A DNA stretch of 47,330 nucleotides, taken from assembly GCA_022821275.1 (NCBI GenBank), contig JAJEDY010000055.1:1-47330 (forward strand), given 5' to 3'. Source of the stretch: Candidatus Latescibacterota bacterium. Its GTDB lineage: Bacteria > Latescibacterota > UBA2968. Both the position numbers and the translations under genes were made by a program. The notes below the pieces were generated by a model. That model saw nothing but the letters and a program-made list of their open reading frames with translations, searched no databases and was not told where the DNA came from. Below, piece after piece: positions 1-47,330 of this stretch (the stretch's first letter is position 1; each line of letters begins with the position of its first letter).

Positions 1-45
1 TAAAACTGTTTGGATCGCTTCGGCAATTTGAGGTATCTTATTCAT
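1..45 (-). CDS. Partial CDS: N-terminus of an unidentified protein
   Basis: Only the first 15 codons lie in the window (MNKIPQIAEAIQTVL); the reading frame runs off the left edge. An AGGAG ribosome-binding motif sits about ten bases upstream of the ATG, which supports a real start. The fragment is too short to identify. The product and length are unknown. Confidence 0.4.
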   Translation of the reverse strand, partial: MNKIPQIAEAIQTVL

Positions 46-136
46 GAGAGGCAACTCCTGTGAAGTTCATAACTGTCCACTTAACAGCATGATACTTCAC
101 GGTTTGCCTCTTCTCAACCCTTAACTTGATGCACAT

Positions 137-185
137 GGGGCAACCACGAAGGTTGCCCCTACAACAACGCCTGCCTCGCCCCTAC
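137..185. repeat. Two CCCCTAC-type hairpin repeats, downstream of the first PhyH gene
   Basis: At 137-162 GGGGCAACC and GGTTGCCCC pair around a five-base loop and are followed by TAC. At 173-185 is the right half of another copy (GCCTCGCCCCTAC), ending one base before the stop codon of the minus-strand gene. They belong to the hairpin family found throughout this window. The rest of 46-185 holds nothing else I can recognise. Confidence 0.7.
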
Positions 186-1085
186 CTAATCCGCTGCCTG
201 TTGCGCCCGCGTATTCTCCAGCCAAACCGAACCGTCCTCTTCGACCACCAGAAACATCTCATCGTTTGGCGGCGCAGAACACGGCCCGTACATCACCGCG
301 CGCTCCGCCATCGTCATCCCATCTACAACCTCGCCATCCCAAAAAACTTCGGGATGACAAACCGCATTCGACGGACCCTGTCGCGTCGCTGTGCGGGAAG
401 CGTACTTAAAAAGAATAGACCGGCGGTCGTGATCATTTTGCCACGGATGCGTCCCGTGGGATTGCGCGCCATCCATAAAAAACAGCACATCGCCGGCTCG
501 AATCCCCGGATTGGCAACCGTCCCCATATCCTCATCGCAATTGCGAACCCCAATCGGCATCCGAAACTTCGACTTATGAGAACCCGGCACCGCAGCAAAT
601 CCCCCTTTGCCCGCTGGACAATCCGTCAAATTCCACGTCACAGTAACCCCACCGCAATACATCTCGCCATTCTGGTGGTGATAAGCCACGTACTCCCGAT
701 GCGGCTCCCCCGCGCCGTGCATGACCAGCCCCGCCGTACCCTTCACCGCATTGTTAAATTGGGGACCGTGATCCAACCTGAAACCCTTCCCACACATCAC
801 ATTCAAATACTTCACAACAACCGGATGAGCCAGCAAATCGCGAACGGGATCGCAATACGGCCTGGGCAACTCCAACAAATTCATCCCGTGTACCCAGCGC
901 GAACCAGTCCCCCGCAAAAACGTAGAATCTGCTGCCCCGTGATTATCCTCACTCTGGTGAACAAAACCCGTGCCAATAACATAATCCAGCACATTGTTCA
1001 CCGCATCCAATTCTTCCTGCGACAGAACATCGCGCACCACCAGATGCCCCGTCACATCCCAGTAGTATCGCTCTTTGGCATCCAT
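186..1085 (-). CDS. Phytanoyl-CoA dioxygenase (PhyH)-like protein, tandem copy 1
   Basis: A 299-residue predicted Fe(II)/2-oxoglutarate oxygenase-fold protein. The C-terminal half has the PhyH landmarks: a conserved turn GGFAAVPGSHK, then GDVLFFMDGAQSHG with the likely distal iron-ligand His, then RRSILFKY with the likely 2-oxoglutarate-binding Arg. The proximal HxD motif is not obvious; all three tandem copies instead share 'HGxGEP' and 'YHxQNG' upstream. The start has AAGGAG at good spacing. The substrate is unknown. The gene is last of three same-strand paralogues and follows copy 2 after a 74-base gap containing a repeat hairpin. Small-molecule hydroxylation is the family expectation, not shown here. 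Confidence 0.85.
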   Translation of the reverse strand: MDAKERYYWDVTGHLVVRDVLSQEELDAVNNVLDYVIGTGFVHQSEDNHGAADSTFLRGTGSRWVHGMNLLELPRPYCDPVRDLLAHPVVVKYLNVMCGKGFRLDHGPQFNNAVKGTAGLVMHGAGEPHREYVAYHHQNGEMYCGGVTVTWNLTDCPAGKGGFAAVPGSHKSKFRMPIGVRNCDEDMGTVANPGIRAGDVLFFMDGAQSHGTHPWQNDHDRRSILFKYASRTATRQGPSNAVCHPEVFWDGEVVDGMTMAERAVMYGPCSAPPNDEMFLVVEEDGSVWLENTRAQQAAD

Positions 1086-1103
1086 TATTTGCTCCTTGTG
1101 AGC

Positions 1104-1159
1104 GGCGACCCAGTGGGACCGCCCCTACACATCTGCGTCATCTGCGTCATCTGCGGATT
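1104..1159. repeat. Intergenic hairpin plus CATCTGCG triplet repeat
   Basis: An imperfect hairpin of the CCCCTAC family (1104-1127) is followed by three tandem CATCTGCG-like units ending in GGATTT. This is the usual right end of the window's composite repeat. It abuts the stop codon of PhyH copy 2. Confidence 0.65.
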
Positions 1160-2038
1160 TCACTTCACCACCCGCGTTGTCTCGCCATCGGACGCCAGCA
1201 GGGGCAACTGGCCCCCGTGATGAACCCCGGGACCGTACAAAACAGCCTGTTGTTCTGGCGTCAACTCATCGACCCAATCGCCATAGCGTTCCTGGGGCGT
1301 AAAATACTTACCCACAGCGCGAGCCGCTGCGCGAGAAGCGTATTTATAAAGCACAGAACGCCGCTCGCCATCGCTGCGCCACGGCAGCGTACCATGCGTC
1401 ATCGTCTCGGCAAAAAACAGCACATCGCCCGCTTGCATCACAGGTTGATAGACCAGACCCATATCGTCCTCTACGGAACGCACCTCAGCGGGTGTCGGCT
1501 CCGCCGTCTTATGACTCCCCGGCACACAGGCAAAACCACCATCGCCCTCATTCACATCCGTCAACTGCCACGCCACAGTAATTCCCCGACAGAAAATCTT
1601 TCCATTCTGCTGGTGATACCACACCGACTGGCTAAACGGTTCGCCACCGCCGTGCAGTGTATGACCCTCAGCGCCCTTGTGCGCGCTAATCAACAGCGGA
1701 CCGTGATCCAGGCGAAAGCCCTTACCGCTAAACTCATTCAAACGACTCACCACAACCGGATGAACGAGCAACTTCCGAAACGGCTCGCGATAGGGTTCGG
1801 GCCAGCCCAGCATCCCCGAAAGCTCGCGCCGGCCCTCTTTACCCGTAAGCGCAGACGAACCCCGTGCCAGACCGCCATCTTCAATAGACCGCGTCCTGAT
1901 CTCATCCCCATAGTGATCAATCGCATCATTACACGCCTTGACCTCATCTGCAGATAATGCCCCCCGCACGACCAGATAGCCACGCAGGTCAAAAAAGTAC
2001 TTCTCCTCTTCACTCACTGTATAAAGGTTATTACCCAT
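1160..2038 (-). CDS. PhyH-like dioxygenase, tandem copy 2
   Basis: A 292-residue paralogue of the genes on either side. It shares HGGGEP, YHQQNG, WQLTD, GGFACVPGSHK, GDVLFFAETMTHG and RRSVLYKY. The distal His and Arg needed for iron and 2-oxoglutarate binding are present, while a classical HxD is not visible. Relative to copies 1 and 3 it has a different N-terminal segment and lacks the 'PHR' after HGxGE. A GAGGAG motif lies upstream of the ATG. It follows copy 3 by 23 bases and is probably co-transcribed with it. Substrate unknown. Confidence 0.85.
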   Translation of the reverse strand: MGNNLYTVSEEEKYFFDLRGYLVVRGALSADEVKACNDAIDHYGDEIRTRSIEDGGLARGSSALTGKEGRRELSGMLGWPEPYREPFRKLLVHPVVVSRLNEFSGKGFRLDHGPLLISAHKGAEGHTLHGGGEPFSQSVWYHQQNGKIFCRGITVAWQLTDVNEGDGGFACVPGSHKTAEPTPAEVRSVEDDMGLVYQPVMQAGDVLFFAETMTHGTLPWRSDGERRSVLYKYASRAAARAVGKYFTPQERYGDWVDELTPEQQAVLYGPGVHHGGQLPLLASDGETTRVVK

Positions 2039-2061
2039 GGTAAAACGCTCCTCTTCTTATA

Positions 2062-2919
2062 CTACGCCTCTATTTTCACACGCCCATCATCACAGACCTC
2101 CAGAGACGGCACGCGGCCCCTGTGATTGGAATAAGGACCATACATAACCGACAATTGCTCGGGCGTCATATCCTCGACAATTTCTCGATCCCAATAAATC
2201 TCCGGCGGCGACACCTCCTGAGAAGGACCGCTCCGCGCACATGTGCGAGCTGTGTATTTGAACAAAATGGACCGCCGCGTTGAATCCAACTTCCACGGCG
2301 TTGCACCGTGTGATTGCGCACTATCCATAAAAAAGACGACATCGCCAGCCTCCACCACCGGCTGCTTGATCAAGCCCATATCGTCATCTCCTGTACGCAC
2401 ACCATTTGGCATCGGAAACATCGCTTTATGGCTCGATGGCACACAGGCAAACCCACCCATCCCCTCCTTGCAATCGTGCAACTGCCACGCCACAGTCACA
2501 CCGCCAACCCACGGCTTGCCATTCTGATGGTGATATGCGACATACGGCCGATGCGGCTCGCCATTTCCGTGCATCGTATGGCCTGCCGTACCCTTATTGC
2601 TCACAATAAACATCGGACCGTGATCCAGACGAAACCCCGTGCCACACATCACATTGAGATACTGCACCAGTACCGGGTGTGCCAGCATCTCCCGGAAAGG
2701 TTCACAATCCGGTTTTGGAAATTCCAGAATACCGGGCAACATAGGACGTCCCGTACCGGCAAAAACAACCGAATCCCTCGCCGTGGAACCGCCAACCTGA
2801 ACCCGGTCCCAGTAGCGATCCACAATATCATTCGCCCGCGCAACCTCCTCTGTTGACAACACACCTTTCACGACGAGGTATCCCGTCAAATCCCAGAAAT
2901 ATCGCTCGCGCGCATCCAT
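2062..2919 (-). CDS. PhyH-like dioxygenase, tandem copy 3 (first in the run)
   Basis: A 285-residue paralogue, closer to copy 1 than to copy 2: both begin MDA.ERY.WD.TG.LVV and share 'GEPHR.YVAYHHQNG'. Fe/2OG landmarks are GGFACVPSSHK, GDVVFFMDSAQSHG and RRSILFKY. The start is supported by GAGGAG. It is the promoter-proximal gene of a likely three-gene unit reading leftward. Tandem duplication with divergence suggests related but distinct substrates; that is inference. Confidence 0.85.
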   Translation of the reverse strand: MDARERYFWDLTGYLVVKGVLSTEEVARANDIVDRYWDRVQVGGSTARDSVVFAGTGRPMLPGILEFPKPDCEPFREMLAHPVLVQYLNVMCGTGFRLDHGPMFIVSNKGTAGHTMHGNGEPHRPYVAYHHQNGKPWVGGVTVAWQLHDCKEGMGGFACVPSSHKAMFPMPNGVRTGDDDMGLIKQPVVEAGDVVFFMDSAQSHGATPWKLDSTRRSILFKYTARTCARSGPSQEVSPPEIYWDREIVEDMTPEQLSVMYGPYSNHRGRVPSLEVCDDGRVKIEA

Positions 2920-3030
2920 AAGGCATCTCCTCTTGAGACAGGTGAATATTTTTTAACATGAATATCAATGAACCTAAAATTTTCAAAAGTCAATTTTTTT
3001 CGACAGAGCGCGGAGAAGAAAATGGTTATT

Positions 3031-3900
3031 TCAAAACAAATCCATCTGCACAGGCTCCTCCTGGACCTGTTCTGCGGGCCAGGACGGCATCTCGCCGACA
3101 TCTATATCCCCAGACAACATCTGGTGAAAATGACGCGCCAACTGCGGTGCGTAAAAATCATCGGGAGCGTGCATAAACACAAAAGGCGTTCGCCCCTCGC
3201 GTATCCAATTGGCAACCACCGGCACCCACTCTTTAAGAAGCGGCAGATTCTTCTCAACCTCGGGATGCCCGACAAACCTCACAAAGGGAAAACGCCCCGT
3301 CGCAAGAAACCGCACGGGGACCTTTGGTTTTTTGCGCTGCGCTTCGCGCCCTGCAACATCATCCGACTGCGCACTGTGCAACCCCCGCGTATCAAACACC
3401 ACGCGATCCACCCCCTGGCTCTTGAGCACAGCATTCAACTCACTTTCTGCCTCGGCAAAAAACAAAAGATGCCGAATCTCCACAGCATAAGAAAACGTAT
3501 CGGGCAACGCGTCTAAAAACCGGTCCAACACCGGCAAATCGCGCGGTCCAAAAGAAGGAGGCAACTGCAAAAATGACGGACCCACCCGATCCTGTAACAC
3601 CGCGAGAACATCTACAAACGCAGCCGTCTCCAACTCGGCATCTCGCAACCGCTTACCGTGACTAATCGCGCGCGGAAACTTGAGCGCAAAGCGAAAACCC
3701 GGTGGCGTATCAGCCAACCAGCGCATCGCGGCCTTCTCCGATGGCAAACCGTAAAACGTGGTATTGCCCTCCACGGTATTAAACACAGACGCGTACTGGC
3801 TCAAAAAATCTTTTTGCACAACATCGGGCGCAAACAACTCGCCCACCCACGCTTTATTGCCCCAAATCGGACAGCCCAAAAAATATCGTTTGATGCTCAT
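3031..3900 (-). CDS. DUF72 (YecE-like) protein
   Basis: A 289-residue protein with the DUF72 pattern: N-terminal FLGCPIWG..W.G, the central 'FNTVEGNTTFYGLPS', 'GFRFALKFPRAISH', and 'VGPSFLQLPPSFG' before a C-terminal barrel half. The family has a TIM-barrel fold and no firmly assigned reaction. The protein ends in MDLF with a TGA stop. It sits upstream of the PhyH run on the same strand with a gap of about 110 AT-rich bases, so a shared transcript is possible but not evident. Confidence 0.85.
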   Translation of the reverse strand: MSIKRYFLGCPIWGNKAWVGELFAPDVVQKDFLSQYASVFNTVEGNTTFYGLPSEKAAMRWLADTPPGFRFALKFPRAISHGKRLRDAELETAAFVDVLAVLQDRVGPSFLQLPPSFGPRDLPVLDRFLDALPDTFSYAVEIRHLLFFAEAESELNAVLKSQGVDRVVFDTRGLHSAQSDDVAGREAQRKKPKVPVRFLATGRFPFVRFVGHPEVEKNLPLLKEWVPVVANWIREGRTPFVFMHAPDDFYAPQLARHFHQMLSGDIDVGEMPSWPAEQVQEEPVQMDLF

Positions 3901-3920
3901 GGTAGATCCAAATCAGATTA

Positions 3921-3949
3921 TTGACTCTCGGACCAATAAACTGTATTTT
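3921..3949 (+). promoter_or_regulatory. Predicted sigma70-type promoter for the hicB-like gene
   Basis: TTGACT at 3921-3926 and TATTTT at 3944-3949 are separated by exactly 17 bases, 25 bases before the ATG of the HicB-like gene. Both hexamers are close to consensus. This is a sequence match only. Confidence 0.5.
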
Positions 3950-3973
3950 GACTAAAATGATAGGAACCCGACA

Positions 3974-4219
3974 ATGCTTGATCTACCTTATTCCTTGATC
4001 ATTGAAGCCACAGAAGAGCCGGATTTTTTTGGCTTTTACTCTCCAGAACTGGAAGGTTTTACAGGTATTGGACATTCCATTGAAGATTGCATGTTCAAAG
4101 CAAAATGGGGAATGGAAGAACATGTTGAACTCTTGAAAGAACAGGGACTTCCGGTACCCAATAAAAACCCCAACCCGAATATCCTCATCCAAAACCAACA
4201 GGCACTTTCTACCGTATAG
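3974..4219 (+). CDS. HicB-like antitoxin-family protein, orphan
   Basis: An 81-residue protein with the HicB partial RNase-H-like fold signature: YSLIIEATEEPDFFGFYSPELEGFTGIG followed by 'S.EDC.FKAK.GMEEHVELLKEQG.PVP'. HicB proteins normally neutralise the HicA mRNA interferase encoded next door. No HicA-like double-stranded-RNA-binding-like reading frame is visible in the 73 bases upstream, and the next gene downstream is convergent. No C-terminal DNA-binding domain is evident. It may be a solitary antitoxin or may serve another role. It has its own predicted promoter. Confidence 0.7.
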   Translation: MLDLPYSLIIEATEEPDFFGFYSPELEGFTGIGHSIEDCMFKAKWGMEEHVELLKEQGLPVPNKNPNPNILIQNQQALSTV

Positions 4220-4220
4220 A

Positions 4221-5780
4221 TCACTTCTCTCCCACCCACAACCCCACAACACACGGCTGATCTTTATCCTCAAACGGATTGATCAAATCGGTATTAAACC
4301 CGCCCCAATCACTCGATTTTCTCATCTCTCCACTGCTGCGTTCACCCGTCAAAATCGCCATCCACTCCACAGCGATTGGCATCTCCCCACCCACAACGGA
4401 CAAATCGATACGCGTATCCCCGCCCTCGGGCAAATACACAAGATACGCATCCCCTGCCAGCGCCAGACAAAGACCCCGCTCCACATACTCATTATCCCCA
4501 ACCATCTGATTAAACGGCAAACCCGCCAAAAAATCCCGCAACTCCCGATACCTCATCCAACTCTCTGGTACCGGCTCAAACTTGATCAAATCCCACGACG
4601 TATTGTCAAAATAATAACACGGATACGCACCCGCCGCGTAAATCGCCCACGTCCACTTTAAAATATCATCCCATTCGGCAGTCGTGCGCCCGCGATACGT
4701 CTTGAGCTGCTCCTCAGCAAGCTCATACCCATATTCCACATTCACATACGGCGTACCCGAATTGCGCATCCTGCGAATCGCCTCCCGATTGTAGCGCGCA
4801 GCATCGGACAAATGCACCTGATCCGTCACAAAATCCGACTGGCGATCGGGTTCAGACAGCGTACCCGCGTTTCGGATCTCAACATCGTGCACCGTCAGCA
4901 AATGCCCATACGCATCTGCCTTGCGAATAATATCCATACGATCCAGAACATAATCGTGATCGCCCATCTCGCGATACAGATTCTTACTCTCCTTGCCCAC
5001 ATCCCAGATCACATTGCCAAAAGCCTGGTACCGCGCAACCGCATAGCGCCAGAACCGATCATCTGCTTCTGTCTCGCGCGCCGGCCAATTCACCTGCTTA
5101 TTTTGCACCTGCAACATCAGATGAACCACAATCCCCTTCCCGTGCAAATAGCGCATCAACCGGTCAAAATCGCGAAAAAAAACGATATTCATCCGCTCGT
5201 GATCCGGCGCATCATTCGTGCCCTCAAACAAATACATCTCCGGCGGCCCAAAAATATACTCCGGCAACACAGGGCGCGTATCGTCATTCGGTCGCGAACC
5301 AAAACCCGTATGGGCGTACAAATTCATCACAAAACAATTGAACCCCCGACTCGCAACCAGATCGACATGCCGATAACACCGCGCCGCATCAGCCTGATGA
5401 TAGCTAAACAACCAATCGCACTCAAAACCCAAATATAAAAACGGCGTACCATCAGACCAGGCAAACCGCTGTGGATATTTCGGATCAATACCCACCAGAC
5501 CATGCACATCAGCGTTCTCATTCCCCACGCACTGCAACTGCCACTCAGCCCCATCCAGGCCCGAAAGCTCAGACCGCGAACGCCCCGTCCAAACACCTTC
5601 TACACCCGGACTAAACCGGACAACCCACTTATCCCCATCAAAAAAACCGGGCAAATCTTCAACCGCCTCGCCCAGTTCGTGTGTAAAAGTCGCTGTCATT
5701 TCCACAGCAAACGGATTTTCATCACCTACATCCGCATACAACTCAAAATCGCACACCGCATATTGTTGCACTTCTAACAT
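4221..5780 (-). CDS. DUF5060 / apiosidase-like glycoside hydrolase
   Basis: A 519-residue protein. Residues 1 to about 100 look like the DUF5060 immunoglobulin-like domain (E..V..F.L...Y.NPF.V.M.A.F, with a 'F.DGD.WVVRFSP..EG.W' core). The rest is a (beta/alpha)8 barrel resembling the DUF4038/GH140 endo-apiosidase group, with 'F.W.DGTPFLYLG', 'F.CFVMNLYAH' and 'FGNVIWDVGKESKNLY', where a Glu is a candidate catalytic residue; a second candidate is in 'VNVEYGYE'. No signal peptide is seen, so a cytoplasmic or unusual location is possible. It is followed immediately by the convergent HicB-like gene, with only one base between the stops. Confidence 0.75.
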   Translation of the reverse strand: MLEVQQYAVCDFELYADVGDENPFAVEMTATFTHELGEAVEDLPGFFDGDKWVVRFSPGVEGVWTGRSRSELSGLDGAEWQLQCVGNENADVHGLVGIDPKYPQRFAWSDGTPFLYLGFECDWLFSYHQADAARCYRHVDLVASRGFNCFVMNLYAHTGFGSRPNDDTRPVLPEYIFGPPEMYLFEGTNDAPDHERMNIVFFRDFDRLMRYLHGKGIVVHLMLQVQNKQVNWPARETEADDRFWRYAVARYQAFGNVIWDVGKESKNLYREMGDHDYVLDRMDIIRKADAYGHLLTVHDVEIRNAGTLSEPDRQSDFVTDQVHLSDAARYNREAIRRMRNSGTPYVNVEYGYELAEEQLKTYRGRTTAEWDDILKWTWAIYAAGAYPCYYFDNTSWDLIKFEPVPESWMRYRELRDFLAGLPFNQMVGDNEYVERGLCLALAGDAYLVYLPEGGDTRIDLSVVGGEMPIAVEWMAILTGERSSGEMRKSSDWGGFNTDLINPFEDKDQPCVVGLWVGEK

Positions 5781-5796
5781 CGACCAGGTCCCCCGG

Positions 5797-5889
5797 TTAT
5801 TTATACGACTTAATCACATAATACAACAGCACACCCAGCACAATAACCACAACCCCCACCCAGATCAGTGCCCAAAATCGAACATCCAT
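5797..5889 (-). CDS. 30-residue single-span membrane mini-protein
   Basis: A short reading frame, MDVRFWALIWVGVVVIV then LGVLLYYVIKSYK, with a strong GGAGGA motif about eight bases before the ATG. Residues 6-26 form one uninterrupted hydrophobic span and the C-terminus is basic, predicting a membrane peptide with the tail in the cytoplasm. It fills the gap between the PhyH copy 4 gene and the glycoside hydrolase on the same strand and is probably co-transcribed with both. The function is unknown. It could be a small regulatory or accessory membrane protein. Confidence 0.6.
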   Translation of the reverse strand: MDVRFWALIWVGVVVIVLGVLLYYVIKSYK

Positions 5890-5907
5890 CTGGTAGTCCT
5901 CCGCCTG

Positions 5908-6717
5908 TTATTCACCATCCTCAATCGACACATCCCGCACATCATCTGTCCAATCGACCCAGATATCATCTCCCGGAGGTTCTTCCTGAAGCTGGGGCAT
6001 ATCGTTCAGCTTGAAATCGTACAACACCGCCTTTCGAATCTGCCGCGAATAATTGGCCGACGCCATATGCCCGATGCGGTGATGCCAAAAAACAATATCG
6101 CCGGGTTCGCCATGCGTCTGATATGAATTCTCATCACAAGATTGAAACGCTTCCCTATGCTTCTCCATCCGGGGCAATGGTTCCCTGAGATAGCGCGTCT
6201 GGTAATCGAAGAAAAACGTGCGATGGCTCTTAGGCCACACCGTAAAACCCCCGCCATCTTCGGGCACATGATCGATATAGCCCACCACTGCAAAATTGAA
6301 CGCATGGGCATCCACATGCAAATGACGCGGTTGGCGTTCCACATCGCCATAGGGCAACGTGCAATAAATACCGCGCACACCTGTCGGCTCGGGAAAATTC
6401 CCCTTGCCCAGCATCTGCTCTGCAGCACCCCACACAACCGGATTTTTTGCCAGCAACTCGATCATCCAGGGTTCTCTGCCCACCTTGCGGTATTGCCAGC
6501 GATAACCGCGCTTGTAATTGCTGCTATCCAGAGACTCCTCCTCCGGCTTAATGGGACCCACCCACGAATCCGGATCGTCTTTCTTCAGACTCGGCGGCGG
6601 ATCGTCCCACAGGCGTTCCCGCGCTCGGGCGCACAACTCGGGATCCAGAGCGCCCTTCTTCACCAGATAGCCCTCGCGTTTGAAAAAACGAATTTCGTCT
6701 TCCGTAAGCACAGACAT
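5908..6717 (-). CDS. PhyH-family dioxygenase, copy 4 (classical HxD motif)
   Basis: A 269-residue Fe(II)/2-oxoglutarate oxygenase-like protein. Unlike the three tandem copies it has a clear proximal motif, HVD in 'RHLHVDAHAF', then 'GGFTVWPKSHR', and 'GDIVFWHHRIGHMASANYSRQIRKAVLYDF' carrying the distal His and the 2OG Arg. AGGAGAG precedes the ATG. It lies upstream of the mini-protein and glycoside hydrolase genes on the same strand (18-base gap to the mini-protein), suggesting one unit. The substrate is unknown; a sugar- or lipid-derived compound is only a guess. Confidence 0.85.
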   Translation of the reverse strand: MSVLTEDEIRFFKREGYLVKKGALDPELCARARERLWDDPPPSLKKDDPDSWVGPIKPEEESLDSSNYKRGYRWQYRKVGREPWMIELLAKNPVVWGAAEQMLGKGNFPEPTGVRGIYCTLPYGDVERQPRHLHVDAHAFNFAVVGYIDHVPEDGGGFTVWPKSHRTFFFDYQTRYLREPLPRMEKHREAFQSCDENSYQTHGEPGDIVFWHHRIGHMASANYSRQIRKAVLYDFKLNDMPQLQEEPPGDDIWVDWTDDVRDVSIEDGE

Positions 6718-6806
6718 GACTCTCTCCTCTTTTATGCGATTGGTACTGTTTCACAATTATAGGCACTTACGCATCGGCAATAAAGTATAAAGTGAAGTGA
6801 TACAAC

Positions 6807-6835
6807 AAAAAACCCGGTCTTAAACTGAGACCGGG
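6807..6835 (-). terminator. Rho-independent terminator after the small coiled-coil gene
   Basis: An eight-base-pair stem (6813-6820 with 6828-6835, CCCGGTCT/AGACCGGG) with a seven-base loop. On the minus strand it is followed directly by six T residues. It lies about 50 bases beyond the stop of the minus-strand gene ending at 6885. Confidence 0.8.
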
Positions 6836-6884
6836 GGAGAAATTTCATATTTGTAGTGGCGCATTCGAGAAGCCCTTTCTCTGT

Positions 6885-7151
6885 TCAGGGCTTAGCAAAA
6901 GTCATAATGATTGAAACGGCTGTACCGACATTTGCAAGCAACACAACGACCAGCAGGCCAATAAGCCATCTGAAATTGCTGTTATTGCGAGTGTCCATGT
7001 TGGTCAACCGGATGTCCATGTTGGAAAAACCGTTGTCAACGCGGGTTTCAAGGCCAGTCAAGCGCGTGTTCATTTGTTCAGCAATTCCCTCGACGCGCGC
7101 CAGGCGGGCGTCCATTTCGGCCAGTTTGTCTTGTGGTGTCGGAATCTGCAT
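6885..7151 (-). CDS. Small coiled-coil/membrane protein, paralogue A
   Basis: An 88-residue protein. Residues 1-60 are heptad-rich (repeated 'L..LETRVDNGFSNMDIRLTNMD'), predicting a coiled coil. Residues 62-85 (WLIGLLVVVLLANVGTAVSIIM) form one membrane span near the C-terminus, so most of the protein should be on one face of the membrane. It begins MQIPTPQDKLAE, nearly identical to the second small protein at 44847-45077. It has its own terminator. The layout resembles the many short 'DUF1640/hemolysin XhlA-like' coiled-coil membrane proteins, but I do not assign a family. Confidence 0.7.
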   Translation of the reverse strand: MQIPTPQDKLAEMDARLARVEGIAEQMNTRLTGLETRVDNGFSNMDIRLTNMDTRNNSNFRWLIGLLVVVLLANVGTAVSIIMTFAKP

Positions 7152-7256
7152 GGGTTTCTTTCTTCGTGTGTGGTAGTCTATACTCCGTCTATGGAATTAT
7201 ACCAGACCTTTTAGATTTAGGCAAGTCCTATGGACTTTTTTTTGACGTAAAAATGC

Positions 7257-8111
7257 TCAGTTTTGCTTATCCAGATAAACCGTAATCTGTCCATCATTTT
7301 CATCCACGGTTGCGTTGGTGAATTGGGCGGTCAGACCAGAACCAGAAATATTCACCGCCCCATCGTCAGACACCACATCTAATGTATCAAGCCCCGCTAT
7401 CGTCAACCACAGAACGCCATCCATCAGCGGATGAGGACCAACCGCCACAGTCAGTGCCACAACATCATCCATCCTATCCGTCAACATCTCTACTTGACCA
7501 CGCTCGTGATGGATGTGAACGAACCGCGTGTGAAGCACACCCCCTTCTACAATCACGAGATTACTGGGATCCGTACCACTTACCCACAGTGGCTCCGTAT
7601 CAGGCGCTATGACAGACAAACGCATGCCCACCTGTGAATCAAACGCCCGTCTTTGTTCAGATCGCTGTGCAAGCAGGTCTTGCACATCTACTCTTGCAAC
7701 AGCTTCAAAATGCGCGATCTCCGATTCGGTAAATTCTCCACACTGCCTCCCGCTCTTTTCGAGAACGCCTGCGAGATACAAATCCAACGCCTGCGCATCA
7801 TCCGCTTCAAACGCCGTCTTCCAAATTGGCGCAAACGCATCGAGCAAAACCGCAAGTGCATGCCCTATCTCGTAGCAGCGTCCGCGCACCTCATTTGCAG
7901 CATACCCCTCCCGCGGCAAATCCACAACCCGCATCTCCCTGAAACCCTCGGGAACCTCCGAACACCGAAAAAGGTAAGTATCGTCACCGTCATAGAAAAC
8001 AAGAGGAATCGCGAGCGGATCAAAGCCCGGTCACAGTTCACCCTGTGCAACCAGACGCTCAATCTCACGCGCCAAATCTGACACATGACGCCTATCCTTG
8101 AGACCTGACAT
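7257..8111 (-). pseudogene. Unrecognised gene interrupted by an in-frame TGA
   Basis: Translation from the ATG at 8109-8111 gives 26 residues ending 'IERLVAQGEL', then TGA at 8031-8033, then in the same frame 'PGFDPLAIPLVFYDGDDTY' and a further 238 residues to the stop at 7257. The ATG overlaps the queF stop codon (TGATG), as expected for a coupled start, and the segment between the TGA and the first downstream ATG (7934) reads like coding sequence. So the true gene is about 284 residues with one nonsense codon, for example a TGG-to-TGA change. Alternatives are sequencing error, two polypeptides, or readthrough. TGA is an ordinary stop elsewhere in this window. No known domain is recognised; the C-terminal half is beta-rich in appearance. 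Confidence 0.65.
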
Positions 8112-8476
8112 CAAAACGATACGCCCTCCTCATCTTCCCGCTGATACGACGCCGTAATCTCGTGATCGATACCACCGCGAATATTGAAACGGCTGATCAC
8201 CTCCATCTCAACCGGATCGCACAACGCCACCAGATCGCTCAAAATCTGATTCGTCACAGGCTCCATATAAATCCCCTGATCTCGGAACGACCAGAAATAG
8301 TGCTTCAGCGACCGCAACTCCACGCACCGCGGACCCGGAACATACCAGATCACAATCGTCGCAAAATCCGGCTGCCTCGTCTTGGGACACAGCGACGTAA
8401 ACTCCGGAAACGTAAACTCAATCGTATAACGCCGTTCCGGATTGGGATTATCAAACGCTTCTAATATGGAACTCAT
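8111..8476 (-). CDS. queF: QueF, NADPH-dependent preQ0 reductase (divergent)
   Basis: A 121-residue T-fold protein matching unimodal QueF, which reduces the nitrile of 7-cyano-7-deazaguanine to preQ1 in queuosine synthesis. It has 'EFTSLCPKTRQPDFA' with the thioimide-forming Cys30 and Asp37, and 'CVELRSLKHY' with the substrate-binding Glu. The classical 'FHE' motif reads YME (70-72), so the expected His is Met. It is shorter than Bacillus QueF (about 165). It overlaps the Cys-less paralogue upstream by four bases (ATGA) and the downstream gene by one (TGATG): a tightly coupled trio. No queC, queD or queE is nearby. Confidence 0.85.
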   Translation of the reverse strand: MSSILEAFDNPNPERRYTIEFTFPEFTSLCPKTRQPDFATIVIWYVPGPRCVELRSLKHYFWSFRDQGIYMEPVTNQILSDLVALCDPVEMEVISRFNIRGGIDHEITASYQREDEEGVSF

Positions 8477-8832
8477 ACCTCATCCTCCCGCTCATACGCC
8501 ACAGACACCCGCGTCTCAATACCACCTCGCACTGTAAAATCACCCGTCACATCCAACGTCACAGGATCGCATGCCCGCACAAAATCATCCACAATTTTAT
8601 TAACCGCACCCTCATAAAACACCTTCTCCTCCCGAAACGACCCCAAATACTGCTTCAATGACATCTGCTCCACACACATCTCCCCCGGCACATAAGAAAT
8701 CGAAACCGTTGCAAAAATCGGCTGCCCCGTCACCGCGTACAGCGCCGTAAACTCCGACGACTCAAATTCAATCGTATAAGCCCGCTCGCGCTCGGGATTT
8801 TCAACGCACTTTAGCAATAAGGAATCGCCCAT
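8473..8832 (-). CDS. QueF paralogue lacking the catalytic Cys and Asp
   Basis: A 119-residue protein aligning end to end with QueF next door: 'RAYTIEFESSEFTALYAVTG' against 'RRYTIEFTFPEFTSLCPKTR', and 'CVEQMSLKQYLGSFRE' against 'CVELRSLKHYFWSFRD'. The catalytic Cys is Tyr32, the catalytic Asp is Ile39, and the FHE position reads FYE, while the Glu and the SLK segment remain. It therefore cannot form the QueF thioimide. It could be a structural partner in a mixed oligomer, or a T-fold enzyme or binder with a new job. I chose the second in-frame ATG (8832) because the upstream 39 bases run into a repeat palindrome. Confidence 0.8.
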   Translation of the reverse strand: MGDSLLLKCVENPERERAYTIEFESSEFTALYAVTGQPIFATVSISYVPGEMCVEQMSLKQYLGSFREEKVFYEGAVNKIVDDFVRACDPVTLDVTGDFTVRGGIETRVSVAYEREDEV

Positions 8833-8849
8833 AAGTTTTCCAAAAAACA

Positions 8850-8882
8850 CTGGATTGCGGCTCAGAATCATGCCGCAATGAC
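8850..8882. repeat. GATCGCGGC-type palindromic repeat, compensated variant
   Basis: CTGGATTGCGGC and GCCGCAATGAC flank a short spacer. Compared with the usual copy (GATCGCGGC/GCCGCGATG) both arms carry one change that preserves pairing. It lies just upstream of the QueF-like gene. Confidence 0.75.
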
Positions 8883-8934
8883 AGAAAAGATCATCAGCTT
8901 TTTGACACCGCTATCCTTCGTTCGGAGACGCTAA

Positions 8935-10101
8935 TTAATCAAACGGCACCAGACTCGCGCCCACCGGATCGGGACTCGTGGGCCGAATTGGCATCTCCTC
9001 ATAAGAACGATAAGCCACATCCAGATGCGGCGTCTCAACCCGCCTGTACCCCTCATAACGCGAATCTATCAACGCCTCCAGCGCACCTGAAATCAGCAAC
9101 GTGCGCTCAACCGGATACTGTGGTCGCCCCGTCAAAAACATCTGCTGAATATTCAAACTCAAATAACTGAAATGCGCATGCGGATTATCCGGCAAAAAAA
9201 CGCGCATATTATCCACCGCTCCCCCGCGCCGCGCTGCAAAACCCCACCCCCGCGTGTAACCATTCAACATAAACGTCGCCGCCGTCAACCCATCTGCATA
9301 CTCTATCAAAAAAACAGCCGGATTCTCGCAATGCTCTCGCACATCGCCATCCTCCTTCGCCTCAATATGCGCCACCGCAGCCGCGTACAAATCCCTATCC
9401 CACGCATCCGACGCCCAGACATCATCCCCCTCCAAACACTGCACCGCCACAATCCCCGTCTCTCCCCCCGCACGGCGCTCAACCATACACTGCAACGTCT
9501 CCAGCGCGTGAAAACCATAAGAATCAATCCCACCAAAAGCCACTGACATCGCCGTCTCAATCTCCGTATCCAAATCGTACTCAAGCCACGGCTTGCGCCA
9601 TGCAAGCGGCAGAGACGACCCCGCCATAAACGGCACCTCCAGCTCCCGCGCGCGATCACACATCCACTTTGCATCGTACCAATTATACGAAAGATGCTTA
9701 TCGCTAAACACCGGCACAGACCGCCCCGACGAAGCGAACACCCCGCAAATCTGCTCAAAAAAATACTTCCGCGGATACATATGTTGCTCCTTCTCATTCC
9801 ACGGATAATCGCCGTGCTCGCCAATCAGCAACACCCCATCCACCGCCAGCTCATCACCACCCAGCGTCAAAGCCTGGTTAATACTCCCGTACATCGGCAC
9901 ACCGAATTCCTCTGCAATCGCGCACCCGATATCATCTCTAAAATGCACCTGATCCAGATACATCGACACCACATCCACCTCTGGTGCAAGCAACCCATCA
10001 TCAGTTGGAAACCCCTTCAAAAACTTCGTCACAATCACATCCGCATGTGACCGCGGAAAATACGACGTAATCACCGCTGCTATCTTCTTTCGATCGGCCA
10101 T
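8935..10101 (-). CDS. Conserved protein of unknown function (oxidoreductase-like)
   Basis: A 388-residue protein, probably soluble. The N-terminus (KIAAVITSYFPRSHADVI) and a central 'VDGVLLIGEHGDYPWNEK..' block, followed by 'MYPRKYFFEQI' and 'PVFSDKHLSYNW', suggest a Rossmann-like half. The C-terminal half, with 'YGFHALETLQCMVERR.GGETGI' and 'FLIEYADGLTAATFMLNG', resembles the C-terminal domain of Gfo/Idh/MocA oxidoreductases, but no GxGxxG loop is visible at the N-terminus. I do not assign a reaction. GGAGGG precedes the ATG, and a perfect TATAAT lies at 10140-10135 on the minus strand, so it probably has its own promoter. Confidence 0.65.
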   Translation of the reverse strand: MADRKKIAAVITSYFPRSHADVIVTKFLKGFPTDDGLLAPEVDVVSMYLDQVHFRDDIGCAIAEEFGVPMYGSINQALTLGGDELAVDGVLLIGEHGDYPWNEKEQHMYPRKYFFEQICGVFASSGRSVPVFSDKHLSYNWYDAKWMCDRARELEVPFMAGSSLPLAWRKPWLEYDLDTEIETAMSVAFGGIDSYGFHALETLQCMVERRAGGETGIVAVQCLEGDDVWASDAWDRDLYAAAVAHIEAKEDGDVREHCENPAVFLIEYADGLTAATFMLNGYTRGWGFAARRGGAVDNMRVFLPDNPHAHFSYLSLNIQQMFLTGRPQYPVERTLLISGALEALIDSRYEGYRRVETPHLDVAYRSYEEMPIRPTSPDPVGASLVPFD

Positions 10102-10170
10102 GGCTTTCCCTCCTGTCTTGTGGTATAATCGTAAATTATATCACAAGGAGCACAACGACAATAAAAAAAC

Positions 10171-10275
10171 CTTCTGGATCGCGGCTCAAAACCATGCCGC
10201 GATGACAAAGGCATAGGAGCCTGCCCCGTAATGCTTTTATACGGGGTCACGCCTGCATGCTTTAAGCAGGCGTCC
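10171..10275. repeat. Composite repeat with three stacked hairpins
   Basis: A standard GATCGCGGC/GCCGCGATG palindrome (10171-10206) is followed by a CCCCGTA/TACGGGG hairpin (10224-10246) and a CGCCTGC/GCAGGCG hairpin with loop ATGCTTTAA (10250-10272). The last resembles GCAGGG hairpins nested in repeats at 33.3 and 35.8 kb. It fills the gap between two divergent genes. Confidence 0.75.
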
Positions 10276-10332
10276 AGAATGGGGGGAACTAACTACTAAT
10301 CGTTAAATATTCCTCATCCTCACACCCAAAAT

Positions 10333-10360
10333 TTGGTATCTTAAACACCTGAAATATAAC
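10333..10360 (+). promoter_or_regulatory. Predicted promoter of the cysC operon
   Basis: TTGGTA (10333-10338) and TATAAC (10355-10360) lie 16 bases apart, 25 bases before the TTG start of cysC. It is the best sigma70-like match in the divergent region. Confidence 0.4.
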
Positions 10361-10385
10361 TCTAACCCTTACCAGGAGGAATCTC

Positions 10386-10991
10386 TTGACCGAAGTAAAA
10401 GCCACCAACATCGTCTGGCACGAAGGCCAGGTCGCGCGCAAACAGCGCGAAGACTTGCTCAAACAAAAAGGCGCACTCATCTGGCTCACCGGACTGCCCA
10501 GCTCGGGCAAAAGCACCATCGCATTCACCACAGAACACGCCCTGATCGAACGCGGGCGCATGGCCTATGTACTCGACGGCGACAACATCCGCCACGGACT
10601 CAACAAAAACCTCGGATTCTCAGCCGAAGACCGCGCTGAAAACATCCGCCGCATCGGCGAAGTCGGCAAACTCTTTGCCGACGCTGGTATCATCACCCTA
10701 TCCAGTTTTGTAAGCCCCTATCGCACTGACCGCGACGGCGTGCGCGAACTCATGGAAAACAAAGACTTCATCGAAGTATTCATCAACACCCCGCTCGACG
10801 TATGTGAAGAACGCGACCCAAAGGGCCTGTACAAAAAAGCGCGCACAGGTGAAATACCCAACTTCACTGGCATCTCTGACCCCTATGAACCGCCCGAAAA
10901 CCCCGAACTCGTCATACACACCGTTGACAGCACCCCACAAGAAGCCGCATTGCAAATCATCGCCCTGCTCGAAACGCGTGGAAACATATAG
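10386..10991 (+). CDS. cysC: Adenylyl-sulfate (APS) kinase
   Basis: A 201-residue cytoplasmic kinase that phosphorylates APS to PAPS. It has the P-loop GLPSSGKST (36-44), 'VLDGDNIRHGLNKNLGFS' for APS binding, 'RAENIRRIGEV', 'SFVSPYR' and 'IFINTPLDVCEERDPKGLYKKA'. Translation starts at TTG, chosen because a strong AGGAGG lies about seven bases upstream and the coding pattern begins there. It leads a three-gene plus-strand unit, with the next ATG two bases after its stop. No cysD/cysN sulfurylase or PAPS reductase is in the window, so its role here may be sulfation of a product rather than sulfate assimilation. Confidence 0.93.
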   Translation: MTEVKATNIVWHEGQVARKQREDLLKQKGALIWLTGLPSSGKSTIAFTTEHALIERGRMAYVLDGDNIRHGLNKNLGFSAEDRAENIRRIGEVGKLFADAGIITLSSFVSPYRTDRDGVRELMENKDFIEVFINTPLDVCEERDPKGLYKKARTGEIPNFTGISDPYEPPENPELVIHTVDSTPQEAALQIIALLETRGNI

Positions 10992-10993
10992 AC

Positions 10994-11653
10994 ATGCCCA
11001 TCATCGACCTCACCATGCCCATCGCCGACCACTTCCGCTGGCCCGTTGAACGCAGCCTGAAAAGCAGTTTTGAAACCGGCGACATGGCGCAAGTGACCCA
11101 CATGGGATGGGCAGTTCACGGATTCACGCACGTCGATGCGCCGCGCCACATGTTCCCGGAAGGCCCCACAACCAGCGACACCGAACTCGACCAAATCGTA
11201 GGACAGGCCGCAGTCATTGATCTCTCGGGCATCGCGCCAGAAACACCGATCACCGAAGCGCAGATTCGCGCTGCCGGACAGCACATACGATCCGAAGACA
11301 TCGTCGTCATGAAAACGCGGTGGGACGAAGTGGAATCACATCAAACCCCCGAATTCTGGACCCGCGCGCCCTACATGTCGCGCCCCGCCGCAAAATGGCT
11401 GCGCGCGCAAAACATCCGCGCCATAGCATTTGACTTTCCGCAGGACTATCCCATCCGCCAATTGCTCAGTGGCGAGAGAGCACCCCTTTCCGAATTCGTT
11501 ACCCACGACATCCTCTTGCGCGAAGGCATCATCCTCATCGAATACATCTGCAACACGGGCATGCTCACTGCGGACCGCGTATCCTTCTTCGCCCTGCCCT
11601 TAAAAATCCCCGAAGCCGACGGTGCACCGGCTCGCGTCATCGCAATTCAATAA
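10994..11653 (+). CDS. Cyclase-family metal-dependent hydrolase (KynB-like)
   Basis: A 219-residue protein with the cyclase/kynurenine-formamidase metal motif 'HGFTHVDAPRHMFPEG' (His, His, Asp and His ligands), an N-terminal 'IIDLTMPI' and the later 'DIVVMKTRW' and 'AIAFDFP' strands. The family hydrolyses amides such as N-formylkynurenine or closes polyketide rings; which applies is not decidable here. It starts two bases after cysC and is followed 16 bases later by the SAF-domain gene, implying co-expression. Context suggests a small catabolic or sulfated-metabolite pathway. Confidence 0.85.
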   Translation: MPIIDLTMPIADHFRWPVERSLKSSFETGDMAQVTHMGWAVHGFTHVDAPRHMFPEGPTTSDTELDQIVGQAAVIDLSGIAPETPITEAQIRAAGQHIRSEDIVVMKTRWDEVESHQTPEFWTRAPYMSRPAAKWLRAQNIRAIAFDFPQDYPIRQLLSGERAPLSEFVTHDILLREGIILIEYICNTGMLTADRVSFFALPLKIPEADGAPARVIAIQ

Positions 11654-11669
11654 CCCTCGGAAAACCACC

Positions 11670-13034
11670 ATGATCTACCACCAACTCTTCGCCCAAATTG
11701 ACCGCACCGTACGCGTTGGCGTCATCGGCACCGGACACTACGCCACAGCCCTCGTCACACAATCGCGCGTCGTCGATCAACTCCACGTCCCCGTCGTCTG
11801 CGACACAAACCCGGACGCAGCCCAAAATGCATATCATCACGCTGGCCTGGACACCGACAAAACCGTCATCTGCGACACCACCAGGCAGGCTGCCGAAGCC
11901 ATAGAACAGGGCAAACACGTCATCCTCACCGACGCCATGCAAATGATGGACCTGCCCCTCGACGTCATCGTCGAATCCACAGGCGTCCCGAGTGCCGGCG
12001 CGAAACACGGCATAGAAGCCATCCGACACGGCAAACACGTCGCCATGGTATCCAAAGAAACCGACGTCACCGTCGGACCCATCCTCAAACACCACGCAGA
12101 CAAAGCCGGACTCGTCTATACCGCAGTTGACGGCGACCAGCACGGCCTGCTCATGGGCCTTGTGCAATGGGCGCGCAGCCTGGGCCTCGAAGTACTCTGC
12201 GGAGGGAAATCCCTCGACTCCAACCGCGTTTACGACCCGCAAACCAACGCCATCGTCTGGTCCAAAGGCAAAATCCAGATCCCCGACGAACAGGTATTCT
12301 CCGCCCAAAATCCCTCGGCGCATATCGCTCAACGTCGCCAGATCATGGGCGAACTCGGCGCCATCGCCGGTTACGACGTCACCGAACTCACCATCGCCGC
12401 CAATGCCACCGGTCTCATCCCCGACACAGACACCCTGCACACACCCATAGTCCGCACCGTTGAAATACCCGAAGTCCTCGCACCCAAAGAAGACGGCGGC
12501 ATCTTATCCCACCGCGGCGTCATCGACTGCGTCTCCTGCCTGCGCCAGGCAAACGAACCCGGCCTCGGCGGCGGCGTCTTCATCGTCATCGCCTGTGAAA
12601 ACGCCTACTCCCGCCACATCCTCACCACCAAAGGACTCATCCCCAACAAAAAAGGCACCACAGCCCTCATCTACCGCCCCTACCACCTCTGCGGCGTCGA
12701 AACACCTATCACAACACTCGTCGCCGGCCTCTTAAACCTGCCCACGGGCACCACCGACTACCGCCCGTTCTGCGACGTTGTGGGCCGCGCAAAAGAACCC
12801 CTCAAAACCGGCGACCAGATCGGCAACGACCACAGCAAAAACATCGAATACCTCATGCGCCCTGCGCTACCAGTCACGCCCCACAACCCCCTGCCCTTTC
12901 ACATGGCCAACGGCAATACGCTAAGTCAGGACATCCCCGCTGGCGCATTCATCACCGCAAGCGCGATACAAATAGAAGACAACGACCCCCTCTGGCCCCT
13001 TCGCAAAGAACAGGACGAGTATTTTCTAAAATAA
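11670..13034 (+). CDS. NAD(P)-binding homoserine-dehydrogenase-like protein with C-terminal SAF domain
   Basis: A 454-residue protein. The N-terminal Rossmann fold has 'VRVGVIGTGHYATALV', 'DVIVESTGVPSAGAKHGIEAI' and 'GKHVAMVSKETDVTVGPIL'. The middle domain resembles the homoserine-dehydrogenase catalytic region, and the C-terminus (LSQDIPAGAFITASAIQ) is a SAF domain as in FlgA-type and sugar-acid enzymes. It ends 'LRKEQDEYFLK'. I chose the ATG at 11670, after the cyclase stop, rather than an upstream ATG inside the cyclase. Such proteins occur in sugar-acid catabolism, but the substrate is unknown. It is the last gene of the cysC unit, with a terminator directly after. Confidence 0.8.
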   Translation: MIYHQLFAQIDRTVRVGVIGTGHYATALVTQSRVVDQLHVPVVCDTNPDAAQNAYHHAGLDTDKTVICDTTRQAAEAIEQGKHVILTDAMQMMDLPLDVIVESTGVPSAGAKHGIEAIRHGKHVAMVSKETDVTVGPILKHHADKAGLVYTAVDGDQHGLLMGLVQWARSLGLEVLCGGKSLDSNRVYDPQTNAIVWSKGKIQIPDEQVFSAQNPSAHIAQRRQIMGELGAIAGYDVTELTIAANATGLIPDTDTLHTPIVRTVEIPEVLAPKEDGGILSHRGVIDCVSCLRQANEPGLGGGVFIVIACENAYSRHILTTKGLIPNKKGTTALIYRPYHLCGVETPITTLVAGLLNLPTGTTDYRPFCDVVGRAKEPLKTGDQIGNDHSKNIEYLMRPALPVTPHNPLPFHMANGNTLSQDIPAGAFITASAIQIEDNDPLWPLRKEQDEYFLK

Positions 13035-13072
13035 AAAAACCGAATACATCTTTGCAATGTACTCGGTTTTTT
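13034..13072. terminator. Bidirectional rho-independent terminator
   Basis: AAAAAACCGA and TCGGTTTTTT flank a stem-loop with TACAT/ATGTA pairs and loop CTTTGCA. A and T runs on the two sides let it serve both the plus-strand SAF gene, whose stop it touches, and the minus-strand Uma2 gene ending at 13088. Confidence 0.85.
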
Positions 13073-13087
13073 AAAATGGGTATCTAT

Positions 13088-13675
13088 TCACCAAATCTCA
13101 TCCAAATCCAGTTCAAATCCCCGCAAGACAGGATCCCCAGAAATACGCGAAGGCTTCTCCAATTCTTCTATGGGCAAGCCAGAGCGATACACATAAACGC
13201 GCTGTGTATATGGATCGATCAACCACCCCAAATCAAGGCCATTATCGAGATACTCCTGCATCTTTTCCCGCAATGGGACCAACTGGTCACTTTCCGACCG
13301 CAATTCAATGACAAAATCGGGACACAATGGAACAAACTTGCGTCGGTCTTCCAGAGACAACGCACTGAGCCGCGTATGTTCAATCCATGCGGCATCGGGT
13401 GACCGCACTGCCCCATTGGGCAACCGAAACCCACCTGATGAATCAAAACTCGCACCCGTACCATCCCTTTTTGCCCAAAACCGCAACTGCATAGTAATCT
13501 CTGCATTGCGCTCGCTCGTCTCACCCCCCGCTGGCGGCATAATAATTACATCCCCCTGAGCATTGCGCTCAATGCAAACATCGCGATTGAGCCTACAAAA
13601 CGCGTAAAACTCCTCATCGCTCACCTCGATCACTGGCTGAAAATGCAAAACAGTTTCCATCTTTGCGATCTCCAT
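13088..13675 (-). CDS. Uma2-family (DUF820) putative nuclease-fold protein
   Basis: A 195-residue protein with the Uma2/DUF820 pattern of a PD-(D/E)xK-like core: 'IIMPPAGGETSERNAEI', 'FRLPNGAVRSPDAAWI', 'CPDFVIELRSESDQL' and 'KMQEYLDNGLDLGWLIDP'. The family's biological role is unsettled. It starts on a TAATG overlap with the aconitase stop, so it is translationally coupled to acn, although an internal ATG five codons on is possible. Such genes multiply in cyanobacteria and candidate phyla. The pairing with aconitase looks incidental. Confidence 0.85.
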   Translation of the reverse strand: MEIAKMETVLHFQPVIEVSDEEFYAFCRLNRDVCIERNAQGDVIIMPPAGGETSERNAEITMQLRFWAKRDGTGASFDSSGGFRLPNGAVRSPDAAWIEHTRLSALSLEDRRKFVPLCPDFVIELRSESDQLVPLREKMQEYLDNGLDLGWLIDPYTQRVYVYRSGLPIEELEKPSRISGDPVLRGFELDLDEIW

Positions 13676-16356
13676 TATTCATCCTTCAAAAAACCCCGCA
13701 ACACCGTATGCAAAATCCCCCCATTGCGATAATAATCGATCTCCACTGGCGTATCAATACGCACCGTCGCAGAAAACGACCGTCCATTTCCATCCTCATC
13801 CGTCGCCGTCACCGTCACATCTTGCAAAGGCTGCAAATCATCGCTCAGCCCGGTAATATCGTACACCTCCCGCCCCGTAAGCCCCAGGGACTCGGCATTC
13901 TCTCCCGCCACAAACTCCAGCGGCAACACCCCCATACCCACCAGATTGCTGCGATGAATGCGTTCAAAACTCTCCACAAGCACCGCGCGCACGCCCAAAA
14001 GTAACGGACCCTTAGCCGCCCAATCGCGCGACGACCCCGAACCGTACTCCGCGCCCGCAATCACAATCGACGGCACACCCTCATCCACATACCGCATCGC
14101 CGCATCGTAAATACTCATCTGCTCACCCGAAGGTAAGTGCACCGTCACCCCGCCCTCTGTACCTGGCGCCAGCGAATTGCGAATGCGAATATTGGCAAAC
14201 GTACCCCGCATCATCACCTCGTGATTGCCCCGCCGCGAACCATAAGAATTGAAATCCTTCGGCTCAACCCCTCGAGCAATCAAAAACTGCCCCGCCGGGC
14301 TATCCACCGCAATCGAACCCGCCGGAGAAATGTGATCCGTCGTCACCGAATCGCCCAACCGCGCCAGCACCCGCGCACCCGTAATATCTGTAATCGCGTC
14401 CAACTCCGGCGACAAATCCACAAAAAACGGCGGCTCCTGCACATAAGTACTCTCCCCCTGCCACCCATAGAGATCCCCCTCTTGCCCGCCAACCGCATTC
14501 CACATCTCATTGCCCTCAAACACATTGCCATAACGCGCCTCAAACATATCCGGCCTGACCGCCCGTGCAATCGTATCGCCAATCTCATCCTGACTTGGCC
14601 AGACATCCCGCAAAAACACCGCATTGCCATCCCCATCCAGCCCTATCGGCTCCGCAGTCAAATCCAAATCCACCCGACCCGCCAGCGCATAAGCCACAAC
14701 CAGCGGTGGCGACGCCAGATAATTCGCCTTCACATGCGGATGCACGCGACCTTCAAAATTGCGATTGCCACTCAACACCGACGCAGCCACCAGATCCCCC
14801 TCGTGAATCGCGGCAACCACCGGATCGGGCAACGGCCCACTATTTCCGATACACGTCGTACAGCCATACCCCACCGTGTGAAAACCCAACTGCTCCAAAT
14901 ACGGCGTCAACCCCGCCTGATCGAGATAATCCGACACCACGCGCGAACCCGGTGCCAGACTCGTCTTGACATGTGCGTGAACCTTCAACCCCTTTTCCAC
15001 CGCCTTCTTCGCCAACAAACCAGCAGCCACCATCACAGAAGGATTACTCGTATTGGTACAACTCGTAATCGCCGCAATCACCACCGCCCCGTGCCCGAGC
15101 TGCCCATTCATCCTCTTTTGCACCTCATCATCATCCAGCCCAAAACCACTATTGCCCACCGGTGCGCGCAACGCGCCTTCAAACGCACCCTTCATCTGCC
15201 CCAGCGCAATGCGATCCTGCGGGCGTTTTGGACCTGCCAGGCTCGGCTCCACCGTACTCAAATCCAGCTCAAGCGTATCCGTAAACCGCGGCTCCGGCGT
15301 ATCATCTGTTCGGAACAACCCCTGCTCCTTCGCGTACCGCTCAACCACATCCACCTCTTCTGCCGTGCGCCCCGTGCGCGCCAAATAACGCAACGTCTCA
15401 TCATCCACAGGGAAAAACCCCATCGTCGCCCCATATTCCGGCGCCATATTTGCAATCGTCGCGCGATCCGCCAGCCCAATACCCGTCAAACCCGTGCCGT
15501 AAAACTCGACAAACTTATCCACCACGCCCTTCTCGCGCAACATCTGAACCACCGTCAACGTCAAATCCGTCGCCGTCGTACCCTCGGGCAACTGCCCATC
15601 CAACTTGAACCCGACAACCTCGGGCGTCAGCATATAAATCGGCTGCCCAAGCATCACCGCCTCTGCCTCAATCCCCCCCACACCCCAGCCCACCACACCC
15701 AGGCCATTGATCATCGTCGTATGTGAATCTGCCCCCACCAGACTATCGGGAAAAGCCACCCCATCCCGGGCAATAACCCCCTTCGCCAGGTACTCGAGAT
15801 TGACCTGATGCACAATACCCGTCAGCGGCGGCACCACCCTGAAACTCTCAAACGCATTGGCACCCCAGCGCAAAAACTCATACCGCTCCCGATTGCGCTC
15901 AAACTCGATCTCTGCATTTCTCCGCAACGCATCCGAATTTGCAAAACTATCCACCTGCACCGAATGATCCACAACCAGATCCACCGGAATCAACGGCTCA
16001 ACCCGACTTACATCGCCCCCCATGCGTCCCATAGCCGACCGCAACGCCGCCAGATCCACCAGCGAAGGCACACCCGTAAAATCCTGCAACACCACCCGCG
16101 CGGGCTTAAACGGTATCTCTATCGGATTGGGATTGGCCGCATTCCAATTCGCCAGCGTCCCCACATCCTCCTCCCGCACCTGATACCCATCCAAATTTCG
16201 CAGCGCCGCCTCGAGCAGCACCCGCACGGAAAACGGCAAACTCGACACAGACCCAACCCCATCAGCCTCCAACCTGTCCAACCGAAAAATTGCGAGATCA
16301 CCCGCCATAGTAGAAAGCGTATCGCGCGAATTCAAAGGATTATGCGTTTGATTCAT
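13675..16356 (-). CDS. acnA: Aconitate hydratase A
   Basis: An 893-residue full-length monomeric aconitase (E. coli AcnA is 891) interconverting citrate and isocitrate in the TCA cycle. The three 4Fe-4S ligands are Cys433 in '[13 protein letters not shown]' and Cys499 and Cys502 in '[14 protein letters not shown]'. '[15 protein letters not shown]' and the C-terminal swivel domain, with '[12 protein letters not shown]' and '[12 protein letters not shown]', are intact. The last part ends '[15 protein letters not shown]', as is typical. Uma2 starts on its stop codon. No other TCA genes are adjacent. Confidence 0.97.
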
Positions 16357-16495
16357 AAACAGTTCCTCTTTTCGTGTTATTCATTTTTAATTGCACAGGA
16401 AAAGAAAAATACCATAACAACTCATCTTTTCAAACTCTTTTTATACGCTTCGCACTTGATTGGAACGGAAAGAATATATATGTTCTCTCGTTAAT

Positions 16496-16620
16496 CTTCT
16501 GGATCGCGGCTCAAAAACATGCCGCGATGACGGGCGAGGCATGCCTCGCCCCTACGGTTGCTTCACACTTCACGGCCCCTCTTTTTTATCTGCTTTCATC
16601 TGCTTTCATCTGCGGATTAC
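16496..16620. repeat. Composite repeat upstream of gpmI
   Basis: A GATCGCGGC/GCCGCGATG palindrome (16496-16531) is joined directly to a hairpin (16532-16555: GGGCGAGGC, AT, GCCTCGCCC, then CTAC). This is followed by CACTTCAC and three CATCTGC-type units ending in GCGGAT, just before the gpmI start. The leftward part, 16357-16495, upstream of acnA, is AT-rich with no clear signal. Confidence 0.8.
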
Positions 16621-16626
16621 ACTTCC

Positions 16627-18216
16627 ATGACCAACCAACGCTTTGTCGCACTCATCATCCTCGACGGTTGGGGATTAAACCCGCGCCGGGACCACAACGC
16701 CGTGGCCCTTGCCAGCACCCCGACAATGGACCGCATCTGGGCCAACTACGCCCACACCACCCTCGACACCTCGGGACGCGCAGTCGGTCTTCCCGACGGA
16801 CTAATGGGCAACTCCGAAGTCGGCCACCTCAACCTGGGCGCTGGGCGCACCGTCATGCAAGCCATGACCCAGATCGACGACCGCGTGCGAGACGGCAGCC
16901 TGTTCAACAATAAAGCGCTAATCGCCGCCATAGACCGCATCAAAAACCACAACCGCAACCTCCACCTCATCGGCCTCGTCTCTGACGGCGGCGTACACAC
17001 CTGGCCCAGTCACTACGAAGGCATCATCAAAATGGCAGCCGCGCGGGGCCTCCCCTCAGACCGCCTCTTCATCCACGCCTTCACAGACGGACGCGACACA
17101 CCGCCCCAAAGCGCCATCCACCGCATGCGCGAACTCCTCGCCATGTTCAAAACCCATGGCATTGGCCGCGTCGCCTCCATATCCGGGCGCTATTACGCCA
17201 TGGACCGCGACCACCGTTGGGAACGCACCCAAATCGCCTATGACCTCCTCACACAGGGCAAAGGCATCGCAGAAACCGACCCCATCACAGCCATACAAAA
17301 CGCCTACAACCGCGGCGAAACCGACGAATTTATCAAACCCATCGCCATCGCCGACAGTGCGGGCAAAACCACCATAAAAGACGGAGACAGCGTCATCTTC
17401 TTCAACTTTCGCGGCGACAGACCCAGGCAAATCACCCGCGCCTTTGCACTCAAAAACTTCGACGGCTTTCAACGCCACATCTGGCCCAACGTACACTTCA
17501 CCACCCTCACCCGATACGAAGCCGACGTACCCGTCACCGGCGTCGCGTACCCCCCCGAAACCCTCTCGCAAAACATGCCCAACATCTGTGGATCGATCAT
17601 CGCCCGGGCGAACAAACGACAACTACGCATCGCAGAAACAGAAAAATACGCCCACGTCACCTTCTTCTTCAACGGACAGCGGGAAAACCCCTTTGACGGA
17701 GAAGAACGCATCCTCGTACCATCCCCCAAAGACGTCCCCACCTACGACCACAAACCCGAAATGAGCGCACCTGAAATCGCAGACCGATTCACAGAAGCCA
17801 TCGCAACCAACCAATACGACACTGCAATATGCAACTTCGCCAACCCCGACATGGTGGGCCACACCGGCATCCTCGACGCCGCAATACACGCCGTCACCAC
17901 CGTTGACACCTGCCTGGACCGCGTCCTCAAAGCCATAGAAAAAGCAAACGGCGCAGCCATCGTCACCGCCGACCACGGCAACGCCGAACAAATGATCCAC
18001 TACGACACCGGCGAACCCCACACCGCACACACCACCAACCCCGTACCCTTTGTACTCGTTGACCCCACCTACAGGGGAAAACTCCGCGCTGGCGGCACCT
18101 TGCGCGACGTTGCCCCCACCCTGCTCTCCCTCCTCAACCTGCCAAAACCCGCAGAAATGACTGGGAAGGATCTGAGGCAAAAGCAACCACCGATAAACAC
18201 AGATGGACACAGATGA
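16627..18216 (+). CDS. gpmI: 2,3-bisphosphoglycerate-independent phosphoglycerate mutase
   Basis: A 529-residue enzyme of lower glycolysis converting 3- to 2-phosphoglycerate with two Mn ions. The N-terminus 'ALIILDGWGLNP' carries a metal Asp, 'LMGNSEVGHLNLGAGR' the phosphoserine nucleophile, and 'VTADHGNAEQM' further metal ligands. I start at the ATG at 16627 since the family begins a few residues before 'LIILDGWG'; the upstream ATG at 16558 lies in repeat DNA. No clear ribosome-binding motif precedes it. The usual family ending (PAEMTGKDL) is followed by about ten extra residues, QPPINTDGHR, encoded by the left end of the downstream repeat. Confidence 0.96.
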   Translation: MTNQRFVALIILDGWGLNPRRDHNAVALASTPTMDRIWANYAHTTLDTSGRAVGLPDGLMGNSEVGHLNLGAGRTVMQAMTQIDDRVRDGSLFNNKALIAAIDRIKNHNRNLHLIGLVSDGGVHTWPSHYEGIIKMAAARGLPSDRLFIHAFTDGRDTPPQSAIHRMRELLAMFKTHGIGRVASISGRYYAMDRDHRWERTQIAYDLLTQGKGIAETDPITAIQNAYNRGETDEFIKPIAIADSAGKTTIKDGDSVIFFNFRGDRPRQITRAFALKNFDGFQRHIWPNVHFTTLTRYEADVPVTGVAYPPETLSQNMPNICGSIIARANKRQLRIAETEKYAHVTFFFNGQRENPFDGEERILVPSPKDVPTYDHKPEMSAPEIADRFTEAIATNQYDTAICNFANPDMVGHTGILDAAIHAVTTVDTCLDRVLKAIEKANGAAIVTADHGNAEQMIHYDTGEPHTAHTTNPVPFVLVDPTYRGKLRAGGTLRDVAPTLLSLLNLPKPAEMTGKDLRQKQPPINTDGHR

Positions 18217-18345
18217 CAATCAAAACCAACAGCAAAAACTTCTGGATCGCGGCTTTAAGCATGCCGCGATGACGAATGCCTTTAACATCCCACCTGCTTA
18301 CCTCTCGCCTTTTATCCGTGTTTATCGGTGTTCATCTGTGGTTGC
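18190..18345. repeat. Composite repeat with both outer inverted ends
   Basis: The left end (ACCGATAAACACAGATG, then GACACAGATG) lies inside the last codons of gpmI. A GATCGCGGC/GCCGCGATG palindrome follows at 18239-18273. The right end (TCCGTGTTTATCGGTGT then TCATCTGTGG) is an inverted copy of the left. It is one of the most complete copies, about 155 bases, with terminal inverted repeats. Confidence 0.8.
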
Positions 18346-18348
18346 ATT

Positions 18349-19782
18349 TCAACCACCTTCATACCCTTCCCACACCGGAATCTTCCCCGCAGTTGGGCCA
18401 TCTTTCACCAGAAGCCGTTCCCCATCTGTAAAACCCTCTGGGCGCCCGACCAACTCCCCAATAAGACGGGACCGCCACATCGCGATCTCATCCGCCCATC
18501 CTGGATCATCGGCGAAATTGGTCATCTCGCACGGATCATTTTCCACATCGAAAAACAACTCTCGCCCCTGCCCTGGCAAATACGCGAACTTGCGCTTGCC
18601 GTCCGTCACATATTGCATCCCGCTATTCGACGTAGGCACACTCGCGCATTCGCCGTGCACATAATCTCGCCACCCCGCCTGTGAATCGCGAATAATCGGC
18701 AACACACTCTCCCCATCCACCGTATCCGGAATCGGAACCCCCACCGCATCGAGCAACGTCGGCATAATATCCATCAACTCAACCGGACGATCGATCACCT
18801 GCTCCTGGGGCAACCCCAAACGCTTGGGAAACTTCATCAACAGCGGAACGCGCGCAGACGGCTCAAAGGGATTGCGCTTTCGCAACCACTGATGATCGCC
18901 CAGCATCTCCCCGTGATCAGAAGCAAACACCACAATCGTATTATCTGGCAACACGCGACCACTAACCAGACGCGCAATCTGGTGATCGATATGCTCGACA
19001 CACCCGTAATAGCCCGCGCGCGTCGCCTTCATAACCGGCGGATCCAGACACAACCGCCAGCACTCCGGCTGCAACCCCCGCACCGGACCGTCGAAAACCC
19101 GCGCCCAATCGCCCACATAAGGCTCGGGCAAATCCATCGCCATATACTTATCAAAATAATGTGCGGGCGGCGTAACCGGCTGGTGCGGATGGATAAAATT
19201 AACCGCCAAAAACCACGGCTGATCACCCCTTTGCGAATCGATAAACTCCAACCCCTTTTGCGTACACCAATTCGTAAAATGCAAATGCTCATCCAAATGC
19301 CATGGACGCCCTGGAAAACCATTGCTATACATCCCATGCGCATCGGAAGCCCGGTGCCACGCCGCCCCATTCTCGCGCACATACTTCTGGTAATCATTAT
19401 CAACCCCTGAAATGGGGCTATCCGCCCATTCTGCGGAATCAAACCCCAACGCCCTCGCAGGCGGACCCCAGTGGGCCTTGCCCGAAAGATGGGTGCGATA
19501 CCCCGCATCGCGCAAAACCCCGGGCAAAGTCGGCCACGGCAGCGGTGCCTGTGCATTTTGAAGCGCACCGTGATTGCTCGGCTTGCGCCCCGTAATCACC
19601 GTACGGCGAGCTGGCACACACACCGGACAAGCCGAATAAGCGTGGCGAAAACGCACCCCCGACGCAGCCATAAAGTCCAGATTGGGCGTCTGCAACACGG
19701 GATGGCCCTCAATACCCAGGCAATCGCCGCGCTGCTGATCCGTCATAATAAGTAAAATATTTGGTCTCTTATCCGGCATCAC
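18349..19782 (-). CDS. Sulfatase (formylglycine type), copy 1
   Basis: A 477-residue arylsulfatase-family hydrolase. The N-terminus 'RPNILLIMTDQQRGD' supplies metal-binding Asp, and 'CVPARRTVITGR' with Cys55 is the CxPxR motif converted to formylglycine. 'LSGKAHWGP' and 'IVVFASDHGEMLGDH' complete the active site. No signal peptide is seen. Likely substrates are sulfated polysaccharides or sugars. A maturation enzyme (anSME or FGE) is not in the window. It converges on gpmI across a repeat. Confidence 0.93.
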   Translation of the reverse strand: MMPDKRPNILLIMTDQQRGDCLGIEGHPVLQTPNLDFMAASGVRFRHAYSACPVCVPARRTVITGRKPSNHGALQNAQAPLPWPTLPGVLRDAGYRTHLSGKAHWGPPARALGFDSAEWADSPISGVDNDYQKYVRENGAAWHRASDAHGMYSNGFPGRPWHLDEHLHFTNWCTQKGLEFIDSQRGDQPWFLAVNFIHPHQPVTPPAHYFDKYMAMDLPEPYVGDWARVFDGPVRGLQPECWRLCLDPPVMKATRAGYYGCVEHIDHQIARLVSGRVLPDNTIVVFASDHGEMLGDHQWLRKRNPFEPSARVPLLMKFPKRLGLPQEQVIDRPVELMDIMPTLLDAVGVPIPDTVDGESVLPIIRDSQAGWRDYVHGECASVPTSNSGMQYVTDGKRKFAYLPGQGRELFFDVENDPCEMTNFADDPGWADEIAMWRSRLIGELVGRPEGFTDGERLLVKDGPTAGKIPVWEGYEGG

Positions 19783-19794
19783 AATCTCCTTTCT

Positions 19795-19875
19795 GAATCA
19801 GGATTTACTGGATTATAGGATAAACAGGATGAAGGCAAAAACCACTATCCACTTCACCCTTCTCGTATCTCACTT
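19795..19875. repeat. Repeat fragment of the 'AATCAGGATT' left-end type
   Basis: GAATCAGGATTTACTGGATT, AGGATAAACAGGATGAAGG and a CACTTC-rich right part match the left end of the repeat at 42.6 kb. The central palindrome is missing. It lies between rlmB and sulfatase copy 1. Confidence 0.55.
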
Positions 19876-20580
19876 CTGGAAATGATGCATACAAATCGCG
19901 GCAGCGGCAGACACATTGAGAGACCCGATAGCACCGCGGGGGGCAATGCGGCATACCTCATCGCACTTATCGCGCGTCAGGCGTCGCATGCCGCGCTCCT
20001 CATTCCCCAGCACCAGAAGCCAGGAACGATCTGCCGAAAACGCATCCAAAGCCTTCTCCGCATGCTCAGAAGTCCCCAAAACCCACAAACCCGCATCCTT
20101 CGCCACATCCAACGCCCGGCTCAAATTCGTCTGAACGGAAAACGGAACATACTCGACCCCGCCCGAAGCAACATCGTACGCCGCGCCCGTCAGCGAAGCG
20201 GAACGATCTCGGGTAAGCAAAACACCGCGCACACCAAAAAAAGCCGCCGTGCGAAAAATCGCACCCAGATTTTGCGGATCCTGCACCGTATCCAGCGCCA
20301 GAAAAAGACCCGCAGCATCGGCAAACAGCTCCGCGAGATCGCAACCCGGATGCGCTTTAATCGCCGCTTCAGCGTCCCCTCCACGAGACCGATCATGCCG
20401 CGCAGACCCCTGTTCGTCCCGCCCGAAAAACACCCGCACACCAATATCCTCTGCCCGTTCCCGCACAGTTCTCCACGTACCACTACCCTCCCCAGAAGAC
20501 AATCGAATCTCAATCACATCTTGTGGACGCTTTTCTATCACCGCCAGAATACTGTGCGGATTTTTGAGATAAATCGGCAT
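19870..20580 (-). CDS. rlmB: RlmB/TrmH-family RNA 2'-O-ribose methyltransferase
   Basis: A 236-residue SPOUT enzyme, probably methylating a ribose of 23S rRNA using S-adenosylmethionine. A short N-terminal substrate-recognition domain (HSILAVIEKRP) precedes SpoU motif 1 'DPQNLGAIFRTAAFFG', motif 2 'LVLGNEERGM' and motif 3 'IGSLNVSAAAAICMHHF'. I start at ATG 20580 because the family begins close to 'NPHSILAVIE'; the 43 residues upstream overlap the neighbouring gene and look non-coding. It follows the DUF2231 gene by seven bases and is likely co-transcribed. The exact target base cannot be read from sequence. Confidence 0.88.
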   Translation of the reverse strand: MPIYLKNPHSILAVIEKRPQDVIEIRLSSGEGSGTWRTVRERAEDIGVRVFFGRDEQGSARHDRSRGGDAEAAIKAHPGCDLAELFADAAGLFLALDTVQDPQNLGAIFRTAAFFGVRGVLLTRDRSASLTGAAYDVASGGVEYVPFSVQTNLSRALDVAKDAGLWVLGTSEHAEKALDAFSADRSWLLVLGNEERGMRRLTRDKCDEVCRIAPRGAIGSLNVSAAAAICMHHFQK

Positions 20581-20587
20581 ATTGTCT

Positions 20588-21073
20588 CTATTTGCTCTCA
20601 AATTTATCGACTCGCGGCACGCCCTTCTCCAACTCAATCTGTGACGTAACCGGCTTTGTTCCAGCCCCGTAAAAATAAACCAGATGCCCACCCGTATATC
20701 CCGCCGCACACACCAGACCCGCGGTCACAAGACCGAACACGAGATACACATAGCGAACAAACCCGACAAACTTCTTTCTCAAAACAAAATGCGTGCGAAT
20801 CAGCACCAGCGCAACGGCGAGGAACGCAGTAACCGTCCCGAGCGTATCATGGTCGTCCAGATCCGCCGCAATACCATCGATATGTTGCGCGACCTCGGCT
20901 GCACTATCCCCTGTAAGCGCGACCGGAATCGCGGTCAAAGCACCGAGCGAAAAGAGCAAAAATCCCGCTTTCAAAAAAAAATCGCGGTCATTCAATATGC
21001 CAATCGCATCGCAAACAACGCCGATGACCAGCAACACAATGGGAAAATGTGCAATAAGGGGATGAATATCCAT
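20588..21073 (-). CDS. DUF2231 integral membrane protein
   Basis: A 161-residue protein with four predicted membrane spans and the DUF2231 signature 'MDIHPLIAHFPIVLLVIG' at the start and 'GYTGGHLVYFYG' near the end; the conserved His residues are often suggested to bind a cofactor. I chose the ATG at 21073; an in-frame TTG six codons earlier is possible, and neither has a good ribosome-binding motif. It overlaps nothing and precedes rlmB by seven bases. It is divergent from sulfatase copy 2. Confidence 0.8.
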   Translation of the reverse strand: MDIHPLIAHFPIVLLVIGVVCDAIGILNDRDFFLKAGFLLFSLGALTAIPVALTGDSAAEVAQHIDGIAADLDDHDTLGTVTAFLAVALVLIRTHFVLRKKFVGFVRYVYLVFGLVTAGLVCAAGYTGGHLVYFYGAGTKPVTSQIELEKGVPRVDKFESK

Positions 21074-21162
21074 AACAAAAAAATATTTCAATTACGCGAC
21101 AAAACCATTACAATAAGCGCGTTAAAATACAAACAAACAAGACCCTCGACAAGGAAGGTTTT

Positions 21163-22488
21163 ATGATCAACCGGCCAAACATCTTATTCATGCACTCGCA
21201 CAACACCGGAGCATATATCGAACCTTACGGACACGCCGTACCAACGCCACATCTACAGCAACTGGCAGAACAAGGCGTACTCTTTCGGCGAGCGTATGCC
21301 ACAGCCCCCACCTGTTCGCCCAGCAGAGCCAGCTTCTTAACCGGCATGTATCCCCATACCTGTGGCATGACAGGACTTGCGCATCGCGGCTTTGCCATGA
21401 CAAATTACGACTGGCATGCCGCGCGCATCTTCAAAACAAATGGCTATTTCACCGCAACTGCTGGCGTGGAACACACCGCACCGAACCTGGACACCATTGG
21501 ATACCGCGAAATCCTCTCCGGACTGGACACAAATTACCCCGGTCAGCCCAAATGGATCGAACCCGCCGACGCCGTTGTAGAATTCTTGCAAAACGCACCC
21601 CAACAACCCTTCTTCCTCAACCTGGGCTTAAACGAAACGCACCGACCATTTCACAGTGCCGAACCGGAAAAATACCCCGCAGAACGCGAACAATACTGCA
21701 TTCCACCTCGTCCCCTGCCCGACACACCGGAAACCCGTGCAGACACAGCCGACTACAAAGCCTCTGCGCGCATCATGGACAACCACTACGGCAACGTACT
21801 CACAGCCCTTGAAGAAACGGGCCTATCCGACAACACCCTCGTATTCTGCTTTGCCGATCACGGACTGCAATTCCCGCGCAACATGTGCAACCTCACAGAC
21901 CACGGCATTGGCGTGTACCTCATCATATGCGGACCGGGCTTTGAAGGCGGAAAAACCGTAAACGCGATGGTCAGCTTGATGGACCTCTTACCCACGGCAT
22001 ATCGGGCTGCCGGTATTGAAATACCCGACCACGTACAGGGAAAATCCCTGCATCCCCTCATAAACGAGGACCGCCACCGGGAAGAAATCTTTTCAGAAGT
22101 CACCTACCACGCCGCGTATGAACCCATGCGCAGCATCCGCACAGAGCGATACAAATACATCCGGCGATACGACAACCGCGACAAACTCGTATTGCCCAAC
22201 GTGGATGACACCCCCACAAAAGCCTTCTTACTCGACCAAAACTGGGAAAAATTGCCGCGAGATCAGGAAATGTTATACGATCTTATATTCGACCCCGATG
22301 AAACGCACAACATCATCGACCGGGAAGACATGGCACCTGTGCGAAAAGATCTGAGCCATCGATTGTACACATGGATGAAAAAAACGCATGACCCCCTGTT
22401 GCCAGATGGATATATCGCTGCACCGGGTGGATCTAAAGTCAACAACTCCGACGGACGCTCACCGAATGAGACGCCGGAGGAAGTGTGA
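21163..22488 (+). CDS. Sulfatase (heparan-N-sulfatase-like), copy 2
   Basis: A 441-residue sulfatase with 'CSPSRASFLTGMYPH' (Cys51, formylglycine site), 'FADHGLQFPRNM' metal ligands and a C-terminal 'RTERYKYIRRYDNRD'. The N-terminal metal site reads 'ILFMHSHNTGAYIEPYG' in place of the usual double Asp, as in some SGSH-like sulfatases, here with Asn where Asp is common. AAGGAAGG precedes the ATG. Its last codons 'GTG TGA' are part of a repeat that also ends dop. It is followed 88 bases on by the alcohol dehydrogenase gene. Confidence 0.92.
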   Translation: MINRPNILFMHSHNTGAYIEPYGHAVPTPHLQQLAEQGVLFRRAYATAPTCSPSRASFLTGMYPHTCGMTGLAHRGFAMTNYDWHAARIFKTNGYFTATAGVEHTAPNLDTIGYREILSGLDTNYPGQPKWIEPADAVVEFLQNAPQQPFFLNLGLNETHRPFHSAEPEKYPAEREQYCIPPRPLPDTPETRADTADYKASARIMDNHYGNVLTALEETGLSDNTLVFCFADHGLQFPRNMCNLTDHGIGVYLIICGPGFEGGKTVNAMVSLMDLLPTAYRAAGIEIPDHVQGKSLHPLINEDRHREEIFSEVTYHAAYEPMRSIRTERYKYIRRYDNRDKLVLPNVDDTPTKAFLLDQNWEKLPRDQEMLYDLIFDPDETHNIIDREDMAPVRKDLSHRLYTWMKKTHDPLLPDGYIAAPGGSKVNNSDGRSPNETPEEV

Positions 22489-22560
22489 AGGAGGAAGTGT
22501 GAAGGAGCACCAGCCTCTGGGAGTTGGGCGGGGCCTTCTCACTTCTCACTTCTAACTTTT
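22483..22560 (+). repeat. Intercistronic repeat, copy 1 (sulfatase-adh)
   Basis: It starts with the sulfatase's last codons GTG TGA, continues with GAAGGAGGAAGTGTGAAGGA, a core of CACCAGCCTCTGGGAGTTGG, GCGGGGCC and a tail of CTTCTCACTTCTCACTTC, and ends four bases before the AAGGAGG of the next gene. Outer arms (AGTGTGAAGG with CCTTCTCACTTC) can pair. Its counterpart lies at 39252-39351 between dop and pup, in the same direction relative to transcription. Confidence 0.8.
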
Positions 22561-22576
22561 ATTAAGGAGGCACCCC

Positions 22577-23674
22577 ATGAAAATGCAAGCATCACTACTC
22601 TATGAACCGGGCAGGCCACTGGAAGTAGCCGACCTGGACCTAGAAGGACCAAAAGAAGACGAAGTCATGGTACGCATGATCGCCACTGGCGTATGTCACA
22701 GTTGTTTGCACGTCGTAGATGGAAGCTGGACCGGATATCCAATGCCCATGGTCCTCGGAGATGAAGGAGCGGGAATCGTCGAAGAAGTGGGACCTGGCGT
22801 TCGGCATGTAAAACCCGGCGACCACGTCATCCTATCCTGGGCACCCGCATGCGGGCGCTGTCACTACTGCGTAACCGGACTATCGCACTTATGTGAACAC
22901 CAGATGCCGGGCAAAGGGGTATTGATGGACGGCACATCCAGAATGAAAATAAAAGGCCAAACCGTGTACCATTACGGACCCGCGTGCAGCTATGCCTCAT
23001 ACTCCGTCATGCCCGCCTCCTGTGCAATCCCCATCCGAAATGACATGCCTCTCGAAGTAGCCGCACTAATCGGATGCTCGGTCATGACCGGTGTGGGATC
23101 CGTCATCAACACCGCAGCCGTAACGCCCGGAGCGAGCATGGCCGTATTCGGCACTGGAGGCATCGGCCTGAACGTCATACAGGGCGGCACCCTGGTACAG
23201 GCACACCCGATAATCGCAATAGACATCAACCCGGCCAAACTGGAATACGCAAAATCCTTTGGCGCGACGCATACCATCGACGCCAGCAAAGAAAATCCGG
23301 TCGAAGCCATAAAAGACCTCACCGGACGCGGGGCGGATTATTCATTTGTAGCAGTCGGCAACGCGCAAGTCATCAATCAAGCATGGGACTGTCTCGCATC
23401 CAGAGGCCAGTGTCTGCTCATCGGCCTGCCCCCAACCGGCTCCACTGTCACCTTCGACACCGGCAGCCTCCAATCCAACGAACGCATCCTGCGCGGCTGC
23501 AGGTATGGAAGCGCGAGAACCTATGACGACTTCCCGCGCATGGTAGAACTCTACCTGGCGGGCAAACTAAAAATCGACGAACTCGTAACCCGGCGATTTG
23601 ACCTCGAAGGCGCCAACGAAGCATTTGACGCACTGGCGGCGGGAGAAGTCGCGCGGGGATTGATCGTTTTCTAA
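22577..23674 (+). CDS. Zinc-dependent alcohol dehydrogenase (MDR family)
   Basis: A 365-residue medium-chain dehydrogenase. Catalytic zinc: Cys40 in 'TGVCHSCLH' and 'GDEGAG' (62-63), where the usual His of GHE is Asp. The structural zinc site is Cys92, 95, 98 and 106 in 'ACGRCHYCVTGLSHLC'. The nucleotide fold is 'VFGTGGIGLNVIQGG' with Asp after 'IIAIDIN', favouring NAD. It is closest in layout to class III/NDMA-type alcohol dehydrogenases. AAGGAGG lies upstream. It is probably transcribed with sulfatase copy 2. It ends two bases from the convergent stop of the sigma operon. Substrate unknown. Confidence 0.9.
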   Translation: MKMQASLLYEPGRPLEVADLDLEGPKEDEVMVRMIATGVCHSCLHVVDGSWTGYPMPMVLGDEGAGIVEEVGPGVRHVKPGDHVILSWAPACGRCHYCVTGLSHLCEHQMPGKGVLMDGTSRMKIKGQTVYHYGPACSYASYSVMPASCAIPIRNDMPLEVAALIGCSVMTGVGSVINTAAVTPGASMAVFGTGGIGLNVIQGGTLVQAHPIIAIDINPAKLEYAKSFGATHTIDASKENPVEAIKDLTGRGADYSFVAVGNAQVINQAWDCLASRGQCLLIGLPPTGSTVTFDTGSLQSNERILRGCRYGSARTYDDFPRMVELYLAGKLKIDELVTRRFDLEGANEAFDALAAGEVARGLIVF

Positions 23675-23675
23675 A

Positions 23676-24092
23676 TCAAAGACTATCTACAGAACTGGAA
23701 GCGGAAAAAATATTGATAATAGCGCGTTGCGAGAGCGTATCTGAAAACGAAACCCGGGGAGAATCGGTCCGGCTCGTATCCATAACCGCAACTGGCGATT
23801 CGGGAGACCCTGTCGTCGCGGGATCGGGCTGCGACTGGCGGATACCCAAAACCGCAAACAGGACAATCCCCATCGCAAAAGCCATCTGATAAACCGGCAA
23901 GCGCACCGGGAACCTGAGAAAACGCAACACATTGACCCCACTGCGTTCTCGCGCAGACATCCGGGCAACAACGGCATTGCGAATCGCCGGATCGGGTTCA
24001 AGACCGCCGGACCCGGGAACCGCAAGCGCCTGCTTCAACACCCCATCTACGCCCTCTTTATTGTCAAACTCAATCGGAATAACCCGCTTCAT
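23676..24092 (-). CDS. Small single-span membrane protein, possible anti-sigma factor
   Basis: A 138-residue protein downstream of an ECF sigma gene. A cytoplasmic N-terminus of about 70 residues precedes one membrane span (YQMAFAMGIVLFAVLGI) and a polar Ser/Asp-rich tail, the topology of a membrane anti-sigma factor. It lacks the zinc-binding HxxxCxxC motif of ZAS types. I chose the second ATG (24092) because GAGGAG lies six bases upstream; the one at 24098 sits on that motif. It starts ten bases after the sigma stop. Function by position only. Confidence 0.6.
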   Translation of the reverse strand: MKRVIPIEFDNKEGVDGVLKQALAVPGSGGLEPDPAIRNAVVARMSARERSGVNVLRFLRFPVRLPVYQMAFAMGIVLFAVLGIRQSQPDPATTGSPESPVAVMDTSRTDSPRVSFSDTLSQRAIINIFSASSSVDSL

Positions 24093-24102
24093 ATCCATCT
24101 CC

Positions 24103-24705
24103 TCATCCACACAGGGAATTTCGCCCCTGGAGTTTCTCTGCCAGCTTCTGCGTAACATGGTGCAGCCTCGATTTGACCGTCCCCTCGGGACACTGGAGAA
24201 TCTGGCTAATCTCTCGAATACTGCGACACTCCTGATGCCGCAGTAAAAACGTCGTACGCTGATCCACACTGAGCTGATCCAGCTCATCCATCAACGCCTG
24301 CAAAAAAGCCCGCTCATCGCACGCCTTCTCAATATCGTGATCACCGTCAAACCACCCACAATGCAGATCGATATCGGGATCATTAACCACAATTTTTCGC
24401 ACACTCTGCTTGCGATACTCATTCTTGCACATATTGTGTGCAACCGTATAAAGCCAGGACGCAAAAGCATGACCCCGCTTAAAACGGGCGGGCTTTTCGA
24501 CAATCTTCAAAAACAAATCCTGGAGAAAATCCTGCGCCTTCTCCTCATCCCCCCCCAGCATGCGATGAAAATAGTAAAGCATCCGCTTGCTATATCGGCT
24601 ATAAAGTTCGTCAAAAGCGGCCGCATCGCCACGCTGAATGCGGGACATGAGTTTTTCATCGGTAAGCGTGTGATATCTTCTCGGGAACATAAAAAACCAA
24701 ACCAT
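24103..24705 (-). CDS. ECF-type RNA polymerase sigma factor
   Basis: A 200-residue sigma-70 family protein with region 2 ('AAFDELYSRYSKRMLYYFHR', 'DFLQDLFLKIVEKP', 'FASWLYTVAHNMCKNEYRK') and region 4 ('LSVDQRTTFLLRHQECRSIR', 'CPEGTVKSRLHHVTQKL', a helix-turn-helix). A linker of about 45 residues joins them. Start codons at 24705 and 24690 are both possible; neither has a clear ribosome-binding motif. It is followed by the membrane protein above. It is divergent from the TRAP binding-protein gene, which it could regulate; that is inference. Confidence 0.9.
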   Translation of the reverse strand: MVWFFMFPRRYHTLTDEKLMSRIQRGDAAAFDELYSRYSKRMLYYFHRMLGGDEEKAQDFLQDLFLKIVEKPARFKRGHAFASWLYTVAHNMCKNEYRKQSVRKIVVNDPDIDLHCGWFDGDHDIEKACDERAFLQALMDELDQLSVDQRTTFLLRHQECRSIREISQILQCPEGTVKSRLHHVTQKLAEKLQGRNSLCG

Positions 24706-24748
24706 GCGTGATTTACTGCGCGTCTCTACCTATTGCATACACCTGACA

Positions 24749-24777
24749 TTGCCAAAAAGTTCAAACTTTTTTATTTT
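24749..24777 (+). promoter_or_regulatory. Predicted promoter of the TRAP binding-protein gene
   Basis: TTGCCA (24749-24754) and TATTTT (24772-24777) are 17 bases apart in an AT-rich divergent region, and the spacer contains an AAAAAGTT/AACTTTTT inverted repeat. It is 66 bases before the GTG start. Confidence 0.35.
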
Positions 24778-24842
24778 TTATTTATATTGAGGGGGCATTG
24801 ATTTTTGATTTGTGCAACCCATCTATTAAACCGGAGGCAACA

Positions 24843-25952
24843 GTGGAAAGCGTAAAACGTCGCGACTTCATAAAAAAAGCCGGACTTGCCGGCGGAGCTG
24901 CACTATTGGCGGGCTGTGCATCCCCACAGGAAACCGGGGCACCCGCCGTACAAACGCGCAAAAAATACGAATGGAAAATGGTCACCACCTGGCCGCCGCA
25001 CTTCCCCATCCTGGGAGAATCCGCTGAACACATCGCCAAATGGGCAGAAGAAATGTCTGAAGGCCAGCTCAAAATACAGGTCTATGGCGGCGGCGAACTC
25101 ATCCCCCCCCTCGAAGGCTTTGACGCCGTCAGTGCGGGCACCGCAGAAATGTGTCACGGCGCCGCGTATTACTGGGCTGGAAAAGCGCAGGCAACCCAAT
25201 TCTTTGCCTCTGTACCCTTTGGCATGAACGCCCAACAAATGAACGCCTGGATCACCAGCGGCGGTGGCCTCGCCCTATGGGAAGAACTCTACGCCCCATT
25301 CAACCTCATCCCCATCCCCGCAGGCAACAGCGGTGTGCAAATGGGCGGCTGGTTCAACCGCGAAATCAACGCCGTAAGCGACCTTCATGGCCTCAAAATG
25401 CGCATCCCGGGCCTCGGCGGCAAAGTCATCTCCAAAGCCGGTGGATCGGCCATATTATCAGCCGGAGCAGAAATCTTCACCAACCTCGAACGCGGCGTCA
25501 TCGACGCAACCGAATGGATCGGCCCCTATCACGACACCCTCATGGGCTTTTACAAAGCCGCCAAATACTACTATTATCCCGGCTGGCATGAACCCGGCAC
25601 CGTCATAGAACTCATCGTCAACAAAGCCGCCTATCAAACCCTGCCCAAAAACCTGCAAGACATCGTGCGAACCGCTGCCGCACGCGCAAATGCCTGGGCA
25701 CTATCGGAATTTGAAGCCAAAAACAACGCGTATTTGCAAACCCTCACACAGGAACACAACGTAACCCTGAAAAAATTTCCCGACGAAGTCCTCAACACAC
25801 TCGAAAAATACGCTGGGGAAGTCGTAGATGAACTCGTCACAGCCGATGCCATGAGCAAAAAAGTATATGAATCATTTGAGGCATTTCGCAAAAAAATGAA
25901 CGGCTGGGCGGCGATATCGGAGAAAATCTATTACGAGAACTTGAGTGCATGA
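24843..25952 (+). CDS. dctP: TRAP transporter substrate-binding lipoprotein
   Basis: A 369-residue DctP-type periplasmic binding protein. The N-terminus 'VKRRDFIKKAGLAGGAALLA' then GC combines a twin-arginine motif (Arg6-Arg7) with a lipobox (Cys25), predicting Tat export as a folded lipoprotein. 'WKMVTTWPPHFPILGESAEH', 'GAAYYWAGKAQATQFFASVPFG' and 'SDLHGLKMRIPGLGGKV' match the alpha-keto-acid/chloroaromatic TRAP subgroup. I chose GTG at 24843 because GGAGG lies seven bases before it; an earlier TTG has none. Its permease genes are convergent downstream on the other strand, an unusual arrangement. Ligand unknown. Confidence 0.92.
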   Translation: MESVKRRDFIKKAGLAGGAALLAGCASPQETGAPAVQTRKKYEWKMVTTWPPHFPILGESAEHIAKWAEEMSEGQLKIQVYGGGELIPPLEGFDAVSAGTAEMCHGAAYYWAGKAQATQFFASVPFGMNAQQMNAWITSGGGLALWEELYAPFNLIPIPAGNSGVQMGGWFNREINAVSDLHGLKMRIPGLGGKVISKAGGSAILSAGAEIFTNLERGVIDATEWIGPYHDTLMGFYKAAKYYYYPGWHEPGTVIELIVNKAAYQTLPKNLQDIVRTAAARANAWALSEFEAKNNAYLQTLTQEHNVTLKKFPDEVLNTLEKYAGEVVDELVTADAMSKKVYESFEAFRKKMNGWAAISEKIYYENLSA

Positions 25953-25958
25953 GCAAAA

Positions 25959-26131
25959 GCATCCACAGATAAACGCAGATGAACACAGATGAAAGGCGAA
26001 AATTCCTGGATTACTGGCGTTGTGCTTGCGCGTGGCGGCTTTAGGCATGCCACAATGACGGGCAGGCACAAGACCCGCCCCTACATTTGTACCATCTGTG
26101 ACCATCTGCGACCATCTGCGGATCACACTTC
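25959..26131. repeat. Composite repeat between convergent TRAP genes
   Basis: The left end is CCACAGATAAACGCAGATG plus AACACAGATGAAAGG. In the middle are a decayed palindrome (TGGCGGC...GCCACAATGAC) and a GGGC...GCCCCTAC hairpin with arms GGGCAGG/ACCCGCCC. The right end (CCATCTGTG, ACCATCTGCG, CCATCTGCGGATC) inverts the left. It fills the whole gap and abuts the dctM stop. Confidence 0.75.
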
Positions 26132-27451
26132 TCATCCCCCCAAATATTTGGGGAGAGAAGTCGCCATCTCGGGAAACGCGATCACGAGCGTCAGCCCGAT
26201 AAGCTGAATAATAATAAACGGAATAATACCGCGATAAATATGGCCCGTGCGGACCTCGGGCGGGGCGACCCCCTTCAAATAGAAAAGTGAAAAACCAAAA
26301 GGCGGAGTCAAAAAAGACGTCTGCAAATTCATCGCAATCAGAATACCCAACCACAAAAGATCCACACCCAACGCCACAAAAATAGGTGCCACAACCGGAA
26401 CAATAATAAACGTAATCTCGATAAAATCGATAAAAAAGCCCGCCACAAAAATCATAACCATCACAAGCGCGAGAAACGCGCCCGGACTCATATTCGCCGA
26501 CAGAATGAGATTCGTCAAATACGCATCGCCGTGCATACCGCGAAACACCAGACCAAACGCCGTAGCCCCCACCAGAATAATAAAAACCATACACGTCAGA
26601 TGCGTCGTCTCCACCATCACGGCCTTGAGCGTCGCATAAGAAAACTTCTTTTGCAACACCGTCAAAAGCGTCGCGCCAAACGCACCCACGGCTGCCGCCT
26701 CGGTAGGCGAAGCAATCCCCGCAAAAATAGAACCCAGCACCGCAACGACCAGGACAGCCGGCAAAATAAAAGCCTGAAAAACGCGCTTCACCATCGCCCT
26801 GCCGTGAAATTGCGCGAGTTCCTCCTCTGGCATCGCCGGTGCCCACTCAGACTTAAAAATCGCAATCAAAACGAGATAAACCACATAAAGCCCCACCAGA
26901 ACAAACCCGGGCAACACCGCACCCACAAACATATCCCCAATCGAAACATTCAGCACACTACCCAGCAGCACCAGCACAATACTCGGCGGAATAATCTGCC
27001 CCAGCGTACCCGACGCCGAAATCGTCCCCGCGGCGACCTCGGCACGGTATCCCCGCTTCAGCATCGTCGGCAAACTCAGCAACCCCATCGTCACCACAGT
27101 CGCCCCCACAATACCCGTAGAAGCCCCGAACAGCGCCCCCACAGCAACCACAGAAATCGCCAGCCCCCCGCGCAAATGGCCAAAAAGCAGCGCCATCGTC
27201 TCCAGCAAATTCTCAGCCAGCCCGGACTTCTCTAACATCACCCCCATAAACACAAACAAAGGCACGGCAATCAGCACATAATTCGTCATCACCCCCCAGA
27301 TACGCAGGGGCAAAAGATTGAAAAAAGCGGGCCCAAACGTCAAATAGCCCAAAATAAAAGAAACGCCGCCAAGCGTAAACGCAACCGGAAAACCGAGCAA
27401 AAGAAGAAGGAACAGAACGCCAAACAGAATCAAGGGCATCGCCTCGATCAT
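26132..27451 (-). CDS. dctM: TRAP transporter large permease
   Basis: A 439-residue, roughly 12-span membrane protein of the DctM family: 'PLILFGVLFLLLLLGFPVAF', 'VPLFVFMGVMLEKSGLAENL', 'GALFGASTGIVGATVVTMG' and 'GTISASGTLGQIIPPSIVLVL'. It carries solute into the cell driven by an ion gradient. It overlaps dctQ by four bases (ATGA). It ends 'PKYLGG', encoded in a perfect 16-base palindrome (26138-26153) beside the repeat. It converges with dctP. Confidence 0.95.
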   Translation of the reverse strand: MIEAMPLILFGVLFLLLLLGFPVAFTLGGVSFILGYLTFGPAFFNLLPLRIWGVMTNYVLIAVPLFVFMGVMLEKSGLAENLLETMALLFGHLRGGLAISVVAVGALFGASTGIVGATVVTMGLLSLPTMLKRGYRAEVAAGTISASGTLGQIIPPSIVLVLLGSVLNVSIGDMFVGAVLPGFVLVGLYVVYLVLIAIFKSEWAPAMPEEELAQFHGRAMVKRVFQAFILPAVLVVAVLGSIFAGIASPTEAAAVGAFGATLLTVLQKKFSYATLKAVMVETTHLTCMVFIILVGATAFGLVFRGMHGDAYLTNLILSANMSPGAFLALVMVMIFVAGFFIDFIEITFIIVPVVAPIFVALGVDLLWLGILIAMNLQTSFLTPPFGFSLFYLKGVAPPEVRTGHIYRGIIPFIIIQLIGLTLVIAFPEMATSLPKYLGG

Positions 27452-27972
27452 CCACCCACCTCCTCATTGCGCCCCAGGACGGAAAGCAAAGACCGACACG
27501 CCAGCCCCAGCCCCTGTAGCAAAAGTAGAACAAAACCCAGAGGAATAGCCGCCTTCAGCACCCACCGCGCGGGCAGCCCCCCCGGATCGGGCGACGTCTC
27601 CCCAATATGGAACGCACTAACCACAAAATACTGTGAACTCACAATAACAATCAGGCAAAACGGAATCAAAAACAGAACACTACCGATCAAATTCACCCAC
27701 GCCTTCTTACGATCAGAAAACCGGCTATAGAACACATCCACGCGCACGTGTTGATCGTGCTTGAGCGAATAAGCAGCCCCAAGCAAAAAAATAAGCCCGA
27801 ACAAATGCCATTCCAGCTCCTGAACAGCCACCAGGCTATTCTTCAGCAAATAGCGGGTAAAAACATCGTAACACACCACCGCCACCAGCACAGCGGTAAG
27901 CCACGCAATCGCCCTGCCAACGCGCTCATTCAATCCATCGACAAATCGAATATATGCTCTCAAAACCTGCAA
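27448..27972 (-). CDS. dctQ: TRAP transporter small permease
   Basis: A 174-residue four-span DctQ protein: 'VGRAIAWLTAVLVAVVCYDV', 'QELEWHLFGLIFLLGAAYSL', 'DQHVRVDVFYSR' and a C-terminal span 'AIPLGFVLLLLQGLGLA'. The start is TTG at 27972, supported by GAGGAG six bases upstream. It leads the two-gene permease unit. Confidence 0.93.
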   Translation of the reverse strand: MQVLRAYIRFVDGLNERVGRAIAWLTAVLVAVVCYDVFTRYLLKNSLVAVQELEWHLFGLIFLLGAAYSLKHDQHVRVDVFYSRFSDRKKAWVNLIGSVLFLIPFCLIVIVSSQYFVVSAFHIGETSPDPGGLPARWVLKAAIPLGFVLLLLQGLGLACRSLLSVLGRNEEVGG

Positions 27973-28031
27973 AATACGCTCCTCAAAAAAATGGACTGAA
28001 AGAATATAAACAAATTCACAAAGCAGACGGT

Positions 28032-28100
28032 AAAATATGATCCTTGATACAGAATCATATTTTGTGTAAATTTAATTTGTCATTTTGAATTTACACAAAA
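28032..28100. promoter_or_regulatory. Two perfect inverted repeats upstream of the AAA/DUF4143 gene
   Basis: AAAATATGAT (28032-28041) pairs with ATCATATTTT (28054-28063). Overlapping its edge, TTTTGTGTAAATT (28060-28072) pairs with AATTTACACAAAA (28088-28100), a perfect 13-base arm ending nine bases before the ATG. Either is a candidate operator, or an mRNA hairpin that hides the ribosome-binding region, which otherwise shows no clear motif. Confidence 0.55.
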
Positions 28101-28109
28101 AACGCGCCC

Positions 28110-29264
28110 ATGAATTATCTTTCTCGACAAATTGAACCCATCCTGTCCGACTATCTCAATGCATTCCCCGTAGTCGGCATTACAGGACCTCGGCAATCGG
28201 GAAAATCTACGCTCCTCCAACACGTCCTGCGCGACGCTTACACCTATGTCACATTTGACGACATAAGACAACTGGCATTATTTGAAGACGACCCCGAAAA
28301 ATTTATGCAAATGTATCGCCACCGCGTTATATTTGACGAAGTACAAAAAGCCCCCGCACTTTTCAACCACATCAAACTCGCTGTTGATCGAGACCGCAAT
28401 ACCTACGGCAAATTTGTACTCACCGGATCCAGCCAATTCTTGCTCATGCAAAATGTAGCGGATAGTTTGGCAGGGCGCATTGGTCTATTATCACTTCTAC
28501 CCTTTGATCATCGGGAATTGCCCAAAGCACTTTGTGAAACAGCCATATGGCGCGGCTCTTATCCCGAACTGGTCACGCGCCATTATCGCAATGCCGACGA
28601 CTGGTATGCCTCCTATATCGAAACCTACCTCGCACGCGACGTGCGAGACGTCGCACAAATTGGCAATCTGCGCGACTTTCGGAACTTGATCCAGTTGCTC
28701 GCGGCAAATACGGCACAGATACTCAACATGTCTCGCCTTGCCAGTGATCTGGGCGTGACAATGCCCACAATCAAACGGTGGATTTCCATATTAGAAATGT
28801 CGTATGTCATCTTTCTCTTGCCCCCTTATTTTCGAAATTTCGGCAAGCGGGTTATCAAGCGCCCCAAAATATATTTTTACGACACGGGACTGGTATCGGC
28901 TCTCACGGGCATTCGGACTGAAGAAATGTATGACCGCGGACCGATGGCTGGCGCACTCTTTGAAAATTATATCCTATCTCAAGTGCTCAAACACCACAAA
29001 CACACCAATCGGCGTTGTGAATTTTACTTTTACCGAACCAGTCACGGCGTCGAAATCGATCTCGTTATTGACACGGGACAAACCCGACATTTTGTCGAAA
29101 TAAAAAAAACCGCGACCTTCCGACCTCGTCTCATAAAAACACTCAACACACTTGCGCCTCAAGCCGACACAGCGACACTGGTCTATCAGGGAGATTCCCT
29201 GTCCAATTACGGCAATATTCGCATTTGCAACTGGTCGAACTACCTCACCCACAACAAGGAGTAA
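28110..29264 (+). CDS. AAA_14 / DUF4143 ATPase
   Basis: A 384-residue protein with Walker A 'GPRQSGKST' (26-34), Walker B-like 'HRVIFDEVQKAP', sensor 'KFVLTGSSQFLL', a winged-helix-like middle ('MSRLASDLGVTMPTIKRWISILE') and a C-terminal DUF4143 domain with a nuclease-like 'GVEIDLVIDTG...FVEIKKTATF'. The family is widespread and mobile, often variable between strains, of unclear role, sometimes discussed as defence- or toxin-related. The leader is AT-rich with strong inverted repeats, unlike the GC-richer neighbours. The sulfatase gene starts four bases after its stop. Confidence 0.88.
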   Translation: MNYLSRQIEPILSDYLNAFPVVGITGPRQSGKSTLLQHVLRDAYTYVTFDDIRQLALFEDDPEKFMQMYRHRVIFDEVQKAPALFNHIKLAVDRDRNTYGKFVLTGSSQFLLMQNVADSLAGRIGLLSLLPFDHRELPKALCETAIWRGSYPELVTRHYRNADDWYASYIETYLARDVRDVAQIGNLRDFRNLIQLLAANTAQILNMSRLASDLGVTMPTIKRWISILEMSYVIFLLPPYFRNFGKRVIKRPKIYFYDTGLVSALTGIRTEEMYDRGPMAGALFENYILSQVLKHHKHTNRRCEFYFYRTSHGVEIDLVIDTGQTRHFVEIKKTATFRPRLIKTLNTLAPQADTATLVYQGDSLSNYGNIRICNWSNYLTHNKE

Positions 29265-29268
29265 CCCC

Positions 29269-30699
29269 ATGTCAAAACAACCGAACATCCTCCTCTTCAT
29301 CAGCGACCAACAGCGCACAGACACCTTGAAATGTTATGGCAACGACTGGATACAATCGCCGCACCAGGACGCCCTTGCAGAGCGCAGCTTCGTCTTTGAA
29401 AACACCTACGTCACCCAACCCGTATGCACCCCTGCCCGCGGATCGCTCATGACCGGACTATACCCGCACAACCACAGATGCATGGTCAACCGGGACCACT
29501 TACACGACGACATCGCATCCATCGCAAAAATGCTACCCGACACCTATCGGAAAGCCATGTTCGGAAAATGGCACCTCGGCGACGACTCCGTGCGCCAGCA
29601 CGGCTTTGACGAATGGATCAGCACAGAAGACGACCACCGCAACAAATACTCCCGTCCCGGCCTGCCCTTCAGCAGCTATTACTACTGGATGAAAGAACAG
29701 GGCATAGAACCCCAAAACAACAGTGCCACCGGAGAAATCATCTTCTCACCGCGCCAGCGCTCCCAACTCCCCGCAGAATACCAGATGGGCACCTTCATCG
29801 CCAACCACTCCGAGCGATTCATCCGGGAAAACACAGACCGCCCCTGGCTCCTCGTATTCAGCACATTTGAGCCACACCCCCCAATGACCGGACCCTACGA
29901 CGGCCTGTACGACCCCGATACCCTGCCCGTTGGCCCCACCTTCATCAAAAAACCAGAAGGACACGCCCTGTTTAACCGCGCGCGTGCAGAACACTATCTC
30001 AACAACAGGGTTGAAGGTCAAGACATGCGACAAGAAGCATCCTGGCGAAAACTGCGGGCGCAATACTACGGCAACGTAAAAATCATCGACGACGCCATAG
30101 GCCGCATGGTACAGGCACTGAAAGAAACCGGACAAATGGAAAACACCGTCTTTGCCGTCACCAGCGACCACGGCGAAATGGCAGGCGACCACGCCATGTT
30201 CGAAAAACGCGCATTCTACGAAGAATCCGCGCGCGTCCCCATGATCTTAAGCGTCCCGTGGCTCACACAAACGGAAAAGCGCATCGACGGCGTCTTTGGA
30301 CACGCCGACCTCATCGCCACCCTCATAGAATTGGCCAACCAGCCCCTCCCCCAAACCCTCCCGGGCCGCCCGTGTGCCGACGTCTTAAACGGCGATGCCG
30401 ACCTGCGCGACCACACCGCATTCATGGAATGGAACGGCATAGGCGACCGCAATTTGGGCAACCCAAAAATCAACCTCATGGCTACCTTGCCCTGGCGCTG
30501 TGCCGTAACCGGAGACCGGTGGAAACTCAACCTGTGTGCCGGCGACCAGTGCGAATTATTCGACCTGAACAACGACCCCTATGAAGAAACCAACCTCTTT
30601 GACGACCCTGCGCACCGCGACCGGGCGCGGGAAATCGCAGCCCGCATTCGCCTGTGGCAGCACGAAACAGATGACCACGCGCCCTTGCCGGGGATTTAA
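29269..30699 (+). CDS. Sulfatase (formylglycine type), copy 3
   Basis: A 476-residue sulfatase: 'QPNILLFISDQQRTDTL' with the metal Asp, 'CTPARGSLMTGLYPH' with Cys53 as the formylglycine site, 'AMFGKWHLGDD', and 'AVTSDHGEMAGDHAMFEKR'. I chose the ATG at 29269, preceded by AAGGAG inside the end of the AAA gene; the upstream in-frame part is that gene's shadow. No signal peptide. The CxPxR triads of the three sulfatases here differ (CVPAR, CSPSR, CTPAR), so they are not recent duplicates. Confidence 0.93.
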   Translation: MSKQPNILLFISDQQRTDTLKCYGNDWIQSPHQDALAERSFVFENTYVTQPVCTPARGSLMTGLYPHNHRCMVNRDHLHDDIASIAKMLPDTYRKAMFGKWHLGDDSVRQHGFDEWISTEDDHRNKYSRPGLPFSSYYYWMKEQGIEPQNNSATGEIIFSPRQRSQLPAEYQMGTFIANHSERFIRENTDRPWLLVFSTFEPHPPMTGPYDGLYDPDTLPVGPTFIKKPEGHALFNRARAEHYLNNRVEGQDMRQEASWRKLRAQYYGNVKIIDDAIGRMVQALKETGQMENTVFAVTSDHGEMAGDHAMFEKRAFYEESARVPMILSVPWLTQTEKRIDGVFGHADLIATLIELANQPLPQTLPGRPCADVLNGDADLRDHTAFMEWNGIGDRNLGNPKINLMATLPWRCAVTGDRWKLNLCAGDQCELFDLNNDPYEETNLFDDPAHRDRAREIAARIRLWQHETDDHAPLPGI

Positions 30700-30707
30700 A
30701 AGCAAAG

Positions 30708-30835
30708 GAAAAGCAACCACAGATGAACACAGATGAACACGGATGAAAGGCAAAAAGCGAAAGGCAAAATCAAAACCTCTGGATCGCGGCTTACACCCTG
30801 CCGCGATGACAAGTGCGCTTATCACGCCCCTACTG
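30708..30835. repeat. Composite repeat after sulfatase copy 3
   Basis: The left end is AACCACAGATGAACACAG, ATGAACACGGATGAAAGG; a palindrome GGATCGCGGCTTACACC/CTGCCGCGATGAC lies at 30776-30810; then a truncated right part with CGCCCCTAC. The right inverted end is missing. Confidence 0.75.
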
Positions 30836-30837
30836 AA

Positions 30838-30866
30838 TTGACATTCAAACTCCTTTACAATTTACT
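30838..30866 (+). promoter_or_regulatory. Possible promoter for the small HTH gene
   Basis: A perfect TTGACA (30838-30843) and TTTACT (30861-30866) with 17-base spacing, about 180 bases before the next start codon. The -10 match is weak. Confidence 0.3.
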
Positions 30867-31048
30867 TGCAAATAAGAAGAGAATGACTATATTGCATATT
30901 GCGTGAGAATGCGGAATTGTGGGCATTAGCGGGACTTCCTCTCTGGCTTTGCCTTCCGAACATCTCACGTTACCCCACTTATTCGGTCCGACTCTGTTTG
31001 TATCAAAGAGCGGTGTCGTATGTTTCACATCTCTTAAGGAACCCTGCC

Positions 31049-31264
31049 ATGGACGACACGGCGTTGTTAAAACTGCTGGAGGCTGGGATTGGTGAAGACG
31101 TTGCTGCTACACAACTGAACATATCTCCCCAACAGGTTAAAGGACGAATCAGAGAATATTTACAGGCGGGCATCTTAAATTGCAATGGCGAACGCGAAAC
31201 CATCAACTGGAAAGCCTTTGGCAAATGGAAAAAACTGGCACAGACCGTTGAAACCGCGCATTAA
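31049..31264 (+). CDS. Small putative helix-turn-helix protein
   Basis: A 71-residue protein. 'LLEAGIGEDVAATQLNISPQQ' then 'VKGRIREYLQAGIL' looks like a helix-turn-helix, followed by a short basic tail. AAGGA lies nine bases before the chosen ATG at 31049; an earlier in-frame ATG has none. It may be a DNA-binding regulator. It is followed directly by a terminator, so it is probably a single-gene transcript. Confidence 0.55.
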   Translation: MDDTALLKLLEAGIGEDVAATQLNISPQQVKGRIREYLQAGILNCNGERETINWKAFGKWKKLAQTVETAH

Positions 31265-31294
31265 AAAAAACAAAATCGGGTTATGTAATAAGAT

Positions 31295-31327
31295 GGGCAG
31301 TCGCATGTACGCAACTGCCCGTTTTTT
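31295..31327 (+). terminator. Rho-independent terminator after the HTH gene
   Basis: GGGCAGT (31295-31301) pairs with ACTGCCC (31314-31320) around a 12-base loop, followed by G and six T. It ends 22 bases before the next gene's start, so that gene needs a promoter within or beyond it, or is controlled by attenuation. Confidence 0.75.
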
Positions 31328-31349
31328 GTCTCAAGAAAGAAGCGTGAAA

Positions 31350-32552
31350 ATGGGTAGATTGTGGACCTCCATTCTCTTGCTTTTCCACCTCGCAACATCC
31401 GTCTCAGCAACACAGGTACAAATGGGCGTCGATGTATTTCTGGAACACCACATCCACCTGGTCACAAACGCACGGGTCGGACTGATCACCAACCCCACGG
31501 GACGCACAAAAACAGGCATCGCAACAATCGATACCCTGCAGCGGCACCCGGACGTAAATCTCGTTGCCCTATTTGCACTTGAACACGGAATCAAAGCACA
31601 AGCAAAAGCCGGCGAACATGTGCGCGACACGCAAATAGACAACCTCCCCGTATATTCGCTCTACGGAAGTGGCCGCTCTCTAAAATCCGCACTGGACAAA
31701 ATCGACGTCATAATCTACGACATCCAGGACGTGGGCAGCAGAGCCTACACCTACATCTGGAGCCTGACCAAAATCATAAAAGCCGCGGGCGAATACGACA
31801 AACGCGTCATCGTCCTCGACCGTCCCAATCCCCTCGGAGGACGCACAGTAGATGGTCCCATAACTGGGGAAAAATGGCGATCCTTAGTTGGAGGACTATA
31901 CCCGGTACCCCGCGTGTACGGACTCACAGTTGGCGAACTCGCCCGCTACCTCAACCGGGAACACCTCCTCGCGTGTTCCCTCACCGTCGTACCCATGGAA
32001 GGCTACCAGCGCAACACGCGCTGGGCGGACATCGGACGCGCCTGGGTCGAGCCATCGCCCAACATCCCATCGCTCGAATCCGCTGTCTGCTTTGCCGCAA
32101 CCGGAACCATTGGCGCATTGGGGACGGTACACATCGGCATTGGAACCGACATGCCCTTTCAAATCGCCGGCGCGCCGTGGATCAACGCAGAAAAAAGCAC
32201 CCGTGCCCTGAACGCCATGCAACTGCCCGGCGTACACTTTCAACCCCTGATATTTGAACCCGACACATGGCTCTTTCGCAACAAAAAAGTACAGGCTATA
32301 TTCTTGCACATAACAGACCCCATCGCCTTTCGATCCACGCGCACAGAAGTAGCCATACTCGCACACCTCGCGGCAACATATCCCGAATTCAAAATCCCAA
32401 AAGACCGGTATGAACGCTTTGATCAGGCCATGGGAACCCGCGCCGTGCGCGAAGCCCTCTTAAAAGGCGATACCGCGCGGGAAATATGGGAGCGATGGGA
32501 GGCGGAATTGGAGAAGTTCGCTACTGTGAGGGAAAAATACTTTTTGTATTAA
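31350..32552 (+). CDS. namZ: DUF1343 exo-beta-N-acetylmuramidase-like exported protein
   Basis: A 400-residue protein of the DUF1343/GH171 family, whose characterised member NamZ removes terminal MurNAc from peptidoglycan fragments. The N-terminal MGRLWTSILLLFHLATSVSA is a signal peptide. Family blocks are 'VGLITNPTGRTKTG', 'ALFALEHGIKAQAKAGEHV', 'VIIYDIQDVGSRAYTYIWSL' and 'VLDRPNPLGGRTVDGP'. The start is set by the signal peptide; an upstream frame runs back through the terminator. It likely acts in cell-wall recycling in the periplasm. No other wall-recycling genes are adjacent. Confidence 0.88.
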   Translation: MGRLWTSILLLFHLATSVSATQVQMGVDVFLEHHIHLVTNARVGLITNPTGRTKTGIATIDTLQRHPDVNLVALFALEHGIKAQAKAGEHVRDTQIDNLPVYSLYGSGRSLKSALDKIDVIIYDIQDVGSRAYTYIWSLTKIIKAAGEYDKRVIVLDRPNPLGGRTVDGPITGEKWRSLVGGLYPVPRVYGLTVGELARYLNREHLLACSLTVVPMEGYQRNTRWADIGRAWVEPSPNIPSLESAVCFAATGTIGALGTVHIGIGTDMPFQIAGAPWINAEKSTRALNAMQLPGVHFQPLIFEPDTWLFRNKKVQAIFLHITDPIAFRSTRTEVAILAHLAATYPEFKIPKDRYERFDQAMGTRAVREALLKGDTAREIWERWEAELEKFATVREKYFLY

Positions 32553-32554
32553 AC

Positions 32555-32594
32555 CTTCTGGATCGCACGGGACGGCACGGGGGCCGTCCCCTAC
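32555..32594. repeat. Truncated palindrome fused to a CCCCTAC hairpin
   Basis: Only the left arm of the palindrome (CTTCTGGATCGC) remains, joined to a hairpin GGGACGGC...GCCGTCCC followed by CTAC. The stem sequence differs from the common GGGCGAGGC form but pairs fully. Confidence 0.7.
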
Positions 32595-32627
32595 AATATA
32601 GACCGTAGCTCAATAAAGGAGCATCCT

Positions 32628-33251
32628 ATGCCCGGCATCATCTTCTGGGATGTCGATACCCAACACGACTTCATCATGCCCGACGGAAAACTCTACGTCA
32701 CCGCATCGGAAAAGCGCTTGCCGAACCTCAAAAAACTCACGGACTATGCGCGACAACAGGGCATCTCCATCCTCGGCTCGGTTGACAACCACCAGATAAC
32801 CGACCCCGAAATCTCCGACAACCCAGACTATCTGGAAACCTTTCCGCCCCACTGCATCGCGGGCACAAAAGGACAAAAAAAAGTACCCGAAACCCAACCG
32901 CAAAACCCCCTCTGGATCGATACCGACGCCCCGGACGACCTCATCGACCAGGTACAAAAACACCGCGGTGAAATCATCTTTCGCAAACAGCGCTTTGACG
33001 TCTTCACCAACCCCCACGTCGAACCCGTACTCAACGCCATCGACCCCGAACGCATCGTCCTCTACGGCGTAGCCCTCGACGTCTGCAACGCCTATGCAAT
33101 TAACGGCTTCTTAAACCGCAACACAGCGCCCATCCAACTCGTCCTGGACGCCACACAAGCCATCGACCCCGAACGCGGCGACCGCCTGGTTGATAACTGG
33201 CAGCAACAGGGTGTCGAAATCGTATCCACCGATGAAATTGTCAACGCGTAA
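32628..33251 (+). CDS. Nicotinamidase/isochorismatase-family cysteine hydrolase
   Basis: A 207-residue hydrolase with the catalytic triad Asp10 ('WDVDTQHDF'), Lys120 ('FRKQRFDVF') and Cys153 ('YGVALDVCNAYA'). The 'PPHCIAGTKGQ' motif is typical of nicotinamidases (PncA), favouring nicotinamide deamidation in NAD salvage. The metal-binding region around 'SVDNH' has one His of the usual set. AAGGAG lies upstream of the ATG. Neighbours on both sides are separated by repeats, so it is probably a single-gene unit. Confidence 0.88.
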   Translation: MPGIIFWDVDTQHDFIMPDGKLYVTASEKRLPNLKKLTDYARQQGISILGSVDNHQITDPEISDNPDYLETFPPHCIAGTKGQKKVPETQPQNPLWIDTDAPDDLIDQVQKHRGEIIFRKQRFDVFTNPHVEPVLNAIDPERIVLYGVALDVCNAYAINGFLNRNTAPIQLVLDATQAIDPERGDRLVDNWQQQGVEIVSTDEIVNA

Positions 33252-33253
33252 AA

Positions 33254-33416
33254 GTATCCGCAGATGGCGCAGATGATGCAGATGAAAAGGCAAAAACCTC
33301 TGGATCGCGGCTCAACCATGTCCCTGCATGATTTTGAGCAGGGATACATACCGCGATGACATGGGCGAGGCATGCCTCGTCCCTACACCCTTCACACTTC
33401 ACACTTCACACTTTCT
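33254..33416. repeat. Composite repeat with a hairpin inserted in its palindrome
   Basis: The left end is ATCCGCAGATGGCGCAGATG and on. The palindrome arms GGATCGCGGCTCAACCATG and ACCGCGATGAC (33297-33360) are split by about 28 extra bases that form their own hairpin (TCCCTGC...GCAGGGA, 33321-33344). Then come a GGGCGAGGC-type hairpin (33363-33386) and CACTTCACACTTCACACTT, ending at the ABC gene's ATG. Confidence 0.8.
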
Positions 33417-35201
33417 ATGAACGTCTTCCTCCGCCTCATCACCTATGTTCGCCCTTACCTGGGCCGCGTGTGCATCGGCATCAGTGCCACCCTCGTCATT
33501 ATTGGCCTGGATGCCGCGCAACCCCTGCTCATGCGCGAAGTCATCGACAACATCTTAACCCCCTACTTCACAGAAGGAAATTATATTGGCGGCGACTTCG
33601 CCGACACAAAAATCGCAGCCGACTTCGACCGCCTCCAATTCTACGCCCTGCTCCTCCTCGGCATCTATATCCTCCACACCATCTTCAGCTTCATCAACCG
33701 CTACCTCCTCAACCGAACGGGCCAGGACATCCTCTTCAGCCTCCGCGTCCAGGTCTATGACCACCTCCAGCACCTGGGCCTGCGCTTTTACAACGACCGC
33801 AGCACCGGCGAATTGATGTCGCGCGTAACCGCCGACGTCGAATCCCTCCAATACACCGTCACAGACACCCTCGAACGCGTACTCGTCAATATCGCAACCA
33901 TCGTCATCTACGGCAGCATCCTCTTTGGCCTCAGCTTTGAACTCGCCCTCATCACCCTGTTGCCCATGCCCCTATACAGCATCCTCATCATCTTCTACAA
34001 CCGCACCGTACGCCCCTATTACACCATGGCGCGCGAACGCATCGCCGACATCAGCGCCCTCTTGCAAGACAACCTCTCCGGCATCCGCGTCATCAAATGC
34101 TTTGCCCGCGAAGGCCACGAACTCTCTCGCTTCACCCAAAAATGCAAAGCCTTCCTCACCATCAGCATCACCATCATCAAAACCCGCGTCGCCTTCTTCC
34201 CCCTCTCCCGATTCATCATCTCCATGGGACCCCTCCTCGTCCTCCTCTTTGGCGGGCGACAAATCATCACGGGCGACCTCACCATCGGCACCCTCTTCGC
34301 CTTTCAAAGCTTTCTCTGGCGCTTCTACGGCCCCGTAGAAAGCCTCACCCGCATCAACGACACCATCGTGCGCGCAGCCGCCTCAGCCCGTCGCATCTTT
34401 GAAATCCTGGACACCCAACCCGAAATAAAAGACACCCCCAACGCCCTCCCCTTTGACCGCCTGAACGGCAGCGTAGAATTTCAAAACGTCACCTTTGCCT
34501 ACGAACACGGCCCCCCCGTCCTACAGGGCGTATCCCTCAGCGCACAACCCGGCCAACTCATCGGCCTCGTCGGTCCCAGCGGCGCGGGCAAAACCACCAT
34601 CATCAACCTCATCTGTCGCTTCTACGACCCCGACTCCGGAACCGTACACATCGACGGTTATGACCTCAAAAACATGCAACGCGCCTCTTTGCGCAGCCAG
34701 ATCGGCATGGTCTTACAAGAACCCTTCCTATTCAACGGAACCATCCGCGACAACATCGCTTATGGAAAACTCAACGCCACCGAAACCGACATCATCAACG
34801 CCGCCATGATGGCCAACGCGCACGACTTCGTCTGCGGCTTCCCAGACGCTTATGACACCCACATTGGCGAACGGGGCGTGCGCTTATCCGGCGGCGAAAA
34901 ACAACGCATCTCCATCGCCCGCGCCATCCTCAACGACCCGCGCATCCTCATCCTGGACGAAGCCACATCCTCCGTCGATACCGAAACCGAAATGCTCATC
35001 CAAAGAGCACTCGAACGCCTCATGGAAGGCCGCACCACCTTTGCGATCGCCCATCGCCTATCCACCGTGCGCCGCGCCGACTGCCTCTACGTCATCGACC
35101 GCGGCAAAATCGTCGAATTCGGCACACACACCCAGCTACTCGCCAGCGACGGCCTCTACGCCCACCTGTGCGACATGCAATTTGCCCTGGAAGATACGTA
35201 G
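33417..35201 (+). CDS. ABC exporter, MsbA-like half-transporter
   Basis: A 594-residue fused transmembrane/ATPase protein expected to work as a homodimer. Six membrane spans in residues 1-310 precede the ATPase: Walker A 'GPSGAGKTT', Q-loop 'VLQEPFLF', signature 'LSGGEKQRISIARAI', Walker B 'ILILDEATSSVD', H-loop 'AIAHRLST'. I chose the ATG at 33417, matching the family start 'RLITYVRPYLG'; the upstream part is repeat DNA and no ribosome-binding motif is visible. It is followed ten bases later by DUF1854, a known ABC-associated partner. Cargo unknown. Confidence 0.94.
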   Translation: MNVFLRLITYVRPYLGRVCIGISATLVIIGLDAAQPLLMREVIDNILTPYFTEGNYIGGDFADTKIAADFDRLQFYALLLLGIYILHTIFSFINRYLLNRTGQDILFSLRVQVYDHLQHLGLRFYNDRSTGELMSRVTADVESLQYTVTDTLERVLVNIATIVIYGSILFGLSFELALITLLPMPLYSILIIFYNRTVRPYYTMARERIADISALLQDNLSGIRVIKCFAREGHELSRFTQKCKAFLTISITIIKTRVAFFPLSRFIISMGPLLVLLFGGRQIITGDLTIGTLFAFQSFLWRFYGPVESLTRINDTIVRAAASARRIFEILDTQPEIKDTPNALPFDRLNGSVEFQNVTFAYEHGPPVLQGVSLSAQPGQLIGLVGPSGAGKTTIINLICRFYDPDSGTVHIDGYDLKNMQRASLRSQIGMVLQEPFLFNGTIRDNIAYGKLNATETDIINAAMMANAHDFVCGFPDAYDTHIGERGVRLSGGEKQRISIARAILNDPRILILDEATSSVDTETEMLIQRALERLMEGRTTFAIAHRLSTVRRADCLYVIDRGKIVEFGTHTQLLASDGLYAHLCDMQFALEDT

Positions 35202-35211
35202 GGACCTCAAT

Positions 35212-35757
35212 ATGACCGCCATCACACAAAATCAACTCATCCCCGAAACCATTGACATACGTCAAAACGGCGACGACCTGATCCTCACAGCCAACGGAGA
35301 AGAACTGCACATCGATCACATCGTGCGATGCTTCCCCTTTTCCACCCCCGACCAATGGATCAGCCTCCGCGACCGGGACGGAACCGAACTGGGCCTCTTG
35401 CCCACACTCGACGGATTAAACACACAATCCCGGGCACGCGTTGAAGAACACCTCAAAGACCGCTACGACATCCCCAAAATCCAGACCATACTCAACATCG
35501 AAAACAACAAAGAAGGCGGCACAACCTGGGACATCGACACCGACGCGGGACCGATGGACTTCACACTCCGCGGCGATCAGAACCTCAACCTCAACGCATT
35601 TCCCGAAATCGTATTCACCGACGCCATAACGCGCAAACGCTACAAAATCTCCGACTATACCAAACTCGACCGCGCCAGTCAAAAAATCGCCCGCGCGTAC
35701 CTGCCCATGAGCTCTCGCCACTACTCTGGGCGCCGCGGCGGGAGAAGTAGAAGATAA
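35212..35757 (+). CDS. DUF1854 protein, ABC-exporter partner
   Basis: A 181-residue soluble protein of the DUF1854 family: 'FPFSTPDQWISLRDRDGTEL', 'IPKIQTILNIENNKEGGTTW', 'FTLRGDQNLNLNAFPEIVFT'. In other bacteria the family sits beside ABC exporters and has been annotated near cyanophycin genes; none are in this window. It starts after AGGGA, 10 bases beyond the ABC stop, and is almost certainly co-transcribed. The C-terminus is Arg/Gly/Ser-rich (SGRRGGRSRR). Function unknown. Confidence 0.85.
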   Translation: MTAITQNQLIPETIDIRQNGDDLILTANGEELHIDHIVRCFPFSTPDQWISLRDRDGTELGLLPTLDGLNTQSRARVEEHLKDRYDIPKIQTILNIENNKEGGTTWDIDTDAGPMDFTLRGDQNLNLNAFPEIVFTDAITRKRYKISDYTKLDRASQKIARAYLPMSSRHYSGRRGGRSRR

Positions 35758-35798
35758 AAAAAAGCCGACCACTGGTATGGACGGCTCAAAAACAAACA

Positions 35799-35975
35799 CT
35801 GGATCGCGGCTAACACCCTGCCGCGATGACGGGCGACCACAGGCCTGCCCCTGCATAATTTAAGCAGGGGGGGTCGCCCCTACAACACCATACCGCGATG
35901 ACAAGTCCGGGCGAGGCATGCCTCGCCCCTACACATCTATATTCATCTGCGTTCATCTGCGTTCATCTGCGGATC
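35799..35975. repeat. Nested composite repeat
   Basis: A palindrome (35799-35830) runs into GGGCGACC, an inner hairpin CCCCTGCATAATTTAAGCAG GGG, then GGTCGCCCCTAC (35831-35883). After this a second right arm ACACCATACCGCGATGAC appears (35886-35902), a GGGCGAGGC hairpin (35909-35932), and TTCATCTGCG units. 'AACACC' stands on both sides of the inner block, suggesting one copy inserted into another. It ends at the pafA stop. Confidence 0.75.
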
Positions 35976-37436
35976 CTACTTCCCCCTTCTCAACCCCATC
36001 ATCTTCGACGCGATCTCGACCTCCTCGACAAATGCCTCTGCCTCCTCGTCATACGTATCAAACGGATCGCGGAAACTCAAATGAAACTCATTTTCCAAAT
36101 ACACCGAATCCCAATCCACAATATACCGCACCCGATTTTGAGACAACGTCTTCACCATTGCCGCTCGCGCCTTTGCCCGCGTATCAGCTGGCGGCGTTCC
36201 ACACGCCTCTTCAACGCGGTCATCCGTCAACACGCGCTTCATCTTACCCTGTTTCTCCAGATCGAAATACAACCCGCGATTGGGATCGATATTGTGATAC
36301 TCCAGATCCAAACTCTGCAACCACGGATCGTCCCAACTCAAATTCTCCGACTCGCGAAACGCATCCAACAACCACTTCTTAGCCACCCAATCCACGCGAT
36401 CTGTCAACTGCGCGGGATCGGACGCCAGATCATCGAGCGTGCGCTCCCACTCATCCAGCACCCAATCCGACTCCTCATCCAACCCCCTCAAATGGCGCTG
36501 CGACAAAGCCAAATAAACGCGCTGAATATCAATCGCCGAAATCGTGCGCCCATTTTGCCGGTCCAGAATCCACTTATACGTTGGATCGCGCGAAATCTCC
36601 TTCAATGCCCACACCGGATCGCCCAATTCCACCGCATCCCCCGGAAAAATTTTGCGCTCTAAGAGATTCAGCACCATCGCCGTCGTACCAACCTTCAGTG
36701 CCGTCGCATACTCCGACATATTTGAATCGCCCACCAGAAGGTGCAAACGGCGGTACTTGCTGTGATCTGCCAGCGGTTCATCTCGCGTATTGATAATCGC
36801 GCGAGAAAACTGAATCCACTGATAAATCTCTGTCACAATATGATCCGCACGCTGAGAAATCTGGAAATTCACCGGATCTTCCCGATTGGCGGCCTCGCGC
36901 GCATTGTGCCCATAATAATAAAAACTATCATCATAACTGCCCACGCGACCTGCACCGCAAAAAATTTGGCGCGTCACCAAAAACGGCAACAGCGCGGGAA
37001 TGACAACCGTTGAAAACGGCACATTGCGCCTGACCAGATAATTTTCGTGACAGCCAAATGTCGCACCCGTATAGTGATCGATATTATTCTTCAAAAACGA
37101 CGCTTCCTTAGCCAACCCCAGCGCGTGCAATGCCCGGTGCAAAATGAGATCGCCAGCCCGATCAAACGCCACGATATCCCACAACCCCGAACACTCGGGC
37201 GTGGCGTATTCCAGATGCCCCATATCGATATAAATCCGCCCGGCATTAAACAAAAAACCCCCATTGCCCGGGGGTTCATCCCGCCCGCGATAGTGAATAT
37301 CCACAATCCCGAGACGGTCAACGTGAAAAATGTGATCCTTAACCTTCACCGAAATGGTATCTGGACTCACAAAACCCTCGTGCTCGGGCGCCAAACACCC
37401 ATACTCGGTTTCTATGCCAAAAATGCGGTCTCTCAT
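35976..37436 (-). CDS. pafA: Pup-protein ligase
   Basis: A 486-residue glutamine-synthetase-fold ligase that joins the C-terminal Glu of Pup to substrate lysines using ATP. It has 'FGIETEYG' with the nucleotide/metal Glu, Asp71 in 'GRIYIDMGHLEYATPEC' (catalytic base), 'FLKNNIDHYTGATFGCHENYL', 'LPFLVTRQIFCGAGRVG' and 'INTRDEPLADHSKYRRLHLL', and a PafA-type C-terminal domain ('VDWDSVYLENEFHLSFRDPF'). It lacks the Dop-specific early insertion, which is why I call it PafA and its paralogue Dop. Last gene of the locus, nine bases after prcA. Confidence 0.93.
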   Translation of the reverse strand: MRDRIFGIETEYGCLAPEHEGFVSPDTISVKVKDHIFHVDRLGIVDIHYRGRDEPPGNGGFLFNAGRIYIDMGHLEYATPECSGLWDIVAFDRAGDLILHRALHALGLAKEASFLKNNIDHYTGATFGCHENYLVRRNVPFSTVVIPALLPFLVTRQIFCGAGRVGSYDDSFYYYGHNAREAANREDPVNFQISQRADHIVTEIYQWIQFSRAIINTRDEPLADHSKYRRLHLLVGDSNMSEYATALKVGTTAMVLNLLERKIFPGDAVELGDPVWALKEISRDPTYKWILDRQNGRTISAIDIQRVYLALSQRHLRGLDEESDWVLDEWERTLDDLASDPAQLTDRVDWVAKKWLLDAFRESENLSWDDPWLQSLDLEYHNIDPNRGLYFDLEKQGKMKRVLTDDRVEEACGTPPADTRAKARAAMVKTLSQNRVRYIVDWDSVYLENEFHLSFRDPFDTYDEEAEAFVEEVEIASKMMGLRRGK

Positions 37437-37445
37437 CGGGACCTC

Positions 37446-38240
37446 TCAGTCTGCCTTAAACTGCGCCAGAGCGGGCGCAATTTCTTCTGCTTCGACATTG
37501 CGGTACTTGTTCTTACCCAACTGCGACCGCTCGAGCACCACCGCCTCCACCGCCAGATCCTTCAACGCCATCTCAAGCACATCAACCACATCGACCTCCC
37601 CAGCCACCTGATCCAACGCGTCGGCATCGGTGGGCACCTCATCCATCTTCCCAATCCATCGCCCTATTGCCCAGGCGCGAAGCGCGGCACCTGCGGCATC
37701 CGATAGCGACAGCGCCTCCGCATCCAGACCCGACAACTCGCGCACCATCATCACATCCGCCTCTACAACGCCCCCCACAGCAGCGCACCGCTCGTGTCGG
37801 TGAAACGCGCCATCGTAATCCACAGAATAAAAAACCTGCGCGCCCTCCTGCCCATCCAACTCCGCCAGAAGCACCCGCGCCAAAAAAGGAGACCGCACCA
37901 CCTCGTCAAACCCCGCCTTAATCGCAGGACCGAGACCAAAATACACAATTTGACGCAACGTCACATCGTCTTCTGAATAATTAAACCCAATCGAATGCGC
38001 CATATCAATCGCGGCCTGCCGCAGATTCTCGATATCCGTCGAATGCCCAATCCCCGCGAGCAAAATGCGGTCGTACACCTCAAACACTTTTTGCTGACTC
38101 TGCGACAACGTCAGCAACAAAACACCGCCCTCGTAACCCACACCCACGACCGGACTCCCCTGTCGGATCTGATCTTCAATATAATCGCGCCGATTCGCAA
38201 CAGCCTCTGCCCAGCGATACGGCTCATCGGACAACATCAT
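37446..38240 (-). CDS. prcA: Proteasome alpha subunit
   Basis: A 264-residue 20S alpha-type subunit, non-catalytic, forming the outer gate rings. The N-terminus 'YRWAEAVANRRDYIEDQIRQ' then GSPVVGVGYEGGVLLLT matches PrcA. 'KVFEVYDRILLAGIGHSTDIE' and 'RPFLA'-like stretches continue the fold. It overlaps prcB by four bases (ATGA). The C-terminal tail is acidic and unlike actinobacterial sequences. Confidence 0.92.
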   Translation of the reverse strand: MMLSDEPYRWAEAVANRRDYIEDQIRQGSPVVGVGYEGGVLLLTLSQSQQKVFEVYDRILLAGIGHSTDIENLRQAAIDMAHSIGFNYSEDDVTLRQIVYFGLGPAIKAGFDEVVRSPFLARVLLAELDGQEGAQVFYSVDYDGAFHRHERCAAVGGVVEADVMMVRELSGLDAEALSLSDAAGAALRAWAIGRWIGKMDEVPTDADALDQVAGEVDVVDVLEMALKDLAVEAVVLERSQLGKNKYRNVEAEEIAPALAQFKAD

Positions 38241-39040
38241 GCGCGTCCCGCCTCCTCCCCATCCACGTATTGAACATAAAGCTCACGCAACGCCTCGGTC
38301 TCGATCTCCGCCAGACCCGACGCCGTAATCGTCTTCACCGACGGAAAAATATCAGCCGACCGCTCGTATCGCCCCGTCGCCGAATCGTATTCCGACGCCG
38401 TATCCAGAAGCTGGAGCGCGTGCCCGATAGCCGCATCGCGATCCATATCCACAAATTGCTGACCGCCCCAGCGATTCAAATAGTACATCGCACCGCGAAT
38501 CGCCGGCGACCCCGACCCCGTCGTCGTAAAATCGGCACTCTCAAACTGCGCCCCCAGCGCATCGTAAAAATAGATCTTACCCCGCGCATCCACCCGGTCA
38601 TACGTCGCAAAAATCGGAATCACAGCGCCAATACCCTGCATCGCCATCGGCAAATTATCCTTGATCAACAGCGACAACCGGCGCAACTTCGCCTGCAAAC
38701 TCATCTCCTGAAGCAAACGGCGGCGATAATACTGAAACGCATGCTCTAAAATGCGCGCAATCTCAAACGCAATCGAAGGCGATCCCGAAATCGCCATCAC
38801 CGAAAACGCATCCAGATCAATCACCTTATCCGCGCGGTCATAAAGCACCATATTGCCCGCAGTGGCACGGCGATCCCCTGCAACGAGCACCCCATCGGCA
38901 TATTGAAATGCCAGAATCGTCGTCGCATCCGTCGGCTCAAAAGGCAAATCGCGCTCGGCCTTCACATCGCCCAACTGCTCACCCGGAAACCGGTATCCCG
39001 ATTGCCGCAGCAAATCGACAAAATCCCCACCCGATTGCAT
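38237..39040 (-). CDS. prcB: Proteasome beta subunit (catalytic)
   Basis: A 267-residue precursor. A 39-residue propeptide precedes Thr40 in 'TTILAFQYADGVLVAGDRRA', the expected N-terminal nucleophile after self-cleavage; mature length about 228. The fold motifs are 'VMAISGSPSIAFEIARILEH', 'TTTGSGSPAIRGAMYYL' and 'EYDSATGRYERSADIFPSVK'. The residue before the cleavage is Ala, where Gly is usual in PrcB. It starts three bases after pup and overlaps prcA, giving the classic pup-prcB-prcA order. Confidence 0.93.
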   Translation of the reverse strand: MQSGGDFVDLLRQSGYRFPGEQLGDVKAERDLPFEPTDATTILAFQYADGVLVAGDRRATAGNMVLYDRADKVIDLDAFSVMAISGSPSIAFEIARILEHAFQYYRRRLLQEMSLQAKLRRLSLLIKDNLPMAMQGIGAVIPIFATYDRVDARGKIYFYDALGAQFESADFTTTGSGSPAIRGAMYYLNRWGGQQFVDMDRDAAIGHALQLLDTASEYDSATGRYERSADIFPSVKTITASGLAEIETEALRELYVQYVDGEEAGRA

Positions 39041-39043
39041 AAT

Positions 39044-39235
39044 CTACTCGCCTGTACGCTGGCGGTAACGCCGCGCCTGATTGGGATCAACGCGCCGCAT
39101 GCGCCGCAACAAATCGTGCGTATCTGGCCGCTCCACCTTCGGGCGTGCAGGGCCACCATCGCCATCATCACCAGGACCAGGTCCTCCCGGATCGACCGGC
39201 TTCGTCCGTCGTTCAAACTGTAAGACCTTATCCAT
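39044..39235 (-). CDS. pup: Prokaryotic ubiquitin-like protein (Pup/UBact)
   Basis: A 63-residue modifier. The N-terminal half is Gly/Pro/Asp-rich and disordered in appearance (PVDPGGPGPGDDGDGG). The C-terminal half is helical and Arg-rich, ending 'ARRYRQRTGE'. A Glu end means it can be ligated by PafA without deamidation, unlike mycobacterial Pup, which ends in Gln. The Arg-Thr-Gly-Glu ending fits the Gram-negative UBact group. A strong AAGGAGG lies six bases before the ATG. It sits directly before prcB and after dop, so context confirms the call despite its short length. Confidence 0.93.
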   Translation of the reverse strand: MDKVLQFERRTKPVDPGGPGPGDDGDGGPARPKVERPDTHDLLRRMRRVDPNQARRYRQRTGE

Positions 39236-39251
39236 CTACGGCCTCCTTGAA

Positions 39252-39351
39252 AAAAGTGAGAAGTAAGAAGTGAGAAGTAAGAAGGCCCCGCCCAACCACC
39301 CAAAGGCTGGTGCCTCATCCCATTTCACACTTCCTCCTTCACACTTCACAC
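39252..39351 (-). repeat. Intercistronic repeat, copy 2 (dop-pup)
   Basis: Read on the minus strand it begins at dop's last codons GTG TGA, then AGTGTGAAGGAGGAAGTGTG, a core of CACCAGCCTTTGGGTGG and TTGGGCGGGGCC, and a tail of CTTCTTACTTCTCACTTC units, ending at the AAGGAGG of pup. It matches copy 1 at 22483-22560 over almost its whole length and carries an extra CTTACTTCTCACTT unit. Confidence 0.8.
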
Positions 39352-40866
39352 TTTCTCTAACGCCTCTAAAAAACTCTCTAACGTCTCCGAATTATCCAAC
39401 ACCTCATTATACCGCCTCACCCGCCCCTCATCCACCAATAATTTCATATCCACGGCATGCTGGCGGCCATTGCGCTTAAACACAATGCGATCCCAGTTAA
39501 TCGACGACACGTAATCGCCGAACTTCTCCAAACTGCGCCCGCGAAAATACGCCCGCGTACCCGAAGGCGGCTCCGACATCGCCGCTGCCACCTCATCATC
39601 GCCCACCAGACGCACCATCTGCCCCTGCGACTCCAGCAAATAATACAACCCCGCCTCCCGATCCACATTGCTATATTCCAGATCCTGACTCTGCATCCAG
39701 AACAAATCATCGGGATTATCCCACGCCAGATTCTCCGCCTCGCAAAAACTATCGATCAGCCACTTCTTCGTCACCCAATCGCACACCCCCACCAGATCCA
39801 TCGGATCGCGGCTCAACTTCTCTATCACATCTTCCCACGCCCCCAACACCCAATCCGTCTCTCGATCCCGCCCGGCAAACTCGCGCCGTGCCAACTGCAA
39901 AAACGCATCCTGAATCTCAACCGCGGGAACGAGGCGATGACCGGGACCCTCCACCTCGACCAGCCACGCATACGACTGATCGCGCGCGATATTCTTCATC
40001 GCCGCAATGGGATCCTTCAGCCGAAAATCTGGCAAACAATCCGCCTCAATCAAATCGATCACCAGCGCCGTTGACCCCACCTTAAGCGCCGTCATATACT
40101 CCGACATATTGGCATCGCCCACAATCACGTGCAACCGCCGATAGTGCGCCGCATCTGCGTGGGGTTCATCGCGCGTATTCACAACCGGACGCTTGTGCAT
40201 CGTATCCACACTCGCGATCACCTCGAAAAACTCCGCGCGTTGCGACAATTGATAAATCGGCGCGCGATCCTCGCGCTCAACACCCACCTTGCCAGCCCCG
40301 CAAAAAATTTGCCGCGTGGGGAAAAAGGACAACAACCCCTGTAATATACGCTCAAAGGGCACCGAACGATCCATCAAATAATTCTCGTGACACCCATAGC
40401 TATGCCCTTCAAAATCCGTATTGTTCTTATACATCCGCACAACGCCCTGATCGAGCATCTCCGTGCGCCGCCGCGCGCAAATATCCACAATGCGCTCCCC
40501 CGCCTTATCCTGTGCCACAAGCTCGAACAAACTTATGCACTCACCCGTCGAATACTCCGGATGCGTATGATCGTTGTAAAACCGGGACCCATTGTAAATA
40601 ATCAAATCGCTCTTCAATTCCTTAAACGGAATTTTGCGCTTGCGGTCCTGCTGCAAATGCACCTTCTCATCGGCATCATTCAACAAATTTTTGACCTCAA
40701 ACCCCCGCTCATCCCGACGGGGATTCTCCAGCCGATAATCCCACAACGGAACAAACTTGCCCTGTTGATAGCATCGAATCAACTGCATCGACTCTTCGAC
40801 CACATCGACCCTATCCACCTCGTCAATCGTGATTCCGTATTCTGTTTCCAAACCGAATAAGCGCAT
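39346..40866 (-). CDS. dop: Depupylase/deamidase of Pup
   Basis: A 506-residue PafA paralogue. It is called Dop because of the early insertion 'LWDYRLENPRRDERGFEVKN' typical of Dop, the catalytic Asp99 in 'RFYNDHTHPEYSTGEC', and a Dop-type ending. Dop removes Pup from proteins and, where Pup ends in Gln, converts it to Glu; that second job is not needed here. I start at 40866 (MRLFGLETEYG), one base after the arc stop; a longer frame upstream only shadows arc. The last codons GTG TGA belong to a repeat. Confidence 0.93.
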   Translation of the reverse strand: MRLFGLETEYGITIDEVDRVDVVEESMQLIRCYQQGKFVPLWDYRLENPRRDERGFEVKNLLNDADEKVHLQQDRKRKIPFKELKSDLIIYNGSRFYNDHTHPEYSTGECISLFELVAQDKAGERIVDICARRRTEMLDQGVVRMYKNNTDFEGHSYGCHENYLMDRSVPFERILQGLLSFFPTRQIFCGAGKVGVEREDRAPIYQLSQRAEFFEVIASVDTMHKRPVVNTRDEPHADAAHYRRLHVIVGDANMSEYMTALKVGSTALVIDLIEADCLPDFRLKDPIAAMKNIARDQSYAWLVEVEGPGHRLVPAVEIQDAFLQLARREFAGRDRETDWVLGAWEDVIEKLSRDPMDLVGVCDWVTKKWLIDSFCEAENLAWDNPDDLFWMQSQDLEYSNVDREAGLYYLLESQGQMVRLVGDDEVAAAMSEPPSGTRAYFRGRSLEKFGDYVSSINWDRIVFKRNGRQHAVDMKLLVDEGRVRRYNEVLDNSETLESFLEALEKV

Positions 40867-40867
40867 A

Positions 40868-42514
40868 TCACACCACACCGTGCCTTGAGGCGCGTCGTTC
40901 TCGCCTGGGCTTAATCGGTACTGCGCGCACCACATTTTCGGGATCGTAATCCAGCAACTTCAACCAATCCTCTGTATTATCTGTCGGCGGGAAAATCTCA
41001 TTCTCGCTGTACTCGGTCTCAATCCCCGCGAGCAAATCGCCAAACCCAATCCCATCTTCTGCACCCGACGCAATACACCGCTTAATCACAATCTCCTTCG
41101 CGCGCTGCACAATAGACTCGAGAATCGCCCCGCTACACAGATCCCCTCGGCTCAACACCTCCTTGCGACCGCTTCTGAGCAACACCTCTAAGAAGCGCGT
41201 ATCATCGCGCGCGGCATATATCTCTGCTATCGCACGCGCCGCGAGATCGTCAACCGCAGCCTTCGCATCGCCGTCATGCGCGTTTAACGCATCCTCAGAC
41301 AGCGGCAAATCAGCCGTCAAATAAATACCCAAAATCTCGCGCGCAGCCTCCTCGTCTGGACGAAGCACCTTGATCTTGCGATCAATACGCCCCGGGCGCA
41401 AAATCGCCGGATCGATCAAATCTGGACGATTGGACGTCAAAATAATCACCACATCTTGCAGGGAATCGATCCCGTCCATCTCGGAACAAAACATCGGCAC
41501 AACCGTATTTGAAATATTGTGCGACCGAATTGCCCGCCGCGTCCCCAGGACCGACTCTGCCTCGTCGATAAACACCACCGGTAAAAACCCCTCGCGCCGC
41601 TTCTCGCGCGCCTGAGAAAAAATCTCGCGCACCTTGCGCTCGGACTCGCCCAACCACATATTCAAAATCTCAGGACCTTTAATATGCATAAAACACGCCT
41701 TGAGATTCAGGCCATCTGCCTGCACCTGCTTCTCCAGATTATACGCCGTCGCCTTCCCAATCAGCGTCTTGCCACACCCTGGCGGACCGTACAACAAAAA
41801 CCCCTTGGGCGTACTGTACTGAAACCGCTTAAACAACTCCGGATGCAACACCGGCATCTCAATCGTATCTTTAATCGCCTGAATCGCATCCTTTTGTCCG
41901 CCGATCTTTTCCCACGGCAAATCCGGAACTTCTTCCAGATAAAAATCCTTCACCTCGGAATGCGGCATCTTCTCCAGTGCCACGCGAAAATGCGGATCAA
42001 TGCGCACCTCCTCCCCCGCCTTCAACGCCTCGGCCTCCAGATCGGACCCCCGCAGCAAAATATGCGTCTGCGAACCGTGTTCTTGCCCCACCTGCAAGCG
42101 CCCATCGTCCAGCACATCGACAATTTTACCCACCGTACCCGACGGCGACTCGCCCATATCGCCCACCACGGCGAACGCCTCATTGACCAGCACCCGCGTC
42201 CCCACCCTCAAATCGCGTTCATCCAACCGCCCATCCACATTGGCATAATACTCTGCCCCACCCACCGTAATATACGCGACGCCATTCTCTGGCGGCGACA
42301 ACAACGTACCGACCCGATTGGCCGGTGCCGTCACCTTCTCCAGCGCCCCTTCCAACTCCACAATCGTGCGCCTCGCCTCCTCAAACGTAATCTCGTCTTC
42401 CTGAAGCTGCCGGCGCAACTGGAACAGCAGGGGCCGCCGCCGATCCGTCTCATCCATCGTCATCAAAATCTGATCGATAATCGACAACGACTGAAACGTA
42501 TGCTGCATATCCAC
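40868..42514 (-). CDS. arc: Proteasomal AAA+ ATPase ARC (Mpa-like)
   Basis: A 548-residue unfoldase. It has an N-terminal coiled coil (about 30-60), OB domains ('YITVGGAEYYANVDGRLDER' and 'GTVGKIVDVLDDGRLQVGQE'), then an AAA+ module: Walker A 'GPPGCGKTLIGKA', pore loop near 'FMHIKGPEILNMWLGES', Walker B 'VVFIDEAESVLG', arginine fingers in 'LRPGRIDRKI'. It should recognise Pup-tagged proteins and feed them to the 20S core. It ends 'RRERRASRHGVV' without the Gln-Tyr-Leu tail that docks mycobacterial Mpa. It heads the locus, with dop one base after. Confidence 0.93.
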   Translation of the reverse strand: MDMQHTFQSLSIIDQILMTMDETDRRRPLLFQLRRQLQEDEITFEEARRTIVELEGALEKVTAPANRVGTLLSPPENGVAYITVGGAEYYANVDGRLDERDLRVGTRVLVNEAFAVVGDMGESPSGTVGKIVDVLDDGRLQVGQEHGSQTHILLRGSDLEAEALKAGEEVRIDPHFRVALEKMPHSEVKDFYLEEVPDLPWEKIGGQKDAIQAIKDTIEMPVLHPELFKRFQYSTPKGFLLYGPPGCGKTLIGKATAYNLEKQVQADGLNLKACFMHIKGPEILNMWLGESERKVREIFSQAREKRREGFLPVVFIDEAESVLGTRRAIRSHNISNTVVPMFCSEMDGIDSLQDVVIILTSNRPDLIDPAILRPGRIDRKIKVLRPDEEAAREILGIYLTADLPLSEDALNAHDGDAKAAVDDLAARAIAEIYAARDDTRFLEVLLRSGRKEVLSRGDLCSGAILESIVQRAKEIVIKRCIASGAEDGIGFGDLLAGIETEYSENEIFPPTDNTEDWLKLLDYDPENVVRAVPIKPRRERRASRHGVV

Positions 42515-42589
42515 ATAGTCCTGAAGAAAATCTTCAGGTGACTTTCTCTGACGATCAGAATCGTTGGTATTGATGGCTGACCCCCTCTC

Positions 42590-42730
42590 TGTCTGAATCA
42601 GGATTCGCAGGATTTAAGGATGAACAGGATGAAAAGCAAAACCTTCTGGATCGCGGCTTAAAGCCTGCCGCGATGACGGGTACCATTATTCACACTTCAC
42701 ACTTCACACTTCACACTTCACACTTCAACC
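42590..42730. repeat. Composite repeat upstream of the pup-proteasome locus
   Basis: The left end is GAATCAGGATTCGCAGGATT, TAAGGATGAACAGGATGAAAAG; the palindrome GGATCGCGGCTTAAAGCC/TGCCGCGATGAC is at 42643-42677; the right end has five tandem ACACTTC units (about 42690-42725). It sits just upstream of arc, so the locus promoter must lie in 42515-42600 or within it. I saw no convincing promoter. Confidence 0.75.
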
Positions 42731-42769
42731 AAGAATACCATATCTCAAAACCCATGTCAAGCCGTGTGC

Positions 42770-43705
42770 CTACTCCTTTTCGAGCTCCTCTAACTTGCGC
42801 TCCATATCAATTTTAATCTCGGCGACAATATTGGGAATCGGGTCCCTCTTCATCGCTTTAATAACCGTGGGCTTCGTGATATCAAAATGCATCTTATGCT
42901 CTATCACCAGCCCGCGCGTCGCATCGATCACCCACGACCCACCGCCTGTACCCTTCCCATTGTAATACAGAGAAGCCACACTCACCTCAATCCACCCCGC
43001 GTACTCCACCTCACTATCCTCATCGATATGCACCTCCACGCGCCCCTTCGCATTCTTGATATTCTTCACCTCGTAAGTACTCTTAATTTTAATCTGCGAA
43101 TCGCGCCCCATCATATCCATACTCGCAAAAGGACGCCAGAACACCCGCTCGCCCGTCCAGGTATCGCCCTTATTAACTGGCCCATCCGGCAAAACGGGCG
43201 CAAACGCGGGAATCGCCCCCTGGTACATATCCGTAATCAAATCCTGCCGCTCCACGCGAAACGCGGGAAAATCAGGCTCGAACTTCTGCACCCTGCCCTC
43301 GGGCGTCACCTGCCAGGTAAAAACCCGATCATTAAACATATCAAACGTAAACGGAAACTGCTCATACGTCTGCTTCTCACCCAGAAAAATCGCCGCACTC
43401 GCGCCCTTCTTAATCTCGGCGCGAACGCCCATCACCCCTTCGGGAATCGTCCTCCCCGGCAGCGCCTGGGGCACAACCACCTCTTCATGGCTGCGCCACT
43501 CATTATCTATAATCACTTTAATATGCCCGCTCTGCATCACAATCTGCTCGCCCATATTGCTGTAATACTCCACCCGGAACTTGTGCTTATAACGCGCCTT
43601 GCGCCCCTCTGGAAACTTCAGTGCAAGCGCCGTAGCCTGTGCGCCAGCATCGGCGACCATGCCGATGAGCAACCCGAAAATAAGTGTTAATTTTAATATA
43701 CGCAT
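42770..43705 (-). CDS. Exported protein of unknown function (DUF6263-like)
   Basis: A 311-residue protein with a signal peptide (MRILKLTLIFGLLIGMVADA then GAQA). The mature part is beta-rich with repeated charged strands ('ARYKHKFRVEYYSNMGEQIV', 'NKGDTWTGERVFWRP', 'GSWVIDATRGLVIEHKM') and a helical Glu/Lys-rich tail (IDMERKLEELEKE). The layout recalls DUF6263-type periplasmic proteins, but I am not sure. It is upstream of the proteasome locus on the same strand, separated by repeat DNA, so co-regulation is unlikely. Confidence 0.6.
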   Translation of the reverse strand: MRILKLTLIFGLLIGMVADAGAQATALALKFPEGRKARYKHKFRVEYYSNMGEQIVMQSGHIKVIIDNEWRSHEEVVVPQALPGRTIPEGVMGVRAEIKKGASAAIFLGEKQTYEQFPFTFDMFNDRVFTWQVTPEGRVQKFEPDFPAFRVERQDLITDMYQGAIPAFAPVLPDGPVNKGDTWTGERVFWRPFASMDMMGRDSQIKIKSTYEVKNIKNAKGRVEVHIDEDSEVEYAGWIEVSVASLYYNGKGTGGGSWVIDATRGLVIEHKMHFDITKPTVIKAMKRDPIPNIVAEIKIDMERKLEELEKE

Positions 43706-43712
43706 AAGAACC

Positions 43713-43818
43713 TCCTGGATCGCGGCTCAACACCATACCGCGATGACGGGCGAGGCATGCCTCGCCCCTACGGTTGTTCACTCTTCACAGCCCTTCTTTT
43801 TTCTCTGCGTTATCTGCG
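43713..43818. repeat. Composite repeat between two minus-strand genes
   Basis: The palindrome CTGGATCGCGGCTCAACACC/ATACCGCGATGAC (43713-43747) is followed by the GGGCGAGGC-type hairpin (43748-43771) and by CTGCGTTATCTGCGTCATCT. The next bases, CTGCGGATTCTCC, are inside the coding end of the oxidoreductase gene. Confidence 0.8.
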
Positions 43819-44835
43819 TCATCTGCGGATTCTCCGCGTGCGCTTCACCCGCACGGGACGGCCATTCTTTTCTGCCGACTCCCATGCGGCCTCTGTCAAC
43901 TGAATCACGCGCAAACCGCACACCGGCGGCACCTGAACTTCATCGCGCCCCAAAATCGCATCCACGAAATTTTGATCGGGACTCACAAACCGCGAAGGCA
44001 AACTATTCGCATCGACCTCCACGGGTGCGCTGCCACCGTATTTACACGTCAACTTCCCATTGCGAGAATAAATCGCCCCCTTCGTGCCCCAAATCGTAAT
44101 ATCCTCCCACATCCCGGGACCTGGCCCCGTCCCCACAATCGAAAAATTCGCCAACGCGCCATTCTCAAACACAATCGACAGCGCCGAATTGATATCCACC
44201 TCTGTATCCAGATTATCCATAAACGCCGACACGCGCGTGGGTGCCTGATCCACCATCCACAGCACAATATCCAGCAAATGACTCCCCGAATCATTCAACT
44301 GACCCCCGCCCGACAGCGCGTGAACCTGTCGCCACTTCCCCTGTTGATTCTCGTACCAGTGTTGATCCTGCATCGCCTGAATAAACTGAACCTCTCCAAT
44401 CTCCCCCGCCTGAATCTGATTTCGAATAAACCGAAACGTCGGCGCCAGATGCCGTTGATAAGACACCATCAAAATGCGATCCACCTCCTCTGCCTTATCC
44501 ATCACCTGAAACGCGTGATCGACCGAACAAACCATCGGCTTCTCCGTCAGCACGTGCAGACCCTTATCCAGACTGTCCATAATCTGTTCAAAATGCAACG
44601 TATGCGGCGTAGAAATCTCGGTCGCATCCATCTCCACCTCACGCAGCATATCCCTGTGATCTGCAAACCGCGGCAACGCCTCTGTCTCTGGCACGCGCGC
44701 AAACAACCGCGCAAAACTCTCCTCACTCGGATCTGCAAGCGCCACAATCTCCACATCCTGCATATCCATCAAACGCCTGATATGGCCACTCATATTGCCA
44801 CCACACCCGATCAAGCCCATTCGCACCTTCTCCAT
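43819..44835 (-). CDS. Gfo/Idh/MocA-family oxidoreductase
   Basis: A 338-residue NAD(P)-dependent dehydrogenase-type protein: Rossmann loop 'MGLIGCGGNMSGHI', 'EIVALADPSEE', 'EISTPHTLHFEQIMDSLDKG', 'HVLTEKPMVCS' with the catalytic Lys, and 'GGGQLNDSGSHLLDIVLWM' with the substrate-domain His. Likely a sugar or inositol dehydrogenase. AAGGAG overlaps the stop of the small coiled-coil gene 11 bases upstream, so the two are co-transcribed. The last residues 'RTRRIRR' come from the right end of the downstream repeat. Confidence 0.92.
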   Translation of the reverse strand: MEKVRMGLIGCGGNMSGHIRRLMDMQDVEIVALADPSEESFARLFARVPETEALPRFADHRDMLREVEMDATEISTPHTLHFEQIMDSLDKGLHVLTEKPMVCSVDHAFQVMDKAEEVDRILMVSYQRHLAPTFRFIRNQIQAGEIGEVQFIQAMQDQHWYENQQGKWRQVHALSGGGQLNDSGSHLLDIVLWMVDQAPTRVSAFMDNLDTEVDINSALSIVFENGALANFSIVGTGPGPGMWEDITIWGTKGAIYSRNGKLTCKYGGSAPVEVDANSLPSRFVSPDQNFVDAILGRDEVQVPPVCGLRVIQLTEAAWESAEKNGRPVRVKRTRRIRR

Positions 44836-44846
44836 CCAAAACTCCT

Positions 44847-45077
44847 TTATTTGTTCAGCGTCAAAATGATTGTGATAGCCGTGCCGACATTGGCAATCAG
44901 CAATGTAATCAGCAGGCTAATAACCCATTTGAAACCGCTATCAACGCGCACTTCAAGGTTGGCCAATCGCGTCTCCATGCTGGACATGCGCTTGTCCATT
45001 TGCTCAACAATACCCTCGATCCGTGCTAAGCGAGCGTCAAATTCTGCGAACTTATCTTGTGGTGTCGGAATCTGCAT
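44847..45077 (-). CDS. Small coiled-coil/membrane protein, paralogue B
   Basis: A 76-residue protein beginning MQIPTPQDKFAEFDARLARI, close to paralogue A at 6885-7151. A heptad-rich segment (about 10-50) precedes one membrane span, 'WVISLLITLLIANVGTAITI'. It is 12 residues shorter than A because A carries one extra 'NMDIRLTNMDTR'-type heptad block. It shares a transcript with the Gfo/Idh gene downstream, while A is followed by its own terminator. Function unknown. Confidence 0.7.
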   Translation of the reverse strand: MQIPTPQDKFAEFDARLARIEGIVEQMDKRMSSMETRLANLEVRVDSGFKWVISLLITLLIANVGTAITIILTLNK

Positions 45078-45088
45078 ACTTTCTCCCT

Positions 45089-45145
45089 TTTGGATCGCGG
45101 ATTAAACGGATTAAAGGATGGACGCGGATTACAACTTGCCTCGCC
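45089..45145. repeat. Degraded repeat fragment
   Basis: TTGGATCGCGGATTAAACGG, ATTAAAGGATGGACGCGG and GCCTCGCCCCTAC are remnants of the palindrome left arm, the left-end AGGATG units and the right half of a CCCCTAC hairpin. Confidence 0.55.
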
Positions 45146-45211
45146 CCTACACACATATCCCTTCAACCAACGTGCTCGAATATAGTTTCACATATACAAT
45201 ACCGCAATAAC

Positions 45212-45248
45212 AAAAAAAAGGCCACTGGACAAATGTCCAATGGCCTTT
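45212..45248 (-). terminator. Terminator after the secreted-protein gene
   Basis: A long stem AAGGCCACTGGACA/TGTCCAATGGCCTT with one mismatch and a two-base loop. On the minus strand it is followed by a run of T (A at 45212-45219). It lies about 70 bases past the stop at 45317. Confidence 0.85.
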
Positions 45249-45268
45249 GAATTTGGCACCGTTCTCAC

Positions 45269-45320
45269 GGGCGAGGCATGCCTCGCCCCTACAACGGGCG
45301 GGTTTGAAATCCGCCCCTAC
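45269..45320. repeat. Two adjacent CCCCTAC hairpins
   Basis: GGGCGAGGC/GCCTCGCCC plus CTAC (45269-45292) is followed after three bases by GGGCGG/CCGCCC plus CTAC around TTTGAAAT (45296-45320). The TAG stop of the minus-strand gene (45317-45319) is read from the CTA of the second hairpin. Confidence 0.8.
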
Positions 45321-47330
45321 TTCAACAGCAGCATCTTCTGGATCGCGGTATTTGGACCCGCCACAATCTTGGCAATATAAACGCCACTACCAACACTGCG
45401 GCCCATAAAGTCCTTAGCATCCCACTGGACACTATAGCGACCCGCTGTATAATGCTGGCTCACGAGTTGACGAATCTCCTGCCCAATCGCATCGTAAATG
45501 ATGACAGACACATTTGTGTCGGCGGGCAAATCGTAGGAAATCGTCGTCCGTGGGTTAAACGGATTGGGATAAATAGCCGAAGCAAACTCCGTGGGCAGGG
45601 TGAAACGCGCGCCCAACAGCACCTCAATCGGATTCGAACGATTAACCGTCCCATCCAGATCGATCTGCTCGAGAACATAATAAACGATCTCAGCAGCGGG
45701 AAGGCTGATATCCTCAAACATATAATCCATCAACTGATCGGTCGTACCGGCACCGGCGATAAGCTCGCTAACCACCTCGTAGGTCTCGCCATCCGTACTG
45801 CGAAGCACGCGGAAACCCGCATTATTGGTCTGCGAAGCCGTCGCCCAGTTGAGCACCACGCGGTCTTCAATCACCGAACCGACAAATGACGACAACTCAA
45901 TCGGCACCTGCTCGTCAAACTGAACGGTTACCTCGACAGCAGACATCCCATCGGAAGCCGTCACCTTGACAACCGCGGAACCCAAACCCGTCGCCGTCAA
46001 CGTATAGACATTCTGCATATCCATTTCCGGGTGGGCATCGATCATTGCCGCACCTTCTACTTCATGCGAAAAGGTAATCTTCGAACCCTCGGCAAAACCG
46101 AGCGCCGTGACCTTAATCACCGCTTCGCCACCGCGCGGAATGGTCGCAATATGTGCAGACACCTCCAGCCGCGGACCGAAATTATACATCACCGGCGCGG
46201 GAAGCGTCACCATCGTCGTCTCGCCAGAAGCGAGAAGCACAGTAAACGACGAAACGCCAACCGAAAACGGCACGGCCTCAGCACCTGTCATCAGCTTCAG
46301 CGTACCCAGAAAACCATTGGACAGCATCACGGCTTCCTCGGCACCGACATCGACCTGATTATCGGCAATACCCAGCAACGTCAAACCTTCAGCAGGCTCA
46401 AAACCCGTAATCATCGCCGCCGCAGATGGCTCGACCATCGCCGCTTCATCTGGCGTAATCGTAAACGCGACACTCGCACCGCCGATTGCACCTTCTACCT
46501 CGGCATCACCCACAAACACCTCAATGGCAATCTCTTCATTGGCACCCGCACTGGCCGCCATCATGCCATCATCCATCATATTCATCATATCCATGCCGAC
46601 AACGGCATCCAATGCAGGAAACTTCACCGAGACAAATTCAACGACCAGTTCACCGGTCGTCGTCATACCATCAGAAGCCGTCACAGTCACAACTGCCGGA
46701 ATAGCCGCCGTCAGCGTCAGCGTCGCACCATCCTGCTTCTGCTCGACATTAAACTCACCAGCGATCTTCACATCAAAAGTAATCATCGCATCGGCGGGGA
46801 AATTCACGGCCATAATCGTCGCATCTGAACTGCCACCAACCGGAACCTTAACTGGACTCTCGCCAACCAGCACCAGCTTGGGCGCGACATTGAAACTAAT
46901 CGTGCTCATCATCGCCATCATCTCTGGTGTGATCGTGTCCTGCAGATCCGGCGTTGCACCTGCGGCGAGCGTCACGCTCTTAATGCCCAGATAAAATTCC
47001 TTATCCGTAAGATCTGCCACCGTAGAAAACTCGGCACGTCCCAAAAAACCGGACTCGGGCAGTGTAACAGGCGCAGTACCTGCGAGATTTGCACCCGTAG
47101 CCTCTGGAATAATAAAGGCAAACGCACTGTTCTCGACCTTGTCGAGCTTTAACTCTTCAGCTTTAAAATCAAATGTAATTTGCACACCAACCAGCGGCGT
47201 GGTCACGCCCTGTGCGAAAACCTCAACGGCAATTTTCGTGCCCATACCAGCAACAATGCCAGAATGAACACCTTCATCCATCATATTCCCTGCCCCGCTA
47301 TCGGCAATCAAATCAATCGACACCGTCGCA
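45317..47330 (-). CDS. Secreted multidomain protein with type IX-like C-terminal sorting domain (partial)
   Basis: At least 670 residues; the frame is open to the window edge, so the N-terminus is missing (a GTG at 47323 is not a convincing start). Two tandem units of about 200 residues each pair a cohesin-like domain ('EEIAIEVFVGDAEVEGAIGG') with a beta-sandwich ending 'VVKVTASDGMSAVEVTVQF' or 'VVTVTASDGMTTTGELVVEF'. Then come a FN3-like part ('VVLNWATASQTNNAGFRVLR') and a C-terminal 'YPNPFNPRTTISYDLP' to 'GSGVYIAKIVAGPN' domain typical of type IX secretion or FlgD-like sorting. It should be a surface or secreted protein. It has a strong terminator. Confidence 0.85.
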   Translation of the reverse strand, partial: ATVSIDLIADSGAGNMMDEGVHSGIVAGMGTKIAVEVFAQGVTTPLVGVQITFDFKAEELKLDKVENSAFAFIIPEATGANLAGTAPVTLPESGFLGRAEFSTVADLTDKEFYLGIKSVTLAAGATPDLQDTITPEMMAMMSTISFNVAPKLVLVGESPVKVPVGGSSDATIMAVNFPADAMITFDVKIAGEFNVEQKQDGATLTLTAAIPAVVTVTASDGMTTTGELVVEFVSVKFPALDAVVGMDMMNMMDDGMMAASAGANEEIAIEVFVGDAEVEGAIGGASVAFTITPDEAAMVEPSAAAMITGFEPAEGLTLLGIADNQVDVGAEEAVMLSNGFLGTLKLMTGAEAVPFSVGVSSFTVLLASGETTMVTLPAPVMYNFGPRLEVSAHIATIPRGGEAVIKVTALGFAEGSKITFSHEVEGAAMIDAHPEMDMQNVYTLTATGLGSAVVKVTASDGMSAVEVTVQFDEQVPIELSSFVGSVIEDRVVLNWATASQTNNAGFRVLRSTDGETYEVVSELIAGAGTTDQLMDYMFEDISLPAAEIVYYVLEQIDLDGTVNRSNPIEVLLGARFTLPTEFASAIYPNPFNPRTTISYDLPADTNVSVIIYDAIGQEIRQLVSQHYTAGRYSVQWDAKDFMGRSVGSGVYIAKIVAGPNTAIQKMLLLK

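Follow-up and report, generated by a model that had tools for sequence, protein, structure and literature searches.

A UBact-type tag-proteasome operon in Latescibacterota

We identified a six-gene cluster, arc-dop-UBact-prcB-prcA-pafA, in a Latescibacterota MAG of the FCB group, and conclude, with a probability of about 90%, that it is a native UBact-type tag-proteasome operon of this phylum that works as a tag-ligase-unfoldase-20S pathway. Gene content and order, catalytic residues, tail pattern, selection and phylogeny were established directly; the biochemical steps and the docking mode are all modeled on the actinobacterial system. The original prediction had described a complete set of tag, ligase, depupylase, unfoldase and 20S genes in a Gram-negative, FCB-like genome, and both the placement of the host and the family searches, which confirmed every gene, bear this out. 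Its naming of a Pup locus has to be corrected, since the tag passes the UBact model and has no Pup match, and its enzymes branch deeply as a group of their own. The window analyzed (the whole stretch of 47,330 nucleotides) contains the following features:

arc, 40868-42514, minus strand: Mpa-like hexameric AAA unfoldase, 548 aa
dop, 39346-40866, minus strand: deconjugase/deamidase homologue, about 506 aa counted from the MRLFGLETEYG start
dop/tag gap, 39236-39345, minus strand: 110 bp, repeat-derived hairpin, then T run and strong ribosome-binding site AAGGAGG
UBact tag gene, 39044-39235, minus strand: 63 aa, C-terminus RRYRQRTGE
prcB, 38237-39040, minus strand: 20S beta subunit, 267 aa, 39-residue propeptide
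prcA, 37446-38240, minus strand: 20S alpha subunit, 264 aa, divergent
pafA, 35976-37436, minus strand: tag ligase homologue, 486 aa
upstream neighbour, 42770-43705, minus strand: signal-peptide-like N-terminus, weak DUF6263

All six ORFs of the operon (35976-42514, minus strand) are open and full length, so that frameshifts in more than one gene are absent. As read from the sequence, arc and dop are separated by 1 bp, dop and the tag gene by 110 bp, the tag gene and prcB by 3 bp, and prcA and pafA by 9 bp, while prcB and prcA overlap by 4 bp; these spacings agree with the predicted ones, overlaps or tiny gaps on one strand apart from the 110 bases before the tag gene. Pairwise dN/dS against one congener is 0.07-0.19 for each of the six genes, which therefore are maintained by purifying selection. 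The flanks include a FlgD_ig/Por_Secre_tail protein with a T9SS-type sorting tail (Pfam search), PhyH and sulfatases, matching the expected type IX-like secreted protein and PhyH/sulfatase neighbours, and none of these genes is actinobacterial in character. The neighbour upstream of arc, conserved in that position and on the same strand in host families f1 and f2, matches PF19777 (DUF6263) at 20.9 bits, under the cut-off, and may or may not belong to the tag-proteasome system. Neither Rfam families nor tRNA genes were found in scans covering the window, and promoter and terminator scans gave counts without clear excess over shuffles.

The tag matches the UBact model NF033388 with 81.3 bits (cut-off 35, E 4e-23; NCBIfam) and PF20513 with 72.4 bits (cut-off 27.8, E 2.6e-20; Pfam). 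It gave no match to the Pup model TIGR03687 in the NCBIfam search. In the PDB, even with E values allowed up to 10, it matched no Pup chain, whereas the Poribacterial Pup did so at E 1e-8. The C-terminus RQRTGE has its Glu encoded directly, thus no deamidation is required. Among the UBact loci examined, many of which repeat the same genomes, the main UBact copies end in TGE or TGQ. UBact is the Gram-negative counterpart of actinobacterial Pup, and the five partner proteins are, by their sequences, clear homologues of the actinobacterial ones; the enzymes could be aligned with solved structures of these, active sites included.

The arc product has a short helix region at its N-terminus, a pair of proteasomal OB domains (OB_N and OB_C in Pfam) and an AAA domain (E 1.6e-32) with Walker A GPPGCGKT, Walker B FIDEAE and the pore loop WLG. 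Its top PDB match is Mpa 5kwa (E 1.3e-102), in an alignment that extends over the C-terminal domain and takes in the beta-grasp. The tail ends in SRHGVV, whereas its Mpa counterpart ends in GQYL. In the tail comparison, an aromatic penultimate residue was found in 0 of 32 UBact-type and in 11 of 11 Pup-type ARC proteins; the UBact-type tails end in a hydrophobic pair, Val-Val here and mostly Val-Ile elsewhere, and the Mpa tail in Gly-x-Tyr-Leu. According to PMC8755798, proteasomal ATPases dock mainly by a penultimate tyrosine. The main difference of the UBact-type system sits in the proteins, above all at the ARC C-terminus.

Both genes matching Pup_ligase PF03136 in the whole genome lie in the operon, and the Dop loop is present in the dop copy only. 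The dop product (PF03136, E 5e-152) scores 446 bits with the Dop and 341 bits with the PafA model of NCBIfam, and aligns through the Dop loop, WDYRLENPRRDERGFE, with PDB Dop 4b0r (E 3.8e-114). The dop ORF extends further, the longer version starting at 40935; MRLFGLETEYG was chosen as the start. The pafA product (PF03136, E 5.5e-144), with the active-site region IYIDMGHLEYATPEC, is without the Dop loop when compared with PDB 4b0t and 4b0r. Its scores are nearly equal (PafA 376, Dop 360 bits; NCBIfam), and because UBact-type PafA is matched almost alike by both models, the probable ligase and depupylase roles were assigned by position, Dop loop and tree. The similar scores and an unresolved PafA node hint at a UBact ligase that arose independently from a Dop; we do not claim this origin, since a single clade of all PafA finds no support but is not rejected either (p-AU 0.41).

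Both 20S subunits match the Proteasome family PF00227. PrcB (E 6e-25; E 2e-30 against bacterial PrcB in the PDB) has a 39-residue propeptide followed by T1 (TTILAFQY...), with D17 and K33 present in the alignment. PrcA matches PF00227 with E 9.7e-10 and Mycobacterium tuberculosis PrcA 2fhg with E 4.5e-15, and the pocket lysine (Lys52 of the latter) is kept in every PrcA aligned, including this one. PrcA Arg26 was considered as a partner lost along with the tail tyrosine and dropped, as Pup-type PrcA of Poribacteria is variable there too. A search for PF10759 (the ATP-independent activator Bpa/PafE) gave no match, and control genomes likewise gave none.

Systems of this kind have been described before, and the operon extends them to one more genome. 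The candidate phyla reportedly listed by Lehmann and co-authors include Handelsmanbacteria, which we take to be close to the host group. For Gram-negative bacteria, UBact conjugation with its proteasome was described in 2017 (Lehmann et al. 2017, BBRC 483:946, cited in PMC12751074), in line with the earlier statement that the gene set is known outside Actinobacteria. Known UBact systems share the tag family, the partner genes and the tag end Arg-Thr-Gly-Glu/Gln with the operon, and nothing essential differs. Pup_ligase genes were found in all 47 genomes of the host class and in none of 17 elsewhere in the phylum; UBact itself was found in 45 of the 47. Every complete UBact locus examined in Latescibacterota and Poribacteria has this gene order.

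Most Poribacteria, which are sponge-associated, have two such loci side by side, one with Pup and one with UBact. Their Pup-type loci (four were found, in genomes that also have a UBact locus) resemble the Latescibacterota operon in the six genes and their order, and differ by the tag, a true Pup (TIGR03687) ending in GGQ or GGE, and by the ARC tail, which ends in Gly-x-Tyr/Phe-Leu/Phe. In the trees of ARC and of the 20S subunits, the Pup-type proteins of Poribacteria group with the actinobacterial ones. Our literature search found nothing on proteasomes in Latescibacterota and scarcely any mention of UBact in the open literature, and no description of the UBact-type ARC tail pattern, of the co-occurrence of Pup and UBact in Poribacteria, or of lineage-specific repeats in the gap before the tag gene.

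By analogy with the actinobacterial pathway, PafA would use ATP to activate the C-terminal Glu of UBact and attach the tag to a lysine of the target protein, and Dop would strip and recycle it, and in relatives with a UBact ending in Gly-Gln would deamidate it as well. The C-terminal half of UBact, probably a helix, would be bound by the helices at the N-terminus of the ARC hexamer. ARC would thread the tagged protein via its pore into the chamber of the PrcA/PrcB 20S core, to be cleaved there by the PrcB N-terminal threonine once this is released from the propeptide. ARC may dock on the PrcA ring by its tyrosine-free tail, presumably by way of the carboxylate at the tail end and the pocket lysine that PrcA conserves; the hydrophobic tail might also not be a docking element at all. 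We tentatively suggest, at somewhat less than even odds, that the branched-hydrophobic tail couples motor and core unlike in described proteasomal ATPases, and that in Poribacteria the two tails keep the Pup and UBact systems apart, each motor opening its own core only.

If a whole Pup operon had recently been acquired from actinobacteria by horizontal transfer, this could account for the sequence similarity between all five enzymes and structures solved from actinobacteria, and for a gene order identical to that of Mycobacterium, which we take to be Mpa-Dop-Pup-PrcB-PrcA-PafA. The Mycobacterium locus is described in PMC8223512. The two systems also share enzyme families, catalytic residues, the Dop loop, the PrcB propeptide and PrcA Lys52. 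However, the tag is UBact, without detectable sequence similarity to Pup, the flanks are native, and all five enzymes fall under the NCBIfam actinobacterial equivalog cut-offs (ARC against pup_AAA 468.5 bits, cut-off 504.75; Dop 446/492.3; PafA 376.1/551.3; alpha subunit 78.8/139.05; beta subunit 171.3/191.9). In the trees, UBact-type ARC and 20S separate fully from Pup-type ones along a long branch (support 100/100 in the ARC tree and in the PrcA+PrcB tree, in a sample where Nitrospirota, Armatimonadota and many Actinobacteria are absent or thin), and the UBact-type enzymes form a deep clade of their own. The operon is present class-wide with the host taxonomy nested in the trees, where host families f1-f4 are largely recovered, as vertical descent predicts. 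The spread of Pup_ligase genes across the class, the conserved gene order and the purifying selection mark the operon as native, and since the trees part the two types of motors and cores with full support, a recent actinobacterial import is extremely unlikely.

It is very unlikely that UBact conjugation is a reversible signal split from degradation, with ARC and the 20S core acting on other substrates. Such decoupling would fit the lack of the tyrosine that anchors Mpa and the scattering of the Verrucomicrobia genes over three separate places (ligase, arc-dop, UBact-prcB-prcA), but even there UBact adjoins prcB-prcA, the six genes have stayed together over large divergence in Latescibacterota and Poribacteria, PrcB retains T1, D17 and K33, and PrcA its pocket lysine. 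For the gap before the tag gene, a conserved attenuator controlling UBact supply is improbable. The gap folds strongly (-41.2 kcal/mol, z -3.0), with a hairpin followed by six T, and hairpins occur in the gap of several congeners too; however, between congeners the hairpins are unrelated in sequence and length and composed of dispersed repeats, and in other genera the gap is short (32-46 bp) and has none. The gap holds lineage-specific hairpin repeats rather than a conserved regulatory element. Of the novelty that had been expected in details and regulation, the part on regulation is not supported; the difference lies in the protein details, above all at the ARC C-terminus.

As part of a native tag-proteasome operon, UBact tagging is a core trait of the host class, universal among the genomes sampled, and not a curiosity. 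A whole branch of bacterial proteasomes without the penultimate tyrosine makes the need for this residue testable, and Poribacteria with both loci are natural pairs for studying how two tag-proteasome systems avoid crosstalk.

The six genes of the original prediction, arc-dop-pup-prcB-prcA-pafA (35976-42514 of the window, minus strand), are all present and intact as open reading frames read from the sequence, and each was identified by Pfam and NCBIfam profiles with E-values from 1e-9 to 1e-152. The predicted tight packing was also recovered: with the dop start set at MRLFGLETEYG (40866), the spacing is 1 bp for arc/dop, 3 bp for tag/prcB and 9 bp for prcA/pafA, prcB and prcA overlap by 4 bp, and the interval between dop and the tag gene is indeed 110 bp. 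The host genome (5.66 Mb, 101 contigs, 97.5% complete) yielded no other PF03136 (Pup_ligase, the family covering Dop and PafA) or UBact genes. Its nearest named relatives, with tags 97-98% identical, are mostly MAGs titled Candidatus Latescibacterota, a phylum placed in the FCB group. The neighbors anticipated around the operon, a type IX-like secreted protein and PhyH/sulfatase genes, correspond to a Por_Secre_tail/FlgD_ig protein, PhyH dioxygenases and sulfatases; together with an ABC exporter, these flanking genes fit an FCB-group host. The gene immediately preceding arc, in the same orientation, encodes a signal-peptide-like, DUF6263-like protein (42770-43705) and recurs at this position across Latescibacterota families f1 and f2.

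The 63-residue tag scored 81.3 bits against NF033388 (cut-off 35) and 72.4 bits against PF20513 (cut-off 27.8), the Pup models of Pfam and NCBIfam gave zero matches to it, and a PDB search with it retrieved no Pup chain even at E 10. Judged by its sequence, the tag is UBact, the Gram-negative counterpart of actinobacterial Pup. It ends in RRYRQRTGE, and UBact ends in TGE or TGQ in the collected loci of Latescibacterota, Poribacteria and Verrucomicrobia, where some loci repeat one genome and the counts are not independent. The TGQ ending is found in most of Latescibacterota family f4 and most Verrucomicrobia; by analogy with Pup, such tags would need deamidation and the window's own would not. 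The last residue switches between Glu and Gln inside one phylum (f4 versus f1-f3; also in Verrucomicrobia), a natural contrast by which deamidation of UBact by Dop could be tested.

Two loci contain additional tag-like genes. In a Baikal Latescibacterota (SICM01000120.1, locus L031 = L062), a tandem second UBact-like gene (7110-7588) directly follows the normal one; its product has a proline-rich insert and ends in RRYRQRDGGVN, with extra residues past GG, and might either need trimming or be incapable of conjugation. An orphan UBact gene (L032:4792-5025, also L059; JAPUJS010000023.1) has response regulators on one side and a sigma-70 factor on the other, with no proteasome genes nearby. The same bin holds a full UBact locus (L033), and the orphan may encode an additional tag or result from a binning artefact.

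UBact was found in 45 and Pup_ligase in all 47 genomes of the window's class, and neither was found in 17 genomes of other Latescibacterota classes (64 genomes sampled). The gene order arc-dop-UBact-prcB-prcA-pafA is retained across the complete loci examined, with occasional inserts, and dN/dS values against the congener OX638329.1 (L056) are low: 0.11 (arc), 0.12 (dop), 0.07 (UBact), 0.10 (prcB), 0.19 (prcA) and 0.12 (pafA). The UBact system is a native, maintained trait of this class. In Chthoniobacterales-type Verrucomicrobia (L114, L159-L163), the genes are not contiguous and occupy three separate locations: UBact-prcB-prcA, arc-dop and pafA.

Pup_ligase genes are present in 83 of 85 sampled Poribacteria genomes, most of which have four. 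In the genomes examined these belong to two complete loci. One is UBact-type; the other is Pup-type and encodes a true Pup (TIGR03687, 48.9 bits, cut-off 41.45) that ends in GGQ or GGE. Both loci lie within one single-contig genome in four cases (G072, G097, G103, G158). The locus pairs are L064 and L158 (G072, one chromosome, OY282374.1), L213/L214, L215/L216 and L217/L218. We found no report of the two loci together in Poribacteria in the largely open-access literature searched. One genome of the Poribacteria sample (G080) has nine Pup_ligase matches in a 2.8-Mb assembly, which may reflect contamination or a real expansion.

The phylogenetic trees sampled Latescibacterota, Poribacteria, a single actinobacterial genome and, except for PrcA+PrcB, Verrucomicrobia; two actinobacterial PDB sequences were added for Dop and PafA. 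UBact-type and Pup-type proteins separate with 100/100 support in both the ARC and PrcA+PrcB trees. The UBact-type groups of Dop (98/93) and PafA (100/100) are well supported; the deepest Dop/PafA nodes lack resolution, and one single PafA clade was not rejected by a topology test. Latescibacterota gene trees largely match the host families. On these trees, recent import of the operon from actinobacteria is excluded.

For the window's Dop, the match to 4b0r, the Acidothermus Dop, has E 3.8e-114. This protein contains the loop WDYRLENPRRDERGFE, a conserved Dop feature (PMC9556782) that is absent from the window's PafA. PrcB has a 39-residue propeptide followed by T1, with D17 and K33 present. 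PrcA is divergent and retains in alignment the pocket lysine matching M. tuberculosis Lys52, a residue that PafE-mediated degradation requires in that species (PMC9599533). ARC is alignable to Mpa (5kwa) across the OB, AAA and C-terminal regions. All five proteins miss the equivalog cut-offs that NCBIfam sets for their actinobacterial counterparts; their similarity scores indicate homologues of the actinobacterial proteins outside those equivalog families.

Mpa docks via a C-terminal GQYL, the penultimate tyrosine being described as the main binding determinant (PMC8755798; PMC9599533). In the tree set, the last two residues of all 32 UBact-type ARC proteins are hydrophobic and non-aromatic. 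Most have Val-Ile; the window's protein and that of one congener have Val-Val, and Ile-Val and a single Ala-Ile also occur. All 11 Pup-type ARC proteins, among them the actinobacterial one and those from Poribacterial genomes that also supplied UBact-type ARC, end in Gly-x-Tyr/Phe-Leu/Phe. On the tree this difference is a single change on a single deep branch and thus not repeated evolution; the case for a functional role of the tail is that each type keeps its own ending across widely diverged sequences. The UBact-type tail would presumably dock by way of its carboxylate and the conserved lysine of PrcA.

The original prediction placed novelty in the details and regulation of the set. The 110-base gap does form a strongly folding hairpin (-41.2 kcal/mol, z -3.0); after it come a T run and a strong ribosome-binding site. 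However, the gap varies from 54 to 340 bases in congeners, where it is occupied by unrelated hairpin-forming repeats, and is only 32-46 bases, without a strong hairpin, in other genera; the AAGGAGG ribosome-binding site is identical in all congeners. The gap looks like a spot where repeats insert harmlessly rather than a conserved control element. Dispersed intergenic repeats (35799-35932, 42646-42725, 43716-43771 and 39318-39353) flank the operon and occupy part of the gap; they comprise a GGGCGAGGCATGCCTCGCCC palindrome, a 35-bp unit around GGATCGCGGC...GCCGCGATGACGGG and TTCACAC arrays. Two other Latescibacterota have foreign genes in this gap: L031:5202-7094 holds a DNA methylase with an MjaI-type restriction endonuclease, forming a restriction-modification pair, and L037:6518-7720 encodes a product of 400 aa that matches no Pfam family and is nuclease-like by eye.

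The locus is a well-preserved UBact-type system of an already known kind, and related UBact proteins of this group were probably catalogued previously, under Handelsmanbacteria. The locus alone is ordinary for its class, and its moderate interest comes from the comparative details.
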